Shown: positions 1 through 64,000 of the stretch, piece by piece
Position numbering within the stretch: position 1 is the first letter of the stretch
Layout of the letters: every line of letters begins with the position of its first letter
DNA from: Chitinophaga caeni
GTDB taxonomy: Bacteria > Bacteroidota > Bacteroidia > Chitinophagales > Chitinophagaceae
Assembly (NCBI RefSeq): GCF_002557795.1
Contig: NZ_CP023777.1
Span: 4,163,001-4,227,000 of the forward strand
Direction of reading: 5' to 3'
DNA length: 64,000 nt
Program-made: the position numbers and the translations under genes
The notes under the pieces: generated by a model
Database searches by the model: none
Told to the model about the DNA's origin: nothing
Seen by the model: only the letters and a program-made list of their open reading frames with translations

Positions 1-1
1 T

Positions 2-2329
2 TATCATCATCAAGCATTCCACTTGATAGACAATCCCGACATGTTACGGATCATTAAATTCTTTAAGGAAAAAAATGAAGTTCTATTGATACATGGCACA
101 AAATATAATGAATTTCTACAATCCATACTTGCACCATTAGAACAGCTTGTTCATATAAATTACAGTTATATACGTCCAGCAACTCCTGCACAATTGGCGG
201 AGAAAGAATACAAGACAGAACGCATTATTTATCTGCATCAGGAAGGAAATTTTATATCTATTACGCCGATAATGAAGTATGGAGACATTGAAATTCCCGT
301 TTATTCCCGAAAGCAGGTTTTTGATACAGACCAAAATGGAAACCAATTTAAAATTGAACGTGATAACGAAGCTGAAATACGGCTTACCTCAATGGTATTG
401 GAACAACACGACGAATTTAAAGAACAGATTGAAGGACACGAATATTTCTATTTGCACAAAGACAAGTTCTTAGATGACAAATGGTTTCTAAATGCCTTTG
501 AAATATGGCGTAGTGATGGTATAACCATTCTTGGGTTTAATGAAATAAAAGATAACAAACTCAATCCGCACAGAGCAAAAATAAGTATCGAAGTAAACAG
601 TGGTATTGACTGGTTCAATGCTAAATTAAAAGTTCGGTTCGGACGAAAAAAGGCAACATTGAAGCAGGTACATCGTGCTATCCGCAATAAAAGTAAGTTT
701 GTCAGATTGGATGATGGAACACAGGGTATTTTACCCGATGAGTGGATAGAAAAAATCTCACGATATTTTCAGGTTGGTGAAATTGATGAAGATATACTCG
801 CCATTCCTAAAATCAATTTTTCCGAAATATCAGATTTGTTTGAAAAAGAAGTCTTGAGTGCAGAGGTACGGCATGAGATTGATAGCTATAATGAGAAATT
901 TATTAAAGTTAGTAAAATGCCAGACATTGCCGTATCTCCCGATTTAAAAGCAGTATTAAGAGATTATCAAAGAGAGGGACTTAATTGGCTTAACTTTCTT
1001 GACGGTTTCAATTTTGGCGGGTGTCTTGCGGATGACATGGGACTTGGAAAAACGCTTCAAATCATTGCATTTATCCTTTCGCAAAGACAAAAATACGGTC
1101 ATACATCTAATCTTGTTGTTGTTCCAACCTCTCTATTGTTTAACTGGCAGGAAGAAATAGCAAAGTTTGCTCCATCTATAAGAGTCTTGCTCCATTATGG
1201 AGCTGAAAGGGAAAAAAGTATAGAAAATATGCACGAATATGAGGTCATATTGACAAGTTATGGAATGTTGCTTTCTGACATTCGCTTTCTGAAAACCATG
1301 AGATTTAATTATGTTTTTTTAGACGAATCGCAAGCTATCAAAAATCCCAATTCGGAGCGCTACAAATCGGCAAGATTATTACAGTCCCGAAATAAAATTG
1401 TACTGACGGGTACTCCGATAGAAAATAACACCTTTGATTTATACGGACAACTTTCATTTGCCTGCCCTGGGTTATTGGGAAGCAAGCAACATTTTAAAGA
1501 TATTTATGCCGTGCCGATTGACAAATTTGAATACAGCAAGAGGGCTTTGGAACTGCAACGGAAAATTAAACCTTTTATACTCCGAAGAACAAAAAAGCAA
1601 GTAGCCAAAGAACTTCCCGAAAAAACAGAAATGGTTATTTACTGCGATATGAATATTGAACAACGCAAGGTATATGATACCTATGAGCGTGAATTACGTG
1701 AATTTATATCAGCAACGAACGATGAAGAGATCCATAAGAACAGTATGCACGTTCTGACGGGTCTTACTAAATTGAGACAGATATGTAATTCGCCTGTATT
1801 ACTAAAGGAGGGACATTCGGGAGATAATGCGGTAAAAATTGAAGTATTGACAGAACAGATTGAAAATAAATCCAAGGAACATAAAATACTGGTATTCTCT
1901 CAATTTGTCGGGATGCTTGACCTAATTAAAGCTGAACTTATTGCACGAAATATTCCTTTTGAATATTTGACAGGTCAGACAAAGGACAGAGGGGCTAAGG
2001 TTCAAAACTTCCAAACTAATGAAAATGTACGTGTCTTCCTTATCAGCCTGAAAGCAGGAGGCGTGGGTCTCAACTTAACCGAGGCAGATTATGTCTATCT
2101 CGTTGACCCATGGTGGAATCCAGCATCAGAAAACCAAGCTATTGATAGAAGTTATAGAATTGGCCAAACCAAAAATGTAGTTGCAGTACGCTTAATATGC
2201 AAGAATACAGTCGAAGAAAAGATTATGAATATGCAAAAGAAAAAAAGTAAACTGGCACAAGATTTAATCACAACGGACAATTCCTTTTTTAATAGTCTTT
2301 CTAAAAATGATTTGTTAGATATTTTATAG
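2..2329 (+). CDS. SNF2-family DEAD/DEAH-box helicase, 5' end cut by window edge
   Basis: This is an ATP-dependent SNF2-type DNA translocase/helicase. The frame is open to the first base, so the true start lies upstream; a TTG at 23 is not a convincing start. The visible 776 codons show a poorly characterised N-terminal part and then the two-lobed motor: Walker A DDMGLGKT near nt 1031-1054, a DESQ variant of the DEAH box at about 1321-1335, LTGTPIENN near 1400, and the C-terminal lobe with GLNLTEADYVYLVDPWWNP and the arginine-finger motif DRSYRIGQ near 2140-2166. It is convergent with the minus-strand mobilisation genes. It could be ICE cargo (defence or DNA processing) or a core ICE gene; the sequence does not decide. 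Confidence 0.85.
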   Translation, partial: YHHQAFHLIDNPDMLRIIKFFKEKNEVLLIHGTKYNEFLQSILAPLEQLVHINYSYIRPATPAQLAEKEYKTERIIYLHQEGNFISITPIMKYGDIEIPVYSRKQVFDTDQNGNQFKIERDNEAEIRLTSMVLEQHDEFKEQIEGHEYFYLHKDKFLDDKWFLNAFEIWRSDGITILGFNEIKDNKLNPHRAKISIEVNSGIDWFNAKLKVRFGRKKATLKQVHRAIRNKSKFVRLDDGTQGILPDEWIEKISRYFQVGEIDEDILAIPKINFSEISDLFEKEVLSAEVRHEIDSYNEKFIKVSKMPDIAVSPDLKAVLRDYQREGLNWLNFLDGFNFGGCLADDMGLGKTLQIIAFILSQRQKYGHTSNLVVVPTSLLFNWQEEIAKFAPSIRVLLHYGAEREKSIENMHEYEVILTSYGMLLSDIRFLKTMRFNYVFLDESQAIKNPNSERYKSARLLQSRNKIVLTGTPIENNTFDLYGQLSFACPGLLGSKQHFKDIYAVPIDKFEYSKRALELQRKIKPFILRRTKKQVAKELPEKTEMVIYCDMNIEQRKVYDTYERELREFISATNDEEIHKNSMHVLTGLTKLRQICNSPVLLKEGHSGDNAVKIEVLTEQIENKSKEHKILVFSQFVGMLDLIKAELIARNIPFEYLTGQTKDRGAKVQNFQTNENVRVFLISLKAGGVGLNLTEADYVYLVDPWWNPASENQAIDRSYRIGQTKNVVAVRLICKNTVEEKIMNMQKKKSKLAQDLITTDNSFFNSLSKNDLLDIL

Positions 2330-2395
2330 GTTAAAGACAAATAATAAACCGGACATAATTATATAATGTCCGATTTATCAAACTGTAATTTACCC

Positions 2396-4390
2396 CTACT
2401 GTATCAAATGCTGTAAATCCGGGTCGTTCTTAATCCGCTCCATTTCGCTTTCCACAATATGAACAACGTCCGCTTTGACCTGCCTGTAATTGGCTTCAAT
2501 GACCTGTTTCATATTGTCGTTGCCGTTTTCATCGGCAAAGGATAATATCTGCGGTATCTTCTTATAGGCTTTGGTTTCGGCAGAAACCTTTTCGTTATCC
2601 ACCACGATTTCAGCATGAAATATTTTCTGCTCGATACGCTCATCAAAATTATCTGAAACAGACCCCACGAACATTCCCTGTGTCAACGTAGATATTTTGG
2701 AAGCCGGAATAAGGCTGTCCAATTGGGTGGATATAGAAGTAGATTTGTCATTACGGTTGATAGTCATGCTTTGCCTTTTCTGCAACACTTTTCCAAAGCG
2801 TTCACTTAGATTCTTAGCTGTTTCGCCCACTACCTGACCGGAAAAAATATTACCCACGGTATTTTGGATGACCTTGCTTTCCTTATCGCCGTAATCCCTT
2901 ATCAATTGTGAATAGTCTTGAAATCCTAAGCACACGGCCACCTTATTGCTACGTGCCGTTGCGATAAGGTTGTCCAAACCTCGAAAATATATCGTTGGCA
3001 ACTCGTCTATGATAACGGAACTTTTTAATCGTTCTTTTTTATTGATGAGTTTTACAATCCTCGAATTGTACAATCCCAAAGCGGACGAATAGATATTTTG
3101 ACGGTCGGGATTATTGCCCACGCACAAGATTTTCGGCTCTCGGGGGTTGTTGATGTCCAGTGAAAAATCATCACCCGTCATTACCCAATAAAGCTGTGGC
3201 GAAATCATCCGTGACAATGGAATTTTTGCCGATGCTATCTGCCCCTGCAACTGGTCTTGCGCTCCGCCCTGCCACGCATCCATGAAAGCTGAAAGATAGT
3301 TTTCAAGTTCGGGATATGAGGTCAGTATCGTAAATAGGTCTGCGTATTTTTTATTCAGCAATTCAATAGCATGGGGAAACGTGCAATACTTTCCGTCTTC
3401 ATAGATTTTCAGAAACCAAATGATTGAAGCAAGCAATATAATTGGGCTTTCCACGAAAAAATCCCCTTGCTTCAAAATCCACGACCTGTTGAGGTTCAGC
3501 ATGATGGTGTAAGAGGCTTCGTAAGCATCGGATATATCCGTCATAAAGGCAGGACTTAGCGGATTGCATCGGTGGCTACGGCGTGGGTCATCAAAATTGA
3601 TAACATAAAACTTGGGCTTTACCTTATACTTATCGGAGTGTTTCAGCAAATGGTTGTAGGCAATCGTGGAAAGGTCGTCAAACTTGAAATCGTAGATATA
3701 CATCGCAAAGCCCTTTTCGATGTGTTGCTTGATGTAGTTGTTTACGATGGCGTAGGATTTTCCGGAGCCGGGAGTACCAAGTACAATCGAAGCCCGAAAA
3801 GGGTTTACGATATTAACCCATCCATTGTTCCACTTGCCTTTGTAGTAAAACCTTGTGGGAAGATTGACCGAGTATTCATTTTCTATCAGTCGGGTTTCCT
3901 GTTGGAAACTCTCGTTTTCATTATTGAAAACATCGTCCATCAGATTATTGCGGAGTAGTCTGCTCATCCATACCCCTGCCATGAGCAAGGCTATATACCC
4001 CAAACTTGTTGTAAGAATGTAAAGCGATGTGGCAACCCCTGCCGACAGCTTTAGCAATGGCGTGTTCAGAAAGAACAGCACAAAGCCGATAACTAAGGCG
4101 GTGTAAATCTTAGCCCATGTTATCTTTTCATTCTTTACACCCTTAGTGCCGAGACAGCTTAACGCCAACAACAGCAATGCAAAAATCTTGGTGTAAAGCG
4201 TGTGCGAAAAAAGTCCTGCGGTACGGTTGAAATTGGTCAGTATCTTACCGATAATTTCCAGTGTCCACCCACGTTCGGCAAAGAACCCGTAACAGAACCA
4301 ATAAAAGTGCATCAGTACCAAAAGAATACTTACGGCACGCATAAAAGCCATGGTTTTGGCTAATCCTCTCAAATCGTCTTCTCCTTGCAT
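2396..4390 (-). CDS. mobC: Type IV coupling protein (VirD4/TraG-like ATPase, MobC of Bacteroides elements)
   Basis: This coupling protein links the relaxosome to the mating-pore secretion channel at the inner membrane and powers DNA export. The 664-aa product begins with several membrane segments and contains the YWFCY signature at residues 30-34 that names the N-terminal domain of this Bacteroidota family. The Walker A GTPGSGKS lies at residues 205-212, and a Walker B (SSVIIDELPT) follows about 240 residues later. An ATG at 4390 is the start. It lies 150 bp downstream of the relaxase gene on the same strand, as is usual for mobA-mobB-mobC order. Identification as a coupling protein is firm; the name mobC follows CTnDOT usage, and many annotations call it TraG. 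Confidence 0.93.
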   Translation of the reverse strand: MQGEDDLRGLAKTMAFMRAVSILLVLMHFYWFCYGFFAERGWTLEIIGKILTNFNRTAGLFSHTLYTKIFALLLLALSCLGTKGVKNEKITWAKIYTALVIGFVLFFLNTPLLKLSAGVATSLYILTTSLGYIALLMAGVWMSRLLRNNLMDDVFNNENESFQQETRLIENEYSVNLPTRFYYKGKWNNGWVNIVNPFRASIVLGTPGSGKSYAIVNNYIKQHIEKGFAMYIYDFKFDDLSTIAYNHLLKHSDKYKVKPKFYVINFDDPRRSHRCNPLSPAFMTDISDAYEASYTIMLNLNRSWILKQGDFFVESPIILLASIIWFLKIYEDGKYCTFPHAIELLNKKYADLFTILTSYPELENYLSAFMDAWQGGAQDQLQGQIASAKIPLSRMISPQLYWVMTGDDFSLDINNPREPKILCVGNNPDRQNIYSSALGLYNSRIVKLINKKERLKSSVIIDELPTIYFRGLDNLIATARSNKVAVCLGFQDYSQLIRDYGDKESKVIQNTVGNIFSGQVVGETAKNLSERFGKVLQKRQSMTINRNDKSTSISTQLDSLIPASKISTLTQGMFVGSVSDNFDERIEQKIFHAEIVVDNEKVSAETKAYKKIPQILSFADENGNDNMKQVIEANYRQVKADVVHIVESEMERIKNDPDLQHLIQ

Positions 4391-4541
4391 AACAAAAAAA
4401 TTTAGTGATGCAGGGAATTTAGAGGCTATTTAAAAGCACTTATACAAAGGGGGGTTGGATGGCTTTTGGTGGCTTAGTTTGACAGTATTTTAAAACCACA
4501 AAGACCAAGATGTTAATCCTGGTCTTTGATGGTCAAAAAAG

Positions 4542-5846
4542 TTATTGTTGTCTTCCCCGTTTTCGGTGTTTCTTCTTTTTCTTCATGCGGTTGGCAAACG
4601 CCTGTTCCTCGTAGTCTTCGCCCTGTGTCTCCGGCAGTAGCCCACCAAATCCGTCTATCCATAAATCATCGGTCGGCTGTTCTTTATTAAGGAAGTTAAA
4701 AAATGAATGGGCTTCTTCTCTCTCTACGGCGGTGCTGTTGCCTGCGGTTGGCGACTGGTTTTGTGCGGTTGCTTTTTCAGCTTCTTGGCATTGCCCGACC
4801 GCCTGCCCGTTCCACCAGTCATTAAAGACATTAGCCGATAGGTTTTTGCCCAAAGCTGAACCGTTCCAAACGGTACGGCTTTCGTGGTCGATAAAGGTCA
4901 TACCATATATACGCCCCTCATCGTTGCGCCGTACCACGGCATTGATGCCCTGCTCCAACAGTTGCTTTTTAAAATCGACTTCATTAGTGGCGGTGTGCAT
5001 CGCTACTTCAATGGTGCTTTTCAGTACGGCTCTTGTGGGGTCGGCTTTCATTTTCTCCTTAGCCTGTGCGAATTGGTTTTGCAGTTCGTCCAGTCCTGCC
5101 TGTTTGCCGAAAAGGGATGCTTTAAAAGGATTGCTCGCTTTTTCTCCCTGTTCGTTCAGTGCAAAATAGACAAGCCCGTTTTTAGGCTGTCCGTGCAATT
5201 CCCCTTTGACTTCCTCGGCGGTAATATTGAAAAGCGAAAGCAAGGCGTTGTACGCTCCAAGGCTTGCGTAACCGTAATACTTCGGCAGGTGTCGCACCAC
5301 CGATGCGATTTGGCTCTTAACGTCTCCGGCTCTGTAATCCACCGGACGGAATACCTGCTCATTTCCGGTGCGCTGTTTTTCCGTTGCAGGTATAAGATTG
5401 TACGTTTGTTCCAAATCCCGACAGATTGCCATCGAACGTGGATGGTCGTAACTGTCCGGTAGCTTCTTTCCGTCCAAACCCACACAGACCGTTACGATGT
5501 GGATATGGGTGCGTTCAATATCGGTATGCTTAAAAACGATATAAGGTTGGTTGCCATACCCCATGCGCTCCATATATTCCTGCGCCATTTTTACGAACTG
5601 CCCATCGCTGACCCTATCCGCAGGATCAGGGTTCAGCGATATGTGGCGCACTGGCTTTTCAGTTTTGATATTTGCGGATAGATACGGCTCAAAACACTGG
5701 TGCAGGTAACTGGTCGAATAGGTATTATCCAACGTTTCGGGTATTCTGTTCAATAACAGAACCTGCCCGTTTTCACTATCAATCTTCTTTTGGTTATAGG
5801 AAATTGCACCGTACAAATTCTCACCCTTGCCAATCTTTGCTATCAT
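4542..5846 (-). CDS. mobB: Relaxase/mobilisation nuclease MobB
   Basis: The relaxase nicks oriT and stays bound to the transferred strand. The product has the relaxase fold of the MobA/VirD2 type: an N-terminal block with candidate catalytic tyrosines (Y12 or Y17) and the metal-binding histidine motif KHTDIERTHIHIV, with H107, H114 and H116 as likely ligands. The C-terminus is a basic KKKKKHRKRGRQQ-like tail. I place the start at the ATG at 5846, directly after the mobA stop, rather than at an upstream TTG (5879) that would overlap mobA; family members typically begin MIAKI. It is translationally close-coupled to mobA. Confidence 0.92.
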   Translation of the reverse strand: MIAKIGKGENLYGAISYNQKKIDSENGQVLLLNRIPETLDNTYSTSYLHQCFEPYLSANIKTEKPVRHISLNPDPADRVSDGQFVKMAQEYMERMGYGNQPYIVFKHTDIERTHIHIVTVCVGLDGKKLPDSYDHPRSMAICRDLEQTYNLIPATEKQRTGNEQVFRPVDYRAGDVKSQIASVVRHLPKYYGYASLGAYNALLSLFNITAEEVKGELHGQPKNGLVYFALNEQGEKASNPFKASLFGKQAGLDELQNQFAQAKEKMKADPTRAVLKSTIEVAMHTATNEVDFKKQLLEQGINAVVRRNDEGRIYGMTFIDHESRTVWNGSALGKNLSANVFNDWWNGQAVGQCQEAEKATAQNQSPTAGNSTAVEREEAHSFFNFLNKEQPTDDLWIDGFGGLLPETQGEDYEEQAFANRMKKKKKHRKRGRQQ

Positions 5847-5847
5847 A

Positions 5848-6297
5848 TTACTTGTGCTTTTGTAGGTGTTCTTTTTCAAATTCCTGTGTTAGCTCAATCA
5901 CTTTCCGGCATAAGTCCGCCATTTCTGCTGTCTGCTTTTCCAGTTTAAAGAGGTAAGCCGATGCCTTTTTCTCCGAGAAATTGCGGTAAAGTATCTTCAC
6001 GATTTGGTTGTAATTCACGCCAACCGCTCTGAACTGGCTGTAAAAATTGGTCAACCTCGTATGAAAATCGACTGCATCCATGTCAATTTTTACGGTCTTG
6101 ACTGGCTTCTGAAAGATGCAGGCTGTAATAAAATGTGCCATTACTTTCATTCCCGATTGCTCAAACAATGTAAGGAATTTGGCATTTTCTTCGTCCGTAA
6201 GACGAAATACATAACGGTGGATGCTTGGGTCTGCTTTAGGCTTGCGCCCACCTTTGTTCTGTTCCTTTTTCTCTTTTCCATTCATTATAAAATCCAT
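5848..6297 (-). CDS. mobA: Mobilisation accessory protein MobA (relaxosome component)
   Basis: This is a small basic protein of the kind that sits at oriT with the relaxase. The 149-aa product has a lysine-rich N-terminus with GGRKPKADPSIHRYVFRL, resembling the ribbon-helix-helix style start of Bacteroidota MobA/MobC-type proteins, then a helical part containing VGVNYNQIVKILYR and a C-terminal helix rich in Lys/Glu. I chose the ATG at 6297; a TTG at 6312 and another ATG at 6285 are possible. The gene abuts mobB and faces a hairpin-rich non-coding stretch that is the best oriT candidate. Confidence 0.85.
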   Translation of the reverse strand: MDFIMNGKEKKEQNKGGRKPKADPSIHRYVFRLTDEENAKFLTLFEQSGMKVMAHFITACIFQKPVKTVKIDMDAVDFHTRLTNFYSQFRAVGVNYNQIVKILYRNFSEKKASAYLFKLEKQTAEMADLCRKVIELTQEFEKEHLQKHK

Positions 6298-6359
6298 TTT
6301 AATATCCAACAAAACCCCGACTTCGGAGGGTGTTTCAAAGCTCCCTGCAAGGGCAAGTG

Positions 6360-6481
6360 GTTTTGAGGCACGAAACGGGTTTCGAGTGCCTCAAAACATA
6401 ACTTGCTCTGTTCGGGTTAACAGAAAATCCGCCCTACGGGTCGGATTGGATAAAGCGGAAAAAAACGGCTTTTTCGCCGTT
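6360..6481. other. Candidate oriT region: cluster of inverted repeats upstream of mobA
   Basis: Three hairpins lie in 122 bp. The first is a perfect 12-bp inverted repeat, GTTTTGAGGCAC (6360-6371) and GTGCCTCAAAAC (6386-6397), with an inner GAAAC/GTTTC repeat. The second is AATCCG/CGGATT with inner CCC/GGG (6426-6447). The third is AACGGC/GCCGTT (6464-6481). Its position between mobA and the parA-like gene matches where oriT lies in related elements. No nick site can be identified from sequence alone. Confidence 0.45.
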
Positions 6482-7003
6482 CCGCCCACAACTTCCATAC
6501 TCCAATGATTTATCCATCCACCTTTTGCATTTAAGTCCTTACAAAGTAAGGGTAGCTTTTCGGAAGCATTGCCCTATCGCTCCCGACCAAACATTGCCAA
6601 CAAATGCCCCAAACTACCGCATTAAAAGAGTGCATCGGAATAACCTGCTTCTTTGCGCTATCAGTCACGCAAGCCTGTTTGCAGGCATCCGCTCCCGATG
6701 GCAGTTGTGAAAGACGGAGCGCAGGAATGCCGGAACACTTGACGGCGTTCCGCTCGGCAGACACGAATGCCGGACGGCATGAAAACTATCCGGTAGCCAT
6801 TCCAACAGGCAGGACGACAGGAAAGCTATCGGTCTTGCCTGTGCGATAGCCGGAATGACGGCACGGCTGATTGAACGAATGAAAGCAAGCCTGACAGGCA
6901 GAATTGTATCAAGACTGCCGTACGGTGTGCAGGGATGACAGCCCTGTTCCATGCAGGACGGCAGGCAGTACACGGAAAATAGAAACTTAAAAATAGAATA
7001 GAA
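6482..7003. other. Non-coding divergent region between mobilisation and transfer modules
   Basis: There is no convincing gene. The stretch is more GC-rich than the flanks and holds short palindromes such as ATGCCG-GA-CGGCAT (6767-6780) and GCCTG/CAGGC near 6671-6684, plus recurring words (ATGCCGGA, GACAGG). It probably holds the promoter of the tra operon next to 7004 and perhaps the rest of oriT. The open frames across it are short, overlap on both strands and look like no family. Confidence 0.4.
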
Positions 7004-7771
7004 ATGGAAGCAACAAACAGGACAAAATTCATTGCTTTTTCAAGCCAAAAAGGGGGCGTTGGAAAAAGTACGTTTACAACGGTTACGGCAAGCATACTCC
7101 ATTACCAAATGGGTTATAATGTAGCCGTCTTTGACTGTGACTATCCACAGCACAGCATCTGCCAAATGAGGGAACGGGATTTGAAAGCGGTCATGCAAAA
7201 CGAGGTGCTGAAAAAACTGGCGCATCGCCAATTCTCCACCATCAATAAGAAAGCTTATCCGGTACTGCAAAGTAAAGCGGACAATGCCATAACGGATGCG
7301 GAAGCATTCATACAGGCTTCGACTGTTCCCGTGGATGTGGTTTTCTTTGATTTGACCGGAACGGTGAACACTACGGGCTTGCTCAACACACTGGCAGGAA
7401 TGCACCACATCTTTTCGCCCATCACGGCAGACCGTGTGGTCATGGAAAGCACATTGAGCTTTACCGATGTGCTGACCAATGTCCTTATGAAACATGGGCA
7501 GACCTCCATCGAAACCATACGGCTGTTTTGGAACATGGTCGATGGCAGGGAAAAATCCCAACTGTACGAAATCTACGGCAACGTCATTAAGGAAGTGGCA
7601 CTGCAAGCAATGGAAACACGTATTGCGGATAGCAAACGCTTCCGCAAGGAAGGCGAGGCAATGGCAAAGACCGTCTTCCGCTCCACACTATTGCCCCCCG
7701 ACAAAAGATTGATGAAAGCCTCCGGCTTGGACTTGTTCATCAGTGAATTTCTAAGAACCGTCAAACTGTAA
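7004..7771 (+). CDS. traA: ParA/MinD-like ATPase TraA
   Basis: A ParA-family deviant Walker ATPase is normally the first gene of the tra operon in Bacteroidota ICEs; its role may be partition of the excised circle or positioning of the transfer machine. The 255-aa product has the deviant Walker A KGGVGKS at residues 16-22, VFDCDYPQ (switch region) near residue 45 and VFFDLTGT near 115. It is followed closely by two DUF3408 genes, which may act as its DNA-binding partners, as ParB-like or ribbon-helix-helix proteins do for other ParAs. That partner role is inference. Confidence 0.9.
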   Translation: MEATNRTKFIAFSSQKGGVGKSTFTTVTASILHYQMGYNVAVFDCDYPQHSICQMRERDLKAVMQNEVLKKLAHRQFSTINKKAYPVLQSKADNAITDAEAFIQASTVPVDVVFFDLTGTVNTTGLLNTLAGMHHIFSPITADRVVMESTLSFTDVLTNVLMKHGQTSIETIRLFWNMVDGREKSQLYEIYGNVIKEVALQAMETRIADSKRFRKEGEAMAKTVFRSTLLPPDKRLMKASGLDLFISEFLRTVKL

Positions 7772-7776
7772 CCGCT

Positions 7777-8187
7777 ATGGAGAATGAAAACAAGAAAAAG
7801 CCGAATGCTCCGATTGACGAGGCATATCTCATGTCCATCATGGCGGGCGAAACAAAGAAGCCCCAACAGGCGGTAGCACCGCAAGAGCCGACAAAGGAAA
7901 CGCCAACGGAAAAGCCCGTAGCCAAAGAACGTACCCGACAAAAAAGGGCTTTCGATGCGGGCTATGGCGAGCGGTTTCTCAACAGCCATACCATGACACG
8001 CCGAGGCGATAAGAGCATCTACATCCGGCAGGAATATCACGAACGGCTTTCCCGTATCGTGCAGGTTATCGGCGAGGATAAAATACCTCTGTACGCCTAT
8101 TTGGACAATATTCTCGAACATCATTTTGAACAGTTCGAGAAAGCCATCACCGATGATTTCAACAATAAGTTTAAACCCATTTTTTAA
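7777..8187 (+). CDS. DUF3408 conjugal transfer protein (TraB-like)
   Basis: The 136-aa product has a charged, probably disordered N-terminal half and a conserved C-terminal block (KSIYIRQEYHERLSRIVQVI followed by YLDNILEHHF), the hallmark of DUF3408 proteins found after the ParA-like gene in Bacteroidota conjugative elements. The block resembles a ribbon-helix-helix DNA-binding fold. It starts 5 bp after traA, so it is co-transcribed. It is a clear paralogue of the next gene. Function is unproven. Confidence 0.82.
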   Translation: MENENKKKPNAPIDEAYLMSIMAGETKKPQQAVAPQEPTKETPTEKPVAKERTRQKRAFDAGYGERFLNSHTMTRRGDKSIYIRQEYHERLSRIVQVIGEDKIPLYAYLDNILEHHFEQFEKAITDDFNNKFKPIF

Positions 8188-8198
8188 AGTATTCGATT

Positions 8199-8474
8199 AT
8201 GAACAAGACACAGCAAAAACAACCGGAAAAGGTATTGCGCAAAGCGCATTACAAATCGGCATTTTTAAGACCGACAGGGGTCGTGGCAAGGTGCGGAAAA
8301 TCGGTCTATATAAGCCCCGATTTCCATAAGAAATTATCCCGTATCGTCTTTCTGCTCGGAGAGGGAGAAATTACGCTTACCGATTACCTGCACAACGTAC
8401 TGAAACACCACTTTGAGGAGTTCGGAGACGAAATAAAGATTATCTATGCCGACAAGCAAAAGCCAATCTTATAG
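8199..8474 (+). CDS. DUF3408 conjugal transfer protein, second paralogue (TraC-like)
   Basis: The 91-aa product consists mostly of the same block as its upstream neighbour: KSVYISPDFHKKLSRIV, then YLHNVLKHHFEEF. The two genes are a tandem duplication that has diverged, or two ancient subunits. It starts 11 bp after the preceding stop and ends 2 bp before the next start. The protein is small, basic and without membrane segments, which fits DNA binding beside a ParA-type ATPase. Confidence 0.8.
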   Translation: MNKTQQKQPEKVLRKAHYKSAFLRPTGVVARCGKSVYISPDFHKKLSRIVFLLGEGEITLTDYLHNVLKHHFEEFGDEIKIIYADKQKPIL

Positions 8475-8476
8475 CT

Positions 8477-9115
8477 ATGGAAACATTGATTGTAATATGC
8501 CTTATCATCGTCATCATCCTTTTGCTGAAAGATAAGGTGGTCATCCATAAGAACGTCCGCAGGGAAATAAAGCCGGAAAAGAAAAGTTCAGACCTGCCGG
8601 ATATTATGGGGCTTCCCAAGCCTGTGGAACGCCACACCTTGCCACCGAATGCCACAAAGAGACAATCGGGCGAACGTGACGGGATAGCTGATAATTTTGG
8701 AACAGAAACCTACGGGATAGGTTTCGGATTGGAAAATCCGCAGATTGAGGGAGAGCCGGATGAAGTTTTCGGGAGTATGTCCGATTTTGAAAATGAGGAA
8801 GACGAATGGGATGAATACGGGTTTGAGGACAGCGACAATGAGTTTGCCACAGGGGTTACCTTTGATGAATTGACAACCGTGGGGGCATGGTTGGAGCAAG
8901 ATACACTTGAACCTGCCCAGCAACAGAAAGCGGTGGATATAGTTCAGCGATTACAGGGAACGGAATTGTTAAGTCTGCTCGAAAACTCAATGGATGGGGC
9001 TTCACGGAAGATTGCAGAGTTGTTGGATAAGAGCCTCTCCGCCGGAACGGATTTCAGTTCTCCCGATTTGCGGAAAAGTGATTTAGAGGATTTCGACATC
9101 GGGGAGTTTGTGTAA
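8477..9115 (+). CDS. TraD-like conjugal transfer protein, N-terminal membrane anchor
   Basis: The 212-aa protein starts with one strong transmembrane segment (residues 2-17), followed by a basic stretch and a long acidic, low-complexity region (FGSMSDFENEEDEWDEYGFED-type sequence), then a C-terminal helical part. The order after two DUF3408 genes matches traD in CTnDOT-type operons. Its last codons, including the stop, lie inside a 16-bp perfect hairpin that acts as a terminator. Identification rests mainly on gene order. Confidence 0.65.
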   Translation: METLIVICLIIVIILLLKDKVVIHKNVRREIKPEKKSSDLPDIMGLPKPVERHTLPPNATKRQSGERDGIADNFGTETYGIGFGLENPQIEGEPDEVFGSMSDFENEEDEWDEYGFEDSDNEFATGVTFDELTTVGAWLEQDTLEPAQQQKAVDIVQRLQGTELLSLLENSMDGASRKIAELLDKSLSAGTDFSSPDLRKSDLEDFDIGEFV

Positions 9116-9143
9116 GCAAACTCCCCGATGTCATATTTTTTTT
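9095..9143 (+). terminator. Strong intrinsic terminator overlapping the end of traD
   Basis: Arms 9095-9110 (GACATCGGGGAGTTTG) and 9117-9132 pair perfectly over 16 bp, with a 6-nt loop that contains the traD stop codon, followed by a run of eight T at 9136-9143. It should end transcription of the traA-traD block just where the opposite-strand TIR island begins. Confidence 0.85.
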
Positions 9144-9750
9144 ATAATTTCCAGTTTAAAACGCTGTCCAAAGGATGCTGTTGTTGGCTATTTGAAAAGA
9201 TTCGACTTTCATCAATTAATGATTTCTCAATTCTATCGGTGATTTTTGAAATATACTCATTTAAACTTTTAGTGCCTCGTATTAAATAACCAACCTGTAA
9301 GTAGTCTGGAAGAGTCTTTTCTGCTATGTCTTTCAACGTCAGAACAGACAGTTTAATTCTATCATTTAGATTTTTCAATTTTTCTTGGTCTAAAATTGAA
9401 GCATGACCATATCCAACTTCAAACGGAACCCACAAAGATTTATATGTTTGGTCAGAAACGACCACCATCATATGGGTACTCTTTTTTATACCATCTTTGA
9501 TACTCTCTGTAATTTTTATTGGGTCTCCAATTGACGAAGCATGTTGCAATTTATCATCTTCTTCATCCAAATAATAGTCAATCCCAGCATTTTTGAAATA
9601 TTTTGCGATTTCTTTACAAGCGTTTTTGTCTTCTCTTTTATGACTTAAAAATACGCAAGGTCTTTTGAAAAGCTGATTATCCTTGACAGATTCGAGTGCC
9701 CAAGTAAGATTTTCGTATGTATTCGCTTTATTAAATCCTTTTTTTACCAT
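9142..9750 (-). CDS. TIR-domain protein 1 of TIR/SLATT island
   Basis: The 202-aa product is a TIR-domain protein. Residues 31-41 (PCVFLSHKRED) form the first strand and the SHxxxD box. GIDYYLDEED follows. SLWVPFEVGYG at about 105-115 carries the glutamate (E111) that aligns with the catalytic Glu of NADase TIRs. The C-terminal 70 residues are helical and lack a recognisable second domain. The start is placed at the ATG at 9750, which follows the SLATT stop as TAA-TA-ATG; an overlapping GTG at 9777 is less likely. As last gene of a four-gene minus-strand operon it probably makes or breaks a nucleotide signal, or is itself an effector; that is inference. Confidence 0.85.
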   Translation of the reverse strand: MVKKGFNKANTYENLTWALESVKDNQLFKRPCVFLSHKREDKNACKEIAKYFKNAGIDYYLDEEDDKLQHASSIGDPIKITESIKDGIKKSTHMMVVVSDQTYKSLWVPFEVGYGHASILDQEKLKNLNDRIKLSVLTLKDIAEKTLPDYLQVGYLIRGTKSLNEYISKITDRIEKSLIDESRIFSNSQQQHPLDSVLNWKL

Positions 9751-9752
9751 TA

Positions 9753-10640
9753 TTATAATCGCTTTTGTGCTAACCACATTGTATGTTCCCGTGACATTGC
9801 ATTTTCTGAATCCAATACAAACTTTGAAAAGACATCTTCTTCAGTGATAAATTTCGCTTCATTTTTTATCAGATTTAATTCTGACATCGCTGTATTATAA
9901 GCCTCCTTATTCTCCTGATATTTTTTTAGCTGTAACCAACTGAAAAAGCTTGCAGAAAGGGTCGTAAAAACACCTACTAAATTGAAATCTGAATTTGGAT
10001 GCAAAATGAGATATACTATAGAAACTATGGCTAAAAATTGCATGATGATAACACCCCAAAACCATCTTTCGTATTTAGTTTTATTCTTGTCTGCTTTAGA
10101 TGTGTACCAGTCGATTTGATTATCAATGCGGTTTCTTAAATAAAAATCCTTTCGTCCTTGAAGGTCTAAGTCACGTACTTCATTCATTTTAGGCGTGATA
10201 GTTTCCTTTCTAATATCAGAAGCTTTCAAAAATGCATGAATGTCTTTAAATTCTTCACGTATTTCCTTAATTCTGTCAATAAATCTTTTCTCAACGTCTT
10301 CCTTACTTAAGCTGTTCTCGAAATACTCTGACTTCATCATAAATCTCCATGTCAAAGTTTTTGCAGACTCTGCCAATGCTCGCCCTCTATACCAAACGTC
10401 TTCATATTTTTTTGATTTGATTACCAAAGAAAGAACGAATGCAACAGATAAAATTAGACCAGAAACAATGTAAATAACCCGTTTAGTATCCTCGCTATTA
10501 TAATTGTAAATTGCGAGTACAGAGCTTATACACATTAATATCAAATCCCACCGGACATACCGGACATAATTTTTTTGCGCTAATAAAGAAGCATTGTCAC
10601 CTGCAATGAAATAATTGGGGAAATCTGAGTTATTTATCAT
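9753..10640 (-). CDS. Membrane protein with two SLATT-like 2TM units (DUF4231-like)
   Basis: The 295-aa product has two pairs of transmembrane helices: about 31-47 with 54-74, and 193-213 with 221-237. Each is followed by a charged helical part (WYRGRALAESAKTLTWRF at 83-100; the C-terminal block ends SREHTMWLAQKR). This is the layout of proteins carrying two SLATT domains, which are membrane effectors associated with SMODS, SLOG and TIR signalling systems. It overlaps the stop of the upstream DUF1863-like gene by 4 nt (ATGA), so they are translationally coupled. I see no SLOG or Macro sensor domain, so how it would sense a signal is unclear. The expected role is membrane permeabilisation on activation. 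Confidence 0.8.
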   Translation of the reverse strand: MINNSDFPNYFIAGDNASLLAQKNYVRYVRWDLILMCISSVLAIYNYNSEDTKRVIYIVSGLILSVAFVLSLVIKSKKYEDVWYRGRALAESAKTLTWRFMMKSEYFENSLSKEDVEKRFIDRIKEIREEFKDIHAFLKASDIRKETITPKMNEVRDLDLQGRKDFYLRNRIDNQIDWYTSKADKNKTKYERWFWGVIIMQFLAIVSIVYLILHPNSDFNLVGVFTTLSASFFSWLQLKKYQENKEAYNTAMSELNLIKNEAKFITEEDVFSKFVLDSENAMSREHTMWLAQKRL

Positions 10641-11221
10641 GGTCTTACTTTTGTATAATTTGAAATTGGATGACTTCTCTTGTCAAATGCTTTACCAATA
10701 TAAAATTCTGGATTCGAACAGAAATCATCCCATTTAACAAGAACACAATATCTATCGTCTTCAGTCCACGCACATTTATAATTTGGAATGTAATAGTTAT
10801 AAGAAAATTCAGAAATTACTGTATCGAGATTAATATTCACAATGTTATGGTTATTTCCACATTTTGTACAAAAGGTTCTACCGCCGTACACGCTATCGTA
10901 CATGCTTGGCAAGACAACGCCTAAAATTCCATTCTTTGTATTACCAATCCCATTGTATAAAGATGCTTGCAATTCCCTTTTGAGGAAATTTTGATTTTCG
11001 TAAAATAAATTCTCGGCAGATTTCTCACCTATCAAAAATATCGTTACCGTTGAGTCGGAAAGATAGTCTTCACGAATCTTTCTCATTATATAATCTTCAT
11101 TATCAGATTCTATAGGTTCATGAAGTGATTTATCAATCATATCTACATCAAGATAATCATGAATATATCTTTTGTAAGCAATGTCCTCTGTTTTAAAAGA
11201 AATAAAGCATTTATGAGCCAT
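10637..11221 (-). CDS. TIR-like (MTH538/DUF1863-type) protein 2 of the island
   Basis: The 194-aa product begins MAHKCFISFKTED, a TIR first strand of the DUF1863/MTH538 class. VTIFLIGEKSAENLF (59-73) follows, and then LKRELQASLYN, where E83 sits at the position of the TIR catalytic Glu. A CxxC pair (CTKC, 118-121) and a tail ending in KWDDFCSNPEFYIGKAFDKR are typical of this class. The start is the ATG at 11221, 7 bp after the upstream stop; a TTG at 11257 would overlap the neighbour. ThsB of Thoeris systems belongs to the same broad TIR class. The function is probably NAD-derived signal synthesis, by family analogy. Confidence 0.78.
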   Translation of the reverse strand: MAHKCFISFKTEDIAYKRYIHDYLDVDMIDKSLHEPIESDNEDYIMRKIREDYLSDSTVTIFLIGEKSAENLFYENQNFLKRELQASLYNGIGNTKNGILGVVLPSMYDSVYGGRTFCTKCGNNHNIVNINLDTVISEFSYNYYIPNYKCAWTEDDRYCVLVKWDDFCSNPEFYIGKAFDKRSHPISNYTKVRP

Positions 11222-11228
11222 AAGTAAA

Positions 11229-11633
11229 TTATTTAGCGTGTGTTCTAATGGCTTCAACTATGCTTTCAGTATTCCACCTGACATCAATCACCGACCTTGA
11301 ATAAACCACTTGCGATATTCTCTCTTGTCCTCTTGGTATAACGCCTATGATTGAAATACCAAGCGATTTTGCAGTATCTAATTCCCAAGGCATCCAATCG
11401 CTATGTGAGGCATATATACCAGCCAAAGCCAATACAATATTTGATGACTGAATTTTGGCTCTCAATCTGGCTTTGATATATGGAGCATTAGTAGAGTTTA
11501 TTGGTACATCTTTCGATGCTTCTGTAAATTCAACATTGAAGTACCCCCTTGAATTCAGAAGTTTTCGTAGGTCTTCCAAATCACTGGAATGCGCCCATGA
11601 ATGACTGATGAAAATTTTGTAGTTGTTTGCCAT
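11229..11633 (-). CDS. ThsB-like TIR protein 3 of the island
   Basis: The 134-aa product is a compact single TIR domain: KIFISHSWAHSSD at 6-18 and SDWMPWELDTAK at about 78-89, with E84 as the presumed catalytic Glu. The ISHSW opening is characteristic of Thoeris ThsB-type TIRs, which make cyclic-ADP-ribose-type signals. It is the first gene of the minus-strand operon, with an ATG start at 11633 and an AT-rich upstream stretch that would hold the promoter. It is short for a TIR but appears complete. Confidence 0.83.
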   Translation of the reverse strand: MANNYKIFISHSWAHSSDLEDLRKLLNSRGYFNVEFTEASKDVPINSTNAPYIKARLRAKIQSSNIVLALAGIYASHSDWMPWELDTAKSLGISIIGVIPRGQERISQVVYSRSVIDVRWNTESIVEAIRTHAK

Positions 11634-11714
11634 GCAATTAGTTTTAGGTTTTTAAACTTATAATATCTCTACTATACCTCTTGAAAAAATCTCCAACTTA
11701 AAAGGTATTAGTAC

Positions 11715-11728
11715 TATACAATTGTATA
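11715..11728. promoter_or_regulatory. 14-bp perfect palindrome upstream of the TIR island, possible operator
   Basis: TATACAATTGTATA lies 82 bp upstream of the first TIR gene, in the 300-bp AT-rich region between it and traE. Perfect palindromes of this size often bind dimeric repressors. No regulator gene is present in the island, so a trans-acting one would be needed. The rest of this region (11634-11933) shows no gene. Confidence 0.3.
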
Positions 11729-11887
11729 TCAAAAAGATATCCAATACATTATTGCTGTCATTCTGTCAGTATATTTTCAGTTAATGCTGTCTTTACATCA
11801 CCTGTAATCGCCATCTACTGCCAATTCATTCCGCTCATTTCCAGTTTCCCATAACGCTTCGATTTCCATAAGACTTTTGTTGCGAAA

Positions 11888-11904
11888 GCCCACACGAGGT
11901 GGGC
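11888..11904 (+). promoter_or_regulatory. Hairpin in the leader of traE
   Basis: GCCCAC and GTGGGC flank a 5-nt loop 30 bp before the traE start. No T-run follows, so it is not a terminator. It could be a leader structure of the second half of the tra operon, which needs its own promoter because the TIR island and the traD terminator separate it from traA-traD. Confidence 0.35.
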
Positions 11905-11933
11905 AAGTAGTAACAATTTAATTCAGTTAAATC

Positions 11934-12239
11934 ATGGAAAAACAAAGCAAAAAGGTGTTGCTGACAGGCGTTGCGTTCCTGTCTGCATTTGGTGTGTTCG
12001 CACAGGGCAACGGCTCGGCAGGCATCCAAGAAGCTACGCAGATGGTAACGAGTTACTTCGACCCTGCAACGCAGTTGATTTATGCGATTGGGGCTGTGGT
12101 CGGGTTAATCGGTGGCGTAAAGGTGTACAACAAATTTAGTAGCGGAGACCCCGATACAAGCAAGACGGCGGCGTCGTGGTTTGGGGCTTGTATCTTCTTA
12201 ATCGTAGCGGCGACCATTCTCCGCTCATTCTTCCTTTAA
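11934..12239 (+). CDS. traE: Conjugative transfer protein TraE (DUF4134)
   Basis: The 101-aa inner-membrane protein of the DUF4134 family has a cleavable signal peptide (LLTGVAFLSAFGVFAQ), then two hydrophobic segments with LIYAIGAVVGLIGGVKVYNKF between about 46 and 67. In position and layout it parallels VirB2-like pilin subunits. The motif SGDPDTSKTAASWFGACIF is well conserved in the family. An ATG start at 11934 follows a hairpin leader. It overlaps no neighbour and is followed 11 bp later by traF. Confidence 0.9.
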   Translation: MEKQSKKVLLTGVAFLSAFGVFAQGNGSAGIQEATQMVTSYFDPATQLIYAIGAVVGLIGGVKVYNKFSSGDPDTSKTAASWFGACIFLIVAATILRSFFL

Positions 12240-12250
12240 GATGGCGTATT

Positions 12251-12583
12251 ATGAGCAATTACAATATCAATAAAGGTATCGGCAGGACGGTCGAGTTCAA
12301 AGGACTAAAAGCGCAATACCTGTTCATTTTCGCAGGTGGTCTGCTCGGCGTGCTTATTCTCGTCATGGTCATGTACATGGCAGGCGTAAACTCCTACGTG
12401 TGCCTGTTTATCGGGGCAGGCGGAGCATCGATTATCGTTTGGCAAACATTCGCATTGAACGGTAAATACGGCGAATACGGATTGATGAAAGTCGGGGCAA
12501 AGAAAAGGCATCCGAAATACATCATCTGTCGCAGAGCCGTACACCGCTATTTAAAATTCACTTCTAAATCCAGTCATTTATGA
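12251..12583 (+). CDS. traF: Conjugative transfer protein TraF (DUF4133)
   Basis: The 110-aa membrane protein resembles VirB3 in layout: a short basic N-terminus (MSNYNINKGIGRTVEFKGLK), two adjacent transmembrane helices and a conserved tail with YGEYGLMKVGAKKRHPKYI. The ATG at 12251 is chosen over an upstream in-frame GTG because family members start with a short MxxYxINKG segment. It overlaps the start of traG by 4 nt (ATGA), so translation is coupled. Confidence 0.9.
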   Translation: MSNYNINKGIGRTVEFKGLKAQYLFIFAGGLLGVLILVMVMYMAGVNSYVCLFIGAGGASIIVWQTFALNGKYGEYGLMKVGAKKRHPKYIICRRAVHRYLKFTSKSSHL

Positions 12584-13947
12584 GAAATACAGGAAAAGCC
12601 ACAACGTTGGAGAGCAAGTTTCCATTACTGGCGGTGGAACACAACTGCATCATATCAAAGGATGCGGACATCACGGCTTGCTATCGGGTACACCTGCCGG
12701 AACTATTCACGGTGGCATCGGCAGAGTACGATGCCATCCATTCGGCTTGGCATAAGGCTATCAAGACATTGCCGGATTACACCATTGTCCACAAACAGGA
12801 CTGGTACATCAAGGAAAGTTATGAGCCGGATATGGCACAGGACGGGTTGAGTTTCCTTGCCAAATCCTATCAACAGCATTTCAACGAACGTCCTTTTTTA
12901 AACCATTACTGTTACCTGTTCCTAACCAAGACGACAAAGGAAAGGATGCGGATGCAGAGCAACTTTAGTTCGCTTTGCAAAGGTGTCCTTATCCCGAAAG
13001 AAATTAGGGATAAAGAAACCGTCCGCAGGTTTATGGAAGCGGTCGCACAGTTTGAGCGCATTATCAATGACAGCGGTTTTGTGAAACTGGAACGCTTGAC
13101 CGAGGATGACATCATCGGAACAGGCGACAGACAGGGATTACTCGAACAGTACCTTACCCTGTCAAGGGAAACCGGAACGCCTATGCAAGATATAGCTTTG
13201 GGCAGTGAGGATGTGCGTATCGGAAACAAAAGGCTGTGCCTGCACACCCTGTCCGACACGGACGATTTGCCCAACACGGTATCGTCCAATACACGGTATG
13301 AAAAGCTGTCCACAGACAGGAGCGATTGCCTGTTGTCCTTTGCCTCTCCGGTCGGCTTGCTCCTTAGCTGTAACCATATCTATAACCAGTACCTGTTTTT
13401 GGATAACAGCGATGAGAACCTGCGCAAGTTTGAAAAGTCAGCCCGTAACATGCACTCATTGGCAAGGTACAGCCGAGCCAATCAGATTAACAAAGAATGG
13501 ATTGAAAGGTATCTGAACGAAGCGCACAGCTTCGGGCTTTCCTCCATCCGTGCGCATTTCAACGTGATGGCGTGGTCGGACGACCCGAACGAACTCAAAC
13601 AGCTAAAAAACGACACGGGCAGTGCGCTCGCTTTGATGGAATGCAAGCCGAGGCATAATACAGTGGATGTTGCGACACTGTATTGGGCAGGCATGGCAGG
13701 AAATGCAGGTGACTTTCCGGCAGAGGAAAGTTTTTATACGTTTATCGAACCTGCGCTGTGTTTCTTCACCGAGGAAACCAACTACCAAAATTCGCCATCA
13801 CCTTTCGGTATCAAGATGGCAGACCGATTGACAGGAAAGCCTATCCATTTGGATATATCAGATTTGCCTATGAAGCGTGGCATTATCACAAATCGAAACC
13901 GCTTCGTGTTAGGCCCATCTGGGGGTTGGCGGGCTATTCTTAATTGA
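12580..13947 (+). CDS. traG: TraG conjugation ATPase, N-terminal part (ends inside the Walker A hairpin insertion)
   Basis: TraG is the VirB4-like ATPase that drives assembly of the mating apparatus. This frame covers residues 1-447 of the expected protein (VirB4 N-terminal region; PIHLDISDLPMKRGIITNR just before the P-loop) and reads FVLGPS at its end. The normal sequence would continue GSGKSFF, but a 50-nt hairpin insertion gives seven extra codons after a glycine (GWRAILN) and a TGA at 13945-13947. The remaining ATPase core is encoded in another frame from 13971 on. Removing 13921-13970 restores a single 835-aa product of the usual TraG length. The gene is either broken, or decoded by bypass or RNA processing. 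Confidence 0.9.
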   Translation: MRNTGKATTLESKFPLLAVEHNCIISKDADITACYRVHLPELFTVASAEYDAIHSAWHKAIKTLPDYTIVHKQDWYIKESYEPDMAQDGLSFLAKSYQQHFNERPFLNHYCYLFLTKTTKERMRMQSNFSSLCKGVLIPKEIRDKETVRRFMEAVAQFERIINDSGFVKLERLTEDDIIGTGDRQGLLEQYLTLSRETGTPMQDIALGSEDVRIGNKRLCLHTLSDTDDLPNTVSSNTRYEKLSTDRSDCLLSFASPVGLLLSCNHIYNQYLFLDNSDENLRKFEKSARNMHSLARYSRANQINKEWIERYLNEAHSFGLSSIRAHFNVMAWSDDPNELKQLKNDTGSALALMECKPRHNTVDVATLYWAGMAGNAGDFPAEESFYTFIEPALCFFTEETNYQNSPSPFGIKMADRLTGKPIHLDISDLPMKRGIITNRNRFVLGPSGGWRAILN

Positions 13948-13970
13948 GTAGCCCGCCAACCCTCCAAACT
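13921..13970 (+). other. 50-nt hairpin insertion exactly within the traG Walker A codons
   Basis: Arms 13923-13936 (GGGTTGGCGGGCTA) and 13949-13962 pair perfectly over 14 bp. The helix extends outward by a G-U and a G-C pair to 13921-13964, and inward by three pairs, leaving the loop TTAATT. The zero-frame stop TGA (13945-13947) overlaps the loop side, and TTG-A offers a restart. Codons before it read GGC CCA TCT (G P S) and after it GGA AGT GGA AAA TCA (G S G K S). If GGG (13921-13923) is take-off and GGA (13971-13973) landing, the skipped length is 50 nt. Confidence 0.85.
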
Positions 13971-15137
13971 GGAAGTGGAAAATCATTCTTCACCAATCAC
14001 ATGGTGAGGCAGTATTATGAGCAAGGCTCTCATGTACTATTGGTCGATACGGGCAACTCCTATCAAGGGTTGTGCGAACTGATTAAGGGAAAGACAAAAG
14101 GCAAAGACGGTGTGTATTTTACCTACACCGAAGACAACCCGATAGCATTCAATCCATTTTATACGGATGACGGCGTAATCGACATCGAGAAAAGGGAAAG
14201 TATCAAGACTTTGATACTGACTTTATGGAAGCGTGACGATGAACCGCCGACCCGTTCAGAGGAAGTTGCATTGTCCAATGCCGTGAGCGGTTATATCGAC
14301 CGTATCAAGCAAAGCGATGAATATCCCTCTTTCAACGGATTTTACGAGTACGTAAAGGGTGACTATAAAAAGGTACTGGAAGACAAACAGGTAAGGGAAA
14401 AAGACTTTGACCTCGCAAATTTTCTGAACGTGCTTGAACCCTATTACAAGGGCGGAGAGTACGACTATCTGTTGAACTCCGACAAGCAACTTGACCTGCT
14501 TTCCAAACGCTTTATCGTGTTTGAAATTGATGCGATTAAAGACCACAAAATCCTCTTTCCCATAGTGACCATCATCATTATGGAAGTATTCATCAATAAG
14601 ATGCGCAGGCTCAAAGGTGTGCGCAAAATGATACTGATTGAGGAAGCGTGGAAAGCCATCGCCAAAGAGGGAATGGCGGAGTATATCAAGTACCTGTTTA
14701 AGACCGTCCGCAAATTTTTTGGTGAGGCTATCGTGGTCACGCAGGAAGTGGACGACATCATCCAGTCACCCGTGGTCAAGGAAAGTATCATCAACAATTC
14801 CGACTGTAAAATCCTGCTTGACCAACGCAAGTACATGAACAAATTCGATGCGATACAGGAAATGTTGGGGCTTACAGAAAAGGAAAAATCCCAAATCCTT
14901 TCCATCAATCAGAACAATGACCCGTCAAGGCTTTACAAAGAGGTGTGGATTGGGCTTGGCGGTACGCACTCCGCCGTGTATGCCACAGAGGTTTCGCTCG
15001 AAGAATACCTCGCATACACCACAGAGGAAACCGAAAAAATGGAAGTCATGCAAATGGCATCCGAACTGGACGGCAATGTGGAACTGGCGATAAAGCGCAT
15101 TGCCCAACGGAGACGTGAGAACGCAAATAATTATTAA
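13944..15137 (+). CDS. traG: TraG conjugation ATPase, C-terminal part (ATPase core after the insertion)
   Basis: The frame starts formally at TTG 13944, overlapping the upstream stop by 4 nt, and reads SSPPTLQ from the hairpin before entering genuine TraG sequence at TGSGKSFFTNHMVRQYY. It carries the rest of the VirB4-like motor: VLLVDTGNSYQGLCELIKG, KRFIVFEIDAI, the Walker B RKMILIEEAWKAI and VVTQEVDDI. The codons are well preserved without further stops over 388 codons, which argues that the gene is under selection or that the insertion is recent. On its own this chain lacks a proper GxxxxGKS, since leucine replaces the first glycine. Confidence 0.88.
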   Translation: MSSPPTLQTGSGKSFFTNHMVRQYYEQGSHVLLVDTGNSYQGLCELIKGKTKGKDGVYFTYTEDNPIAFNPFYTDDGVIDIEKRESIKTLILTLWKRDDEPPTRSEEVALSNAVSGYIDRIKQSDEYPSFNGFYEYVKGDYKKVLEDKQVREKDFDLANFLNVLEPYYKGGEYDYLLNSDKQLDLLSKRFIVFEIDAIKDHKILFPIVTIIIMEVFINKMRRLKGVRKMILIEEAWKAIAKEGMAEYIKYLFKTVRKFFGEAIVVTQEVDDIIQSPVVKESIINNSDCKILLDQRKYMNKFDAIQEMLGLTEKEKSQILSINQNNDPSRLYKEVWIGLGGTHSAVYATEVSLEEYLAYTTEETEKMEVMQMASELDGNVELAIKRIAQRRRENANNY

Positions 15138-15158
15138 TCATTTAAAAAAATCAGAACA

Positions 15159-15791
15159 ATGAAAAAAACAATGTTACTGGTGTGTACGGCATTTATGCTT
15201 GCCGTTGCACCGTCCGCAAAAGCACAATGGGTCGTTGTAGACCCCTCAAATTTGGCATCGGGTATTATCAACTCCGCCAATGAAATCGTGCAGACCTCAT
15301 CCACCGTGTCCAACGTGGTTAAGAATTTCAACGAGGTCAAAAAAGTGTATGAACAGGGCAAGGAATATTACGACAAACTGCAAGCCGTAAACAACCTTGT
15401 CAAAGATGCCCGTAAAGTTCAGCAAACGGTGTTGCTCGTGGGCGATGTGTCCGAAATGTACGTGAACAATTTCGGCAAGATGTTGAACGACCCGAATTTC
15501 AGTCCGCAGGAACTCACGGCAATCGCCAACGGTTATTCTGCTCTGCTCAACGAAAGCACCGAGTTGCTGAAAGAACTGAAACAGATTGTCACTTCTTCCT
15601 CGCTTTCGCTGAACGACAAAGAGCGTATGGACATCATCGACAGGGTTTACAAAGAGGTCAAGGACTACCATAGCCTTGTCCGCTATTTCACCAACAAGAA
15701 TATCTCCGTAAGCATTTTGAGGGCTAAGAAACAGAACAATACCAAAAGGGTGCTTGAACTGTACGGAACTGCTGAACAAAAATACTGGTAA
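15159..15791 (+). CDS. traI: Conjugative transfer protein TraI (DUF4141)
   Basis: The 210-aa periplasmic protein has a clear signal peptide (MLLVCTAFMLAVAPSAKAQ) and a mostly helical mature part, like VirB5/TrbJ-type pilus-associated proteins. Conserved family words include VDPSNLASGIINSANEIVQTS and the C-terminal SVSILRAKKQNNTKRVLELYG. It follows traG by 21 bp and precedes traJ by 3 bp; traH of some related operons is absent here. Confidence 0.88.
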   Translation: MKKTMLLVCTAFMLAVAPSAKAQWVVVDPSNLASGIINSANEIVQTSSTVSNVVKNFNEVKKVYEQGKEYYDKLQAVNNLVKDARKVQQTVLLVGDVSEMYVNNFGKMLNDPNFSPQELTAIANGYSALLNESTELLKELKQIVTSSSLSLNDKERMDIIDRVYKEVKDYHSLVRYFTNKNISVSILRAKKQNNTKRVLELYGTAEQKYW

Positions 15792-15794
15792 GCT

Positions 15795-16790
15795 ATGGAA
15801 TGGAACAATCTTCACGAACTCCTGCGCTCGCTTTACGATGAGATGCTCCCACTGTCCGCCGATATGGCGACAGTGGCTAAGGGCATCGCCGGATTGGGCG
15901 CACTGTTCTACATAGCACTGAAAGTGTGGCAGGCATTGAGCCGTGCAGAACCGATAGACGTGTTTCCGCTCCTGCGACCTTTCGCCATCGGGCTTTGCAT
16001 TATGTTCTTCCCGACCATCGTATTGGGAACTATCAATGCGGTGCTAAGTCCGGTAGTAAAAGGCACAAATGCCATGCTCGAAAACCAAGTGCTTGACCTC
16101 AACAAGTTGCAGGAACAAAAAGACCTGTTGGAAAGAGAGGCGATGCTCCGCAATCCCGAAACCGCTTACCTCGTAAGCGATGAGGAATTTGATAAGAAAC
16201 TGGAAGAATTGGGATGGTCACCGTCCGATTTGGTTGCCATATCCGGTATGTACATGGAACGTGGAATGTATGATTTAAAGAAAAGCATCCGTGACTGGTT
16301 TCGGGAGCTACTGGAAGTCCTTTTCCAAGCATCCGCTTTGGTCATAGACACCATACGGACATTCTTTCTTATCGTGCTGTCCATTCTCGGGCCGATAGCC
16401 TTTGCGATAAGTGTATGGGATGGTTTTCAGTCCACACTTACGCAATGGCTGACCCGATATATCAGCGTGTACCTGTGGTTGCCCATTGCCGATATGTTCA
16501 GCTCCATGCTCGCCAAGATACAATCCCTTATCATCGAACGGGATATTGATATGCTTGCCGACCCGACCTACATCCCCGACACATCCAACACCGTGTATAT
16601 CATCTTCATGCTGATTGGCATAGTGGGTTACTTCACCGTTCCAACGGTGGCAGGTTGGGTAATACAGGCAGGTGGTGCAGGAAACTTCATGCGCAACGTA
16701 AACTCTACGGCATCTAAGACCGGAAACATCGCCGGAGCAGGAACGGGGGCTGTTGCAGGAAATATCGGTGGCAGGTTAATGAACAAATAA
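15795..16790 (+). CDS. traJ: Conjugative transfer membrane protein TraJ
   Basis: The 331-aa polytopic inner-membrane protein, comparable to VirB6/TrbL, has several hydrophobic segments (about 24-45, 60-80, 185-210, 240-265 and 275-295) separated by a long soluble loop with LDLNKLQEQKDLLEREAML. The C-terminus is glycine-rich (GNIAGAGTGAVAGNIGGR), as is common in VirB6-like proteins. It starts 3 bp after traI and is part of the continuous tra operon. Confidence 0.88.
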   Translation: MEWNNLHELLRSLYDEMLPLSADMATVAKGIAGLGALFYIALKVWQALSRAEPIDVFPLLRPFAIGLCIMFFPTIVLGTINAVLSPVVKGTNAMLENQVLDLNKLQEQKDLLEREAMLRNPETAYLVSDEEFDKKLEELGWSPSDLVAISGMYMERGMYDLKKSIRDWFRELLEVLFQASALVIDTIRTFFLIVLSILGPIAFAISVWDGFQSTLTQWLTRYISVYLWLPIADMFSSMLAKIQSLIIERDIDMLADPTYIPDTSNTVYIIFMLIGIVGYFTVPTVAGWVIQAGGAGNFMRNVNSTASKTGNIAGAGTGAVAGNIGGRLMNK

Positions 16791-16803
16791 AAATCAGAAA
16801 GCA

Positions 16804-17427
16804 ATGGAATTTAAGACACTAAGAAATATAGAAAACAGCTTTAGGCAAATACGGCTGTACGCCATTGTATTTGCCGTACTCTGCATCGCTGTTGTAGGAT
16901 ATGCCGTTTGGCAATCCTACAACTTTGCAGAGTTGCAACGACAAAAGGTCTATGTACTGGACAACGGCAAGTCCTTGATGTTGGCATTGTCACAGGATGC
17001 AAGCATCAACAGACCTGTTGAGGCAAGGGAACACGTAAGGCGTTTCCATGAACTGTTCTTTACGCTCGCACCGGATAAGAACGCTATTGAAAGCAACATG
17101 AAAAGGGCTTTTAATCTTGCCGACAAATCGGCTTTCGATTACTACAAAGACCTTTCGGAAAAGGGCTATTATAATCGCATCATTTCGGGCAACGTGCAAC
17201 AGCGTGTCGAAGTGGACAGCGTGGTGTGCAACTTCGATACCTATCCCTATGCCGTTAGGACGTATGCCAAACAGTTTATCATCCGGTCAAGCAACGTTAC
17301 AAGGCGAAACCTTGTGACCTCCTGTTATCTCGTGAACTCCGTCCGCTCGGACAACAACCCACAGGGCTTCAATATCGAAAAGTTTGCCGTGTTGGAAAAC
17401 AGGGATATAGAAGTCATCGACCGTTAA
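16804..17427 (+). CDS. traK: Conjugative transfer protein TraK
   Basis: The 207-aa protein has a single N-terminal membrane helix (LYAIVFAVLCIAVVGYAVW, about 19-37) and a soluble periplasmic domain. This is the layout of VirB8-like channel scaffold proteins and of Bacteroidota TraK. Characteristic parts are EFKTLRNIENSFRQIRLYA at the start and RRNLVTSCYLVNSVRSDNNPQGFNIEKF near the end. It follows traJ by 13 bp. Confidence 0.9.
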   Translation: MEFKTLRNIENSFRQIRLYAIVFAVLCIAVVGYAVWQSYNFAELQRQKVYVLDNGKSLMLALSQDASINRPVEAREHVRRFHELFFTLAPDKNAIESNMKRAFNLADKSAFDYYKDLSEKGYYNRIISGNVQQRVEVDSVVCNFDTYPYAVRTYAKQFIIRSSNVTRRNLVTSCYLVNSVRSDNNPQGFNIEKFAVLENRDIEVIDR

Positions 17428-17437
17428 AGCCAAGATT

Positions 17438-17833
17438 ATGGAAGCAATATCAGATTTGAACACGTTCGCCAAAATCCTTACCGCAAAGGGGTATGACGGC
17501 TATTTCCATACGCAGGGTGCGTATGCCGGAAAACTGAAAGCAAGCATCAGAGAATATCTCGCCAACTGCCCCAAAGGTGTAGCTAAAAAGGAGTTGTTGC
17601 TATCCTGCTTTCTGCAATGGGCAGGCGAAGCCCTGCCCAGGATAGAATGCCTTATGTGGGTGAAGTACCTAAACGGTAAATTCTTCTTGGGCAGAATGGA
17701 GATTGCAAAAAAAGACCGTTACGGGCAGGTGCTGAAACAATCGGAACTGACTGACCTGTCGGTCGTCGCCGCTCCCAAAGCAAAAGAGGGAATCGCTATG
17801 GTCAGTGATGCAGTGGAACGGAATAACAATTAA
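17438..17833 (+). CDS. Unrecognised small soluble protein between traK and traL
   Basis: The 131-aa product matches no family I recognise. It has no signal peptide or membrane segment and looks like a compact alpha/beta protein (TFAKILTAKGYDGYFHTQGAYAGKLKASIREYL, CPKGVAKKELLLSCF, then WVKYLNGKFFLGRMEIAKKDRYGQ). Its codon use and tight spacing (10 bp after traK, 3 bp before traL) mark it as a real operon member. A cytoplasmic helper of the transfer apparatus is plausible but unproven. Confidence 0.75.
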   Translation: MEAISDLNTFAKILTAKGYDGYFHTQGAYAGKLKASIREYLANCPKGVAKKELLLSCFLQWAGEALPRIECLMWVKYLNGKFFLGRMEIAKKDRYGQVLKQSELTDLSVVAAPKAKEGIAMVSDAVERNNN

Positions 17834-17836
17834 AGC

Positions 17837-18121
17837 ATGAAAAATCTAAGAACAGCAATCAGTAATTGGTTTGACAAGCTCGATGGACAGTGGCGAGCGT
17901 TGCCTGTTAAAAAACAGCATCGCTATACGCTACTGCTCTTTGCAGGCTATGCACTGCTGTCCGTCATCGTACTGTTGAAAGTGTGCTACGATGTAGCGCA
18001 TTCCGATAATACCATGACCATTGAGCATATCGAAAACCCCATTAGGCAAAACAATTCCTCGGTTTCACCGCAGGACAGTATTAAAACAATCTTAAAAGAT
18101 AAAAATCATGAAAGACAGTAA
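17837..18121 (+). CDS. traL: Conjugative transfer protein TraL (DUF3989-like)
   Basis: The 94-aa protein has one membrane helix (YTLLLFAGYALLSVIVLLKVCY, about 32-53), a basic cytoplasmic start and a short polar tail. Size and position between traK and traM match TraL of CTnDOT-type operons. It overlaps the start of traM by 14 nt, which implies coupled translation. Other annotations in related elements give it misleading names; the assignment here is by layout and order. Confidence 0.75.
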   Translation: MKNLRTAISNWFDKLDGQWRALPVKKQHRYTLLLFAGYALLSVIVLLKVCYDVAHSDNTMTIEHIENPIRQNNSSVSPQDSIKTILKDKNHERQ

Positions 18122-19433
18122 AAACAAAAAGGTAAGTTTTTTGGTCGAAGATGACGACCCGAAAAACGGAATGGATGCGACCCAAGACGGGGCGCAGAAC
18201 AAAGCCGACAAGTTAAAGAAGCCTATCATTTTTGCCCTCATGGGCGTGGTGTTCCTCGGCTGTATGTACCTAATCTTCAAACCGTCCTCCGATAAGAAAG
18301 CGGTTGAGGATATTGGTCTGAACGATGCCGTACCACAGGCGACCGATGCAGGGCTTCAATCCGATAAGCAAAAGGCTTATGAACAGGAAATGCTCGAACA
18401 GAAAATGCAGGAAAAGCGCAATGCGCTCCTGTCACTGTCCGACTATTGGAGCGAGGACAGTACCGCCGATCCGGAAGCGGAGCTACCGGATGAGGGCTAC
18501 GAAGACGGCTACGCTTACGGCGGTGGTACACGCAGGAACAGCAACCCTGCTTTGAACAGTTACCGCAATGCACAAAGTACGCTGACCTCGTTCTACGACA
18601 ATAGCGATTACGAAACGCAGGAACTCCGCAGGCAGGTTGAGGAACTGAAAGAACAACTGGCAGAAAAGGACGTACCCCCTGTAACGACCGTGGATGACCA
18701 GTTGGCTTTGATGGAAAAGTCATACGAAATGGCTTCCCGTTACCTGCCCTCAATTCCAACACAGACAGGTAATGCGGACACAACAGCTTCGGCAAAGAGT
18801 ACCTCGCAAAAGGAACATTTTGTGGCATTCACTCCTGTAAGGAAAAATATGGTTTCCGCATTGTACCGTGAACCGACCGACAGTGCTTTTTTGGCAAACT
18901 GGAACGAAACCCGAAACCGTGGCTTTTACACGGCAGGCGTTTCCCAGCAGGTCATACAGCCGAAAAACAGCATCAAGGCGGTAGTACAGGAAACACAGGT
19001 CGTGACAGGCGAAAGCGGTGTACGGTTGCGTTTGTTGGAAACGGCGCAAACTCCCGTCCGCTCCATTCCGGCAGGAACGGTACTGACGGCTAACGCCAAA
19101 TTTCAAAGTGGCAGGTTGCAGTTAAAGGTAACATCCATCGAATTTGAGGGCAACATTATTCCGGTCGATATAACCGTGTATGATGTGGACGGACAGCAAG
19201 GGCTATTTGTGCCGTATTCCCCCGAAATGAATGCCCTGTCAGAGATTGCCTCCAACATGAGCCAAACGGGGGGAACAAGTATCATGATGACACGCTCGGC
19301 AGGGCAACAGATGGCAGGCGACCTTTCCCGTGGCGTGGTGCAAGGGGTATCGGGGTACTTCTCCAAGAAAGTGAGGACACCGAAAGTAACGGTCAAAGCC
19401 GGTCATCAGCTATTCCTCGTTTCAAAAAATTAA
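18108..19433 (+). CDS. traM: Conjugative transposon protein TraM (VirB10-like)
   Basis: The 441-aa protein has a short cytoplasmic part, a single membrane helix (PIIFALMGVVFLGCMYLIF, about 44-62), a long variable coiled-coil or proline-poor linker with LRRQVEELKEQLAEKD, and a conserved C-terminal beta-domain (RLRLLETAQTPVRSIPAGTVLTA through KVTVKAGHQLFLVSK). This is the architecture of VirB10/TrbI proteins, which span the envelope and open the outer-membrane gate. It is the usual length for TraM. Confidence 0.9.
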   Translation: MKDSKNKKVSFLVEDDDPKNGMDATQDGAQNKADKLKKPIIFALMGVVFLGCMYLIFKPSSDKKAVEDIGLNDAVPQATDAGLQSDKQKAYEQEMLEQKMQEKRNALLSLSDYWSEDSTADPEAELPDEGYEDGYAYGGGTRRNSNPALNSYRNAQSTLTSFYDNSDYETQELRRQVEELKEQLAEKDVPPVTTVDDQLALMEKSYEMASRYLPSIPTQTGNADTTASAKSTSQKEHFVAFTPVRKNMVSALYREPTDSAFLANWNETRNRGFYTAGVSQQVIQPKNSIKAVVQETQVVTGESGVRLRLLETAQTPVRSIPAGTVLTANAKFQSGRLQLKVTSIEFEGNIIPVDITVYDVDGQQGLFVPYSPEMNALSEIASNMSQTGGTSIMMTRSAGQQMAGDLSRGVVQGVSGYFSKKVRTPKVTVKAGHQLFLVSKN

Positions 19434-19457
19434 TGTTTAACTAAAATCAAAAAGAAA

Positions 19458-20360
19458 ATGAAAGCAATATTTAAAAGCCTCATGGCAATGGTCTGTTTGA
19501 CCCTCTTTACCACAGGAGCGAATGCACAGCAAGTTGCATCCAGTACAACAAAATTGAGCATGGGCAAGGTTGAGCCTTACGAAATGCAGGTGACGTACAG
19601 CAAGACCTCGCACCTCATATTCCCGTCCGCAATCCGCTACGTGGATTTGGGCAGTGAGTACCTTATCGCAGGCAAAGCCGAGGATGCGGAAAACGTACTG
19701 CGCATTAAGGCAAGCGTAAGGGATTTTGACGAGGAAACCAATTTTTCGGTCATCACGGACGATGGTCGGTTTTACAATTTCAACGTCTTTTACAGCCCTT
19801 ATCCTGCAACGCTGAATTATGATTTGCTGACCATGCAAAAGACATCGGACAGGGAAAACGGCAACGATGTTCTGTTTGAGGAATTGGGAGGCAATTCGCC
19901 GTCACTGGCAGGCTTGCTCATGGAAACGATTTACAAAAAGAACAAAAGGATTGTAAAGCATATCGGGGCAAAAAGCTACGGCATACAATTCCTGCTAAAA
20001 GGTATCTACGTCCATAACGGAAAATTCTATTTCCATACGGAACTGCGCAACAAAAGCAATGTTCCGTTCAACATTGACTTTGTGAATTTCAAGGTGGTGG
20101 ACAAGAAAGTCGCCAAGCGTACCGTGGTGCAGGAAAAGGCAATGAACCCGTTGCGGATGTACAAAACGCTCGGTGAAATTACGGGCAACACCACCGACCA
20201 AAACGTGTTCCTGCTTGACCAGTTTACCATCACGGATGACAAGGTACTTGTGATAGAAGTCTTTGAAAAGAACGGTGGCAGACAACAGGTATTGCAGGTG
20301 GAAAATTCCGACCTCGTACACGCCAAGCTGATAAGCGATATGCACCTAAAGATTAATTAA
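19458..20360 (+). CDS. traN: Conjugative transposon protein TraN (DUF4138, VirB9-like)
   Basis: The 300-aa exported protein has a signal peptide ending GANAQQ and a beta-rich mature domain. The sequence HLIFPSAIRYVDLGSEYLIAGKAEDAENVLRIKA near the start is the family hallmark, where sheets bind the VirB10-like partner. It follows traM by 24 bp. It is expected at the outer-membrane core complex together with TraM and TraO. Confidence 0.9.
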   Translation: MKAIFKSLMAMVCLTLFTTGANAQQVASSTTKLSMGKVEPYEMQVTYSKTSHLIFPSAIRYVDLGSEYLIAGKAEDAENVLRIKASVRDFDEETNFSVITDDGRFYNFNVFYSPYPATLNYDLLTMQKTSDRENGNDVLFEELGGNSPSLAGLLMETIYKKNKRIVKHIGAKSYGIQFLLKGIYVHNGKFYFHTELRNKSNVPFNIDFVNFKVVDKKVAKRTVVQEKAMNPLRMYKTLGEITGNTTDQNVFLLDQFTITDDKVLVIEVFEKNGGRQQVLQVENSDLVHAKLISDMHLKIN

Positions 20361-20377
20361 CCAAAAAGGACCGAACA

Positions 20378-20935
20378 ATGATAAGATACATTTTTGCCGT
20401 GGTGCTTGCCATGCTAAGCATGACGGCAGTACAGGCACAGCGTATGCTCCCCAAACAAAAGGGATTGGAAATAAACATCGGTATGTTGTCCAAAGAAATA
20501 AGCGACAATTACTATCTGAATTTGACACTGACCGTGAACGGAAAGAACGGCAATTACTGGATATGGGGTGCGGAGTACACCCATCAATTTTCCGGTTACA
20601 GGGATGTACAGATACCGCTCGAAACCTATACAGGCGAGGTGGGTTACAGTCTTCAGCTATTGGGGGATGCAAGAAAGACCGTTACGCTGAATGCAGGGCT
20701 AACAGCCGTGGCAGGTTACGAAACCATCAACCGGAGCGAAGCCATGCTATCGGATGGCTCGACCATCCTCGACAAGGACAATTTCGTCTATGGTACGGGC
20801 GGACGGCTCACGCTCGAAACGTACCTGTCCGACCGTTTTGTCCTGCTCCTGCAAGGGCGGACAAAAGTATTATGGGGTACGGATTTGAAACAGTTCCGTC
20901 CATCGGCAGGGATTGGACTAAGGTTTAACTTTTAA
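20378..20935 (+). CDS. traO: Conjugative transfer protein TraO
   Basis: The 185-aa protein has a signal peptide (IFAVVLAMLSMTAVQAQ) and alternating beta-strand segments ending in GIGLRFNF. The terminal aromatic residue and the strand pattern suggest a small outer-membrane barrel. Order and length match TraO of Bacteroidota transfer operons. It starts 18 bp after traN and ends 12 bp before traQ. Confidence 0.85.
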   Translation: MIRYIFAVVLAMLSMTAVQAQRMLPKQKGLEINIGMLSKEISDNYYLNLTLTVNGKNGNYWIWGAEYTHQFSGYRDVQIPLETYTGEVGYSLQLLGDARKTVTLNAGLTAVAGYETINRSEAMLSDGSTILDKDNFVYGTGGRLTLETYLSDRFVLLLQGRTKVLWGTDLKQFRPSAGIGLRFNF

Positions 20936-20947
20936 AATTGATTTACG

Positions 20948-21394
20948 ATGAAAATATTAATCAGAAAGTACGGGCTACATTTGCAGGCAATGTTCATGCT
21001 CTTGGCGATGTTGGTCTGCGCCGTGGTGCTGACCTCGTGTGAAAAAGACGACCTCGACATCAGGCAGAATTACCCGTTTGAGGTACAGGTAATGCCTGTT
21101 CCAAAGGATGTGTCAAATGGTCAAACCGTAGAAATAAGGGTAACGATACAGCGAAGCGGAAATTTCAGTGATGCAAGTTACTACATCCGCTATTTCCAGT
21201 TTGACGGACAGGGAGCATTGCGCTATTATAGCGAACCGCCGTATATGCCCAATGACGTGTATCTCTTGCCACAGACACAATTTAGGCTGTATTACACCTC
21301 GCAATCCACCGTATCACAGGCGTTTGATATTTGGATTTCAGACAACTTCGGGAACGAAAAGCAAATAAGTTTCCAGTTTAACAGCCGTGATTAA
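20948..21394 (+). CDS. traQ: Conjugative transfer lipoprotein TraQ (DUF3872)
   Basis: The 148-aa product carries a lipoprotein signal (LVCAVVLTSC, lipidated Cys about residue 31) and a DUF3872-type immunoglobulin-like beta-domain with FEVQVMPVPKDVSNGQTVEI and RYYSEPPYMPNDVYLLP. It is the last gene of the tra operon and is followed by a clear terminator. traP (primase) of CTnDOT is not present. Confidence 0.85.
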   Translation: MKILIRKYGLHLQAMFMLLAMLVCAVVLTSCEKDDLDIRQNYPFEVQVMPVPKDVSNGQTVEIRVTIQRSGNFSDASYYIRYFQFDGQGALRYYSEPPYMPNDVYLLPQTQFRLYYTSQSTVSQAFDIWISDNFGNEKQISFQFNSRD

Positions 21395-21400
21395 AGACAG

Positions 21401-21431
21401 AAAAAACCTGCCACGTTGGGCAGGTTTTTTT
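21401..21431 (+). terminator. Intrinsic terminator after the tra operon
   Basis: AAAAAACCTGCC and GGCAGGTTTTTT form a 12-bp stem with the 6-nt loop ACGTTG and a terminal T-run, 6 bp after the traQ stop. The A/T tracts make it potentially bidirectional. Confidence 0.9.
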
Positions 21432-21498
21432 CATTTTTAAGCCTGCTATTCGGTGCTTTTTCGTAAATTCAAAGTGTCGAATTTTAATAGCTATCGTT

Positions 21499-21774
21499 AT
21501 GGGTGCATCACTGGTTTTAGGCATAATAGCATTGGTTTCGGGATTCGGTCTCCGTTACTGGATTAACCGCAGGAAGTTTTACAGACGTAGCCCCACCGGA
21601 GCAGAGGGTTTTTCATCTTATGAGAAATCCGTTATTATCAAAACTTCTGAACGTTTGGGCAAATGGATAGCCTATGCTTTGATTATATTCGGTGTACTGT
21701 TCTTATGGAGTTATTCGAGACAGAAAAAGGCAAAAGAAAAAGCATCCCAAGGTATGGAAATGCCTAAACCGTGA
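21499..21774 (+). CDS. Small membrane protein of unknown function after the tra operon
   Basis: The 91-aa product has two hydrophobic segments (about 5-19 and 56-71) separated by a basic loop (WINRRKFYRRSPTGAEGFSSYEKS) and a lysine-rich tail. It has its own leader after the tra terminator. I know similar small proteins from the ends of Bacteroidota transfer regions but not their function. A role in entry exclusion or mating-pair control is possible but speculative. Confidence 0.65.
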   Translation: MGASLVLGIIALVSGFGLRYWINRRKFYRRSPTGAEGFSSYEKSVIIKTSERLGKWIAYALIIFGVLFLWSYSRQKKAKEKASQGMEMPKP

Positions 21775-21835
21775 AGCATCAACATTCTTATAAATTCCTA
21801 ATAAGTGGGTAAGCTTAATAATAAATACTTATAAA

Positions 21836-23149
21836 TTGAAAAATAAAATTCAAACTATTGTCTACGATTTCTTCGTGAATTCTTCGGACTTCAACGGAAT
21901 TCCCCTACGGAATATTTCTCAAAATCTTAATATAGAATATGAAGCTTCAATAGACTTAATAAAAGAGCTCGTTATTGAAGATATAATTTCCATTCAGTCA
22001 AGCACCAATCCTCATATTATAGGTTTTCAGCATTATCCAATCGACAGTCAAATACGTATTTTAGAAGAAGCAAAAAAAACTAAAGAAGTTATTCATTCAT
22101 TTGGTGATTTCAAAATTTCATCAGAAGATACGGAATTCCCAATTTGCCTCTATCCAAGTAAAATCTTCCTTAGCAAGAATAGAACTTTAGCTGAATTTGG
22201 CAATGCCTGTTATACGCAACAGCTTGCACTCGGTGAACCTCATTTAAAACCAATTTTTTTTGAAATAGAAGTGTTGGATAGGTATTCTAATGACCCTCGG
22301 TTTGATTTCAAGTTTGAAGATTATTCTGGACGTATTTCTTGCAAATATGATGAAAATGAAAAGCCAATTGTAAGGGATGAGGACGACATCTTTCTAAAAA
22401 CATTTGGATTAGGTTTCGATGAAAATGGAAACAGGTTGGCAGTAGTTTACTTAAGATACCTAAAGGATTTAACCGCCGAGCATCAAATCTATTGGAAAAG
22501 CAGAGAGAAATCAGGTAACTGTAAAATGCTTGAAGAATATCATCAGAATACAATTCAAGGCAATTGGTCATCTTCTTATTCTATTTTTTCTGGCTTCATT
22601 GGAGAACAAAAATGTATAAACGACTTAACTGAATTGATTTTTTCCAAGGCTCTATTTAGAAAAACATTTGAAGAAGAGAATAGACCAAAGGAATTCACTT
22701 TTTTCTTTACACCAACTTTGAAAAACTATAATGATTTCATATTGCTACTTGATAAAATGATTTCAGAAAACATCAATAAAGATTTTTTCGAGGGAAAGGC
22801 TGAACTATTTGAATACAAAGAATTAGGAAATGGTTTGGTAGAAAAGCAGTCTAAAGGTACACTACAAATTTTCGAAGAATGGCTAACTTCAGTTTTTAAC
22901 GTAGAGGGAGACGGTACAATCAGTGAACTTTTTAAACCGTTAAAGAAAATACGAAGAGAAAGACAAAATCCGGCTCATAGAATTAGTGAAAACCAATATG
23001 ATTTGAAATTTACTGATAAACAAAAACAAATTATAAGTGATGCTTATTCAGTGTTTAGAAATCTAAGAAATATATTCCATCAACATCCCAAAGCGAAGAG
23101 CTTTGAAATTCCGAATTGGTTGGAAAATGGTAAAATCAAAACTTTCTAA
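21836..23149 (+). CDS. Unknown 437-aa cargo protein with HEPN-like motifs at its C-terminus
   Basis: I do not recognise the full-length family. The product is soluble, AT-rich in coding and unlike the tra genes. The N-terminal ~60 residues resemble a winged-helix (RNISQNLNIEYEASIDLIKELVIEDII). The C-terminal ~80 residues are helical and contain two R-x4-6-H arrangements, RQNPAH (376-381) and RNIFHQH (411-417), the pattern of HEPN ribonuclease domains. The start is TTG at 21836, since no ATG lies near the beginning of the conserved reading. It stands alone between a small membrane protein and a structured leader, in a typical cargo position. Confidence 0.7.
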   Translation: MKNKIQTIVYDFFVNSSDFNGIPLRNISQNLNIEYEASIDLIKELVIEDIISIQSSTNPHIIGFQHYPIDSQIRILEEAKKTKEVIHSFGDFKISSEDTEFPICLYPSKIFLSKNRTLAEFGNACYTQQLALGEPHLKPIFFEIEVLDRYSNDPRFDFKFEDYSGRISCKYDENEKPIVRDEDDIFLKTFGLGFDENGNRLAVVYLRYLKDLTAEHQIYWKSREKSGNCKMLEEYHQNTIQGNWSSSYSIFSGFIGEQKCINDLTELIFSKALFRKTFEEENRPKEFTFFFTPTLKNYNDFILLLDKMISENINKDFFEGKAELFEYKELGNGLVEKQSKGTLQIFEEWLTSVFNVEGDGTISELFKPLKKIRRERQNPAHRISENQYDLKFTDKQKQIISDAYSVFRNLRNIFHQHPKAKSFEIPNWLENGKIKTF

Positions 23150-23181
23150 TGAGAGTCACACTGCAAATTATGCATATTACG

Positions 23182-23213
23182 TTTGTTGAACCTTTTTGGC
23201 TTCACTATATTTG
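23182..23213 (+). promoter_or_regulatory. Bacteroidota-type promoter (-33 TTTG, -7 TATATTTG)
   Basis: TTTG at 23182-23185 and TATATTTG at 23206-23213 are separated by 20 nt and fit the Bacteroidota sigma-ABfr consensus TTTG/TAnnTTTG. Transcription from here would give a leader of about 210 nt before the receiver-like gene at 23434. Confidence 0.65.
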
Positions 23214-23284
23214 TATCTGAAAATATAAAAATCTTAAAGTGTTTTTGCTTTAAGTCTCGATACTAAAAACTGGTAATTTTTAAT

Positions 23285-23401
23285 CCCCGAGACATAAGTA
23301 AGAACGCTCACGTTATGGCGTGGGCGCTCGCTTATTCGGGGAAAGGCGTACCAGTGCCTTAGTGTCGGTAAGTGTAGTTGCCTGCGCTTTTTTATTGCAG
23401 G
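23285..23401 (+). promoter_or_regulatory. Highly structured leader RNA with three hairpins (possible riboregulator)
   Basis: The first hairpin has nested arms: CCCCGA/TCGGGG (23285-23290 and 23336-23341), ATAAG/CTTAT inside, and CGCTCACG/CGTGGGCG (23305-23312 and 23319-23326) with loop TTATGG. The second is AAGGC/GCCTT (23343-23360). The third is CCTGC/GCAGG (23381-23401). An open frame crosses it but lacks family-like residues, so it is treated as leader RNA of the gene at 23434. It could be a stand-alone small RNA. Confidence 0.5.
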
Positions 23402-23433
23402 AACTCCATAAAAATAGAAAAAACTACGTCAAT

Positions 23434-23829
23434 ATGGAGACTAAGAACATAAACCGAATTACCACTGGATTTATCAATGATAAAAGTCCAGTGATGGATT
23501 TAATACATGATGACCTCATTACTTCGGGGGTAGATGTTGTCTTTCGCTCTGATAACGTTGCGGACGGGAACAATCAGCTATCTTCGTTAACAACGCTACC
23601 CAATATTTGCATCATCGACCTCGATTTTTCGGATAAAGACATAATGAAGCAATTTCGGGAATTAAGAAGTCAATACCCTACATTGAAGCTAATTGCACAT
23701 AGTGATATGGATGATGAAAAAATTATTAGAGAACTTGCGGAGCTTGGCTTCTCAAAATATGTGCTGATAGGCGAGGATATAAAAAAAGCCATTGACGGGG
23801 TGGTCAATAGTGGTTGGATGAATGCTTAA
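23434..23829 (+). CDS. Small receiver-like (REC) protein
   Basis: The 131-aa product looks like a lone receiver domain. CIIDLDF at 59-65 offers D62 as phospho-acceptor, LKLIAHSDMDDEKIIRELAELGFSKYV covers the conserved Ser and Lys positions (S90, K108), and it ends soon after. The acidic pair expected near the N-terminus is not evident, so phosphorylation may be lost. The ATG at 23434 is preferred over an upstream GTG frame that would run through the structured leader. No kinase gene is nearby in the ICE. Confidence 0.65.
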   Translation: METKNINRITTGFINDKSPVMDLIHDDLITSGVDVVFRSDNVADGNNQLSSLTTLPNICIIDLDFSDKDIMKQFRELRSQYPTLKLIAHSDMDDEKIIRELAELGFSKYVLIGEDIKKAIDGVVNSGWMNA

Positions 23830-23844
23830 CACTTGATATTTATC

Positions 23845-24828
23845 TTATTTTAAATGATGGAGTCTTGCTAAATATTTTTTGCACATTCTTTCATCACGTT
23901 TATCATAAAGTGATTTGCGGATACCATAATACCCTCCACCAATAATACTTAAACTGCCAAAAACTTCTTTTATGTATTCCTGATTTAAAGCTTCTGAACT
24001 ATGAGCTAAAGTATAAAATGCAAGAGGTATGGTAGCGATATCAACGCCGAGTCTTATGATTTCTCTTGAGATTTCATTGAATGTATAATTGTAGTTGTCT
24101 ATAAATTGCTGTTCCGAAATTCCGTTTCCAATTGAATTTTCAAGTATGTCTATCTGGGAGTTAAAACTCCCAATTAAATCTCTGTTTCTATTTCTAAATT
24201 CTATCAACTTGTCAAATGGTATGTCGCCAATATTTTTAGGAATTTGCAGTTTAATTATTCCACGAATAAACTTATCACGGATATTAGTATTCGTTGACTT
24301 TATTTGGGCATAACTTGTGTATTTATCGTACTCTAAATTGTCTGTAATAATACTACCATTTCTTTCAAATGCAATTGCTTTTGCGAGATGTGTCATATAT
24401 AAGAAAGCAAGACTTCTTGGTAACCTAATGCCATCGGCATTTCTTCGTCCAATCTTCTCGCTTTCGCAAAATTCGACCCAAGAATTTGAAAATTTTTCTC
24501 CATAAATTTGATAGTCCCAAGTGTTTGGATTTTTCCAATCTCTGAAAATATTAACTCTGTTAAAAAGGAAGCTTGATTCGTAGGTTTTCTTTATAATTCT
24601 TTCGGCTTCGGAAATGGCTTTTAATGAAGCTTGTTCACCTTGATAATATTCTGGAGAGAAAAAGTCCACCAAATCCGTCTCATTTTGAAGCTTACGATAG
24701 TCATTACTAATCAAATGTTGTCGGTTATAGGGTATAATACTTTCGAACTTATCTAAATATAAAATTGAGAATTTTAACCATTCATTTTCAGGGGGTTCAA
24801 AATTTGGATAGTAAATGTATTTTTTCAT
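23845..24828 (-). CDS. DUF6236-like protein of unknown function
   Basis: The 327-aa soluble product begins MKKYIYYPNFEPPENEWLKF followed by SILYLDKFESIIP, an opening I associate with the DUF6236 family. It is AT-rich, mostly helical, with a charged C-terminus (YDKRDERMCKKYLARLHH). It is convergent with the receiver-like gene (15 bp apart). Such proteins appear in accessory regions and are suspected defence cargo; no catalytic motif is visible. Confidence in the gene is high and in the family moderate. Confidence 0.7.
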   Translation of the reverse strand: MKKYIYYPNFEPPENEWLKFSILYLDKFESIIPYNRQHLISNDYRKLQNETDLVDFFSPEYYQGEQASLKAISEAERIIKKTYESSFLFNRVNIFRDWKNPNTWDYQIYGEKFSNSWVEFCESEKIGRRNADGIRLPRSLAFLYMTHLAKAIAFERNGSIITDNLEYDKYTSYAQIKSTNTNIRDKFIRGIIKLQIPKNIGDIPFDKLIEFRNRNRDLIGSFNSQIDILENSIGNGISEQQFIDNYNYTFNEISREIIRLGVDIATIPLAFYTLAHSSEALNQEYIKEVFGSLSIIGGGYYGIRKSLYDKRDERMCKKYLARLHHLK

Positions 24829-25135
24829 TATTTGTTCACTCTTTAATAACTGTGTGTAGTCGTGTTTATTCGTCTATATTAACAAAGTTAAACAATAAAC
24901 CTTTCATTATAAGCAAATAAGATAAAAGTAAATCCACTACAATCTTAGGTTTCTTTGCTACTTTCTTTTTCGTCTCAACTCACGAAAGAAAGTAGTCTAT
25001 CCCGAATGCAACCTATTTGGAAAATGCAGGAAAGGAATGGCGGAGCGGAAGCATTTAACAAAAGGGTTGTTCCGCTTTCCGCAAAAAAGACTGTTCCGAC
25101 CTGGGGAGGATCTGTCTTTTTTGCCCGACCAGATT
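24829..25135. repeat. Intergenic region with a long hairpin (24958-24995)
   Basis: No convincing gene is present. The inverted repeat CTACTTTCTTT..CG (24958-24972) and CGAAAGAAAGTAG (24983-24995) pairs over 13 bp apart from a 2-nt bulge. An 88-codon plus-strand frame begins here but runs through the ardA terminator into ardA antisense and was rejected. The upstream 120 bp are AT-rich and should hold the promoter of the DUF6236-like gene. Confidence 0.4.
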
Positions 25136-25165
25136 TAATAAAAATGGGAACGGCGCACCGTTCCC
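25136..25165 (-). terminator. Intrinsic terminator of ardA
   Basis: On the minus strand GGGAACGG and CCGTTCCC form an 8-bp stem with a 4-nt loop (25146-25165), followed by ATTTTTATT. It lies 6 bp after the ardA stop. Confidence 0.8.
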
Positions 25166-25171
25166 GAAAAT

Positions 25172-25705
25172 CTATGAATTATAAAATACATGACCGCTAT
25201 TGCTCCAATAATCACCGCTAAACAGGTCACGGGCATAAGCCTCATAATCGAAGTACGTTTTTGCAAATTCGGGCAAGTCCATTTGCTCTACCTGTTCATA
25301 GGCAAAATCTTCCTCGTCCTTGTATTCACCTATATAGTCATTGTCAAAGTCGCTTATTAGGTCGCTTATATCCCCCTCGGATAGCTTACGGTGTCCGTTG
25401 TCGCACCATATTAGGAATGCCTCTTTTCGGGTTTCGTCCATATCTTCCAAAGCCTCCAAAACCTCAAATATGCTATTGCTTATCCAACATTCGCCGATTA
25501 AGCCGTTTGGAATGTACTCGTAATCTTGAAACATAAATTCGGGTTCTTCCTCGTCATCGTGCAACTCCCTGCAAGCATCGTAAAATTCGTCTTTGTCCGC
25601 ATAGTCGGATAGCGTTAGCCATTCCCCGAAGATTGAACCGTCATTATATTTTGCGTATGTGCCGACATATACCCTTGCTTCCGATGTGTTTATTTGATGT
25701 GTCAT
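25172..25705 (-). CDS. ardA: Antirestriction protein ArdA
   Basis: ArdA is an acidic DNA mimic that blocks type I restriction enzymes when a conjugative element enters a new host. The 177-aa product is strongly acidic and has the family's sequence features: ARVYVGTYAKYNDGSIFGEWLTL at the start, a central EFMFQDYEYIPNGLIGECWIS and a C-terminal FAKTYFDYEAYARDLFSGDYW. The start at 25705 (MTHQINTSEARVYVG) gives the usual length; an in-frame ATG at 25813 would add 36 atypical residues. It is terminated by its own hairpin and faces away from the recombinase. Confidence 0.92.
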   Translation of the reverse strand: MTHQINTSEARVYVGTYAKYNDGSIFGEWLTLSDYADKDEFYDACRELHDDEEEPEFMFQDYEYIPNGLIGECWISNSIFEVLEALEDMDETRKEAFLIWCDNGHRKLSEGDISDLISDFDNDYIGEYKDEEDFAYEQVEQMDLPEFAKTYFDYEAYARDLFSGDYWSNSGHVFYNS

Positions 25706-25852
25706 TTCTTTACTGTTTTGAATTAATTTTTTTGATTTATTCGGCAATGAGAGGTGGTGCTGTTGTTTTGTTTCAATACCATTTCTAATGCTTATATTCC
25801 CCATGCCTGACATTTTTTTTATTCGTGTAAAGAGCCGGAGTATGCTATGTTT

Positions 25853-25996
25853 CGTTTCGGGAGCATCAAAGGTTAGTGTTTAGTAGGCACAAGGTTTTGG
25901 GAAAAAATACACCCAACGGGCTGGAGATTTTTTTCCAAACTTGCATGACCTTTTGCCTACGTTAAGAACACGGACATACCTTTGCTCCATGAAACG
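25853..25996. repeat. Large nested imperfect inverted repeat between ardA and the recombinase block
   Basis: Outer arms CGTTTC-GGGAGCA-TC-AAAGGT (25853-25873) and the reverse complement at 25978-25996 match apart from small gaps. Inner arms GTAGGCACAAGGT (25883-25895) and ACCTTTTGCCTAC (25948-25960) match 12 of 13, and T-GGGAAAAAA/TTTTTTTCCA tracts continue inward. Weaker similarity extends to about 25833 and 26010. The region 25706-26194 holds no gene apart from this structure. It could be a cis site for recombination, a regulatory RNA or the relic of two opposed repeats. Confidence 0.55.
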
Positions 25997-26152
25997 TGAA
26001 CAATAGGCATATCCGCTTTTTAGGCATAACCAAACGTGGAAGTAATGAGGATAGCATTGCCGAAATGGTTCTAAACAGGCAGACTATGCCAAGTAATTCA
26101 ACCCAAAGACACAATCCAATATCCACTCCATCGGTACGATAAGTTTGTCTGT

Positions 26153-26166
26153 GCGGATTAATCCGC
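26153..26166. promoter_or_regulatory. 14-bp perfect palindrome upstream of the 53-aa ORF and recombinase
   Basis: GCGGATTAATCCGC is a perfect palindrome 29 bp before the small ORF. It is a plausible operator for the integration genes; nothing else in the sequence tests this. Confidence 0.3.
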
Positions 26167-26194
26167 TCGGTTAACAGGCAAAAATCAATTGAAG

Positions 26195-26356
26195 ATGGAG
26201 AAAGAAAAAGCGAACGATTTAACACCCGAAAGAGTTGTGCAAATTTTGAAAAAGAAAGGAACAGAGGTCGATATAGAGGAAGCAAAAACCATCTTGGAGT
26301 TCGTCAAGAAGATAGCTCACATTGCAGTTAACCAGTATCTGAGAGGAAAACTTTAA
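26195..26356 (+). CDS. 53-aa charged protein preceding the recombinase
   Basis: The product starts MEKEKANDLTPERVVQILKK and continues with VDIEEAKTILEFVKKIAHIAVNQYLRG, a short amphipathic two-helix protein. It ends 26 bp before the recombinase start, so the two are probably co-transcribed. Small helical ORFs in this position in Bacteroidota elements could be recombination directionality factors or regulators, but no DNA-binding motif is clear. Too short for a firm family call. Confidence 0.6.
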   Translation: MEKEKANDLTPERVVQILKKKGTEVDIEEAKTILEFVKKIAHIAVNQYLRGKL

Positions 26357-26382
26357 CCCAATGAACAAGGAAAACTGTTGTG

Positions 26383-27975
26383 ATGAGAAAGGCAGATTTA
26401 TACATACGTGTATCGACAGACGAGCAAGCAGACAAGGGATATTCGCAACGTGACCAAGAAGACCGATTAAGAAAATATTGTGAGATAAAAGGTATTCCGG
26501 TAAGGGATGTTTATATAGAAGACCATTCGGCAAAATCTTTCAAACGTCCAGAGTGGCAGAAATATTTATCCAACCTACGCAAAACAAAGAACAACAAAGC
26601 GGGGTCAATAATATTATTTACCAAATGGGATAGGTTCAGTCGAAACGCAGGGGATGCCTATCAGATGATTAACCAGTTACGGACACATGGCGTTGAACCT
26701 GTTGCGATAGAACAGCCCTTAGACCTTACCATTCCCGAAAATAAAATCATGCTTGCGTTCTATCTTGCTTCACCGGAAGTTGAGAACGACAGGCGTGCAT
26801 TGAACGTTTTTCACGGAATGCGCAGGGCAAAAAAAGAAGGGCGGTATATGGGTACTGCTCCATTGGGATATATCAATAAGATAACAGAGGGCAAAAAAAA
26901 ATTCATTGCACCCCATGATTTTGAAGCACCGCTTTTAAAATGGGCGTTTGAACAAATCGTTTCCAATAACTTCAATACCGAACAGATATGGAAAATGGTT
27001 CGGGAGAAAGCCGATGGAAAAGGTCGGTTCAGCAAAAATAACTTTTGGGTAGCCGTCCGAAACCCCTTGTACTGTGGCAAAATATTTATTCCTCCCTACA
27101 AAGAGGAAAAGGGATATTTTGTCAAAGGACAGCATGAGCCATTAATCAGCGAAAAGACGTTTGCGGATGTACAGGAAATTCTCGATGGGAGAAAGAGGGT
27201 TGTAAAGCCTAAAATCGTGGCTATGGACAATCTACCGCTTAGAGGGTTTCTCAAATGTCCTAAATGCGACCGTATGCTGACAGGAAGTGCCTCAAAGGGA
27301 AAGATGGGCAATTACTATTATTACTATCATTGTAGTTCCGCCTGCGGAACACGTTTCAAAGCTGAACCTGCCAATGAGGCTTTCCTAAAGCAATTACGGT
27401 ATATGTCACCAAAAGAGGGTATGGTCGATGTTTTTATCGAAGCCTTTATAAAAGACTTCAATAACAAAACCAAAGCCCAAAACACAGAACGGGCAAATAT
27501 CATAGGTGAGATTGATGCGTTGAACAAACGCTATCAAAATGCGCTTTTAAAAAACGCCGATGGAGAAATGGCAGATGACGATTTCCAAGAAGTAAAGAAA
27601 TTGACCAAAGGAAAGATTGAGGTTTTGGAAAGAAGATTAAACGACTTGGCAGTAGTCGGAACGGAGATTAAAGACTTGGTAGCATCTACCTTAAAAAAGG
27701 TAGCAAACATTGACAGACGCTTTGAAAACGGCGATATTGAGGAAAAAAGGCTTATAGTGAGTTCGATGTTCCCCGATTTTTTGGAATTTGACGGAACAAG
27801 ACATCGAACTCCGAGACTAAATTCTGCGATTGCTCTTATTTATCAGAATAACAGTAAGTTACAGGGTAAAAAAAATGGGACAAGTCTTTCTTTTTTAGAC
27901 TTGTCCCAAGAAGTGATCCCGCTGGGACTCGAACCCAGGGCCCATACATTAAAAGTGTATTGCTCTACCAACTGA
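26383..27975 (+). CDS. Large serine recombinase (ICE integrase), C-terminus encoded in tRNA-Lys
   Basis: The 530-aa serine integrase catalyses insertion and probably excision of the element. Residues 1-150 form the resolvase domain (MRKADLYIRVSTDEQADKG with catalytic S11; FTKWDRFSRNAGDA). The recombinase domain follows, then a zinc-ribbon part (CPKC and HCSSACG, about 290-320) and a coiled coil (residues ~365-430). The ATG at 26383 is used; a GTG directly before it is also possible. The last ~20 codons read GLEPRAHTLKVYCSTN, which is translated tRNA-Lys, and the stop at 27973-27975 lies in the tRNA D-arm. The natural C-terminus therefore depends on where the element is integrated. Confidence 0.93.
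   Translation: MRKADLYIRVSTDEQADKGYSQRDQEDRLRKYCEIKGIPVRDVYIEDHSAKSFKRPEWQKYLSNLRKTKNNKAGSIILFTKWDRFSRNAGDAYQMINQLRTHGVEPVAIEQPLDLTIPENKIMLAFYLASPEVENDRRALNVFHGMRRAKKEGRYMGTAPLGYINKITEGKKKFIAPHDFEAPLLKWAFEQIVSNNFNTEQIWKMVREKADGKGRFSKNNFWVAVRNPLYCGKIFIPPYKEEKGYFVKGQHEPLISEKTFADVQEILDGRKRVVKPKIVAMDNLPLRGFLKCPKCDRMLTGSASKGKMGNYYYYYHCSSACGTRFKAEPANEAFLKQLRYMSPKEGMVDVFIEAFIKDFNNKTKAQNTERANIIGEIDALNKRYQNALLKNADGEMADDDFQEVKKLTKGKIEVLERRLNDLAVVGTEIKDLVASTLKKVANIDRRFENGDIEEKRLIVSSMFPDFLEFDGTRHRTPRLNSAIALIYQNNSKLQGKKNGTSLSFLDLSQEVIPLGLEPRAHTLKVYCSTN
27868..27907 (-). terminator. Intrinsic terminator of tRNA-Lys inside the recombinase coding region
   Basis: On the minus strand GGGACAAGTC (27907-27898) and GACTTGTCCC (27886-27877) pair over 10 bp with an 11-nt loop, followed by A and eight T. 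It begins 7 nt after the tRNA 3' end. It lies on the ICE side of the junction and within the last codons of the recombinase, so one stretch serves as protein code on one strand and tRNA terminator on the other. Confidence 0.85.
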
Positions 27976-27986
27976 GCTACGGAATC
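27914..27986 (-). tRNA. tRNA-Lys (anticodon UUU), ICE integration site
   Basis: The 73-nt gene folds well: acceptor GATTCCG/CGGGATC (one G-U pair) with discriminator A, D-arm GCTCAGTTGGTAGAGC, anticodon stem ATACA/TGTAT with loop CTTTTAA (anticodon TTT), and T-arm CTGGG-TTCGAGT-CCCAG. CCA is not encoded. The ICE lies at its 3' side, and the recombinase frame enters the gene, so the 3' part of this tRNA is probably the attachment sequence restored by the element. Confidence 0.95.
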
Positions 27987-28023
27987 TTACCATCCACCGC
28001 ACCATTACCCTGCGATGGGAGTG

Positions 28024-28054
28024 CAAAAGTAGAAAAAAAATAATCCCATCCAAA
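28024..28054 (-). promoter_or_regulatory. Promoter of tRNA-Lys (-33 TTTG, 19 nt, -7 TACTTTTG)
   Basis: On the minus strand TTTG (28054-28051) and TACTTTTG (28031-28024) are separated by 19 nt, a full match to the Bacteroidota consensus. The tRNA 5' end is 38 nt downstream. This host promoter lies outside the ICE. Confidence 0.75.
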
Positions 28055-28210
28055 TTTATCTTCCAAAAAAAGATGAACTTAATACATGATTATCAATAAC
28101 TTGAACTACACATAAATAGCAAAACACGCTACTATCAAGCATTTCGGAAGAACAGTCAATATCTCAAAGCATTACGCATATAGATTTAATCTATTGCATA
28201 GAAATTGGCA

Positions 28211-28241
28211 ATAAAAAGCCGGGTATATTACAATACCCGGC
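28211..28241 (-). terminator. Intrinsic terminator of the VOC-family gene
   Basis: On the minus strand GCCGGGTAT and ATACCCGGC form a 9-bp stem (28218-28241) followed by TTTTTATT. It lies 28 bp after the stop of the gene at 28269-28670. Confidence 0.85.
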
Positions 28242-28268
28242 GCCTATTACAATATGATCGAATTATTC

Positions 28269-28670
28269 CTATGGTAATTGACTCATATCTGCATAAAAGA
28301 TCTCCCAGGTATGACCATCAATATCTGAAAAAGCCCTGCTGTACATCCAGCCGTGATCCTGGGCAGGAAGCGGTTCCGTGCCACCGGCTGCTATCGCATC
28401 CGAGAGCATTTTATCAACAGCTTCACGGCTCTCCACCGAAATAGCATTCAACACTTCAACATATTTCGATGTATCAGCAATTTCACGGCGCGTGAATGTT
28501 TTAAAGAATGGCTCTACTAATAACATCGCGAAAATATTTTCATCGATGATCATGCAGGTCGCGTTTTCATCGGTGAACTGCGGGTTAAAAGTGAATCCCA
28601 GCTTAGTGAAAAATGCTACCGTCGCATCTAAATTCTTTACGGGTAGGTTTACAAAAATTTGCCTTGACAT
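28269..28670 (-). CDS. VOC-family (glyoxalase/dioxygenase superfamily) protein
   Basis: The 133-aa protein has two beta-alpha-beta-beta-beta units typical of the vicinal-oxygen-chelate fold: QIFVNLPVKNLDATVAFFTKLGF at the start and WMYSRAFSDIDGHTWEIFYAD at the end, where the final E is a usual metal ligand. The substrate cannot be told; many such proteins annotated as lactoylglutathione lyase are uncharacterised. It is a single gene with its own terminator and is the first host gene beyond the ICE. Confidence 0.85.
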   Translation of the reverse strand: MSRQIFVNLPVKNLDATVAFFTKLGFTFNPQFTDENATCMIIDENIFAMLLVEPFFKTFTRREIADTSKYVEVLNAISVESREAVDKMLSDAIAAGGTEPLPAQDHGWMYSRAFSDIDGHTWEIFYADMSQLP

Positions 28671-28764
28671 ATGATCGTGTTTTAAAGTTCATAGCAAATG
28701 TAGCCGGATTATTCTTTTCCCTTAGTACCTAAAAGCGTCTTTTAAAGGGTATTTTACGACAAGC

Positions 28765-29136
28765 TCAATAACTAACGCGCTTATCAAACGGCGCCAAGGT
28801 TAACGACATCAGCTTAAAGTGCTGGCGGGCAAAAGGAATACCGATTATCGTGATGGATAACAATATGCCGAAAAACAAGTGGCCGATCGCTACCCACAAC
28901 CCTCCGAATATAATCCAAAGTATATTAAATATGGTGGCCAAGCAACCGGATGCTCCCGGCGAATATTCTATCTTGCTCCCGAATGGCCAAAGCATCATTA
29001 TCCCTATCTTAAAACATTGTACCCCGAACGGTATACCGATAATCGTTAAACACAAGATCAACCCTCCTACCATGTAGCCGATAAATGAATAAAACCCTCC
29101 GAAAATCAACCAAATGATATTTCCTATAAAATTCAT
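28765..29136 (-). CDS. yccF: YccF-family inner membrane protein
   Basis: The 123-aa protein is made of two similar halves, each with a hydrophobic stretch and a conserved TIIGIPFG/TIIGIPFA motif (LCLTIIGIPFGVQCFKIG and LLSITIIGIPFARQHFKLM). This internal repeat is diagnostic of YccF. Function is unknown. It is transcribed alone. Confidence 0.9.
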   Translation of the reverse strand: MNFIGNIIWLIFGGFYSFIGYMVGGLILCLTIIGIPFGVQCFKIGIMMLWPFGSKIEYSPGASGCLATIFNILWIIFGGLWVAIGHLFFGILLSITIIGIPFARQHFKLMSLTLAPFDKRVSY

Positions 29137-29322
29137 CTTAATTTGTATTAATTTCTCAATATATCAATTTTACTACTAAACCACCCTGAAATTCTGCCTA
29201 ATGGCAAATACTACGGGTAAAACGGGGCAATTTGTCTTGTTCTTAAACATTGTAATATCAATTAATATCTCCTGTCTAGTTTTTGAAGATCATCATAAAA
29301 TCTAATAGTATTTTTGTAAACC

Positions 29323-29814
29323 ATGAACTTACCTGATATTTCCATCCGCACAAATTTGTTACCCGGCGATGCTGGGCTGATCTTATACCAACATGGATTA
29401 CTGTATAGCCGTGAATTTAAGTACGATTTCAAATTCGAATCTTATGTCGCCGGCGGTTTACAGGACTTGCTGATGCACTTTAATCCGGGTAAAGACGCGG
29501 TATGGCTGGCATTCCGCGGGCAAGACTTAACGGGATTTATCTCCTCAATACATCGCTCCGACGATACCGCCCAGTTACGATTTTTCTTCGTTAACGAAAA
29601 AAGCCGGGGTAGCGGGCTGGGAAAATATTTAATGGAATTGTGGGTATCCAATTTCAGAAGCCGTCCTTACAAGGAGGCCTATTTATGGACTACCCGCGAG
29701 CAATTAGCGGCTATCGCCCTGTATAAAAAATTTGGTTTTCAATTGGTGGAAGAAGCGCCGAGCGAACATTTAGGTAAGGCCCTGGTCGAACAAAAATACG
29801 TTTTGACAAAATAG
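29323..29814 (+). CDS. GNAT-family N-acetyltransferase
   Basis: The 163-aa protein shows the GNAT core. The acetyl-CoA binding loop region is FFFVNEKSRGSGLGKYLMELW (R/Q-x-x-G-x-G/A type), followed by AYLWTTREQLAAIALYKKFGFQLVEE, the typical last helix and strand. It might be part of a fused regulator in other genomes, but here it stands alone. A TATTTTTG element just upstream resembles a -7 box. Substrate unknown. Confidence 0.85.
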   Translation: MNLPDISIRTNLLPGDAGLILYQHGLLYSREFKYDFKFESYVAGGLQDLLMHFNPGKDAVWLAFRGQDLTGFISSIHRSDDTAQLRFFFVNEKSRGSGLGKYLMELWVSNFRSRPYKEAYLWTTREQLAAIALYKKFGFQLVEEAPSEHLGKALVEQKYVLTK

Positions 29815-29881
29815 TGAGATCATTTTAGGAATATCCCCCCCTTCTTATCATACGGAATATTATTTTTATCTTCACATTATC

Positions 29882-30616
29882 ATGAAATGGCTCGCTTTTT
29901 TATGCCTGGGGTTCACCTGCACCTGTTCTTGTAACCCTCAACCCAATTCGACATCTTCCAATCCTGATAGCTGCGCTTATCTGCCTGCTTCCCGGCCAAC
30001 AGTTACTCAAATGGTGGGAGATTATAACTTGTCTGTTTACCCTGTTGGCGCTACCGATTTCGAAAAACAATCCAAGTTATACGGTGCAAAAATGATAGAA
30101 CCTTCGATCGGAAATTATGAATCGGCTAAAAACATGATCGGGAAACGGGTACGTTTTAAAAAAATCAGTTTACATGGTGCGGATCAGTATCTATTGCGGC
30201 ACATTGATATGGAAGATCTTCCGGTTGAGTTCTCCAAACGCGGCTTACCCTTATATTTCTATGCATACTTTCCTAAATCGAATGTCCTGAGTTTGGTTGA
30301 CAGCCTTTCTACCGACTATACCATCGATCTAAGCAGCGGCAACACGACCGATTTGATTGGCAACCCGGAATATACCAGGAATAACCCCGATGGCTCATGG
30401 CGCATTATCGGCGCTTACGATGGGGAGGGTTGCGTTTGGTACACTTTACAGTTCAGGGATGGCAAAAAATATCTTCCATTTACCGCGCTCAATTTTTTAA
30501 ATCTTTGCAGTATGACCGATTACTTCTGGATCAGCAGGGATGTGTTATATTATAGCACCCAGGACGATTCACTGGGTCTTACAAGTTTTTATAAATTAAT
30601 TATTGATAAGTACTAG
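29882..30616 (+). CDS. Putative lipoprotein of unknown function
   Basis: The 244-aa product has a short hydrophobic signal (WLAFLCLGFTCTCSC) with several cysteines, one of which is a likely lipidation site, followed by a Ser/Pro-rich spacer. The mature part is beta-rich without recognisable motifs. It is convergent with the next gene, 3 bp apart. I do not recognise the family. Confidence 0.65.
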   Translation: MKWLAFLCLGFTCTCSCNPQPNSTSSNPDSCAYLPASRPTVTQMVGDYNLSVYPVGATDFEKQSKLYGAKMIEPSIGNYESAKNMIGKRVRFKKISLHGADQYLLRHIDMEDLPVEFSKRGLPLYFYAYFPKSNVLSLVDSLSTDYTIDLSSGNTTDLIGNPEYTRNNPDGSWRIIGAYDGEGCVWYTLQFRDGKKYLPFTALNFLNLCSMTDYFWISRDVLYYSTQDDSLGLTSFYKLIIDKY

Positions 30617-30619
30617 GTC

Positions 30620-31171
30620 TTACCGGGTCCGGTACCAGCATCTTTCAGAAATCTGTTTCAAACCGTTGATCGATAACAGGGAATCTTTTTCCATGGTGGA
30701 TGCCTTGTCGAAAATATCGCTTTCCCGGATTTTTTTTATGGCAGGAATATCTGTAGACTCACCGGTAATGTACAGGTAGGTTTTCTCATTTTCGTGCCCG
30801 GCAATCGTTTGATCTACTTGTAAACGGTAATAATGCTGCCCTCCCATTTTCCAGATAGCCATTAAACCATAGGTTTTATGTGCCTTGGTCAACTCCGTAT
30901 TGATTGCCCCGGGCGATTTTCCTGTGCTGTCTAATGAAGGATAATCGAACACGAACTGATCTTTACCCGGATCATAAATGGCTTTGAAGGTTACATTTTT
31001 TAACTGGCTCTTTTCTAGGTTATCAATTAAAAAAATCATATTGGGCTCTACTTTCCTTACAAAGCTTACAAACTTGTCTGAAGAAATAGCTGCATGCTTA
31101 AATTGATCCCATGTACCCCAAAAGATGACAGATATTACAAAAATGACTAACAATAAATAGGTCTTTCGCAT
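30620..31171 (-). CDS. Membrane-anchored protein of unknown function
   Basis: The 183-aa product (start MRKTYLLLVIFVISVIFWG) has one N-terminal membrane helix and a soluble domain with FKAIYDPGKDQFVFDYPSLD and a C-terminal helical part. An upstream in-frame ATG at 31192 would add seven unlikely residues. It is convergent with the lipoprotein gene. No family recognised. Confidence 0.65.
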   Translation of the reverse strand: MRKTYLLLVIFVISVIFWGTWDQFKHAAISSDKFVSFVRKVEPNMIFLIDNLEKSQLKNVTFKAIYDPGKDQFVFDYPSLDSTGKSPGAINTELTKAHKTYGLMAIWKMGGQHYYRLQVDQTIAGHENEKTYLYITGESTDIPAIKKIRESDIFDKASTMEKDSLLSINGLKQISERCWYRTR

Positions 31172-31329
31172 GCAAACGATATTAAAATGCACTTCTTAAC
31201 GATTTTCCTTTCCCTGGTGCTGTGAATAAAGCATTTAATGGAAAATCCGTATTCAAGATAAACATTTTAAAGATTTTTCAAGGACTTAAATTTACTCCTT
31301 TAATGACAGGCTTTTCAATTACTTACAAC

Positions 31330-31548
31330 TTAATAACAGCGCTTTGAAACATGAAGCTGCCGAAGCATGATGCCACGATCCATATTGTTGCGGTTTACCT
31401 GTTGTTGTAACCTCCCATCCAATTGTGTGATCATGGCTATTAACCGCTCTTCCCCTGCTAACAATTGATCTACTTTATGTTCTAATTGCGCTATTTTCTC
31501 CAACAGCATCCGTTCGCTGGCTGTTAAGTTAAGGTTGTCGTTTGCCAT
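31330..31548 (-). CDS. Small coiled-coil protein
   Basis: The 72-aa product is almost entirely one heptad-patterned helix (ASERMLLEKIAQLEHKVDQL then ERLIAMITQLDGRLQQQVNR). It is probably a cytoplasmic oligomerising protein. Function unknown. The reading frame has a good ATG start and lies alone between divergent genes. Confidence 0.6.
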   Translation of the reverse strand: MANDNLNLTASERMLLEKIAQLEHKVDQLLAGEERLIAMITQLDGRLQQQVNRNNMDRGIMLRQLHVSKRCY

Positions 31549-31763
31549 AACAATTGATTTTATAACAAAAATAGTCGCCCCACCCCGTTTAAATATTGAT
31601 CCAAGTTTGTTGGCTACATGAGTTAAATCAACTTATTATATAAAACAATTTGTAGATTAGTATTGTTATATCTAATTATTTAAATGATAATTATAAATAT
31701 ATAAATAAATATAAATCAACTTCTTAAATCAAAGCGCTATTATTAAGGTCTAATTAAATTAAT

Positions 31764-34298
31764 ATGCCGGAACATTTAGATATTCAACAATTACTAGATC
31801 AAGGTTTGAACAGCGAGGATGCGAAACGATTGCAAGAACAATTCGGCAAAAACCGCTTTAAGGAAGCTGGCCCCGGGCGTTTGGGAAACATACTGCTTGG
31901 TCTCGTCAAAGAACCGATGTTCATAATACTGATGGTTGCCTGTTGCTTGTACTTTATCCTCGGTGAATTGACTGAAGGTTTCATGATGTTTACGGCGATT
32001 ATAATCGTTACGGCCATCTCGATCTACCAAGAGGTAAAAAGCACCAGGGCCTTGGCGGCCTTGGAGAAATACACGGCCCCGTTATCAACCCTGGTCCGCG
32101 ACAGAAAACAGCTTCAAGTGGCCAGCGAGGATATCGTACCGGGTGACCTGTTGCTGCTGAGCGAAGGGGATCAAGTTCCGGCGGATGGTAATATTATCAT
32201 TGCGAATGATTTAAGTGTAAATGAGTCGGTCATCACGGGGGAGTCTATGCCGGTGGAGAAATCACGGGGCGCAAACGGTCAATTATTTCAAGGCAGCACT
32301 ATTAATTCCGGGTCATGTGCAGTAAAAGTTACTGCCATCGGTAATTCCACCAGCCTGGGTAAGTTGGGGAAACTCGTTAATGAAACCAAATCGAGCCCCA
32401 CTTTACTACAGAAACAAACGCAAAGAGTTGTTACCGTATTAGCCAGTTTCGGCGTGGTGGGGTTCCTCGTTATATTTTTTATCAACTTTAGCAGGAATGG
32501 CGACCTGGTCAATAGCTTACTACTTGGCCTTACCTTGGCCATGGCTGCAATTCCTGAAGAGATACCGGTGGCCTTCTCTTCCTTCATGGCCCTGGGTGCA
32601 TATACCATGAGCCAAATGGGAATCGTGCCCAAACAACCGCAAATCGTGGAACATATCGGGGCCACCAGCGTTCTTTGCCTCGATAAAACGGGGACGATTA
32701 CAGAAAATAAAATGCAGGTTGCCAGCGTGTACCACTTTGATCAGGATCAATTAATTGATATCCATGCCGGGCAAAAATACCCGGCGGACAGTGTAATAAA
32801 AATAGCCACACTTGCCAGCGAGCGATTCCCTTTCGATACGATGGAACAGGCCATATGGAAAGCTTACGGTGATGATGAAGCATCCCGCAACACGATCCCG
32901 GCCATGATTCATGAATACCCGCTGGGCGGAAAGCCCCCGATGATGACGCATGTTTACCGCTGGCAAAATGAAATTTTAGCTGCGGGAAAAGGCGCCGTAG
33001 AGCGTATTTTACGGATATGTAAACTTCCCACGGCACAACAACATAAAATACAGGAGATCGCCAACCGGGAAGGCGCTAAAGGGTACCGCGTTTTAGGAGT
33101 TGCCAAGGCAATGCTTTCCCAAGGCGTTTACCCCGAAAGCCAAGATGACTTTGCATGGGAGTTCACCGGGCTAATTTGCTTGTTCGACCCTCCAAGGAAG
33201 GATGCTCCCATTACTATCGAGGCCATGAACGATGCCGGTATCAATGTAAAATTAATTACCGGCGATTTCGAAGCAACGGCTAAATTCATTGCCCAAAGCA
33301 TCGGGTTGGAAACGGGTGATTCAATTATTAGCGGCGATAAAGTACTGGATGCCGATGAAACGGAACTAAGGTCGATGGTGCGGGAATCAAACTTATTCGT
33401 AAGGATGTTCCCCGAAGCGAAACTCAAGGTGATCAATGCATTGAAAGCAAATGGTGAAATTGTCGCGATGACCGGGGACGGCGTCAATGATGGGCCCGCA
33501 TTGAAGGCTGCACATATCGGCATCGCGATGGGTAAAAAAGGTACGGAGATCGCCAAACTAGCTGCCAACCTCGTCATTACCAACGATCAACTGTCGATGA
33601 TACCTGCCGCGGTTTCCCATGGCAGACAGATTTACCAGAATATCAAGAAAGCGATCAGGTATATTATCGCGATCCACATACCGATTATCTTGATGGCAAC
33701 ATTACCTTTAGTATTAGGCTGGAAGTACCCCAATATTTTCAGCCCTATTCATATTATATTCCTGGAGCTTATCATGGGACCTACTTGCTCGCTCTTCTTT
33801 CAAAAAGAACCGGTCGAAGGGGATATCATGAAACGTCCACCACGAAAAATTAAAAAGAATTTATTCAGTGCGGAAGAATTAACCGTTGCGCTGGTTCAGG
33901 GTATTGCCATAACCATCGGCCTAGCTATTTTATACTTGCAACACCTCGACAGCAGTATTATTTTACCGCGGAGTATGGTATTTATGACGTTTCTCTTTAC
34001 AAACATATTCCTAACCTTCGTTTGTAGATCATTTACAGCAACATTTTTTACAACCATCCGTTATAAAAACAGTTTATCGGGTATCGTTTTATTGGCATCC
34101 ATACTATTTATTATTCTGGTAGGATTTGTAGCTCCGATCCGTTCCTTTTTCGGGATGCAATTACTTACAATACCCCAATTATTCCAATGTTTCTGGGTTG
34201 CCTTGGTGAGTGTTGGGTGGTACGAAGTGTATAAATTTGCAAGGAAGGTTACCAGGCAGGATAAGCCGGTCATTAAGGAGATAAAAATTAATCAATGA
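31764..34298 (+). CDS. Cation-translocating P-type ATPase (P2-type)
   Basis: The 844-aa protein has the full P-type layout: N-terminal cation-ATPase domain, actuator motif TGES (SVITGESMPVEK), M4 sequence AAIPEEIPVA, phosphorylation motif DKTGTIT with D307, hinge MTGDGVNDGPALKAA, and a six-helix C-terminal membrane part. It resembles the P2A calcium-type pumps, but the PEEIP form of the M4 motif leaves the ion uncertain. It is transcribed alone and overlaps the convergent pentapeptide gene by 11 bp. Confidence 0.92.
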   Translation: MPEHLDIQQLLDQGLNSEDAKRLQEQFGKNRFKEAGPGRLGNILLGLVKEPMFIILMVACCLYFILGELTEGFMMFTAIIIVTAISIYQEVKSTRALAALEKYTAPLSTLVRDRKQLQVASEDIVPGDLLLLSEGDQVPADGNIIIANDLSVNESVITGESMPVEKSRGANGQLFQGSTINSGSCAVKVTAIGNSTSLGKLGKLVNETKSSPTLLQKQTQRVVTVLASFGVVGFLVIFFINFSRNGDLVNSLLLGLTLAMAAIPEEIPVAFSSFMALGAYTMSQMGIVPKQPQIVEHIGATSVLCLDKTGTITENKMQVASVYHFDQDQLIDIHAGQKYPADSVIKIATLASERFPFDTMEQAIWKAYGDDEASRNTIPAMIHEYPLGGKPPMMTHVYRWQNEILAAGKGAVERILRICKLPTAQQHKIQEIANREGAKGYRVLGVAKAMLSQGVYPESQDDFAWEFTGLICLFDPPRKDAPITIEAMNDAGINVKLITGDFEATAKFIAQSIGLETGDSIISGDKVLDADETELRSMVRESNLFVRMFPEAKLKVINALKANGEIVAMTGDGVNDGPALKAAHIGIAMGKKGTEIAKLAANLVITNDQLSMIPAAVSHGRQIYQNIKKAIRYIIAIHIPIILMATLPLVLGWKYPNIFSPIHIIFLELIMGPTCSLFFQKEPVEGDIMKRPPRKIKKNLFSAEELTVALVQGIAITIGLAILYLQHLDSSIILPRSMVFMTFLFTNIFLTFVCRSFTATFFTTIRYKNSLSGIVLLASILFIILVGFVAPIRSFFGMQLLTIPQLFQCFWVALVSVGWYEVYKFARKVTRQDKPVIKEIKINQ

Positions 34299-34866
34299 TG
34301 ATATCAAGATGATCTACTAGGCCGGAGATGTTGTTATTAGAAAACCGGGTCTTGGATAGCTTATTTTTTTGAGGATCGATGGAAAAATGGAAGGCGGTAC
34401 TTAAATCTGCCTTGCCGAGGTTCGTTTGATCGAATATAGCATGTGTCAAGTCCGTATTTTTAAACAGCGCTTGGGTCAAGTCGGCTCCCGTGAAATCAGC
34501 CTCCTTCAGTTGGCAGCTGATAAATGAGGTAGCTTTTATCTTACATTCAAAAAAACTTGCCAAATCCAGCAGGCATTGATCAAAACGAAAACTTAATAAG
34601 AAAGGATTGCAACGGTCGAAGCGCATACCTAGCAACTTGCAGTCTTTGAATGAAGCCTCCCGGAAGGCGGTTCCCTGTATGCTAACCATGCTAAAATCGC
34701 AATTTTCAAAACCGCAATCGGTAAATACTGCCCCGTTAAGCGTTTGCCCGCTGAAGTTACAGGATTTAAATTGGCATTGTTCGTATTCAGCGATTTCAAA
34801 ACCCCGGTCGGCAAAATCTACCTCGCTAAATACCTTATCTACATAATATTCCATGCCCGTATTCAA
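34288..34866 (-). CDS. Pentapeptide-repeat protein
   Basis: The 192-aa protein consists of A(D/N)LxX-type five-residue repeats throughout (for example LNGAVFTDCGFENCDF and ADFTGADLTQALFKNTDLTHAIFD), which build a right-handed quadrilateral helix. Some such proteins (McbG/Qnr class) mimic DNA and protect gyrase; whether this one does is not shown. It shares its strand with the YwbE gene 6 bp upstream and may be in an operon with it. Confidence 0.9.
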   Translation of the reverse strand: MNTGMEYYVDKVFSEVDFADRGFEIAEYEQCQFKSCNFSGQTLNGAVFTDCGFENCDFSMVSIQGTAFREASFKDCKLLGMRFDRCNPFLLSFRFDQCLLDLASFFECKIKATSFISCQLKEADFTGADLTQALFKNTDLTHAIFDQTNLGKADLSTAFHFSIDPQKNKLSKTRFSNNNISGLVDHLDIIID

Positions 34867-34872
34867 ATAATT

Positions 34873-35076
34873 TTAATCTTCTTCGGGTATAATTTCCACT
34901 ACCCTACCGATTTGCCCATCATCCAGTCGCACTTTGATACCCCGGCTATGGTAAGGTGATTTTGTAAGGATGTTCTTTACAAAACCGTATGTTACAATCC
35001 CGGTTCGCTGGTCTTTTTTTAGAATAATTCCGACCTCCAAGCCGGGATAAATATCGCTTCTCGTTTTACCATCCAT
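34873..35076 (-). CDS. ywbE: YwbE-family protein
   Basis: The 67-aa protein matches the small YwbE family over its whole length: IYPGLEVGIILKKDQRTG, then VKNILTKSPYHSRGIKVRL and an acidic end. The function is unknown; a KOW/SH3-like beta fold is likely. It lies 53 bp downstream of the cfa stop and just upstream of the pentapeptide gene. Confidence 0.9.
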   Translation of the reverse strand: MDGKTRSDIYPGLEVGIILKKDQRTGIVTYGFVKNILTKSPYHSRGIKVRLDDGQIGRVVEIIPEED

Positions 35077-35129
35077 ATTTTGATCAATTACGCCGTAAAA
35101 CTACAGAATGTGTTTTGAAGTTCCCAAAC

Positions 35130-36275
35130 TTAATACATGGTACTGTCCTTTTTAGTAGTATGCCTTTCAAACCGGTAACCTCCCGGGACACCATTTTTTG
35201 AAAGGACCACTTGCCAAAGCTGGCTGTTCCTGGCACGGAAGGTTGCCGCACATGATAACAGGTAATATTCCCACATGCGGAAAAAAGTTTCATCGTATTT
35301 TGAAGCCAGTTCGTTCCAATGTTCTTTAAAATTGTGATACCAGGTCATCAACGTCTTGTCATAATCGGCACTGTAATTTTCCCAGTGTTCCATTACGAAC
35401 AATCCTTCGATGGCTTTCCCGATTTGGCCGATTGATGGCAACATTGAGTTCGGGAAAATATATTTATGTATCCATGGATCTGTAAACACGGAAGACCGGT
35501 TTGACCCTATCGTGTGTAATAAAAACAAACCACCATCATGTAAACATTTCCGGGCAATTTCCATGTAAGCGCGGTAATTTTTATACCCGACATGTTCGAA
35601 CATACCCAAGGAAACTATCGCATCGTATTGGCCAGACAGGTCGCGGTAATCCATCAATTTTATGACTACCGGCAGGCCTTTACATCGATCTTTAGCAAGT
35701 GCTGCCTGTTCCTTGGAGATCGTGATACCTGTAACTTTCACGTCATAGCGTTCTGCCGCAAACTGTGCGAAACTTCCCCAACCACAACCGATATCCAATA
35801 CATGCATCCCCGGTTTTAAATGAACTTTTTGACATGATATGTCCAACTTCTGCTCTTGTGCTGCATCCAAGGTCTTGACGCCATCCCAAAATGCACAGGT
35901 ATACGTCATCCGCTTATCCAGCATCCGCTCGAATAAGTCGTTCCCGATATCGTAATGCCGGCTACCATTTTTGAAGGCCTGTATATGCCCCTGGTGATTG
36001 AACAGCTTCGCCAGGAAAATATGCTTTTTTAACGATAGGCTTTTGTGGATCTTCTCGTCTAACCTGGCAGACAATACTTTTGCGATGAAAGCATCGGGCT
36101 GCGGACTGCTCCACCAATTTTGCATATAACTTTCACCGATAGCCAAGGAGCCTTGTTGAATTACCAAGGGAAAGAAATTTTCATTACGTACTTTGATATC
36201 CCAAGGGTGTTCTCCATTAATTACAACTCCTGCTGAATCTAATAATTGGGTGATAATACTTTTTGAACGGTTCAT
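35130..36275 (-). CDS. cfa: Cyclopropane-fatty-acyl-phospholipid synthase
   Basis: The enzyme transfers a methylene from S-adenosylmethionine to unsaturated acyl chains of membrane lipids. The 381-aa product has the SAM-binding motif VLDIGCGWGSFAQFAAE, the family's YDIGNDLFERMLDKRMTYTCAF region before it, and the C-terminal catalytic part (WIHKYIFPNSMLPSIGQI, HWENYSADYDKTLMTWY). Length is normal for Cfa. Confidence 0.93.
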   Translation of the reverse strand: MNRSKSIITQLLDSAGVVINGEHPWDIKVRNENFFPLVIQQGSLAIGESYMQNWWSSPQPDAFIAKVLSARLDEKIHKSLSLKKHIFLAKLFNHQGHIQAFKNGSRHYDIGNDLFERMLDKRMTYTCAFWDGVKTLDAAQEQKLDISCQKVHLKPGMHVLDIGCGWGSFAQFAAERYDVKVTGITISKEQAALAKDRCKGLPVVIKLMDYRDLSGQYDAIVSLGMFEHVGYKNYRAYMEIARKCLHDGGLFLLHTIGSNRSSVFTDPWIHKYIFPNSMLPSIGQIGKAIEGLFVMEHWENYSADYDKTLMTWYHNFKEHWNELASKYDETFFRMWEYYLLSCAATFRARNSQLWQVVLSKNGVPGGYRFERHTTKKDSTMY

Positions 36276-36459
36276 CGGGTCCTGTTTTTGTCAAGTCAAA
36301 GGTTTCACATTCGTATTGACGACGAACCGGATAAGAAGGTGTGGCAATGTTGGTATTTGGTGAGATGCTGCGATCTTATGCGGGATCGTCTTTTTTAATA
36401 ACAATAATTCGGGGGAGATGGTTCATGGGGAGGAGATATATGCGGAGATGTATGCGGAG

Positions 36460-36487
36460 GTAGAGTCAAGGCATGCCTTGACTCTAC
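36460..36487. repeat. 28-bp perfect palindrome
   Basis: GTAGAGTCAAGGCA is followed immediately by its exact reverse complement, without a loop. It lies in the 238-bp gap upstream of cfa and downstream of the oxidoreductase gene, next to a short direct repeat of ATGCGGAG units. No T-run follows, so it is not a standard terminator. It is probably a dispersed intergenic repeat or protein-binding site. Confidence 0.55.
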
Positions 36488-36513
36488 GGTTGCACATACA
36501 TACGGGGATGATA

Positions 36514-38529
36514 TCAAGATCGTGGCACCAACAAAATGGCATCGGCCACCACCTTTCCATCTGCATCTTTGCCCATCACTTCAATGTAAGCTTCGCTTCC
36601 TTTTGAAAATTCATATGTACCCAAGGAAACCCATTCCCCTGAAGTTTGCCCTTCTACCTTTACATCGGCAGGTATCAATGGCACTTCCGTGGTCTTTTGA
36701 CCATCAAAAACCTGGATATGATTCTTGGTGGAGATGTCTTTCACTTTAGGTAAATATGTATACAGTTCATACTTGCCCGCGGTTTGAACCTGGGGGGTAA
36801 ATTTTACCGAGGCAGTAGCATCGTTCTTTTCTAATACCAACATCGAAGGACCGTAAGCGCCCCGGTTAACAAGCTGCCAATCGCCCTTTACCGTTACCGC
36901 ATCTTTGTTGTCATTATCAACCAATACATCGGAAGTTTTGCCACTTGCCAATGGATTGGACTTTAATTGTTGTTGCAGTGATGTTACATCTACATCTTGT
37001 ACGGCAACGTTCTTGTCGATGGCCATTACGGCGGCGGTAGCCGCAGACTGTCCCAGTACCATAAATACGGGTTCCATCCTGATAGAGCCGTACGCAATAT
37101 GCGTAGCTGACAAACATACCGGCACAAAAAGATTTTCGCACTCCGTTTTCTTTGGTATAATTGACCTGTAAGAAATCGGGTAAGGTCCGAATCCGCCGAT
37201 TTGCACATCACCTTCATTTTTCACCATCCCGTTTACAACTACCCGTTGGCAATTGTGAGAATCCATCGTGTACGCTGCCATTCCAATTCCATCTTTTACA
37301 ACTTCCTTGCTTTCGCAGTTGGCTTGGGTCATCACGTAAGCGCCCACCATGCGGCGGCATTCTCTAACATACATTTGGGGGCTCCAGTTTCCATTACCAG
37401 TATACTCATCTTTCGGATACCCCCATTTAAGCATTTCTTCTCTCAAATGTTCCGGCATCCTGGGATCGTGGCCGATGAAATATAATAGTCCCTTGGTATA
37501 ATCTTCATGCGCTTTTTGAATCTCGGCACGTTTGGCGTAGCTGGCTTCAGGATAATCATAATTCATCCCGATCATATCGGTAGAGAAAGGTCCGTTGTTG
37601 TTGATGTCCGTCTTGTGATTCGGCATCAGGTCAAACTTCAGGAATCCCCAAAGATTCCCTACAGGTCGTTTTGCCAATACGCGTAATAACAACTCGTATT
37701 TCGTTGAATCGTAATGTTCCGGCCTGGTAATGGGAATCATATTAGCGGGATCATCAGACAAGCAAAGTCTGAAGTTATAAGACTGCACCTTTTTATCACC
37801 TGAACCTTGTTCAGCTAAAGGTTCATCGCTAATTCCCCAAACTAGACCGCTTGAAGGATCACCCGGCGTTTTATATGGATCGATGCTATCCGGAAACTGG
37901 TGCTTTTCACGCATCTGTACGCCGTTGTAGGTTTCATCGTATTGAGCATTCGCTTCACGGCCTACCGTGTATGACACACCTGCCTTAGCCATCAGGTCGC
38001 CTTCGTAAGAGCAATCGATAAACATCTTGGCTTTCACTTTACCTACCGTAGCTTCATTGCCGGCCGATTGTTCCAGTTGAATTACGGATATCTTGGCGCC
38101 ATCTTTCTCTACCCCTGCCAAGCGATGTTCGTATAACACGTCTATACCGGCTTCATCAACATATTGTTGATATACGGCTAGCGCTACACTCGGCTCGAAA
38201 ATCCATTGTTCCAGTTTGCCGTAATGTTTACCTACACGGCGGTAAAAATCTAGCGATAATCCTGATATGGCAAATTTGTTCCCGATATCAGTATAGCCCA
38301 ATCCACCGGAAGTTAAGCCACCCAACCTTTTGCCGGGCTCAATCAACAATACCGATTTGTTTTGCATCTTGGCCGTGTAAGCCGCGATAACACCGGCAGA
38401 AGTTCCGCCGTAAATGCAAACATCTACTTCCTTGATGTTATCCGTGGATTGTTTGCAGGAAAACATCAGGCTCGTGCAAGCGATGATCCAGCAAAAATTC
38501 GCGATAAATTTCATCTTCAATACATTCAT
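36514..38529 (-). CDS. Secreted FAD-dependent oxidoreductase with C-terminal golvesin-like domain
   Basis: The 671-aa product has a lipoprotein-type signal (CWIIACTSLMFSC). A Rossmann FAD-binding start VCIYGGTSAGVIAAY with LLIEPGKRLGGLTSGGLG and the FAD_oxidored core follow, to about residue 530. A C-terminal beta-sandwich (KYELYTYLPKV, GEWVSLGTYEFSKGSEAYIEV, ADAILLVP) resembles the golvesin/xanthan-lyase domain. It starts 2 bp after susD, so it is the third gene of a SusC/SusD operon and should act on the imported or bound substrate. The substrate is not evident; enzymes of this class are often found in such loci. Confidence 0.85.
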   Translation of the reverse strand: MNVLKMKFIANFCWIIACTSLMFSCKQSTDNIKEVDVCIYGGTSAGVIAAYTAKMQNKSVLLIEPGKRLGGLTSGGLGYTDIGNKFAISGLSLDFYRRVGKHYGKLEQWIFEPSVALAVYQQYVDEAGIDVLYEHRLAGVEKDGAKISVIQLEQSAGNEATVGKVKAKMFIDCSYEGDLMAKAGVSYTVGREANAQYDETYNGVQMREKHQFPDSIDPYKTPGDPSSGLVWGISDEPLAEQGSGDKKVQSYNFRLCLSDDPANMIPITRPEHYDSTKYELLLRVLAKRPVGNLWGFLKFDLMPNHKTDINNNGPFSTDMIGMNYDYPEASYAKRAEIQKAHEDYTKGLLYFIGHDPRMPEHLREEMLKWGYPKDEYTGNGNWSPQMYVRECRRMVGAYVMTQANCESKEVVKDGIGMAAYTMDSHNCQRVVVNGMVKNEGDVQIGGFGPYPISYRSIIPKKTECENLFVPVCLSATHIAYGSIRMEPVFMVLGQSAATAAVMAIDKNVAVQDVDVTSLQQQLKSNPLASGKTSDVLVDNDNKDAVTVKGDWQLVNRGAYGPSMLVLEKNDATASVKFTPQVQTAGKYELYTYLPKVKDISTKNHIQVFDGQKTTEVPLIPADVKVEGQTSGEWVSLGTYEFSKGSEAYIEVMGKDADGKVVADAILLVPRS

Positions 38530-38531
38530 AA

Positions 38532-39977
38532 TTAATATCCTGGGTTTTGGTCAGTATTTGGATCGATGGCCTTATTGTAGTTATATTCATCCGTGGGAAT
38601 AGGCCATAATAATTGTTTTTCTTGCATCGTGATGCCCAGCATATCTTGGATAACTTCCTGCGCGATTCCAAGACGTTTCAGATCAAACCAATGCTTCCCT
38701 TCTAAGCAATCTTCATAAGCCCTTTCCCTAACTACCAAGTCAATAAAAGCCTGTTTTGTGCTATAGTCAGATAATTTAAAATCTATCGCGGGATCCGCGA
38801 CTGTTGAAGGTTTCCCGTATGCGCGGCGGTGTACCATGTTCAATTTTTCCATCGCATCCGCATCAGGAGCAGCGTCTTGTGCTACGCATTCGGCATAAAA
38901 CAACAATACATCTGCATAGCGGTATAACGGGAAATCATTCCCCGCGCCGGTAGTTGTAGTACGGTCGCTGAATTTTTTATTCAGTATAGTAGTGGGTCCT
39001 AAACCGAAGGTTTGAGAATACCAGTTAAATTGATAACGTAGATCATTCTTATCCCATTGCTTCACGAATAAATTTTCTTCCGAATCACTATAAAATGTAT
39101 AATAACCACCGGGAGGAAAATAGCCTGCGCCCGGATAATGTGCATATCTAGGGAGTTCAAACCCTTGCCCGGATGGCGTGCGCGAGTATTTAAGGTAAAG
39201 TATCTCTTCGGGAGTTTCCACAACTTCAGGACCGTAGATTTTATCGAAATCATCCGCGGCAGCCACTTCCACGAGGGAGAATTTACCGGAGCTTATTACT
39301 TCGGCGGCCTTGGTTTTAGCCAAGCCATATTGATGTAAGTTCATATATACATCGGTCAAGATAGTTTTGGCAACCCACTTGGATGGTGTTCCCTGCAAAC
39401 GGGGTACATCTTCCAAGTTCTCTTCCGCATATTTGAGATCCGAAACGATGAAGTCGTACACTTCTTGCTGGCCTGCACGGCGCAGGTTTATAGAGTCGAT
39501 ATTCGTTTCGGTTCTTAACGGTACACCGCCCCAGTTCCTCACCAGGTGAAAATACCAAAGGGCTCTCAAGCACCTTGCTTCCGCGATGTATTTGGCCTTT
39601 TGCTCCCCTGTTAGCTGGGTACCATCGGGAGTACGCGAGATCACGATATTCGCATTCCGGATAGATTGATAGAACAAGGTCCACATCCCGCCGACACGCG
39701 TGATATTCGTATTATCTAACCCCTTGTAATCATTCAAGGGAGCATGGCTTCCACGGCCATACATATATTCTGTATAAATTTCGAGCTGGCATTGATACAA
39801 GGCACCGAAAGCGCCCGTACCACGGATAGGGATATAAATCGCGTTAAGTCCAGCCTCTACTTCCGCCGGGGTATTATAAAAGACTTCCGCGGCGATCGAT
39901 TTGGGATGTTCTTCTAACTCCTTACTACAGGAAGAAAACAAACCACAAGCCAATATATAGAACAAATATTTTTTCAT
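38532..39977 (-). CDS. SusD/RagB-family nutrient-binding lipoprotein
   Basis: The surface lipoprotein partner of a SusC transporter captures the ligand and closes over the channel. The 481-aa product has a lipobox (CGLFSSC), the SusD TPR-rich core (KAKYIAEARCLRALWYFHLVRNWGGVPL is the family signature, near residue 130) and a C-terminal RagB part ending in WPIPTDEYNYNKAI. It starts 23 bp after susC. No glycoside hydrolase is visible nearby, so the ligand class is unknown. Confidence 0.93.
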   Translation of the reverse strand: MKKYLFYILACGLFSSCSKELEEHPKSIAAEVFYNTPAEVEAGLNAIYIPIRGTGAFGALYQCQLEIYTEYMYGRGSHAPLNDYKGLDNTNITRVGGMWTLFYQSIRNANIVISRTPDGTQLTGEQKAKYIAEARCLRALWYFHLVRNWGGVPLRTETNIDSINLRRAGQQEVYDFIVSDLKYAEENLEDVPRLQGTPSKWVAKTILTDVYMNLHQYGLAKTKAAEVISSGKFSLVEVAAADDFDKIYGPEVVETPEEILYLKYSRTPSGQGFELPRYAHYPGAGYFPPGGYYTFYSDSEENLFVKQWDKNDLRYQFNWYSQTFGLGPTTILNKKFSDRTTTTGAGNDFPLYRYADVLLFYAECVAQDAAPDADAMEKLNMVHRRAYGKPSTVADPAIDFKLSDYSTKQAFIDLVVRERAYEDCLEGKHWFDLKRLGIAQEVIQDMLGITMQEKQLLWPIPTDEYNYNKAIDPNTDQNPGY

Positions 39978-40000
39978 CTTATAACAGTTTTAATCATTCA

Positions 40001-43000
40001 TTAAAATCCACACTTGATACCGAAAGTAACCGACTTATTAGTTGGATACGTGGCATAATCAATTCCTTGGTTGATGGAATTGGACGATCCGTAAGCATTT
40101 ACATCTGGATCATACCATGAATATTTAGTGAAGGTGATTAAGTTTTGCCCGCTAACATAAATCTGTGCGGAGCGGAAACCCTTCCAGCTCCATTTACTAA
40201 CGGGAAGGTTGTATGCGAGTTGAATGGTCCGGAAGCGGAGGTAAGAACCATCTTCCACGAAACGATCAGACATATTTGCCGATAAGCTACGGCTGATTTT
40301 GGGATACTTGGTATTCGTATTTTCCGGTGTCCAATGATTGTTGTATACATCAACAGGAAGATTCAAACCCATACCCAGGTCCAAGGTAGCAGCTTGGTTC
40401 AAGTTGTAAATATCGTTGCCTTGAGATCCTTGGATAAAGAATGTTAATTCAAAATTCTTGAAAGATGTTGTTGAATTTAAGCCGTAGATAAAGTCGGGAT
40501 TGGGATCACCGATAAATGTTTTATCATCGGCGCTGATATTTCCATCTTTATTTCTATCCACGTATTGCAGGTTACCGTTATCGGTATAACCATCTTCTTG
40601 GTAACCGTAGAAAACACCGAGGGGTTTACCTTCCCTTAAGATGTTTACAAAATCATTCAGCGAACCCGTGTAGAAGGAAGAACCGTTGATATCCTGGCCA
40701 TCGTATAATTTTAATACCTTGTTGCGGTTAAAGGAAATATTTGCATTTACATTCCATTTCACTTCACGATCTACCAGGTTGGCTTCAACACCAAATTCCA
40801 TCCCGCGGTTTTCTATTTCCCCGATATTCTGAACGGTGTAATCATACCCCATCGATGCAGGCAACTCTACCCTGTTCAGCAAATTACTTGTCTTTTTCAC
40901 GTAATAGTCGGCGGTAAAATGCACCCTGTTGTCTAGGACAGATGCATCGATCCCGGCATCGAACTGGTGCGTTGTTTCCCATTTTAAATTTCCCGGCAGG
41001 CTTCCCCCCGGTGCAAATGCGGTATAGAGCGCATCCCCGAAAATGGTATTGGAAGAAGACAATTGGTTCAATGTTTGGTAAGGATTAATGGCAGTACTAC
41101 CTGTTGCCCCGTAACTAGTCCTGATCTTAAGATCCGATAACCAACCTATACTCTTCATAAAATCTTCCTGCGAAATACGCCAAGCCAAAGCTGCCGATGG
41201 GAAATTACCCCATTTGTTATTTTCCGAATAACGGGAGGATCCATCACGGCGGAAGCTCACGGTGGCCAAGTATTTATCGTTGTAGTTATAATTCAACCTA
41301 CCTATATAAGAAAGTAAGGTCCATTTCGTATAACTGGAGTTCGGTATGCCCGGCGTGGCGGCACTACCCAGGTTACCCGTTCCCGGAACATCGCTCAAAA
41401 ATCCTACCCCGGATCCGCCCACCGTCGTGGCAACATAGTCCTGGTAAGTAAAGCCACCCAAAAGCGTAAACCCATGCTTACCGAATTGCTTGGAATAAGT
41501 AGCTACGTTTTCATTCAACAAACTGGTCAGTTGCTTGGTGCCGATCCTGGCCGTACCAACACTATTGGTAGAGGGCTCGATATTTGCATAATAATCCGTA
41601 CGATCATTAGAATTCTCTATTCCGCCGGATATCTTGATAACCAAATCTTTCACCGGTTTCACGGTAACCGCGGCATTTGAAAACACCCTGTCTGCCTGGA
41701 TCCCGTCGTTTATTTCATTAATCGGGATCATCGGGTTGATCAAGGCGTTCGATATAAAAGGATAAGCGGTAGTCATGCGGCGGTAAGAACCATCTTCCAG
41801 GTATGGGCCGAGGGTCGGGGGCGCCATCAACATGGCAGAGATCAGGTCGCTACCCCTATTACCTAAACCGGAATTTTGGTAGCGGCTGTTCAAGCGTGTC
41901 AGTATGGCATTAAAGGAAACGCTAACATATTTACTGATATCATGGTCGATATTACCTCTGACCGAGTATCTTTTGTAATTGCTATTCTTGATAATACCCT
42001 GCTGTAAGAAGGTGCCGCCGGAAAGGGAAAAACGTGTTTTTTCCGAGCCACCGTTTACCGTTACATTCGATACGAACATCGGCGCGGTTCTCAAAACCAG
42101 GTCCTGCCAATCCGTACTGGGACCATTGGCGATTTCCGCTAATTGTTCATCGGTAAAATAAGGCGAAAGGTTATCATTCTTAGCTTGTTCGTTATATAAC
42201 AATGCATATTGAGATGCATTCATCAACTTCATCTTCTTGGTAACGGATTGAACCGTGTAACCCGCGTCGAAATCTACCGTGGTACGGCCACCTTTTTTCC
42301 CACTCTTCGTTGTAATCAATACCACGCCATTAGCGCCCCTCGAGCCGTAAATCGCAATAGACGATGCATCCTTCAAAATCTCGATCGATTCGATATCCGA
42401 GTTTTGCAGGAAAGTGGGGTTACCGTTATAAGGGAAACCATCGATTACGTACAGCGGCTCATTGCCACCAAGGATAGAGTTCACTCCCCTAATACGCACA
42501 CTGATGCTACCGCCCGGCGCACCGTTGTTCTGTATCACGCGTACCCCGGAAGCCCTGCCGGTTAAGGCTTGCATTACGTTCGTGGTAGGGAAAGCCGTTA
42601 AGTCTTTCGATTTAACCTGGGATAAGGAACCCGTTAGATCGCTTTTCTTCACGGTACCGTAACCAACGACCACTATTTCATCCGTTGTATTCACTGAAGA
42701 CTGTAGGATGATATCAAGCGGCTGCGCGTTTTGTATCATAATTTCCCTGGTTTTATACCCCAGGTAAGAAACTTCCAGCGTATCGCCAATATTCGCATTT
42801 AGCGAAAAATTACCGTTCGCATCCGTCACGGTACCGCGGGAAGTATTTTTTATCTTAATAGAAGCGCCCGGTAGCGCCATACCGCTAGCATCGGTAACCT
42901 TACCTTTTATCTCCTGGAAGTTGCTGGTAGGATCAGTAGGCAAACCCATCGGGATACCGGGTAAGCCTACCGGGAATACCACGATATTTTTGCCAATTAT

Positions 43001-43324
43001 CGAATAGGTAAGGAACTGGTGATCGAGACATTCTTTCAATACATCTTTCAGATCTTCATTTTTCACCTTGATGGTAACCCTTTTGGATCGATCCAGCATG
43101 GCTTGGTCGAAGAAAAAGACATACTCCGTTTGTTTCTCGATATTCTTGAATATAGTTTCCAAGGGCGCATTCTTCTCCGATAAAGTGATTGCTTGAGCAT
43201 AGCTTTTCGCGCTTACCTGCAAACACGCTCCGAGGAGTATTACAGCTAAAAGCCTCATAAATAGCCAAATTTTGGCAATTGCTCGCCGTTCAAAAAACTG
43301 CGTACAAATAGTACTAAAAAGCAT
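40001..43324 (-). CDS. SusC/RagA-family TonB-dependent receptor with STN domain
   Basis: The outer-membrane TonB-dependent transporter is 1107 aa. In order it has a signal peptide ending SAKSYAQ, an STN (secretin/TonB N-terminal) domain (LETIFKNIEKQTEYVFFFDQ), a carboxypeptidase-like beta domain (GKVTDASGMALPGASIKIKN), the plug (VVVGYGTVKKSDLTGS; IRGVNSILGGNEPLYVIDG) and a long barrel ending in a Phe. The STN domain implies signalling to the FecR protein encoded upstream, i.e. substrate-dependent release of the ECF sigma factor. Confidence 0.95.
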   Translation of the reverse strand: MLFSTICTQFFERRAIAKIWLFMRLLAVILLGACLQVSAKSYAQAITLSEKNAPLETIFKNIEKQTEYVFFFDQAMLDRSKRVTIKVKNEDLKDVLKECLDHQFLTYSIIGKNIVVFPVGLPGIPMGLPTDPTSNFQEIKGKVTDASGMALPGASIKIKNTSRGTVTDANGNFSLNANIGDTLEVSYLGYKTREIMIQNAQPLDIILQSSVNTTDEIVVVGYGTVKKSDLTGSLSQVKSKDLTAFPTTNVMQALTGRASGVRVIQNNGAPGGSISVRIRGVNSILGGNEPLYVIDGFPYNGNPTFLQNSDIESIEILKDASSIAIYGSRGANGVVLITTKSGKKGGRTTVDFDAGYTVQSVTKKMKLMNASQYALLYNEQAKNDNLSPYFTDEQLAEIANGPSTDWQDLVLRTAPMFVSNVTVNGGSEKTRFSLSGGTFLQQGIIKNSNYKRYSVRGNIDHDISKYVSVSFNAILTRLNSRYQNSGLGNRGSDLISAMLMAPPTLGPYLEDGSYRRMTTAYPFISNALINPMIPINEINDGIQADRVFSNAAVTVKPVKDLVIKISGGIENSNDRTDYYANIEPSTNSVGTARIGTKQLTSLLNENVATYSKQFGKHGFTLLGGFTYQDYVATTVGGSGVGFLSDVPGTGNLGSAATPGIPNSSYTKWTLLSYIGRLNYNYNDKYLATVSFRRDGSSRYSENNKWGNFPSAALAWRISQEDFMKSIGWLSDLKIRTSYGATGSTAINPYQTLNQLSSSNTIFGDALYTAFAPGGSLPGNLKWETTHQFDAGIDASVLDNRVHFTADYYVKKTSNLLNRVELPASMGYDYTVQNIGEIENRGMEFGVEANLVDREVKWNVNANISFNRNKVLKLYDGQDINGSSFYTGSLNDFVNILREGKPLGVFYGYQEDGYTDNGNLQYVDRNKDGNISADDKTFIGDPNPDFIYGLNSTTSFKNFELTFFIQGSQGNDIYNLNQAATLDLGMGLNLPVDVYNNHWTPENTNTKYPKISRSLSANMSDRFVEDGSYLRFRTIQLAYNLPVSKWSWKGFRSAQIYVSGQNLITFTKYSWYDPDVNAYGSSNSINQGIDYATYPTNKSVTFGIKCGF

Positions 43325-43356
43325 AAATTTGAAATTGATAGGGTAATAGAAATCCT

Positions 43357-43375
43357 ACCCGGATGAAATCCGGGT
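43357..43375 (-). promoter_or_regulatory. Hairpin in the susC leader (ACCCGGAT/ATCCGGGT)
   Basis: A perfect 8-bp stem with a 3-nt loop lies 33-51 bp upstream of the susC start on the transcribed strand. It lacks a T-run. It may stabilise the long susC-susD message or occlude its start. Confidence 0.45.
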
Positions 43376-43422
43376 GTATCAGCCATGGAAGGTCACATTT
43401 CTATGGCGCCCTATGAACTGGT

Positions 43423-43445
43423 CGGTAGTGGTGCGAACACTACCG
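43423..43445 (-). promoter_or_regulatory. Hairpin between fecR and susC (CGGTAGTG/CACTACCG)
   Basis: A perfect 8-bp stem with a 7-nt loop lies in the 207-bp fecR-susC gap, downstream of fecR. No T-run follows in the direction of transcription, so it may be a processing or stability element rather than a terminator. Confidence 0.4.
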
Positions 43446-43531
43446 GCTTTCTTTTTAGGGAAGCCATATCGTAACCGTTAACTTGTGGTGGAATTAAATA
43501 AGTGAATTTTCATAACGTTGTTTTTTGTGAT

Positions 43532-44704
43532 TTATGGAAATACTACAATTTTTGCACCTTCTAACTTGAAATGGACACCGCTTAATTCCAGCGCTTTCAA
43601 CACTTCTTCTATACTACTATTGCGCGAAAGTTTCCCACCGAACTCCTTCTTGAAATCGATGTTTCCTTCATATTGTATCTCTACGTTATACCAACGGCTT
43701 ATCTGCCTTAATATAGATGGGATATCTGACCGTTCAAACTGGAAGTAGCCATTCTTCCATGCCACCACGTTTTCTACATCAACAAGGGGCGACAACCGGA
43801 GCTTACCATCACCCGGCAATTGGGCTTGCTGCCCTGGTTTTAGTAATAATTTATCTAGTCCGTGTTCTACCCGCACCGAACCTTCCAATAATGTTGTTTC
43901 AATATTCTGTTCATCCTTGTAAGCCATCACATTAAAATGCGTCCCCAGCACCTGGATCGCCATATCATCCTTAACATTCACCTTGAATGGTTTATGGGCA
44001 TTTCCTGCCACTTCAAAATAGGCTTCACCCTCTAATTGTACTTCCCGCTTTGCCCCGCTGAATACTGTTGGAAATTTTAAGCTGGAGGCGGCATTCAACC
44101 ATACCTTGGTACCATCGGTCAATATAACCTGGTATTGCCCCCCTTTCGGCGTGCTGATCGTGTTCATCCCACCAGGCAAACCTTCGTCGCCAGAGCCGTT
44201 AAATGATAGTTGTCCTTGCTGAACTTGCAAAACCTGTACATTTCCCTGTTGGGCGATGGTACCGTTTCCCGCCGTATCTAATATTACTTGATCGCCATTT
44301 GCCAAGGTTAACACAGCCTTATTACCTCCCGGGAGTACTTGCTCCTTAGCGGATATGCGGAAATTCTTCCCCTCCGGGCTTTGAATAAATACCTTGTTTA
44401 ATAATATAGCCATACCGATAATTGCCGCGGCAATCCCCACGGCTTTCCAAGGCAACCTGCGTATTAGCGGGCGCTTAGTCCTTTTAAGCCCGTTCAGTTT
44501 CCTGAATTTCTCGAAAGCATCACCTACCGGCAAACCTGCCGTTCCTGCTGGAAACGGATATTCCAATTGTTGCGAAACGGCCAATTCCCATTCTTCTTGG
44601 AATGCGGGATCTTGCAAAGAATCCAACAACTGTTGTAATTCTTGCTCATCGAGATCATCTCTCAAATACCTTTCTAATAAATTCTTAAAAGTAACAGCAT
44701 CCAT
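43532..44704 (-). CDS. FecR-family anti-sigma factor
   Basis: This inner-membrane regulator couples the SusC-type receptor to its ECF sigma factor. The 390-aa product has a cytoplasmic anti-sigma part (residues ~1-80), one membrane helix (VGIAAAIIGMAILLNKVF, about 87-104), the periplasmic FecR domain (STPKGGQYQVILTDGTKVWLN) and a C-terminal DUF4974/STN-like part (RSDIPSILRQISRWYNVEIQYEG). It lies 89 bp after the sigma gene. Confidence 0.93.
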   Translation of the reverse strand: MDAVTFKNLLERYLRDDLDEQELQQLLDSLQDPAFQEEWELAVSQQLEYPFPAGTAGLPVGDAFEKFRKLNGLKRTKRPLIRRLPWKAVGIAAAIIGMAILLNKVFIQSPEGKNFRISAKEQVLPGGNKAVLTLANGDQVILDTAGNGTIAQQGNVQVLQVQQGQLSFNGSGDEGLPGGMNTISTPKGGQYQVILTDGTKVWLNAASSLKFPTVFSGAKREVQLEGEAYFEVAGNAHKPFKVNVKDDMAIQVLGTHFNVMAYKDEQNIETTLLEGSVRVEHGLDKLLLKPGQQAQLPGDGKLRLSPLVDVENVVAWKNGYFQFERSDIPSILRQISRWYNVEIQYEGNIDFKKEFGGKLSRNSSIEEVLKALELSGVHFKLEGAKIVVFP

Positions 44705-44793
44705 TTATAATACATTTCAGGGTGCAAGTACAGCGCCCTGTATTAAGTATGACGGATCAAGTTACCGGGGGGAGGTGGCGGGGATAAAAAAAA

Positions 44794-45396
44794 TTATAAA
44801 AATTTTTGCAAGAGGAATAATGGCAACCAAAATGGAACAGGCTGCTTGGCTAATACCTTTCTTAACGTGGAGATCGCCTGGACGATATAGCTTTTTATCG
44901 TGACCTTGGAAACACCCATCGCCTGGGCTATTTCATCATGATTGAGGCCATTGAAACGGCTCAGTTTAAAGGCCCGCTGCTGCTGCGGGGGTAAAGATTG
45001 AATTGCATTTTCCAATATCCGCTGTATATCCCGCGCTTCAGCTAGTTCATCTACCCGCTCCGTATCGCATTCGTTCATATAATTATAAATATGCTTGCGG
45101 TATTGTTGTTGTGTAGATAGGTGGCGGAAACGATCCAATATCCTGTTTTTAGCCAGGGTATATAAATATGCTTTGAAGTTTTGTATGCCCGGGAGGTTAG
45201 CTCTCCGTTCCCACAATTGTGTGAAAATATCCTGCGCGATATCCTCTGCCACTGCCGGCGATTTTACCAAGGCCAAAGCCGCGCCGTACACATGATCCCA
45301 ATAGGTTTCGAAAACGGTACGAAATGCCCCCGGATCGCCTGCTGATAGGCGAAAGAGCAATTTCTTTTCATTATGTGGAATTTTCAGCATCGGCAT
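44794..45396 (-). CDS. ECF RNA polymerase sigma-70 factor
   Basis: The 200-aa product has sigma region 2 (AFRTVFETYWDHVYGAALALVK, then EDIAQDIFTQLWERR) and region 4 with the helix-turn-helix LNHDEIAQAMGVSKVTIKSYIVQAI. It is the first gene of the sigma/FecR/SusC/SusD/oxidoreductase cluster and should drive its transcription when FecR is relieved. The hydrophobic last residues (PFWLPLFLLQKFL) are slightly unusual for the class. Confidence 0.93.
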   Translation of the reverse strand: MPMLKIPHNEKKLLFRLSAGDPGAFRTVFETYWDHVYGAALALVKSPAVAEDIAQDIFTQLWERRANLPGIQNFKAYLYTLAKNRILDRFRHLSTQQQYRKHIYNYMNECDTERVDELAEARDIQRILENAIQSLPPQQQRAFKLSRFNGLNHDEIAQAMGVSKVTIKSYIVQAISTLRKVLAKQPVPFWLPLFLLQKFL

Positions 45397-45653
45397 ACAA
45401 TTATTCCGGCTGTTTATTGGTTGATATCAATTTGCTACAGCTAAAAATAATAAAAAAATGTGTAGGGAGTACATTTATCGATTATTAAAAGAATTTAAAA
45501 AGCTACCCGCATTGAGGTGTTCGTACCTTGGCTGTAAATCAACAAGTTGACATTGGGGTTAAGCAAGATCAGCTCGCAACTTCAGCTTCCGGCTGGATGC
45601 AAGCTGTATTGTAACGGGTGTTTTATTTCCGCCGGCAGAAAAGGTCATACAAT

Positions 45654-46076
45654 TTATTTGCCCCAGGCCGTGATCACGATTTGTCGCGCCGTTGCTTCAT
45701 CCCGGTGCTCACAAAGATAAATTCCCTGCCAAGTTCCCAGGGCCAAGCTTCCTTTCCTGATCGGTATAAGAACCGAAGATCCCAGTAAAGCGTTTTTTAA
45801 ATGGGCCGGCATATCATCGGGCCCCTCGTAATCATGAACATAATCGGGATCATTTTCAGGGACTGCCTTATTGAAGAATGTTTCAAAATCGGTTCTAACG
45901 GTAGGGTCGGCATTTTCATTGATCGTTAAAGAGGCAGATGTATGCTGAATGAAAACTTGGCACATCCCTACTCCCATTCCCGATATCTGCGGAAGCGCCT
46001 GCATGACTTCATTGGTGATAAGATGAAAGCCTCTTTTTACCGGCCTGAAACGGATGATTTCCTGAAAAAATTCCAT
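45654..46076 (-). CDS. yjbQ: YjbQ/UPF0047-family protein
   Basis: The 140-aa product matches the YjbQ family: GMCQVFIQHTSASLTINENADPTVRTDF, DYVHDYEGPDDMPAHLKN and LGTWQGIYLCEHRD with conserved His/Asp residues. Family members have weak thiamine-phosphate synthase activity reported; the physiological role is unclear. It is complete and on the minus strand with its own leader. Confidence 0.92.
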   Translation of the reverse strand: MEFFQEIIRFRPVKRGFHLITNEVMQALPQISGMGVGMCQVFIQHTSASLTINENADPTVRTDFETFFNKAVPENDPDYVHDYEGPDDMPAHLKNALLGSSVLIPIRKGSLALGTWQGIYLCEHRDEATARQIVITAWGK

Positions 46077-46128
46077 GGATTGATTTTGTACAAAGGTATA
46101 AAATCATTATCCTACTATTGCCATATTA

Positions 46129-46365
46129 CTACTTCAACTCTTCGTAGTCGATATTTTCATTCCGCTTTCCAGAAGTATTCCGCCTCGGGGTGCTACAGGC
46201 GCCCATCGAACAACAGCCGACATTCGCCAAGGTCATCACCAGTAAAAATCCGCCCATTACCCCGATCCATACATCATGTGCACGCAATCCTTCGATTAAG
46301 AGCGCCGCGCCTAAAACTAGGCGAATCCATTTCATCAATGTCCAATTCTTAATATTGCATTCCAT
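46129..46365 (-). CDS. Small DUF2892-like membrane protein
   Basis: The 78-aa protein has a hydrophobic core (MKWIRLVLGAALLIEGLRA, then VWIGVMGGFLLVMTLANVGC) and a cysteine cluster GCCSMGACS, as in small Bacteroidota DUF2892-type proteins that accompany rhodanese or sulfur genes. An internal start at the second Met (MKW) is possible. Function unknown. Confidence 0.7.
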   Translation of the reverse strand: MECNIKNWTLMKWIRLVLGAALLIEGLRAHDVWIGVMGGFLLVMTLANVGCCSMGACSTPRRNTSGKRNENIDYEELK

Positions 46366-46474
46366 TTGTTATACTTTTATAGCTCAAAAATAGCGGCTTA
46401 CCGGCCTTTTTACCGTGACAAAAGTTACGGCTGCAAGCAAGAATGTAAGTGTAATCTTTACCTACATTTTGATT

Positions 46475-46795
46475 CATTGTTGTCCGACTAAAATTGCATT
46501 AAATTTACTTGAATTCCTTACCTGGTCAAGGACATCAGCGAATGATGATACATTCACCCCCCGCCAAGAGAACCGTAGAACTTCGCACCGTTGATAGCGA
46601 ACGACAGCTGGGCCATACAGTAGTACAAAAGCTGGATCGAGCGATCAAATTGGCGGCCGTAATGGCCAATTTGTGCCCTTTTTTGGTACCTTTTTTGGGC
46701 AAGCAAAAAAGTACAAGAAACGAGCAGATGAACATTGAATCGAACTATTGAGGGAGCAAATTGCTCACCGGTTAAAATTTAGTCGGACAATAATG
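46475..46795 (+). mobile_element. MITE-like element, copy 1, with 18-bp TIRs and 8-bp target duplication
   Basis: The element starts CATTGTTGTCCGACTAAA and ends with the reverse complement of CATTATTGTCCGACTAAA (17 of 18 identical). It is flanked by the direct repeat TTTTGATT (46467-46474 and 46796-46803), a perfect 8-bp target-site duplication. It is 321 bp with no transposase. A second diverged copy lies at 48467-48762. It ends 53 bp before the esterase gene, so it forms much of that gene's upstream region. Confidence 0.88.
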
Positions 46796-46848
46796 TTTTG
46801 ATTAGCTTATTGAAATATGTAACTTAACTCCCTCAAACCGATATAACT

Positions 46849-47667
46849 ATGCGTTTCCTGGTATTATTATGTTTTTTATTACCCGTACAATTAATAGCTC
46901 AAGATAGATTTGACCTGAAAAGTAACATTCACTACCGGGAAGGAATGCAAGATGATTATATGAAAGAACGCTGCGTCCTGGATATACAGTATCCCAAGAG
47001 CGCAGGCAACAAGCTACCGGTGATTATCTGGTTTCATGGCGGCGGGTTAGAAGTGGGCGATAAGGCAATGCCGGCGCAATTGAAAAACCAACCGGCGGTG
47101 GTAATTACGGCTAATTACCGTTTCAGCCCCAAGGTAAAAGTGGTACAGATCATAGAAGATGCGGCGGCCGTCGTAGCATGGGCTTTCAACCATGCTTCAG
47201 AATACGGAGGTGATAGTAGCCAAATATATGTATCCGGCCATTCTGCGGGTGGCTACCTTACGGAAATGGTGGGTTTGGATAAACATTACCTGGCTAAATA
47301 CCATATAGATGCGAACAGGATTGCCGGTTTATTTCCATTCAGCGGACAGGCCATTACGCACTTTACCGCGAGGAAGGAACGCGGCATGAAAGCATTACAA
47401 CCCCTTGTCGATTCACTAGCGCCGCTATATCACGTGAGAGCCGATGCGCCCCCCTTGTATCTTTACACGGGCGACCGCGAATTGGAATTGTACGGCCGTT
47501 ACGAGGAAAATGCTTACTTGGCGAGGATGATGAAATTAATTGGCCACAAGCATACCCATTTATTCGAATTTGATGGATACCAACATGGAAATATGCCGGT
47601 GCCGGCTTTTCCATTAATGTTGCACGAAATTTACAGATTAAATAAAGAGTATAAAGCACATCATTAA
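46849..47667 (+). CDS. Secreted alpha/beta-hydrolase (esterase/lipase-like)
   Basis: The 272-aa protein has a signal peptide (FLVLLCFLLPVQLIAQ). The alpha/beta-hydrolase core shows IWFHGGGLEVGD (oxyanion HGGG), the nucleophile elbow YVSGHSAGGYLTE, an acid in YLYTGDRELELYG and the late histidine FDGYQHGNM. The HGGG signature places it near hormone-sensitive-lipase-type esterases. It precedes the ThuA-like gene by 30 bp, so the two probably form an operon acting on a secreted substrate. Confidence 0.9.
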   Translation: MRFLVLLCFLLPVQLIAQDRFDLKSNIHYREGMQDDYMKERCVLDIQYPKSAGNKLPVIIWFHGGGLEVGDKAMPAQLKNQPAVVITANYRFSPKVKVVQIIEDAAAVVAWAFNHASEYGGDSSQIYVSGHSAGGYLTEMVGLDKHYLAKYHIDANRIAGLFPFSGQAITHFTARKERGMKALQPLVDSLAPLYHVRADAPPLYLYTGDRELELYGRYEENAYLARMMKLIGHKHTHLFEFDGYQHGNMPVPAFPLMLHEIYRLNKEYKAHH

Positions 47668-47697
47668 ACTGTATGGCTTCATGCTAATTTCCACGCT

Positions 47698-48483
47698 ATG
47701 AAAAAAAGTTGGGCATTCACTTTAACAGTTATTTTATCCTTATCAGTCTCAAGCTTGAACGCACAGCTCAAGGCTCAAAAGAATATCTTGGTATTATACG
47801 AAAATGGCGGCCACCATTTGGCTTTTAGCAAGAGAGCCGCCCCTTGGCTGGATAGCTTAGCACAACAGCAACATTACAATATAACCTACCTCGTTCATAC
47901 GGATAAGATCAATGCTGATTTTTTATCTAAATACCAACTGATCTTACAACTCGATTATCCTCCTTATGCTTGGAATAAAGATGCGGTAAAGGCTTTCGAA
48001 GCATATATCGACTCCGGGAAAGGAAGCTGGATCGGTTTACACCATGCGACTTTACTAGGGGAATTTGACGGGTACCCGATTTGGGATTGGTTTTACAATT
48101 TTATGGGGCAAATCCGTTTCAAGAATTATATCGCGACTTTTGCCAGCGGAACAGTGCATACAGAAAAACCGGGGCATCCAATTTTTTCAGGGGTTGACAG
48201 TACATTTAAAATTGAACAAGAGGAATGGTATACATATGATAAAAGCCCGAGGAATAATGTTAACGTATTAGCGCATGTTGATGAAAATTCTTATCAACCG
48301 CCAACAGGTATCAAGATGGGAGATCATCCCGTAATTTGGACAAATCCCTCCAAGCCTGCTAAAAACTTGTATATCTTCATGGGTCATTCCCCGGACCTAT
48401 TTAGCAACAACAATTACAGGAAATTATTGAGGAATGCAATCCTATGGTCATTGAATGATTTAGAATCATTGTTGTCCAACTAA
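47698..48483 (+). CDS. ThuA-domain protein whose 3' end lies inside a MITE
   Basis: The 261-aa exported protein has a signal peptide ending SLNAQ and a ThuA/glutamine-amidotransferase-like fold: NILVLYENGGHHLAF, KGSWIGLHHATLLGEFDGYP and LYIFMGHSPDLFSNNNYRKLLRNAILW. ThuA-type proteins are linked to sugar metabolism (trehalose utilisation). The last five codons and the stop (SLLSN-stop, 48467-48483) are made of the terminal inverted repeat of MITE copy 2, so the natural C-terminus has been replaced by the insertion. The loss seems small because family members usually end shortly after RNAILW. Confidence 0.88.
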   Translation: MKKSWAFTLTVILSLSVSSLNAQLKAQKNILVLYENGGHHLAFSKRAAPWLDSLAQQQHYNITYLVHTDKINADFLSKYQLILQLDYPPYAWNKDAVKAFEAYIDSGKGSWIGLHHATLLGEFDGYPIWDWFYNFMGQIRFKNYIATFASGTVHTEKPGHPIFSGVDSTFKIEQEEWYTYDKSPRNNVNVLAHVDENSYQPPTGIKMGDHPVIWTNPSKPAKNLYIFMGHSPDLFSNNNYRKLLRNAILWSLNDLESLLSN

Positions 48484-48762
48484 AAATGCTTTAAAGGTGC
48501 TTGAATTCCTTACCTGGTAAAGGATATAAGCGAAGGATGATACATTCCCCCCCGCCAAGAAGACTTCGCGCCGTTGATAGCGAAGGGTAGCTTGGCCATA
48601 CAGTAGAAAGGCTAGATCGAGCGGGCCGTAATGGCCAATTTTTGCCCTTTTTTGGCCTTTTTTGGGCAAGCAAAAAAGTACAAGAAACGAGCAGATGAAC
48701 ATTGAATCGAACAATTGAGGGATCAAATTGCTCACAGGTTAAAATTTGGTCGGACAATAATG
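48467..48762 (+). mobile_element. MITE-like element, copy 2 (diverged), same orientation as copy 1
   Basis: The element begins CATTGTTGTCCAACTAAA and ends with the reverse complement of CATTATTGTCCGACCAAA; the ends match with three differences. The body aligns with copy 1 over its whole length with substitutions and a few deletions (296 bp versus 321 bp). No target duplication is preserved. There is no transposase gene; short open frames inside both copies are non-coding. With copy 1 it brackets the esterase-ThuA pair. Confidence 0.85.
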
Positions 48763-48811
48763 AATTAAAATAGTATCGTGCCAATAGAATAAATATCGTT
48801 GATGCAAGGTT

Positions 48812-50341
48812 CTATTCGTAGATTCTATCCTTGTAAATCCTTTTCATATCATCGAATGATTGAAGAGGGCCTTCACAAATATATACATACTGGAATAATG
48901 TCTCTTCTTCATCAGCATAAGGATTATATACCCGGCCTACTTTTGTAATTTTTGTAAATAATTCTTTATAATCCTCTTCCCAACTACCGTTATAGTCCAA
49001 AACCAAAATTGTTGCCGGCATATTGCCAAGCGGCGCCCAGGAGTAGAAGCTTCCATGGTACGAGAATACCGCGGGCAATCCATATTGCTTTCCCCACAAT
49101 GCCACCGCGCCTGCTTGCCGGTAATGCCGTCCCCATACTAAGCAATGTTGCTTCTGCGCAGGGGATAATGTTTCGTATGTTTTACCCAGCAAGGTCAACA
49201 CTTGTGGCCACATAAATTGGCTATAATATTCCTCGAAACTGATGGCATATTTTCCACCGGGAACTGTATTGTCTGCATATTTTTTGTGGATACGATCGAT
49301 ATACCGATCCAATGAATAAACGGGCATCCCGAAGGGGATCATCACCAATCCAAGGCACAGGATGATTGCCAGCGGATAAAAAGACCATTTACGCCAAGCA
49401 AAAATAATTTCCTGGTAAAATATCGCACCGAAAGGGATAATAGTCAGGATGATGGGGTAGAAATAGTATTGCTTCCCCTTACTATAAATCATATAAACAA
49501 TAGAAACAGTAATGCAACACAGTACCAAGAAATAAATATTCCTGGGACTTTTAATACCTAGGTAAATGAAACCTGCTATTATAACTAACCAAGCTAAGGG
49601 GTTCGTGGATAATATCAATGACCGCAGCTCTTCAATAAAACTCAAATGATCCAACTGCGTGCTGTACAAACGGCTAAACATCTGGAAAACAGGAAAATCA
49701 TTGGCGTACTGCCAAATTAAATTGGGGCTGATTGCCAGTAAAAATACGAGCAAACATTTCCAAAATTGATGCTGTATTAAAGCCGTCCTCGTTCTCCTTG
49801 AGAATAATAATACCGGCAATCCCGCCGCGAAAAATACGGCATCATACTTTGTTAAAAAAGCTGCTATCAACGTAAAGGTCAAATACCACAAATATTTTTT
49901 TTCTAAACGGAGTATATATTTTAAAAGGTAATAAAAATTCAGCACCCACCAGAATTGGCTAAACACGACCGGCTGAAACAGTTGCTGTGAACGTTCAAAG
50001 CCCGGTGCAATCAAGATGCACATCAAACCGGTAAATACAGCGCGGGCATCCCCACCTAATAAAAGGATGGTCCTGGCAACAAGCATTATAATTCCGATAC
50101 ATGCCAAGTGCGCGAAAATATGATGTACAAAAACCGAATCCGAATGCGATAGATCCTGTATCCATGCCAACAAACCAATCAAGGGGGGAAATTCCATATA
50201 TCCGGAGGCGAGGTGATCCCCCGTTTGTATATGCAATAATTCATCGCCCTGGAATCCCGAATGATAATCGGCCAATAAATGTAATCCCAGCTTGACGGCA
50301 CAAAACACGGAGATAACCCAGGTGGTGTTACTAATTTTCAT
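48812..50341 (-). CDS. GT39/ArnT-like membrane glycosyltransferase
   Basis: The 509-aa integral membrane protein has about ten hydrophobic segments and the first-loop acidic motif FQGDELLHIQTGDHLASGY, typical of lipid-linked-sugar-dependent glycosyltransferases of the PMT/ArnT superfamily (the DE pair is catalytic). A soluble C-terminal domain of ~130 residues follows. I chose the ATG at 50341 (MKISNTTWVIS); an upstream frame from 50398 adds an unlikely basic lead. It probably glycosylates a lipid or protein at the periplasmic face; the acceptor is unknown. Confidence 0.85.
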   Translation of the reverse strand: MKISNTTWVISVFCAVKLGLHLLADYHSGFQGDELLHIQTGDHLASGYMEFPPLIGLLAWIQDLSHSDSVFVHHIFAHLACIGIIMLVARTILLLGGDARAVFTGLMCILIAPGFERSQQLFQPVVFSQFWWVLNFYYLLKYILRLEKKYLWYLTFTLIAAFLTKYDAVFFAAGLPVLLFSRRTRTALIQHQFWKCLLVFLLAISPNLIWQYANDFPVFQMFSRLYSTQLDHLSFIEELRSLILSTNPLAWLVIIAGFIYLGIKSPRNIYFLVLCCITVSIVYMIYSKGKQYYFYPIILTIIPFGAIFYQEIIFAWRKWSFYPLAIILCLGLVMIPFGMPVYSLDRYIDRIHKKYADNTVPGGKYAISFEEYYSQFMWPQVLTLLGKTYETLSPAQKQHCLVWGRHYRQAGAVALWGKQYGLPAVFSYHGSFYSWAPLGNMPATILVLDYNGSWEEDYKELFTKITKVGRVYNPYADEEETLFQYVYICEGPLQSFDDMKRIYKDRIYE

Positions 50342-50493
50342 AAGCCGAGATAAAGTGGTTGATATGGTAAATATATAAATTCCAGCCCGCTTCCCCAAAA
50401 CTGCTGTAAACCCGCCCTAATACACCTTTAATTTGTCGTAAAACGCCCCTACCTAGTATGTAAATCGTTGTAATTTTATGTAAAAGAATAATT

Positions 50494-50901
50494 ATGGAAA
50501 CTATTCATATCGATGAAGATTTTTTGATCATGTACGTGGCTGCAAAAGAATTTCCGGCTGATATATGCAATGCCCATGAAGCGCTTCATAAACAGGTTCC
50601 TATTGAGGCCGGGAGGAAATTCATCAGCATTTCAAGACCGGAAAACGGGATTATTCAATACAAGGCAGGCGCTGTCGCAAAAGATGCATCCGAAGCAAAA
50701 CAACTGGGACTACCCTGCATTCAAATCCCAAAAGGAGATTTTATCGCGATTACTATTAAAAATTACAATGATCATATAGAATCAATCGCGGCTGCTTTCG
50801 AAACGCTATTGGAACAACCCGGGTTAGACGCTAATAGTTATTGTTGCGAGTGGTACATTAATCCCGATGATATAATTTGCATGGTCAGGAAAGCAGGTTA
50901 A
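50494..50901 (+). CDS. GyrI-like / effector-binding domain protein
   Basis: The 135-aa protein resembles the stand-alone GyrI-like small-molecule binding domain of AraC-family regulators: alternating strands and helices with GIIQYKAGAV, CIQIPKGDFIAITIKNYNDHI and a closing CCEWYINPDDIICM. It has no DNA-binding domain. It is convergent with the dipeptidase gene (5 bp apart). Confidence 0.7.
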   Translation: METIHIDEDFLIMYVAAKEFPADICNAHEALHKQVPIEAGRKFISISRPENGIIQYKAGAVAKDASEAKQLGLPCIQIPKGDFIAITIKNYNDHIESIAAAFETLLEQPGLDANSYCCEWYINPDDIICMVRKAG

Positions 50902-50906
50902 TGCTG

Positions 50907-52586
50907 CTATAACTTTTGACCCACCCAGTTTTCGAGGAAGCTTCGCCCATTCTCGAATAAAATCCCCTGCACGATTTTTTCCAAGGCAAGCTTATCGATT
51001 CCATCCTTTTTCCTGGGCAACAGCCAATCGAGCTGCCGTTCCTCGACATATGTTTTTTCCGCTATAGGCAACCAACGCGCCAATGCTTTTCCTAGCGCCG
51101 GCAATTGAGCAGCATCACGGCAGTTAGCCACGGGATTAATCAACCCGTCGTAATCACTCCCAATGCAGATATGCTGCCATGGATCGCAGCCGGGAATTTC
51201 ATTGCCTACGGCAACGATATGCAATATATTAAAACACAGCGCCAAGGGATGTCGTTCCTGCTTGGTAGGCAGGAGGTATGATTCCTCGTAAGGCATATCC
51301 CCCGGCGACAATTTCTTCGCTTCATCCGGGAAGAAGAAACGGAAGTCTTCCCAGGACAAATATTCTTCTTTATCCTTTTTAGCTAATCCCGCTTGCCATC
51401 CCAATATCCTAACGTCAAGGCTCAAGCCTATCATCCCTTTACTCTTCATTACTTCCTCGATATCTTCATCCATCAGGTTGATGGACCAGCTGTTAAACGT
51501 GAACTCCTTGTTGATGGCGCCCCAATAACCTGCTAATGAACGGTCCATTGTAATCCCGACAAATGGTACACCGTATGTGTTTAACAAGCGGGAAGACTCC
51601 AAGGAAAATTTCCATTCTTCAATGGAGCAACCTGTAACGCCCATATGACTCGCGATGATCGGTAGCGCATAATTTTTCTCCTGCCGGTAAGCGTAAAAGT
51701 CCAACCTCGACTTTAAAGCCATGTGCTTGATATCAATTAAAATCTGGGCGGATTTGTTCCCCACTTTCATAGTATAAGCCGCATCAATAACTTCCTTGCC
51801 TTGCTGACTAATGCCGTTACCATAAGGATACACAGCTTCGCTCTCTATCATTTTCATGCCGAAAGCATGGGTCGCTAAAAACTGTTCCGGTATATAAGAA
51901 AGATGTGTTAAAACAAGGTAACAAATATCCATTTTCTCCTTCCACATAGCTTGCTGTAAATGCCGCAGGCTATCCGCAGCGGAGAGCAATGGATTGTCTA
52001 AGAAGTCCTTCACCAGAGCATCTAGCGGTTGTTGGCTATTCACTAAGATTGTATCCGGCTCCCCCGGTCGGCGGACCAGGGACCTACTTAAACTATGTCC
52101 GCCTTCAATACCAATAGCCAAAACTGGCTGCCCGTTAGTAGCAGGAACCTTCCCTTCGGCGCGGTTCAGGATATGTATCTGTCCTTTTTCATATAACAAC
52201 TTATATAAATTCAGCTCCCTTAACAGCAATTGATAATAAGAAATCTTGTGATCCCTTATTAACTTGAAGATGGTTTGATCCACCGGCGCGGTAAAAAACT
52301 GCGAGTTTAATATTTTCCCGAAAAGACCATTCTTCTGAACGAATATTTCTTCCACCGGCGCTATCGCAGCCACCCCCATTTGCAAATCCCCCTTTTTCAT
52401 TTGGGAAAGGCAAACCTGGCTTTCCAGTATGTGTAGGAAATTTTCTTCCAAGAGATCTATCAAGGGATTCTTCATATCTATTGGCAGTAACAGCTCTTCC
52501 GCTTTACGTTGGGTGGGATACAAGGATTCAAATTGACAGATATACCTTTTGAATACCGGGTGCATATGAAAATCGAAATGGGACAT
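50907..52586 (-). CDS. M19-family (membrane/renal-type) dipeptidase
   Basis: This is a TIM-barrel metal-dependent dipeptidase: SHFDFHMHP at the N-terminus (first HxH metal motif), LAIGIEGGHSL (metal-bridging Glu), IIASHMG (His) and GSDYDGLINP near the C-terminus. At ~559 aa it is longer than typical M19 enzymes (350-420 aa), with extra N-terminal and central segments. The start at 52586 gives the family-like MSHFDFHMHP; an upstream ATG at 52616 overlaps the previous gene by 20 nt. No signal peptide is seen, so it acts in the cytoplasm. It is probably co-transcribed with the protease fusion upstream. Confidence 0.82.
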   Translation of the reverse strand: MSHFDFHMHPVFKRYICQFESLYPTQRKAEELLLPIDMKNPLIDLLEENFLHILESQVCLSQMKKGDLQMGVAAIAPVEEIFVQKNGLFGKILNSQFFTAPVDQTIFKLIRDHKISYYQLLLRELNLYKLLYEKGQIHILNRAEGKVPATNGQPVLAIGIEGGHSLSRSLVRRPGEPDTILVNSQQPLDALVKDFLDNPLLSAADSLRHLQQAMWKEKMDICYLVLTHLSYIPEQFLATHAFGMKMIESEAVYPYGNGISQQGKEVIDAAYTMKVGNKSAQILIDIKHMALKSRLDFYAYRQEKNYALPIIASHMGVTGCSIEEWKFSLESSRLLNTYGVPFVGITMDRSLAGYWGAINKEFTFNSWSINLMDEDIEEVMKSKGMIGLSLDVRILGWQAGLAKKDKEEYLSWEDFRFFFPDEAKKLSPGDMPYEESYLLPTKQERHPLALCFNILHIVAVGNEIPGCDPWQHICIGSDYDGLINPVANCRDAAQLPALGKALARWLPIAEKTYVEERQLDWLLPRKKDGIDKLALEKIVQGILFENGRSFLENWVGQKL

Positions 52587-52596
52587 ATCGAAAATT

Positions 52597-55392
52597 TTAT
52601 TGTTCGAAGAATTCACGGATCAGTAGATCAGATTGTACATCCGGACTCAATATTGATTCGGTAACAGAGCCGTAGCCCGTTTTTGAAAAAGCAGCCAAGG
52701 CAGCCCTAGCCCTTTGGGATAAGGGCACCGACAATAAACTTTCTTCCAACTGCGTACCTTTGCTTAGCTTACGTTTGATCGTATTCCATATGGCATGTGC
52801 AGCTTCTTTAACACCAAGATCCTTTTTAGCGATATCCTTTACCCCATCATAAGCACATTTCAAATCATCCGGCCCGGGTAAGGGGTAAGCTAATAATGCT
52901 TGAATATCAAGGATACCTTTACCATAATTTCTAAAATATTGATCCGGCCAATTCCCGGGTTTGCGGGCGCTGTGCTGCAAGCAATGGCGAAATGCTTCCA
53001 CGACCTGCCATGGTTTCTGGAACTTTGAAAGTTCGGCATAATGAAAAGCTTTCCACATCATGGCAGCGGAAGCAACTTGCGGCGTTGCATAACTGGTACC
53101 GGAACCGTAAACCATGATTTCGTTTCCATGCTTATCAAGGAATGGAACGTACACATCCTCACCTGGGGCGGAGATATCAACCACGTTACCGTAAGAAGAA
53201 CCACTCCAAGGCTCATCACCCGGGTTCGTACCACCGACGCAGATTGTTCCAGGGTACATGGCCGGGGCCACCACTACTTCTACCTCGTTACCGGCAGCGC
53301 AAACCCAAATAACGCCGTTCATATATGCTTCCCTTGCTACCACTTCAAACATGGGCCGCGGGTAACTTCCCATGCACATAAACATCACATCTGTTTGATT
53401 ACGGATGGCAGTATTTGCGGCATCCACCATCTCCTTTCCCCTACCGATCAGTACAACCGAACGCGCGATCCTGTAAGGAATTAATTTTGTAAAACGCTGA
53501 TCAAATAAATTTAACATCCCGTTGTTACCATCGAGCTTCATCGGGTCGGCAACCATTTTTCCTCCCAAAGTAAGGCTAGCCGTCCGGGTTCCATGGCTGG
53601 GATGTTTGAAACCTAGCCTTTGTAAAATATTTTTTGCGCGGTCTTCAGCCGTATTATCCTGTTCCAGGAAATCATAATCCCGGTCCAGGTCGAAAGCCGG
53701 GAAGGCCTTCGAATGAGTAGTATAACCTGTATCGAGCTGAACGAAGCGGAGCTTGGATAAATTTTGTGCAATCCCCTTCCAAGGATCTTTCCCTGCATCG
53801 GGTTGAAGGGGACAGTTCACCGCATACCAATGCCACCACCGGATCTTGTCCGCAGCAACATTATGAGCTTCCTTGTACCATTTTGCATTTTCCCAGCGGC
53901 CAGTAAAAATATTTTCATTAGGTTCTGCCGTACCATCCGGAGCGATAATCGATTCCGTTGCACGGGCGCTGATATCGTAGTCTTCCGCCACGCCAACATC
54001 AGTTCGTGATTCCAAGTCTGGCGTACACATATCTATCACCGGAATTTTTTCTATATCCGCCGCCAATAGCCAAGGATCTTGAGAAGATCGTACCGTTAAA
54101 TATTCCAAGCGTTCCGCCAGGGGATCGGTACTCAAGGATAGCAGCGCTTGCCTACGCACCAAGCCTGGAATCAACTGCGGGGCAGCTTGTTCCCAATGTT
54201 GGCGCAGCGTTTGGCTTTCGTTCAACAATACTTCAAAATATTGTAGCGCTTCACCTGTTTCCGGGGTGGTTGCCGTAATACCAACACCGGGGTTTTCAAT
54301 CGGAACCGTATTCATTTTGTCAAGATTTTCATTTTGGGGGGGCGTGGCCATGGGCTGGTTAACAATATCGGCATTCCGGGATAGTTTACCGGCCATATCT
54401 GCCGTCATATTTAATAATGCTTTTCTTCCCACCTCCATTTCTACCGGTAAGTTGGCTGCCGTCAATGCTTCGATAATCTTGCTGATCTTGATACCTTCAT
54501 TGCCGATCCAATCTATTTCGCTATCGGGTGTACTCGCGTTAGCTACCGTACCGATTTTAGTTAAGGGGCGGTTCAGGTCATCCGTTCGAGGCAAACCCGA
54601 ATGATGCAATGCTACAACTTCACAAGTTCCAAGGGCCACTACGACAGCCCCGGAAGAACCCGGTAGCGTGTCGGATTCGTATACTAACCTGGTACCTGTT
54701 TCGGAGAAGAAAGTAGTGTCTTTCAGTACTATTTTTTTGGGAAAACCATTTGGATGTTGAATAATGATGCAGGACTCTCCCTTGATGATTTTACCGATAT
54801 TCCCATCCAGGTATATCGGGGGATATTCCTGGATCGATTTACCTTCCCGCGATACCGGTTTGATGGCGATGAAAGTGAAATCCAGTCCAGAGAAAGGCAC
54901 TTGTTTATCTTTGACCAGGCTCGATGTTAAAAAGAAGGTAGCGGGAAGCAGTTCGAAGCTAGTATACTTCTCCAGCTTATCATGAACATCAAGTTCATAA
55001 TCGAATTCAGCGACCATACCATTGGCATCATCAATGGACTCTATAACATGATGATTCGTGAGTATGATGTTTTCCGCGACGAGGAAACCTGTACCGATCG
55101 GTTCATGGTTCCTTGTTAGCCTACATACGGCACGGGCCTTCAACTCTAATTTTTCTAGGATATTTTTATCCTGGAAATTGGATATACCGTTAATTCTTTC
55201 GAGCGCTAAAGGCAAGGGTAATCCTTCCCTGGCCGCCCTTAGCTGGATACGTTGCTGGTTATCCTCCATACTGTATTTCGGAATCAAGCCTTCCTTGGCC
55301 AAAGCCATACGCTTGGCAGCCTGGTCGAAAGCGCCTTCAACATGACCATACCGGAGGGCAACCTGTTCTACGACAGACCAACGGGAAATCAT
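52597..55392 (-). CDS. Double protease: trypsin-like domain fused to subtilisin-like domain
   Basis: The 931-aa product has no signal peptide. Residues ~85-300 are a trypsin/DegP-like protease with a complete triad: H115 (LTNHHV), D171 (GLDFTFIAI) and S247 (LPGSSGAVV). After a linker (about 300-540) comes a subtilase domain, also complete: D554 (VQLDTGYTTH), H600 (PSHGTRTASL), the oxyanion N702 (AAGNE) and S767 (GSGTSYATP). The ~90 residues after the Ser box hold further helices. Having two active proteases in one cytoplasmic chain is unusual. It is followed on the same strand by the M19 dipeptidase, which could process its products. Confidence 0.9.
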   Translation of the reverse strand: MISRWSVVEQVALRYGHVEGAFDQAAKRMALAKEGLIPKYSMEDNQQRIQLRAAREGLPLPLALERINGISNFQDKNILEKLELKARAVCRLTRNHEPIGTGFLVAENIILTNHHVIESIDDANGMVAEFDYELDVHDKLEKYTSFELLPATFFLTSSLVKDKQVPFSGLDFTFIAIKPVSREGKSIQEYPPIYLDGNIGKIIKGESCIIIQHPNGFPKKIVLKDTTFFSETGTRLVYESDTLPGSSGAVVVALGTCEVVALHHSGLPRTDDLNRPLTKIGTVANASTPDSEIDWIGNEGIKISKIIEALTAANLPVEMEVGRKALLNMTADMAGKLSRNADIVNQPMATPPQNENLDKMNTVPIENPGVGITATTPETGEALQYFEVLLNESQTLRQHWEQAAPQLIPGLVRRQALLSLSTDPLAERLEYLTVRSSQDPWLLAADIEKIPVIDMCTPDLESRTDVGVAEDYDISARATESIIAPDGTAEPNENIFTGRWENAKWYKEAHNVAADKIRWWHWYAVNCPLQPDAGKDPWKGIAQNLSKLRFVQLDTGYTTHSKAFPAFDLDRDYDFLEQDNTAEDRAKNILQRLGFKHPSHGTRTASLTLGGKMVADPMKLDGNNGMLNLFDQRFTKLIPYRIARSVVLIGRGKEMVDAANTAIRNQTDVMFMCMGSYPRPMFEVVAREAYMNGVIWVCAAGNEVEVVVAPAMYPGTICVGGTNPGDEPWSGSSYGNVVDISAPGEDVYVPFLDKHGNEIMVYGSGTSYATPQVASAAMMWKAFHYAELSKFQKPWQVVEAFRHCLQHSARKPGNWPDQYFRNYGKGILDIQALLAYPLPGPDDLKCAYDGVKDIAKKDLGVKEAAHAIWNTIKRKLSKGTQLEESLLSVPLSQRARAALAAFSKTGYGSVTESILSPDVQSDLLIREFFEQ

Positions 55393-55693
55393 AGTTTAAC
55401 TTTTGAAGTAGGTAATGTACCGTTGTTCACGGCCAGTTAATCCAATAAAAGCTAGTTTGAACGGATGTCATTTGGGGATAATCTTGATCTATAGAGTCTT
55501 CTGTGCAACTAAAACAATCTAATACTTGGGGTTCAAACTGATATATCAAATATACTTATTTAGAGATTCTTGGCAAATTAATTATTCAATATCCCTCTTA
55601 GGCAGGAAAGATGTTTTGTTCTATAAATATTGGATATAAACATTTAATTAGCGCTTCGCTAGCTATCTATTACTAGTTAACAATCGTTGAAAG
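55393..55693. other. Divergent intergenic region, no gene seen
   Basis: This AT-rich stretch lies between the protease fusion and the gene at 55772. It should hold the promoter of the protease gene; I see no confident match to the Bacteroidota consensus on that strand and no RNA gene. Confidence 0.3.
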
Positions 55694-55724
55694 TTTGTTG
55701 AAGCGGAAATATTCAATATTTTTA
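55694..55724 (+). promoter_or_regulatory. Probable promoter of the gene at 55772 (TTTG, 19 nt, TATTTTTA)
   Basis: TTTG at 55694-55697 is followed after exactly 19 nt by TATTTTTA (55717-55724), seven of eight positions matching TAnnTTTG. The gene starts 47 bp downstream. Confidence 0.5.
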
Positions 55725-55771
55725 CCAGGTACTATTACTATTTCTAACAAAACCCTTTTAAATCAATCCTT

Positions 55772-56191
55772 ATGAGCGATTCTAATCGTAATGTCATCCC
55801 TTTGGAAACTGCTATTAAAAGAACAACCGCCTGGAGAGCTTTCATCAAGGACAAAGGCCCATGGAAAACGGAAGCCGATTTACCACGCGGCAGTTATATC
55901 CCCGTACAAGATATCCTTGACTTGGTACATGATTACCGCCACCGCGGAATCGAGATGGAAGGTGTAAGGGCATATTTTACTTGCGCTTTACCCGATGGAA
56001 CAGATAACATGGAGAAATGCATGGAAATTTCATTGATTTTCGTTCCGGTCGACAAAGACAATAAAGATATCCTGGAGATTCCTACCATTGGTAAGGAAGG
56101 TTTGAAGGGCACCGAATCCGGCGTGGAAGATTTCACGAAGCCATGTCCGAGCGTGTGCGATGTTGACAGCCCATTGTATGGCAAATCCTAA
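55772..56191 (+). CDS. Unrecognised soluble 139-aa protein
   Basis: The product has no signal peptide. It starts with polar residues and contains LPRGSYIPVQDILDLVHDYRHRGIEMEGVRAYF, then an acidic part and a Cys-containing end (KPCPSVCDVDSP). It lies 9 bp before the membrane-protein gene, so it is probably the first gene of the operon with the two-component system. Family unknown. Confidence 0.7.
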   Translation: MSDSNRNVIPLETAIKRTTAWRAFIKDKGPWKTEADLPRGSYIPVQDILDLVHDYRHRGIEMEGVRAYFTCALPDGTDNMEKCMEISLIFVPVDKDNKDILEIPTIGKEGLKGTESGVEDFTKPCPSVCDVDSPLYGKS

Positions 56192-56200
56192 TTTCTTTAG

Positions 56201-56842
56201 ATGCCTTCATTTACCAGTATTTATTTAGGCATAATTGCCCCGGCTGCTACTTTAATACCGATTACTGTTGGGCTATGGAAGTTCAAAGAACTACCGAAAG
56301 CTATGAAAGTAATTTGGTGTTATGTAATAGTAGCCGGGGTTACCAACTGCTTAGCGAGCATTTTCTCCAACTCCAATAACTTGCCGATCCTGCATGTTTA
56401 CACGGTTGTTGAGTTTGTTTTATTAAGTTGGTTTTATGCCCTTGTTTTACCAAGCAAAACGCTTAAGCGGGTAATCTTGATACTAGCCGGATTGTTTATC
56501 ATCTTCGGATTTGTAAATGCGCTTTATTTACAAAGCATTTACGTATTTAATTCTAACACGCGGCCCGTTGCTGCCTTACTGTTAATCGTATACAGCTTAC
56601 TTTATTTAATTGCATCATCCCCGTTAGAACATCAATTACGCTGGTCTGAAATCCCCGCCAACTGGGCGAATGCCGGGATACTCATCTATTTCTCCGCCGC
56701 ATTATCCCAATTTGCCTTTTCAAACCTGGTAGAAGCGAAAGCCCCGCACGAAGTGGTATTATTGATCTGGAACCTGCATGGAACTTTTGTTATTTTAATG
56801 TATATTTTGATCAGTATAAGTTTCTATAAATGCAAGAAATAA
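56201..56842 (+). CDS. Polytopic membrane protein, possible sensor partner of the histidine kinase
   Basis: The 213-aa protein has about six to seven transmembrane helices with short loops and no soluble domain. It overlaps the kinase gene by 13 nt, so both are translated together. Because the kinase itself has just one membrane helix and no input domain, this protein may supply signal detection or membrane context. Similar small multi-helix proteins next to LytTR/LuxR-type systems occur in Bacteroidota. Family not named. Confidence 0.72.
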   Translation: MPSFTSIYLGIIAPAATLIPITVGLWKFKELPKAMKVIWCYVIVAGVTNCLASIFSNSNNLPILHVYTVVEFVLLSWFYALVLPSKTLKRVILILAGLFIIFGFVNALYLQSIYVFNSNTRPVAALLLIVYSLLYLIASSPLEHQLRWSEIPANWANAGILIYFSAALSQFAFSNLVEAKAPHEVVLLIWNLHGTFVILMYILISISFYKCKK

Positions 56843-57606
56843 CTGAGAATATCTACGTACTTGTTACCCTCGTCATGGGAGGCACCTTCCTGTTAGCCGT
56901 CTCTTTCCTGTTGATCCACGCCAATAACCAGAACAAGATCCTGAAACAACAACAGGTTATCCAACAAAGCGAATTACAACATCAAAAAGAAATCATGGGC
57001 GCTATTTACGCTTCCCAGGAAGAAGAGCGGAAACGCATCGGCAGCGACCTGCATGATAGCGTAGGAGCTGCTTTATCCTCACTGAGGATGGTAATCGAAA
57101 GCATGCCCGAATCAGCAGGAACCGGCCTTAGATCCCAATGCAAAGAAATCATTGACCGGATCATCGTTGATACGAGGAACATTTCCCATAACCTTTCCCC
57201 CGTTACCCTGAACTTATACGGCTTGCCCGAAGCAATAGAAGATCTTGCCGATGTGATCAACAACGGCGGACAGTTTCAAGTTAACATAGAAAACCAGGCA
57301 GATGAAAGCCTAGCGAAACTATCCAGGAGTACCGAATTATCTATTTACAGGATACTCGAAGAGCTTTTTAATAATACGATCAAGCATTCGGGGGGCAGCC
57401 AAATCGCCATCCGCATATGGGAAGAAGGTAACCGATTGCAACTCTCTTACTCTGATAACGGCAAAGGGTTAAAAGATTTAAATAACAGCAAAGGAATGGG
57501 AATGGCAAATATCAAGAACCGGCTGGATGTGATCAATGCCACTTATACTTTCTCCGCTCCGAACGAATTTAGATTCAATATAACATGCAGTATACCAATA
57601 CAATAG
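56830..57606 (+). CDS. Sensor histidine kinase (HisKA_3/NarL-class partner)
   Basis: The 258-aa kinase has one N-terminal membrane helix (YVLVTLVMGGTFLLAVSFLL), a short coiled coil, the HisKA_3 dimerisation domain with the phospho-acceptor His in ERKRIGSDLHDSVGAALSSLR, and a HATPase_c domain (EELFNNTIKHSGGSQIAI; SDNGKGLKDL; GMGMANIKNRLDVI). There is no periplasmic or PAS input domain. It is followed 18 bp later by its response regulator. Confidence 0.93.
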   Translation: MQEITENIYVLVTLVMGGTFLLAVSFLLIHANNQNKILKQQQVIQQSELQHQKEIMGAIYASQEEERKRIGSDLHDSVGAALSSLRMVIESMPESAGTGLRSQCKEIIDRIIVDTRNISHNLSPVTLNLYGLPEAIEDLADVINNGGQFQVNIENQADESLAKLSRSTELSIYRILEELFNNTIKHSGGSQIAIRIWEEGNRLQLSYSDNGKGLKDLNNSKGMGMANIKNRLDVINATYTFSAPNEFRFNITCSIPIQ

Positions 57607-57624
57607 ATCAAAAAGAACCACACC

Positions 57625-58287
57625 ATGATTAAGATTGCCATCGTTGACGACCATAGTTTATTCCGGCAGAGTTTAAGATTTTTATTGGAGCAGAATGAAG
57701 GTCTCAAAATCGTTGCCGAAGCGGAAAACGGGCAGGAATTCTTGGATGTCCTGGCGAAAAACAACGGCATTCCCGATATTGCGATAGTAGACATCGAGAT
57801 GCCGGTCATGACCGGTATCGACCTGAACGAACATTTACAAAACTTGTATCCCGGCATCAAGGTAATCATACTAACAATGCATTACCAGGAAAGGATCATC
57901 GCTAGCTTGATGCGGAATGGGGTCGTTGCTTTCCTAGCCAAAAATTGCGATAAGGAAGAACTCTTCCAAACGATTCAACAAGTATTTGATCACGGCTTCT
58001 ATATCAACAAATATATCCTCGATATACTGAAAAATGCGAAAAAGTTACGCAATGATAACCTTAAGAATGCTTTGGCTATCCCGGTAGACCTTAGTAAAAG
58101 AGAGCAGGAAATTTTAATATTGATATGCCGTGAATTCAGCAACCAGGAAATGGCCAACCAATTATTTATCAGCGTACGCACCGTGGAAGGGCACCGGAAC
58201 AACCTATTGTTAAAAATAGGTTGCCGCAATACTGCCGGTTTAGTTGTTTTCGCAATTAAATATGGCATCTTCGATATCGGGGCATAA
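57625..58287 (+). CDS. NarL/FixJ-family response regulator
   Basis: The 220-aa protein has a receiver domain (KIAIVDDHSLFRQSLRFLL; phospho-acceptor Asp in AIVDIEMPVMTG; Lys in VAFLAKNCDKEE) and a C-terminal LuxR-type helix-turn-helix (LSKREQEILILICREFSNQEMANQLFISVRTVEGHR). It is the partner of the kinase directly upstream. Targets are unknown. Confidence 0.95.
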   Translation: MIKIAIVDDHSLFRQSLRFLLEQNEGLKIVAEAENGQEFLDVLAKNNGIPDIAIVDIEMPVMTGIDLNEHLQNLYPGIKVIILTMHYQERIIASLMRNGVVAFLAKNCDKEELFQTIQQVFDHGFYINKYILDILKNAKKLRNDNLKNALAIPVDLSKREQEILILICREFSNQEMANQLFISVRTVEGHRNNLLLKIGCRNTAGLVVFAIKYGIFDIGA

Positions 58288-58743
58288 CCATCACCATTTT
58301 ACATCCCGTTTAAAAATACAACCGCCCACCAATGGCAAGCGGTTGCGTGCAGCTAGTTCTAATAAAGCAAGCCGCTGGGGCTCACATCAACAATATACTG
58401 TCATGATATTAATTGAGTGATGGAAAAACACCCATATCCCAAACCGGGAGCGGTTTAGACGTTCATAAGATCGAGAACATAATTATACATATAATACACC
58501 TAGAACGCCCTAAAGCGAATATCTTTGTTTTTTTACCGTAGTATACTACCCCTTTCGAGATAGCATACAACAGTAAAAAATAGTAGAGCAAAATTGGTAA
58601 TCAAACTATTTTATGCTATTATTTATTAGAAGAACTTTCCCTGTTACTGGTTGTTTCCGTTGTTAGTGCAAAGTAACAGTAAGCTGCCGATTAATGAAAG
58701 GTACTGAATACCCGTTTTTGCAACCAGGTAAAAATACCTGGTT
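58288..58743. other. 530-bp intergenic region with hairpins, no gene seen
   Basis: It contains CAACCGC/GCGGTTG near 58320-58346 (possible weak terminator of the two-component operon), AAACCG-GGAG-CGGTTT at 58441-58456, and AACCAGGTA/TACCTGGTT at 58722-58743. No open frame of note is seen on either strand. It may contain a small RNA or promoter elements, but nothing is diagnostic. Confidence 0.35.
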
Positions 58744-58777
58744 ATAAAAAAACCGGGCCCGCATGCAGCGAACCCGG
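58744..58777 (-). terminator. Intrinsic terminator downstream of the SRPBCC gene
   Basis: On the minus strand CCGGGTTCGC and GCGGGCCCGG form a 10-bp stem (two G-U pairs) with a 5-nt loop, followed by seven T. It lies 40 bp after the stop of the gene at 58818. Confidence 0.85.
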
Positions 58778-58817
58778 CTAACTGAAGTTAACAAAAATCG
58801 TTTTTATTAATCACTTA

Positions 58818-59354
58818 TTATTGTTCTAAATGCCTTTTCACATTCTCCAGGCTGCTATCAAGATCTTTCCCCAGCTTCTTTTCAATATTAAACAATGCCA
58901 GCATCGCGTTCATAGGAAATGGCATCCTGCTGCTCATAGTCCAACTGATTTCTGTTTGGTTATTACCGGCAGGCCCCGTCTGGTAGCTAACTTTTCCTAA
59001 CCCTTCAAATGGTCTTTTAAACCGGATCTCCATATCTATTTCTTGGTCCGGGATCAACTTCGTAATCTCCTGTTCCCCTGCACCTACTTCTTTATTGCCG
59101 TCCCAAGCATAAACGAAACCTACGGTTCCATCGGTACCGGTAAATGTTTCCTTTAAGTTCGGATCTTTCATTACCCAGGTATTATAGTCCTTTTGATTCT
59201 TGAGATTCGAAAGATAACTGTATACCTCGTTAACGGGACGGTTAACCGTAATACTTCTCTTTACAGAATAATCATTTTTAGTGAAGATGGCAATGACCAA
59301 GAAAATCACCAATAGGGAAACAATGATTCCAATTACAATAAATAAGGCTTTCAT
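58818..59354 (-). CDS. Membrane-anchored SRPBCC-family (START-like) protein
   Basis: The 178-aa protein has one N-terminal helix (LFIVIGIIVSLLVIFLVIAIF) and an SRPBCC/polyketide-cyclase-like domain (RSITVNRPVNEVYSYLSNLKNQKDYNTW at its start, a long C-terminal helix DLDSSLENVKRHLEQ). Such domains bind hydrophobic ligands. The ligand is unknown. Confidence 0.87.
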   Translation of the reverse strand: MKALFIVIGIIVSLLVIFLVIAIFTKNDYSVKRSITVNRPVNEVYSYLSNLKNQKDYNTWVMKDPNLKETFTGTDGTVGFVYAWDGNKEVGAGEQEITKLIPDQEIDMEIRFKRPFEGLGKVSYQTGPAGNNQTEISWTMSSRMPFPMNAMLALFNIEKKLGKDLDSSLENVKRHLEQ

Positions 59355-59580
59355 TTATTTAAAATTTAAGATATTGACCTGTATTGTACGATACAAAGGT
59401 ATTTTCATCTCCATAGATTCCTTATTGGCAATCCCGACAATTTAAAGGTAATTTTGCGACAGTTCTTATACCGTTTATACGGAACCCGGCGTGATTTTAA
59501 GTTAACTTTAAGCTAATTAAGCCATCCAGGGACGATAAATTCAAAATTTATTCAGATTCTGGCAGGAATTTCATGGTAAA

Positions 59581-60288
59581 TTGACATACATGAGATGGAT
59601 ATTCCCCTGCCTTTTGGTTTCAATATTTTCCCTGCCTTGTACTGCACAAGTGATGCACGACAGCTTGCCCGCGCTTCCCCAACGCGAAGGTTTTTACTTC
59701 AGTAAGTTATATGCCCCTATCAGCCTGGGGTTAGCAGGTGTGCTGACCAACAGCAATTACAAGGAATCCATAAAGAATGAAATCGTTGAAGAAAGAAATG
59801 AACATATCGGGGGCTTCAAAACTCATGTCGACAACTATTTGCAGTATGCCCCGATAGCTATTGCTTACGGCCTAGATGCTTTCGGTCTGAAGTCTAAAAC
59901 GGACATCGTTAACCGGACGGTTATCCTGGTAAAAGGGGAACTGCTGATGATGGGAACAGTAAGCATCCTTAAAAGATATACGCACCAATTACGCCCTGAT
60001 GGCAGCAATTACTATTCCTTTCCTTCAGGTCATACCGCCCAAGCATTTGCTGCGGCTACTTTCCTGAGCCAAGAATATAAAGATCGCCTTCCCTGGATGC
60101 CTTATGCAGCATACGGCATGGCATCTTCCGTAGGGTTAATGCGGATGGCCAATAACAGGCATTATATCAGCGATGTATTGCTGGGTGCCGGAATCGGGAT
60201 ACTTAGTATGAAAGTGGCCTATTGGACGCACCAATATAAGTGGAACCGCAAGCAAAGGCAACTTGAGAACGGGCAGCTATCCTGGTAA
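59581..60288 (+). CDS. PAP2-family phosphatase
   Basis: The 235-aa protein has a signal peptide and the three PAP2 motifs: KRYTHQLRP (KxxxxxxRP), SFPSGHTAQAF (PSGH) and RMANNRHYISDVLLGAG (RxxxxxHxxxD). It probably dephosphorylates a lipid phosphate such as undecaprenyl-PP or phosphatidic acid at the periplasmic side. Membrane segments around the motifs are short and few, as in the Bacteroidota periplasmic group. Confidence 0.93.
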   Translation: MTYMRWIFPCLLVSIFSLPCTAQVMHDSLPALPQREGFYFSKLYAPISLGLAGVLTNSNYKESIKNEIVEERNEHIGGFKTHVDNYLQYAPIAIAYGLDAFGLKSKTDIVNRTVILVKGELLMMGTVSILKRYTHQLRPDGSNYYSFPSGHTAQAFAAATFLSQEYKDRLPWMPYAAYGMASSVGLMRMANNRHYISDVLLGAGIGILSMKVAYWTHQYKWNRKQRQLENGQLSW

Positions 60289-60411
60289 CGAACATATTCC
60301 ATCTTTTTTATATAAATAATAATCAGAGATGTGGGGGGATGTATTTTTTAGTTAAATTTGAATGGTTGCAGCATTGCAACCCCAAACTGTTAACTACCAA
60401 AAAATTCCCCA

Positions 60412-61422
60412 ATGAGACAGCAATCTCCCGTAGTTGCTCCTAAACCTCATGCAGGTTCTTCTCCAACTACGCAAAAGAAATCGCATTTTTTCGGGTCTTC
60501 GAAAGAAGCCGGCACACCATTCTTCAATGCATCTTCAAAGATCGCTCACAATTTAGCAACACCACCGGATAAGGATGACCGTAGCCTGAAGCAACATGAA
60601 CTTGCGGTACCCTACCCTAACCCAACTGCCGCACCCAGGGAACTTACGGATGCTGAAATTGCAGACGCGATCAATTATAATACCGGCAGGATCACCGACC
60701 CGGACCAGGTCATGTTGATCCGCGATGTATTGGGATTGTCGCATGACGCACCTAGTATCGACGAGGAATTAATACGGGCGGTGGCAGATTGGCAAGCTAA
60801 ATACAATTTGGTGGTTGATGGTAAAATCGGGCCTAAGACTTCAGCGACCTTAGGTTTTGAAGTGCTGCAAGAATCCAATTTAGTTCCAACATTACGACCG
60901 GAAGCGATTGCCTTGTTGGAAAAAGGAATCGAATTAAGAGTTAGTAACAACGTATATACCGATACAGCCGTACAATCTACCAAGGATATCCGTTTCACCG
61001 TATTTGTACCAAGGGGTTTAAGGCGCGATGATTACGTATTAGTGAATTGGGTGCGCGGCCATATGCGCTCCGGCCCTGCTACATTCTTCCAAGTACGCAT
61101 GTATGGCAACTTGGTGGATGCTAATTTCCCGAATTTTCAAGTCGATTCGGTAGACGCTGACCCGATCTATTGGAGTACGGCAGCCAGCAGGCAAAATTTC
61201 AATATCGATAATGCCCGGCAGTTTCATGCGACCGACAGCCCGGGCCCGGCACTAAATACAGAACACGGTGCAGATTACGATTTACATTTCAGGATGGGCG
61301 TATACCGTTTGGCGGATGTACCCGCTGCTACTACTGGCAATTTAGGCAGGGCGAGGGCGATCGTTTCGAGGTACTGGTCATACAGGGTGCGGGTATCAGC
61401 AGCAGGCACATTCAGTCACTAA
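60412..61422 (+). CDS. Peptidoglycan-binding-like protein with eCIS-cargo-like N-terminus
   Basis: The 336-aa product lacks a signal peptide. Its first ~60 residues are low-complexity with repeated double-Phe words (KKSHFFGSSKEAGTPFFNA), like the leader of DUF4157/eCIS-associated proteins of Bacteroidota. Residues ~85-145 look like a peptidoglycan-binding domain 1 (LIRAVADWQAKYNLVVDGKIGPKTSATLG). The C-terminal 170 residues form an unknown beta-rich domain ending WSYRVRVSAAGTFSH. The start of the next gene overlaps its stop by one base. Confidence 0.75.
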   Translation: MRQQSPVVAPKPHAGSSPTTQKKSHFFGSSKEAGTPFFNASSKIAHNLATPPDKDDRSLKQHELAVPYPNPTAAPRELTDAEIADAINYNTGRITDPDQVMLIRDVLGLSHDAPSIDEELIRAVADWQAKYNLVVDGKIGPKTSATLGFEVLQESNLVPTLRPEAIALLEKGIELRVSNNVYTDTAVQSTKDIRFTVFVPRGLRRDDYVLVNWVRGHMRSGPATFFQVRMYGNLVDANFPNFQVDSVDADPIYWSTAASRQNFNIDNARQFHATDSPGPALNTEHGADYDLHFRMGVYRLADVPAATTGNLGRARAIVSRYWSYRVRVSAAGTFSH

Positions 61423-61751
61423 TGAGCATTTATTTCATTATATTCATTTGGTTATTAATCATCTCCCCGGTAGGGGAAATTTCGAAACAACAAGCTATTG
61501 CAGCCTGTCACAAGCAAGTTTCTAAACATTTTCATATGAATAATTCAAATAACAGGGATTTCGATGCCGACAATCTACTGGACCGGTTAAATTACTGGGT
61601 ACAGCAAGGCGGCGATCCGGATCATAGCCCGGCAGGAGTAAAATCTACCGGTGAATCGAGATCTAAGATTATGGATATCAAAAACATTTTTGAGAAAGCA
61701 GGTATCGAACTGAAATGGGTCAATGATCATTACGAGCTAGCAGCTCCTTGA
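61422..61751 (+). CDS. Small exported or membrane-anchored protein coupled to the preceding gene
   Basis: The 109-aa product has an N-terminal hydrophobic segment (IYFIIFIWLLIISPVG) and a small polar domain (DADNLLDRLNYWVQQGGDPDHS, then GIELKWVNDHYEL). The start overlaps the upstream stop (TAATG), so translation is coupled. It could be an immunity- or chaperone-like partner of the upstream protein; that is speculation. Family unknown. Confidence 0.65.
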   Translation: MSIYFIIFIWLLIISPVGEISKQQAIAACHKQVSKHFHMNNSNNRDFDADNLLDRLNYWVQQGGDPDHSPAGVKSTGESRSKIMDIKNIFEKAGIELKWVNDHYELAAP

Positions 61752-61752
61752 A

Positions 61753-62205
61753 CTATGATCTATGTTTTAGCTTCCGGATCACTTTCAGCAAATCTTCCCT
61801 GTTTTTCTGTTGATGATAAAAACGGGGAAGCTTTTCCAGTAATGTAAAATGCGCGCGGTCCTTCTTCTCCCGCAAACCGGCCTGGATATACGCTTCCAGG
61901 TAGTTCAAATGCTCCAGGTTGTATGCAAAAATCATATGTTGCCGGAACGGGGCTTGCAACCACAACCTTGCATCAAAATAATGATGCGCTGCCATATAAA
62001 CGCGGTGACCGCTTGGCTGTTTAATATCGTAGGCCTTCGCATACGCGCAAGAAGCGCAGGACAATTGTACTTTGCCGGAATTATCCAAGTGCCTGGCAAA
62101 TGCCTTTCCTGAACATGATGGACAAACGACCCAAACCTCCCGGTAAAAATCACGCAATGTTTTTTTCTGATCGGTAAAGCGTTGTTGCATTAGAGTAAAA
62201 TACAT
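61753..62205 (-). CDS. Zinc-ribbon protein of unknown function
   Basis: The 150-aa basic protein has a four-cysteine zinc ribbon (CPSC at about 28-31 and CASC about 55-58) followed by aromatic, basic segments (HRVYMAAHHYFDARLWLQAPF). Similar TFIIB-type zinc-ribbon proteins occur in Bacteroidota without known function. It is convergent with the small gene at 61422. Confidence 0.75.
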   Translation of the reverse strand: MYFTLMQQRFTDQKKTLRDFYREVWVVCPSCSGKAFARHLDNSGKVQLSCASCAYAKAYDIKQPSGHRVYMAAHHYFDARLWLQAPFRQHMIFAYNLEHLNYLEAYIQAGLREKKDRAHFTLLEKLPRFYHQQKNREDLLKVIRKLKHRS

Positions 62206-62485
62206 TAATCCTTGTGATTTCCCAAGTGCATGACCCCATTCTATGCTATCAACAATTAAATTTTGATCGCAGCATTCTATTTTATCTTCGCTTATAGCAT
62301 TTCGCTTAAATTAAATACAATCGATCTTTTCCCGTTGGTAACTGTATGAAATGATTTGATTGCCCTATAATTTCAATTGTTCCATGCTAAAAATTCATCA
62401 CTGCAATCAAATTGCAGCACCTATTCTTAACTTGGGCACTACGCTAACTATTATATGCTTTTATCATCCTAAAACATACAACCCA

Positions 62486-62995
62486 ATGATCAAAAAATCC
62501 ATCTTTGCATCGTTAACCATCCTGTGTTTCGCATTGTTAAGCTTTACGGCCCCAGGAGATCCTAAAAACCCTGTACAAAATGCCGAATTAACCCGCGGTC
62601 AAGCTATCGTGGAGTTTGATCAACTTGGTATCGATCAGATTGTAAGAAACGGTTTCAGTCCTATCGAAGAAATGCAACCGGGACTCGGCATCTTTCACCC
62701 GATTCCTTATTTGCCACTGCCTCAACCGCCGGATACTACGATTATTTGCGATGGCATGACAATGTCTGAATTGAGGATGGATATTGAACAAAGAACACAG
62801 GTGTTTATGAATTCTTCACAAGCGGACGCTGCACAAGCTCAAGCTAATAAGAATTGCCGCGCGGTGTTTTTCATTATCAGGAATTGTAAAATTACCCGCG
62901 TGATTACAATCGAGCCCCAATTTCCTTGCTGGAGCTATAGTTTACAACTACAGTTAACAGAAGGTCCCAGGGTTTCGGCAACGATTATCAATTAA
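62486..62995 (+). CDS. Exported protein of unknown function
   Basis: The 169-aa product starts MIKKSIFASLTILCFALLSF with cleavage near TAPGD. The mature part has no motif I recognise. An upstream in-frame start at 62360 would add 42 residues before a perfect signal peptide, so 62486 is chosen. A strong terminator follows 28 bp after the stop. Probably periplasmic or secreted. Confidence 0.7.
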   Translation: MIKKSIFASLTILCFALLSFTAPGDPKNPVQNAELTRGQAIVEFDQLGIDQIVRNGFSPIEEMQPGLGIFHPIPYLPLPQPPDTTIICDGMTMSELRMDIEQRTQVFMNSSQADAAQAQANKNCRAVFFIIRNCKITRVITIEPQFPCWSYSLQLQLTEGPRVSATIIN

Positions 62996-63023
62996 TTGCT
63001 CCAACTTTAGAATATTTGGATCA

Positions 63024-63047
63024 GCCCTCCCCGGCAGGAGGGCTTTT
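63024..63047 (+). terminator. Intrinsic terminator after the exported protein gene
   Basis: GCCCTCC and GGAGGGC form a 7-bp GC stem with the loop CCGGCA, followed by TTTTAT. It terminates the gene ending at 62995. Confidence 0.85.
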
Positions 63048-63080
63048 ATAATTACATTATTTCTGTAGGCTTCCCCTGCA

Positions 63081-63776
63081 TCAAAAACCGTACTCCAGTT
63101 GGCGCCATTTGTAATTCCCATCTTTAAAACACCAGGTGATAATATATCCGCCCGCACCATCACTATTCCAAGCCTGCAAAAATAACCTGTTTCCATCTGC
63201 ATCATAATATAAATGCGTGTTATCGAAATTAGGTTCGAATGTATCGGCATAAGACAATGCAGGAATGGCTATCTCTTTGCCCTTAAATATACCTCCTATC
63301 GATTCATAACGAATTTTTGGCAGGTCGCCATCCGTTCCGAAAAAAGTTTTTCCATTGATTTTAAGCACGTAACTTCCTGTTGAATCATACTCGATATGAT
63401 ATTGTTTCGCATTAAATTCCCCCTTGGTCAGCTTGATATCAACAATATTATTTTTAAATACTATACTATCGCTATACAAGACCGGTTTGAACTCCGGTAA
63501 TTTAGCAATGTCGAGCAGCCTGGACCTGTGTAGGTAACCGTGCATCCTTTCCGTGCTGCGGTATTCCACGTATGCCCAATCCGGGTCTTGCTCTTCATCA
63601 ACATATAACATATCCTCGAACACAACTTCACCAACAGGGATTTTGGCTATAATCTCCGAAGCGGTACTTTTACCCTTCCTCAAATTGCTATATCCATCGG
63701 GGTCTTTTACTATATAGATTTGGGAATAAGCAGCATGAGAAATTAAAATAAATATTAACAAGCAGAGCTTTCGCAT
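63081..63776 (-). CDS. Exported SH3b-domain-like protein
   Basis: The 231-aa product has a signal peptide (LCLLIFILISHAAYSQ), an N-terminal bacterial SH3-like domain (DPDGYSNLRKGKSTASEIIAKIPVGE) and an unknown C-terminal beta domain ending CFKDGNYKWRQLEYGF. SH3b domains often bind cell-wall peptides. It is a single gene. Confidence 0.8.
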   Translation of the reverse strand: MRKLCLLIFILISHAAYSQIYIVKDPDGYSNLRKGKSTASEIIAKIPVGEVVFEDMLYVDEEQDPDWAYVEYRSTERMHGYLHRSRLLDIAKLPEFKPVLYSDSIVFKNNIVDIKLTKGEFNAKQYHIEYDSTGSYVLKINGKTFFGTDGDLPKIRYESIGGIFKGKEIAIPALSYADTFEPNFDNTHLYYDADGNRLFLQAWNSDGAGGYIITWCFKDGNYKWRQLEYGF

Positions 63777-63822
63777 AAGTAAAGAATTGTTACTAAATTA
63801 GTTCTAGGTAAAAATAATCATT

Positions 63823-64000
63823 TGAAAAAAGAAGCGCTTCCCTTTCTGAAGTTCAAAGCCAAGATCGAGCTGATCGGCATCAACCCTTTTGTTTTTCTTC
63901 CAGGGAAAACATTGCAAAAATTATTCCTACAAGCGGGTAAGGACAAAGGTAAAATCCCAATCCGTATGAAAATCGATGGTCATGAATTTCAACAAACCAT
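63823..64000 (+). CDS. DUF1905-like protein, 3' end cut by window edge
   Basis: The frame from TTG 63823 (no ATG since the stop at 63781) reads EALPFLKFKAKIELIGINPF then VFLPGKTLQKLFLQAGKDKG and RMKIDGHEF, the start of a DUF1905 domain (small beta-barrel, sometimes with a YdeI domain). The rest lies beyond the window. The TTG start is provisional. Confidence 0.7.

Follow-up and report, generated by a model that had tools for sequence, protein, structure and literature searches.

A hairpin that interrupts the Walker A codons of traG in Chitinophaga caeni and its relatives: a candidate translational bypass element

The interrupted traG gene and its surroundings

The window analysed here, a stretch of 64,000 nucleotides from the single-contig, 5.28-Mb genome of Chitinophaga caeni (NZ_CP023777.1, positions 4,163,001 to 4,227,000), includes genes of a Bacteroides-type conjugative element. 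Among them is traG, encoding a VirB4-like ATPase, the Walker A codons of which are split by a 50-nt segment made up almost entirely of one hairpin of 17–19 bp. The 5′ half of the gene (12580–13923, on the forward strand, like all the traG features given below) has 448 codons, counting the Gly codon of the putative take-off site, and specifies the Pfam domain DUF3875 and the start of P-loop_TraG. Its open reading frame (12580–13947) reads ...FVLGPSG, and then GWRAILN before ending at an in-frame TGA (13945–13947) in the loop and upper stem of the hairpin. The putative take-off codon, GGG (13921–13923), determines a Gly of the Walker A motif, and the putative landing codon, GGA (13971–13973), is the last codon of a 50-nt gap in the coding sequence (13924–13973) that is presumably bypassed. 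The 3′ half, from the rest of the Walker A motif onward, is an open frame from 13974 to 15137 (stop at 15135–15137), and the hairpin separates GPSG from SGKS.

The hairpin (13920–13967) is indicated both by folding and by covariation. Its core arms (13923–13939 and 13946–13962) flank the loop TTAATT and are 94% complementary over 17 positions, the odd one being a G-U pair; around the loop, the consensus of hairpins of the window's type is YATTCTTAATTGAGTR. Folding of 13901–13990 gave z = −5.8, and none of 200 shuffles folded as well, so coordinates and fold together bear out an earlier sequence-only reading, in which a hairpin segment with an in-frame TGA split the Walker A codons of traG. The segment is not an intrinsic terminator, as CCCTCCAAACT follows the core stem where a T-run would be expected, nor a known Rfam family (the best match in 13700–14200 scored 21.9 bits, against a gathering threshold of 100).

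The P-loop_TraG domain and the accompanying tra operon place the gene among the TraG/VirB4 ATPases of conjugative transposons, and in a class-wide sample the four intact relatives nearest to it are open over 837–839 aa. Neighbouring tra genes have open frames too, and of eight proteins scanned from the tra region, seven match Pfam families of conjugation type. Also inside the element is a minus-strand cluster (9142–11633) with three scanned proteins that have TIR/ThsB-like and SLATT domains, and which is on that account probably a defence island. A large serine recombinase gene (26380–27975) is likely to encode the integrase of the element, and beyond it is a gene of the VOC superfamily (Glyoxalase/Ble-like_N; 28269–28670), for which a resistance role has no support here.

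A second copy of traG in the same genome (G000:C1:4328720-4333704) is also interrupted, elsewhere in the gene, by a group II intron (RF00029, 57 bits) carrying a 607-aa ORF that, from its YADD motif, we take to be reverse-transcriptase-like. Many TraG relatives share tails such as GAPVKAA, CAPVKAA and VRREVA which, from the similar tail of this second copy, are probably further group II intron boundaries.

Recurrence of the hairpin, and the codons at its edges

The sequence-only reading had put forward a search of other genomes for TraG hairpins in this position; with the window's own, 24 sites are now known, varying in both gap length and sequence. Twenty-one are readable, in 19 genomes, and comprise 15 distinct gap sequences, because seven gaps of the window type are identical. 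The other three were dropped ahead of the count of codon pairs: one in G335, which adjoins an N gap, and both of those in G1166, where long-read indels are suspected (as far as they are readable, these two show GGG/GGA). In G335 (C74:179652-180008) the same site is garbled by the N gap and low-complexity sequence, from which it seems that the hairpin may trouble assembly; but other genomes have it at those codons too, so it did not arise through misassembly of the C. caeni genome. Sphingobacterium psychroaquaticum, for example, shares both the hairpin and its site, with a loop one base shorter and a gap of 49 nt.

A covariance model of six members found sites in nine of 394 genomes of the window's own family and one of 197 of a second family (the one already known), and none in 199 genomes of a third; a model of eleven found them in seven of 17 genomes of one genus of the own family and seven of 251 of a fourth family, and in none of 69 of a fifth. 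Across the class-wide sample of 395 genomes, the 5′ half had 27 strong matches, and a frame of split size was present in two of them, namely the window's own and that of G681. When proteins were searched with the 5′ half, under a length limit that excludes full-length TraG, 18 of the best 120 of 4888 relatives ended at 452–455 aa in tails encoded by the hairpin (including GGWRAILN, ACRVILN and VCRADLN). Those with named sources include proteins of Chitinophaga eiseniae and Chryseobacterium rhizosphaerae, and for five of the 18 a C-half is listed from a genome whose longest contig is of equal length. The named relatives of the window's TraG belong to the Bacteroidota. No plasmid record covered 80% of a 181-nt query.

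The codons at the two edges of the gap follow a rule. In all 21 readable sites, the take-off and landing codons fit a single wobble box: GGG/GGA in 14, GGT/GGC in one, TCC/TCT in two, TCC/TCC in one, TCT/TCT in two and TCG/TCA in one, the unequal pairs differing by third-position transitions only. There are two take-off positions, after Gly (GPSG|) in 15 sites and after Ser (GPS|) in six. If an arbitrary extra codon is supposed, and both possible positions are counted, the chance of such agreement is about 0.06 per independent lineage, which gives about 2e-4 for three independent origins (0.06 cubed) and 3e-9 for seven. The main alternative cause of matched codons could be duplication of a three-base target followed by drift. 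The six nucleotides upstream of the two codons match at four places in eight sites (the window and its closest kin) and at none to two in the other 13, which makes a long target duplication less likely; in a test for insertion sequences and MITEs, CTGG was found repeated in the window.

The length between the edges varies. Gaps of 41, 42, 44, 45, 46 and 49–53 nt occur over the 21 sites, representing all three frames. A gap of 50 nt, as in phage T4, to which the sequence-only reading had drawn attention, is therefore correct for the window and does not hold as a rule: it is found in nine of the 21 sites, eight of them with one hairpin type. The stem at take-off is of 14–22 bp throughout, beginning anywhere from the first base of the take-off codon to 2 nt after it, and the stop is the seventh to ninth codon past take-off in 20 of the 21 sites (the 39th in G1169).

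Among 11 sequences, six of 13 stem pairs show two-sided changes and 99.3% of cells are paired. Four of five measures of covariation exceeded shuffles (0 or 1 of 500 reached them) in an alignment that was fitted to the structure of the model; the fifth, 'further pair types', did not (434 of 500 reached its value).

A second conserved region may lie 3′ of the hairpin. In genes with hairpins of the window type, silent-site change is suppressed over the 45 nt after landing (13974–14018 in the window). The first 15 codons after landing differed at 64 of 378 third positions (0.17) among hairpin genes, against 0.545 in codons 31–150 (27 of the 55 pairs of 11 genes, being those with a background of at least 0.25), whereas hairpin-free genes, with 478 of 920 (0.52) against a background of 0.439, showed no suppression (72 of 78 pairs of 13 genes); the pairs are non-independent, being drawn from some three deep lineages. 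Before take-off, the last 15 codons are unsuppressed between the window and G123 (six or seven of 15 differ) and suppressed between G681 and G1364 (one of 14). In the Ser-type clade, the codons after landing show weak suppression or none. The window and G123 have zero silent differences in the 15 codons 3′ of the hairpin. That genes so distant should agree in hairpin and 3′ flank could be due to recent co-conversion rather than constraint, and since the two would look alike, we regard the silent-site evidence as supportive, not decisive. Within this stretch there is a possible, weakly indicated 3′ stem-loop of 8 bp (CUUCACCA/UGGUGAGG; 13988–14009): 20 of 200 shuffles of 13968–14030 folded as well. 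A counterpart was seen in five of seven folded stretches (z from −1.4 to −2.8) and was absent from G002 and G065; nearly identical letters occupy this position in genes that lack the hairpin, L233 among them.

Selection on traG and the ways in which it might be expressed

In a tree of 69 3′ halves, 20 of them with the hairpin (G1169, having no 3′ frame long enough, is absent), the hairpin label has to change seven times, three of these changes being forced by supported branches. The hairpin seems, from this patchy distribution, to have been acquired by transfer or to have been lost often. G277, G309 and G1165 form a supported clade in which all members have the hairpin, with linkers and gap lengths that vary among them. 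The dN/dS values for 5′ and 3′ halves are 0.069 and 0.055 for G277–G309, and 0.042 and 0.038 for G277–G1165; for G309–G1165 the 5′ half is saturated and the 3′ half gives 0.045. Comparisons of the window with S. psychroaquaticum and with G1355 give 0.04–0.10. (Values of 0.000, and the rows for G681, G1364 and G1253, were left unused as artefacts of saturation or alignment.) By these estimates, both halves of traG are under strong purifying selection within hairpin-bearing clades. The window and G123 are separated by dS of 1.1 and 1.8, and yet the 47 nt between the edge codons differ at one place. Immediately after the hairpin, the P-loop codons still spell GSGKS, with synonymous choices that change from clade to clade, which makes it probable that they are read in the frame of the 3′ half.

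Eighteen genomes were checked for a second TraG match at E ≤ 1e-30, and none was found in five well-assembled ones (G277, G309, G358, G002 and G1376); G1169, which is 83% complete, likewise has one TraG match only. The plain knockout that had been set up as the null hypothesis is contradicted both by dN/dS of about 0.04–0.07 in the two halves within the hairpin-only clade and by these five genomes, in which the interrupted TraG is the only match.

A related idea is that the hairpin is a selfish or mobile element which merely inactivates traG, conjugation being dead or helped by another copy. It would suit the patchy distribution, with its seven changes on the tree, and the position of G123, which falls among hairpin-free genes (at a fork that is not strongly supported) and yet has nearly the hairpin of the window; and in 12 of the 18 genomes checked, other TraG matches could take over from the split gene. 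We nevertheless consider it unlikely, in view of the purifying selection on both halves, the five good genomes with no second TraG match, the codon-pair rule, and the condition of the neighbourhoods, in that the window's tra genes are open and open frames (not identified one by one) flank traG in seven others.

Removal at the RNA level, by which the hairpin would be cut from the mRNA and the ends joined as in a tiny intron, would also account for gaps independent of frame, for purifying selection and for covariation in the hairpin. It does not predict the agreement within a wobble box that is seen in 21 of 21 edge-codon pairs, no Rfam match in 13700–14200 attains its gathering score, and we know of no splicing of 41–53-nt hairpins of this kind in bacteria. 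For these reasons we think it distinctly improbable.

It is harder still to believe that two proteins are made, with termination in the hairpin, coupled re-initiation at an overlapping TTG (TTGA) and cooperation between the halves. The 3′ frame does have a TTG past the last stop in ten of the 21 sites and a GTG in two more, and gene callers place the start of a C-half at a later ATG. In nine sites, however, that frame has no ATG, GTG or TTG between the last stop (scanned back to at most 30 nt ahead of the gap) and the P-loop, and the chain would be broken within the P-loop itself. Coupled re-initiation is thus rejected as a general mechanism. Frameshifting or stop readthrough across the hairpin, giving a TraG with an insertion in its P-loop, is scarcely credible: five of the 21 gaps are multiples of three, three of these (G309, G084:C8 and G1253) having a single in-frame stop, but the shift required differs between close relatives (the window, 50 nt; S. 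psychroaquaticum, 49 nt), G002 has two in-frame stops, and an insertion of at least 14 residues inside GxxxxGKS should abolish ATP binding.

The remaining possibility, programmed translational bypass, predicts the codon-pair rule, the freedom of frame, the constraint on the hairpin and selection on a single protein, and is on those grounds the best explanation. It was one of several options in the sequence-only reading, and is the one that gains most from the wobble-box rule (21 of 21), the dN/dS values and the five genomes with a single TraG. We think it probable that the traG segment is such an element, restoring the Walker A motif. The ribosome would read as far as a Gly (or Ser) codon at the foot of the strong hairpin. 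Once the hairpin was at the A site, the peptidyl-tRNA would release the take-off codon; the ribosome would then cross the gap of 41–53 nt, and that tRNA would re-pair at a landing codon from the wobble box of the first. Landing may be aided by another element lying 3′ of it, indicated by the silent-site constraint in genes of the window's type and perhaps in the form of a stem-loop. A nascent-peptide signal of the gene 60 kind would fall in the residues upstream of take-off, and these are conserved TraG sequence in any case. That a single polypeptide is made, and each step taken by the ribosome, we infer from anatomy, recurrence, covariation, the codon rule, selection and silent sites. The tRNA genes of the C. 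caeni genome include those for Gly with anticodons UCC, CCC and GCC, and for Ser with GGA, UGA and GCU. tRNA-Gly(UCC) decodes both GGG and GGA, while tRNA-Gly(CCC) would read GGG and pairs poorly with GGA, and its presence would complicate reading by the same tRNA at a GGG take-off codon.

Origin of the hairpin, and comparison with known systems

The loop sequence ATTCTTAATTGAGT also caps extended stems in viral contigs (loci L290-L316 and L317-L434), often with a T-run next to them. Among the viral loop matches listed, a stem of at least five pairs accompanied 22 of 118 exact loops, against six of 120 for a shuffled loop. Frequent as it is there, the loop is no mark of traG alone, and viral hairpins of this kind may be ancestral to those of traG. 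The C. caeni genome has no other exact copy of the loop; it has 17 matches with one mismatch, against four for a reversed-pattern control, and the seven of these that were inspected by eye all lacked such a hairpin. The patchy distribution would fit a mobile element that is also bypassed, and the hairpin may be mobile. More speculatively, and with rather more against it than for it, bacteria could harbour a class of mobile bypass elements: hairpins would enter the Walker A codons of conjugation ATPases, hopping by the same tRNA would spare the gene, and a factor binding the loop may set the level of the motor.

If the bypass reading is right, some TraG proteins annotated as 'truncated' may be products of functional genes, and the 15 distinct gaps, with two take-off positions and four codon boxes, form a natural bacterial series sufficient to dissect what ribosome hopping needs. 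As described in the accessible part of a 2016 review (PMC5009743), bypass was known to be in use in gene 60 of T4 and at 81 inserts in the mitochondrion of one yeast; there were few, unproven, further candidates, counterparts of gene 60 had long been presumed, and a regulatory use would widen interest in the phenomenon. A literature search weighted to open-access papers turned up, in what it listed, no account of TraG being bypassed, and the name TraG does not occur in the accessible parts of PMC5009743 and PMC3711429.

T4 gene 60 has matched Gly codons, a 50-nt gap, a stop directly 3′ of take-off and a 3′ stem-loop (PMC5009743 and PMC11194080, accessible parts). With it traG shares matched Gly codons, a stop inside the gap, in the window's type a gap of 50 nt, in the Gly-type members a take-off codon within the stem-loop, and possibly a similarly placed stem-loop 3′ of landing. 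Bypass in gene 60 is highly processive up to 56 nt, according to the accessible text of PMC11194080, and all the traG gaps (41–53 nt) are below that limit. The T4 gap is linked to a homing endonuclease, as the available portion of PMC5009743 describes it. Unlike that of gene 60, the traG stop is not adjacent to take-off, the hairpin nearly fills the gap, gap length is variable, Ser as well as Gly codons are used, and the gene is a conjugation gene of many bacterial species.

Short inserts in genes, skipped by ribosomes, also occur as the byp elements of Magnusiomyces capitatus mitochondria (PMC5009743 and PMC8211752, as far as accessible); they seem to be independent of mRNA context, with codons imperfectly matched in several cases (PMC5009743, accessible part). 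The traG element differs in being bacterial, in occupying one gene and one site, and in having a strong conserved hairpin and a strict codon-pair rule. Prevotella loescheii, like C. caeni, belongs to the Bacteroidota. A 29-nt hop has been reported in its adhesin gene, a different gene with a shorter gap, and in the account given by the accessible part of PMC5009743 this was not followed up. Finally, group II introns resemble the hairpin in that they too interrupt traG, as in the second copy of the C. caeni genome, and differ from it in being self-splicing RNAs of about 2.5 kb, with a reverse-transcriptase-like ORF and at another site in the gene.
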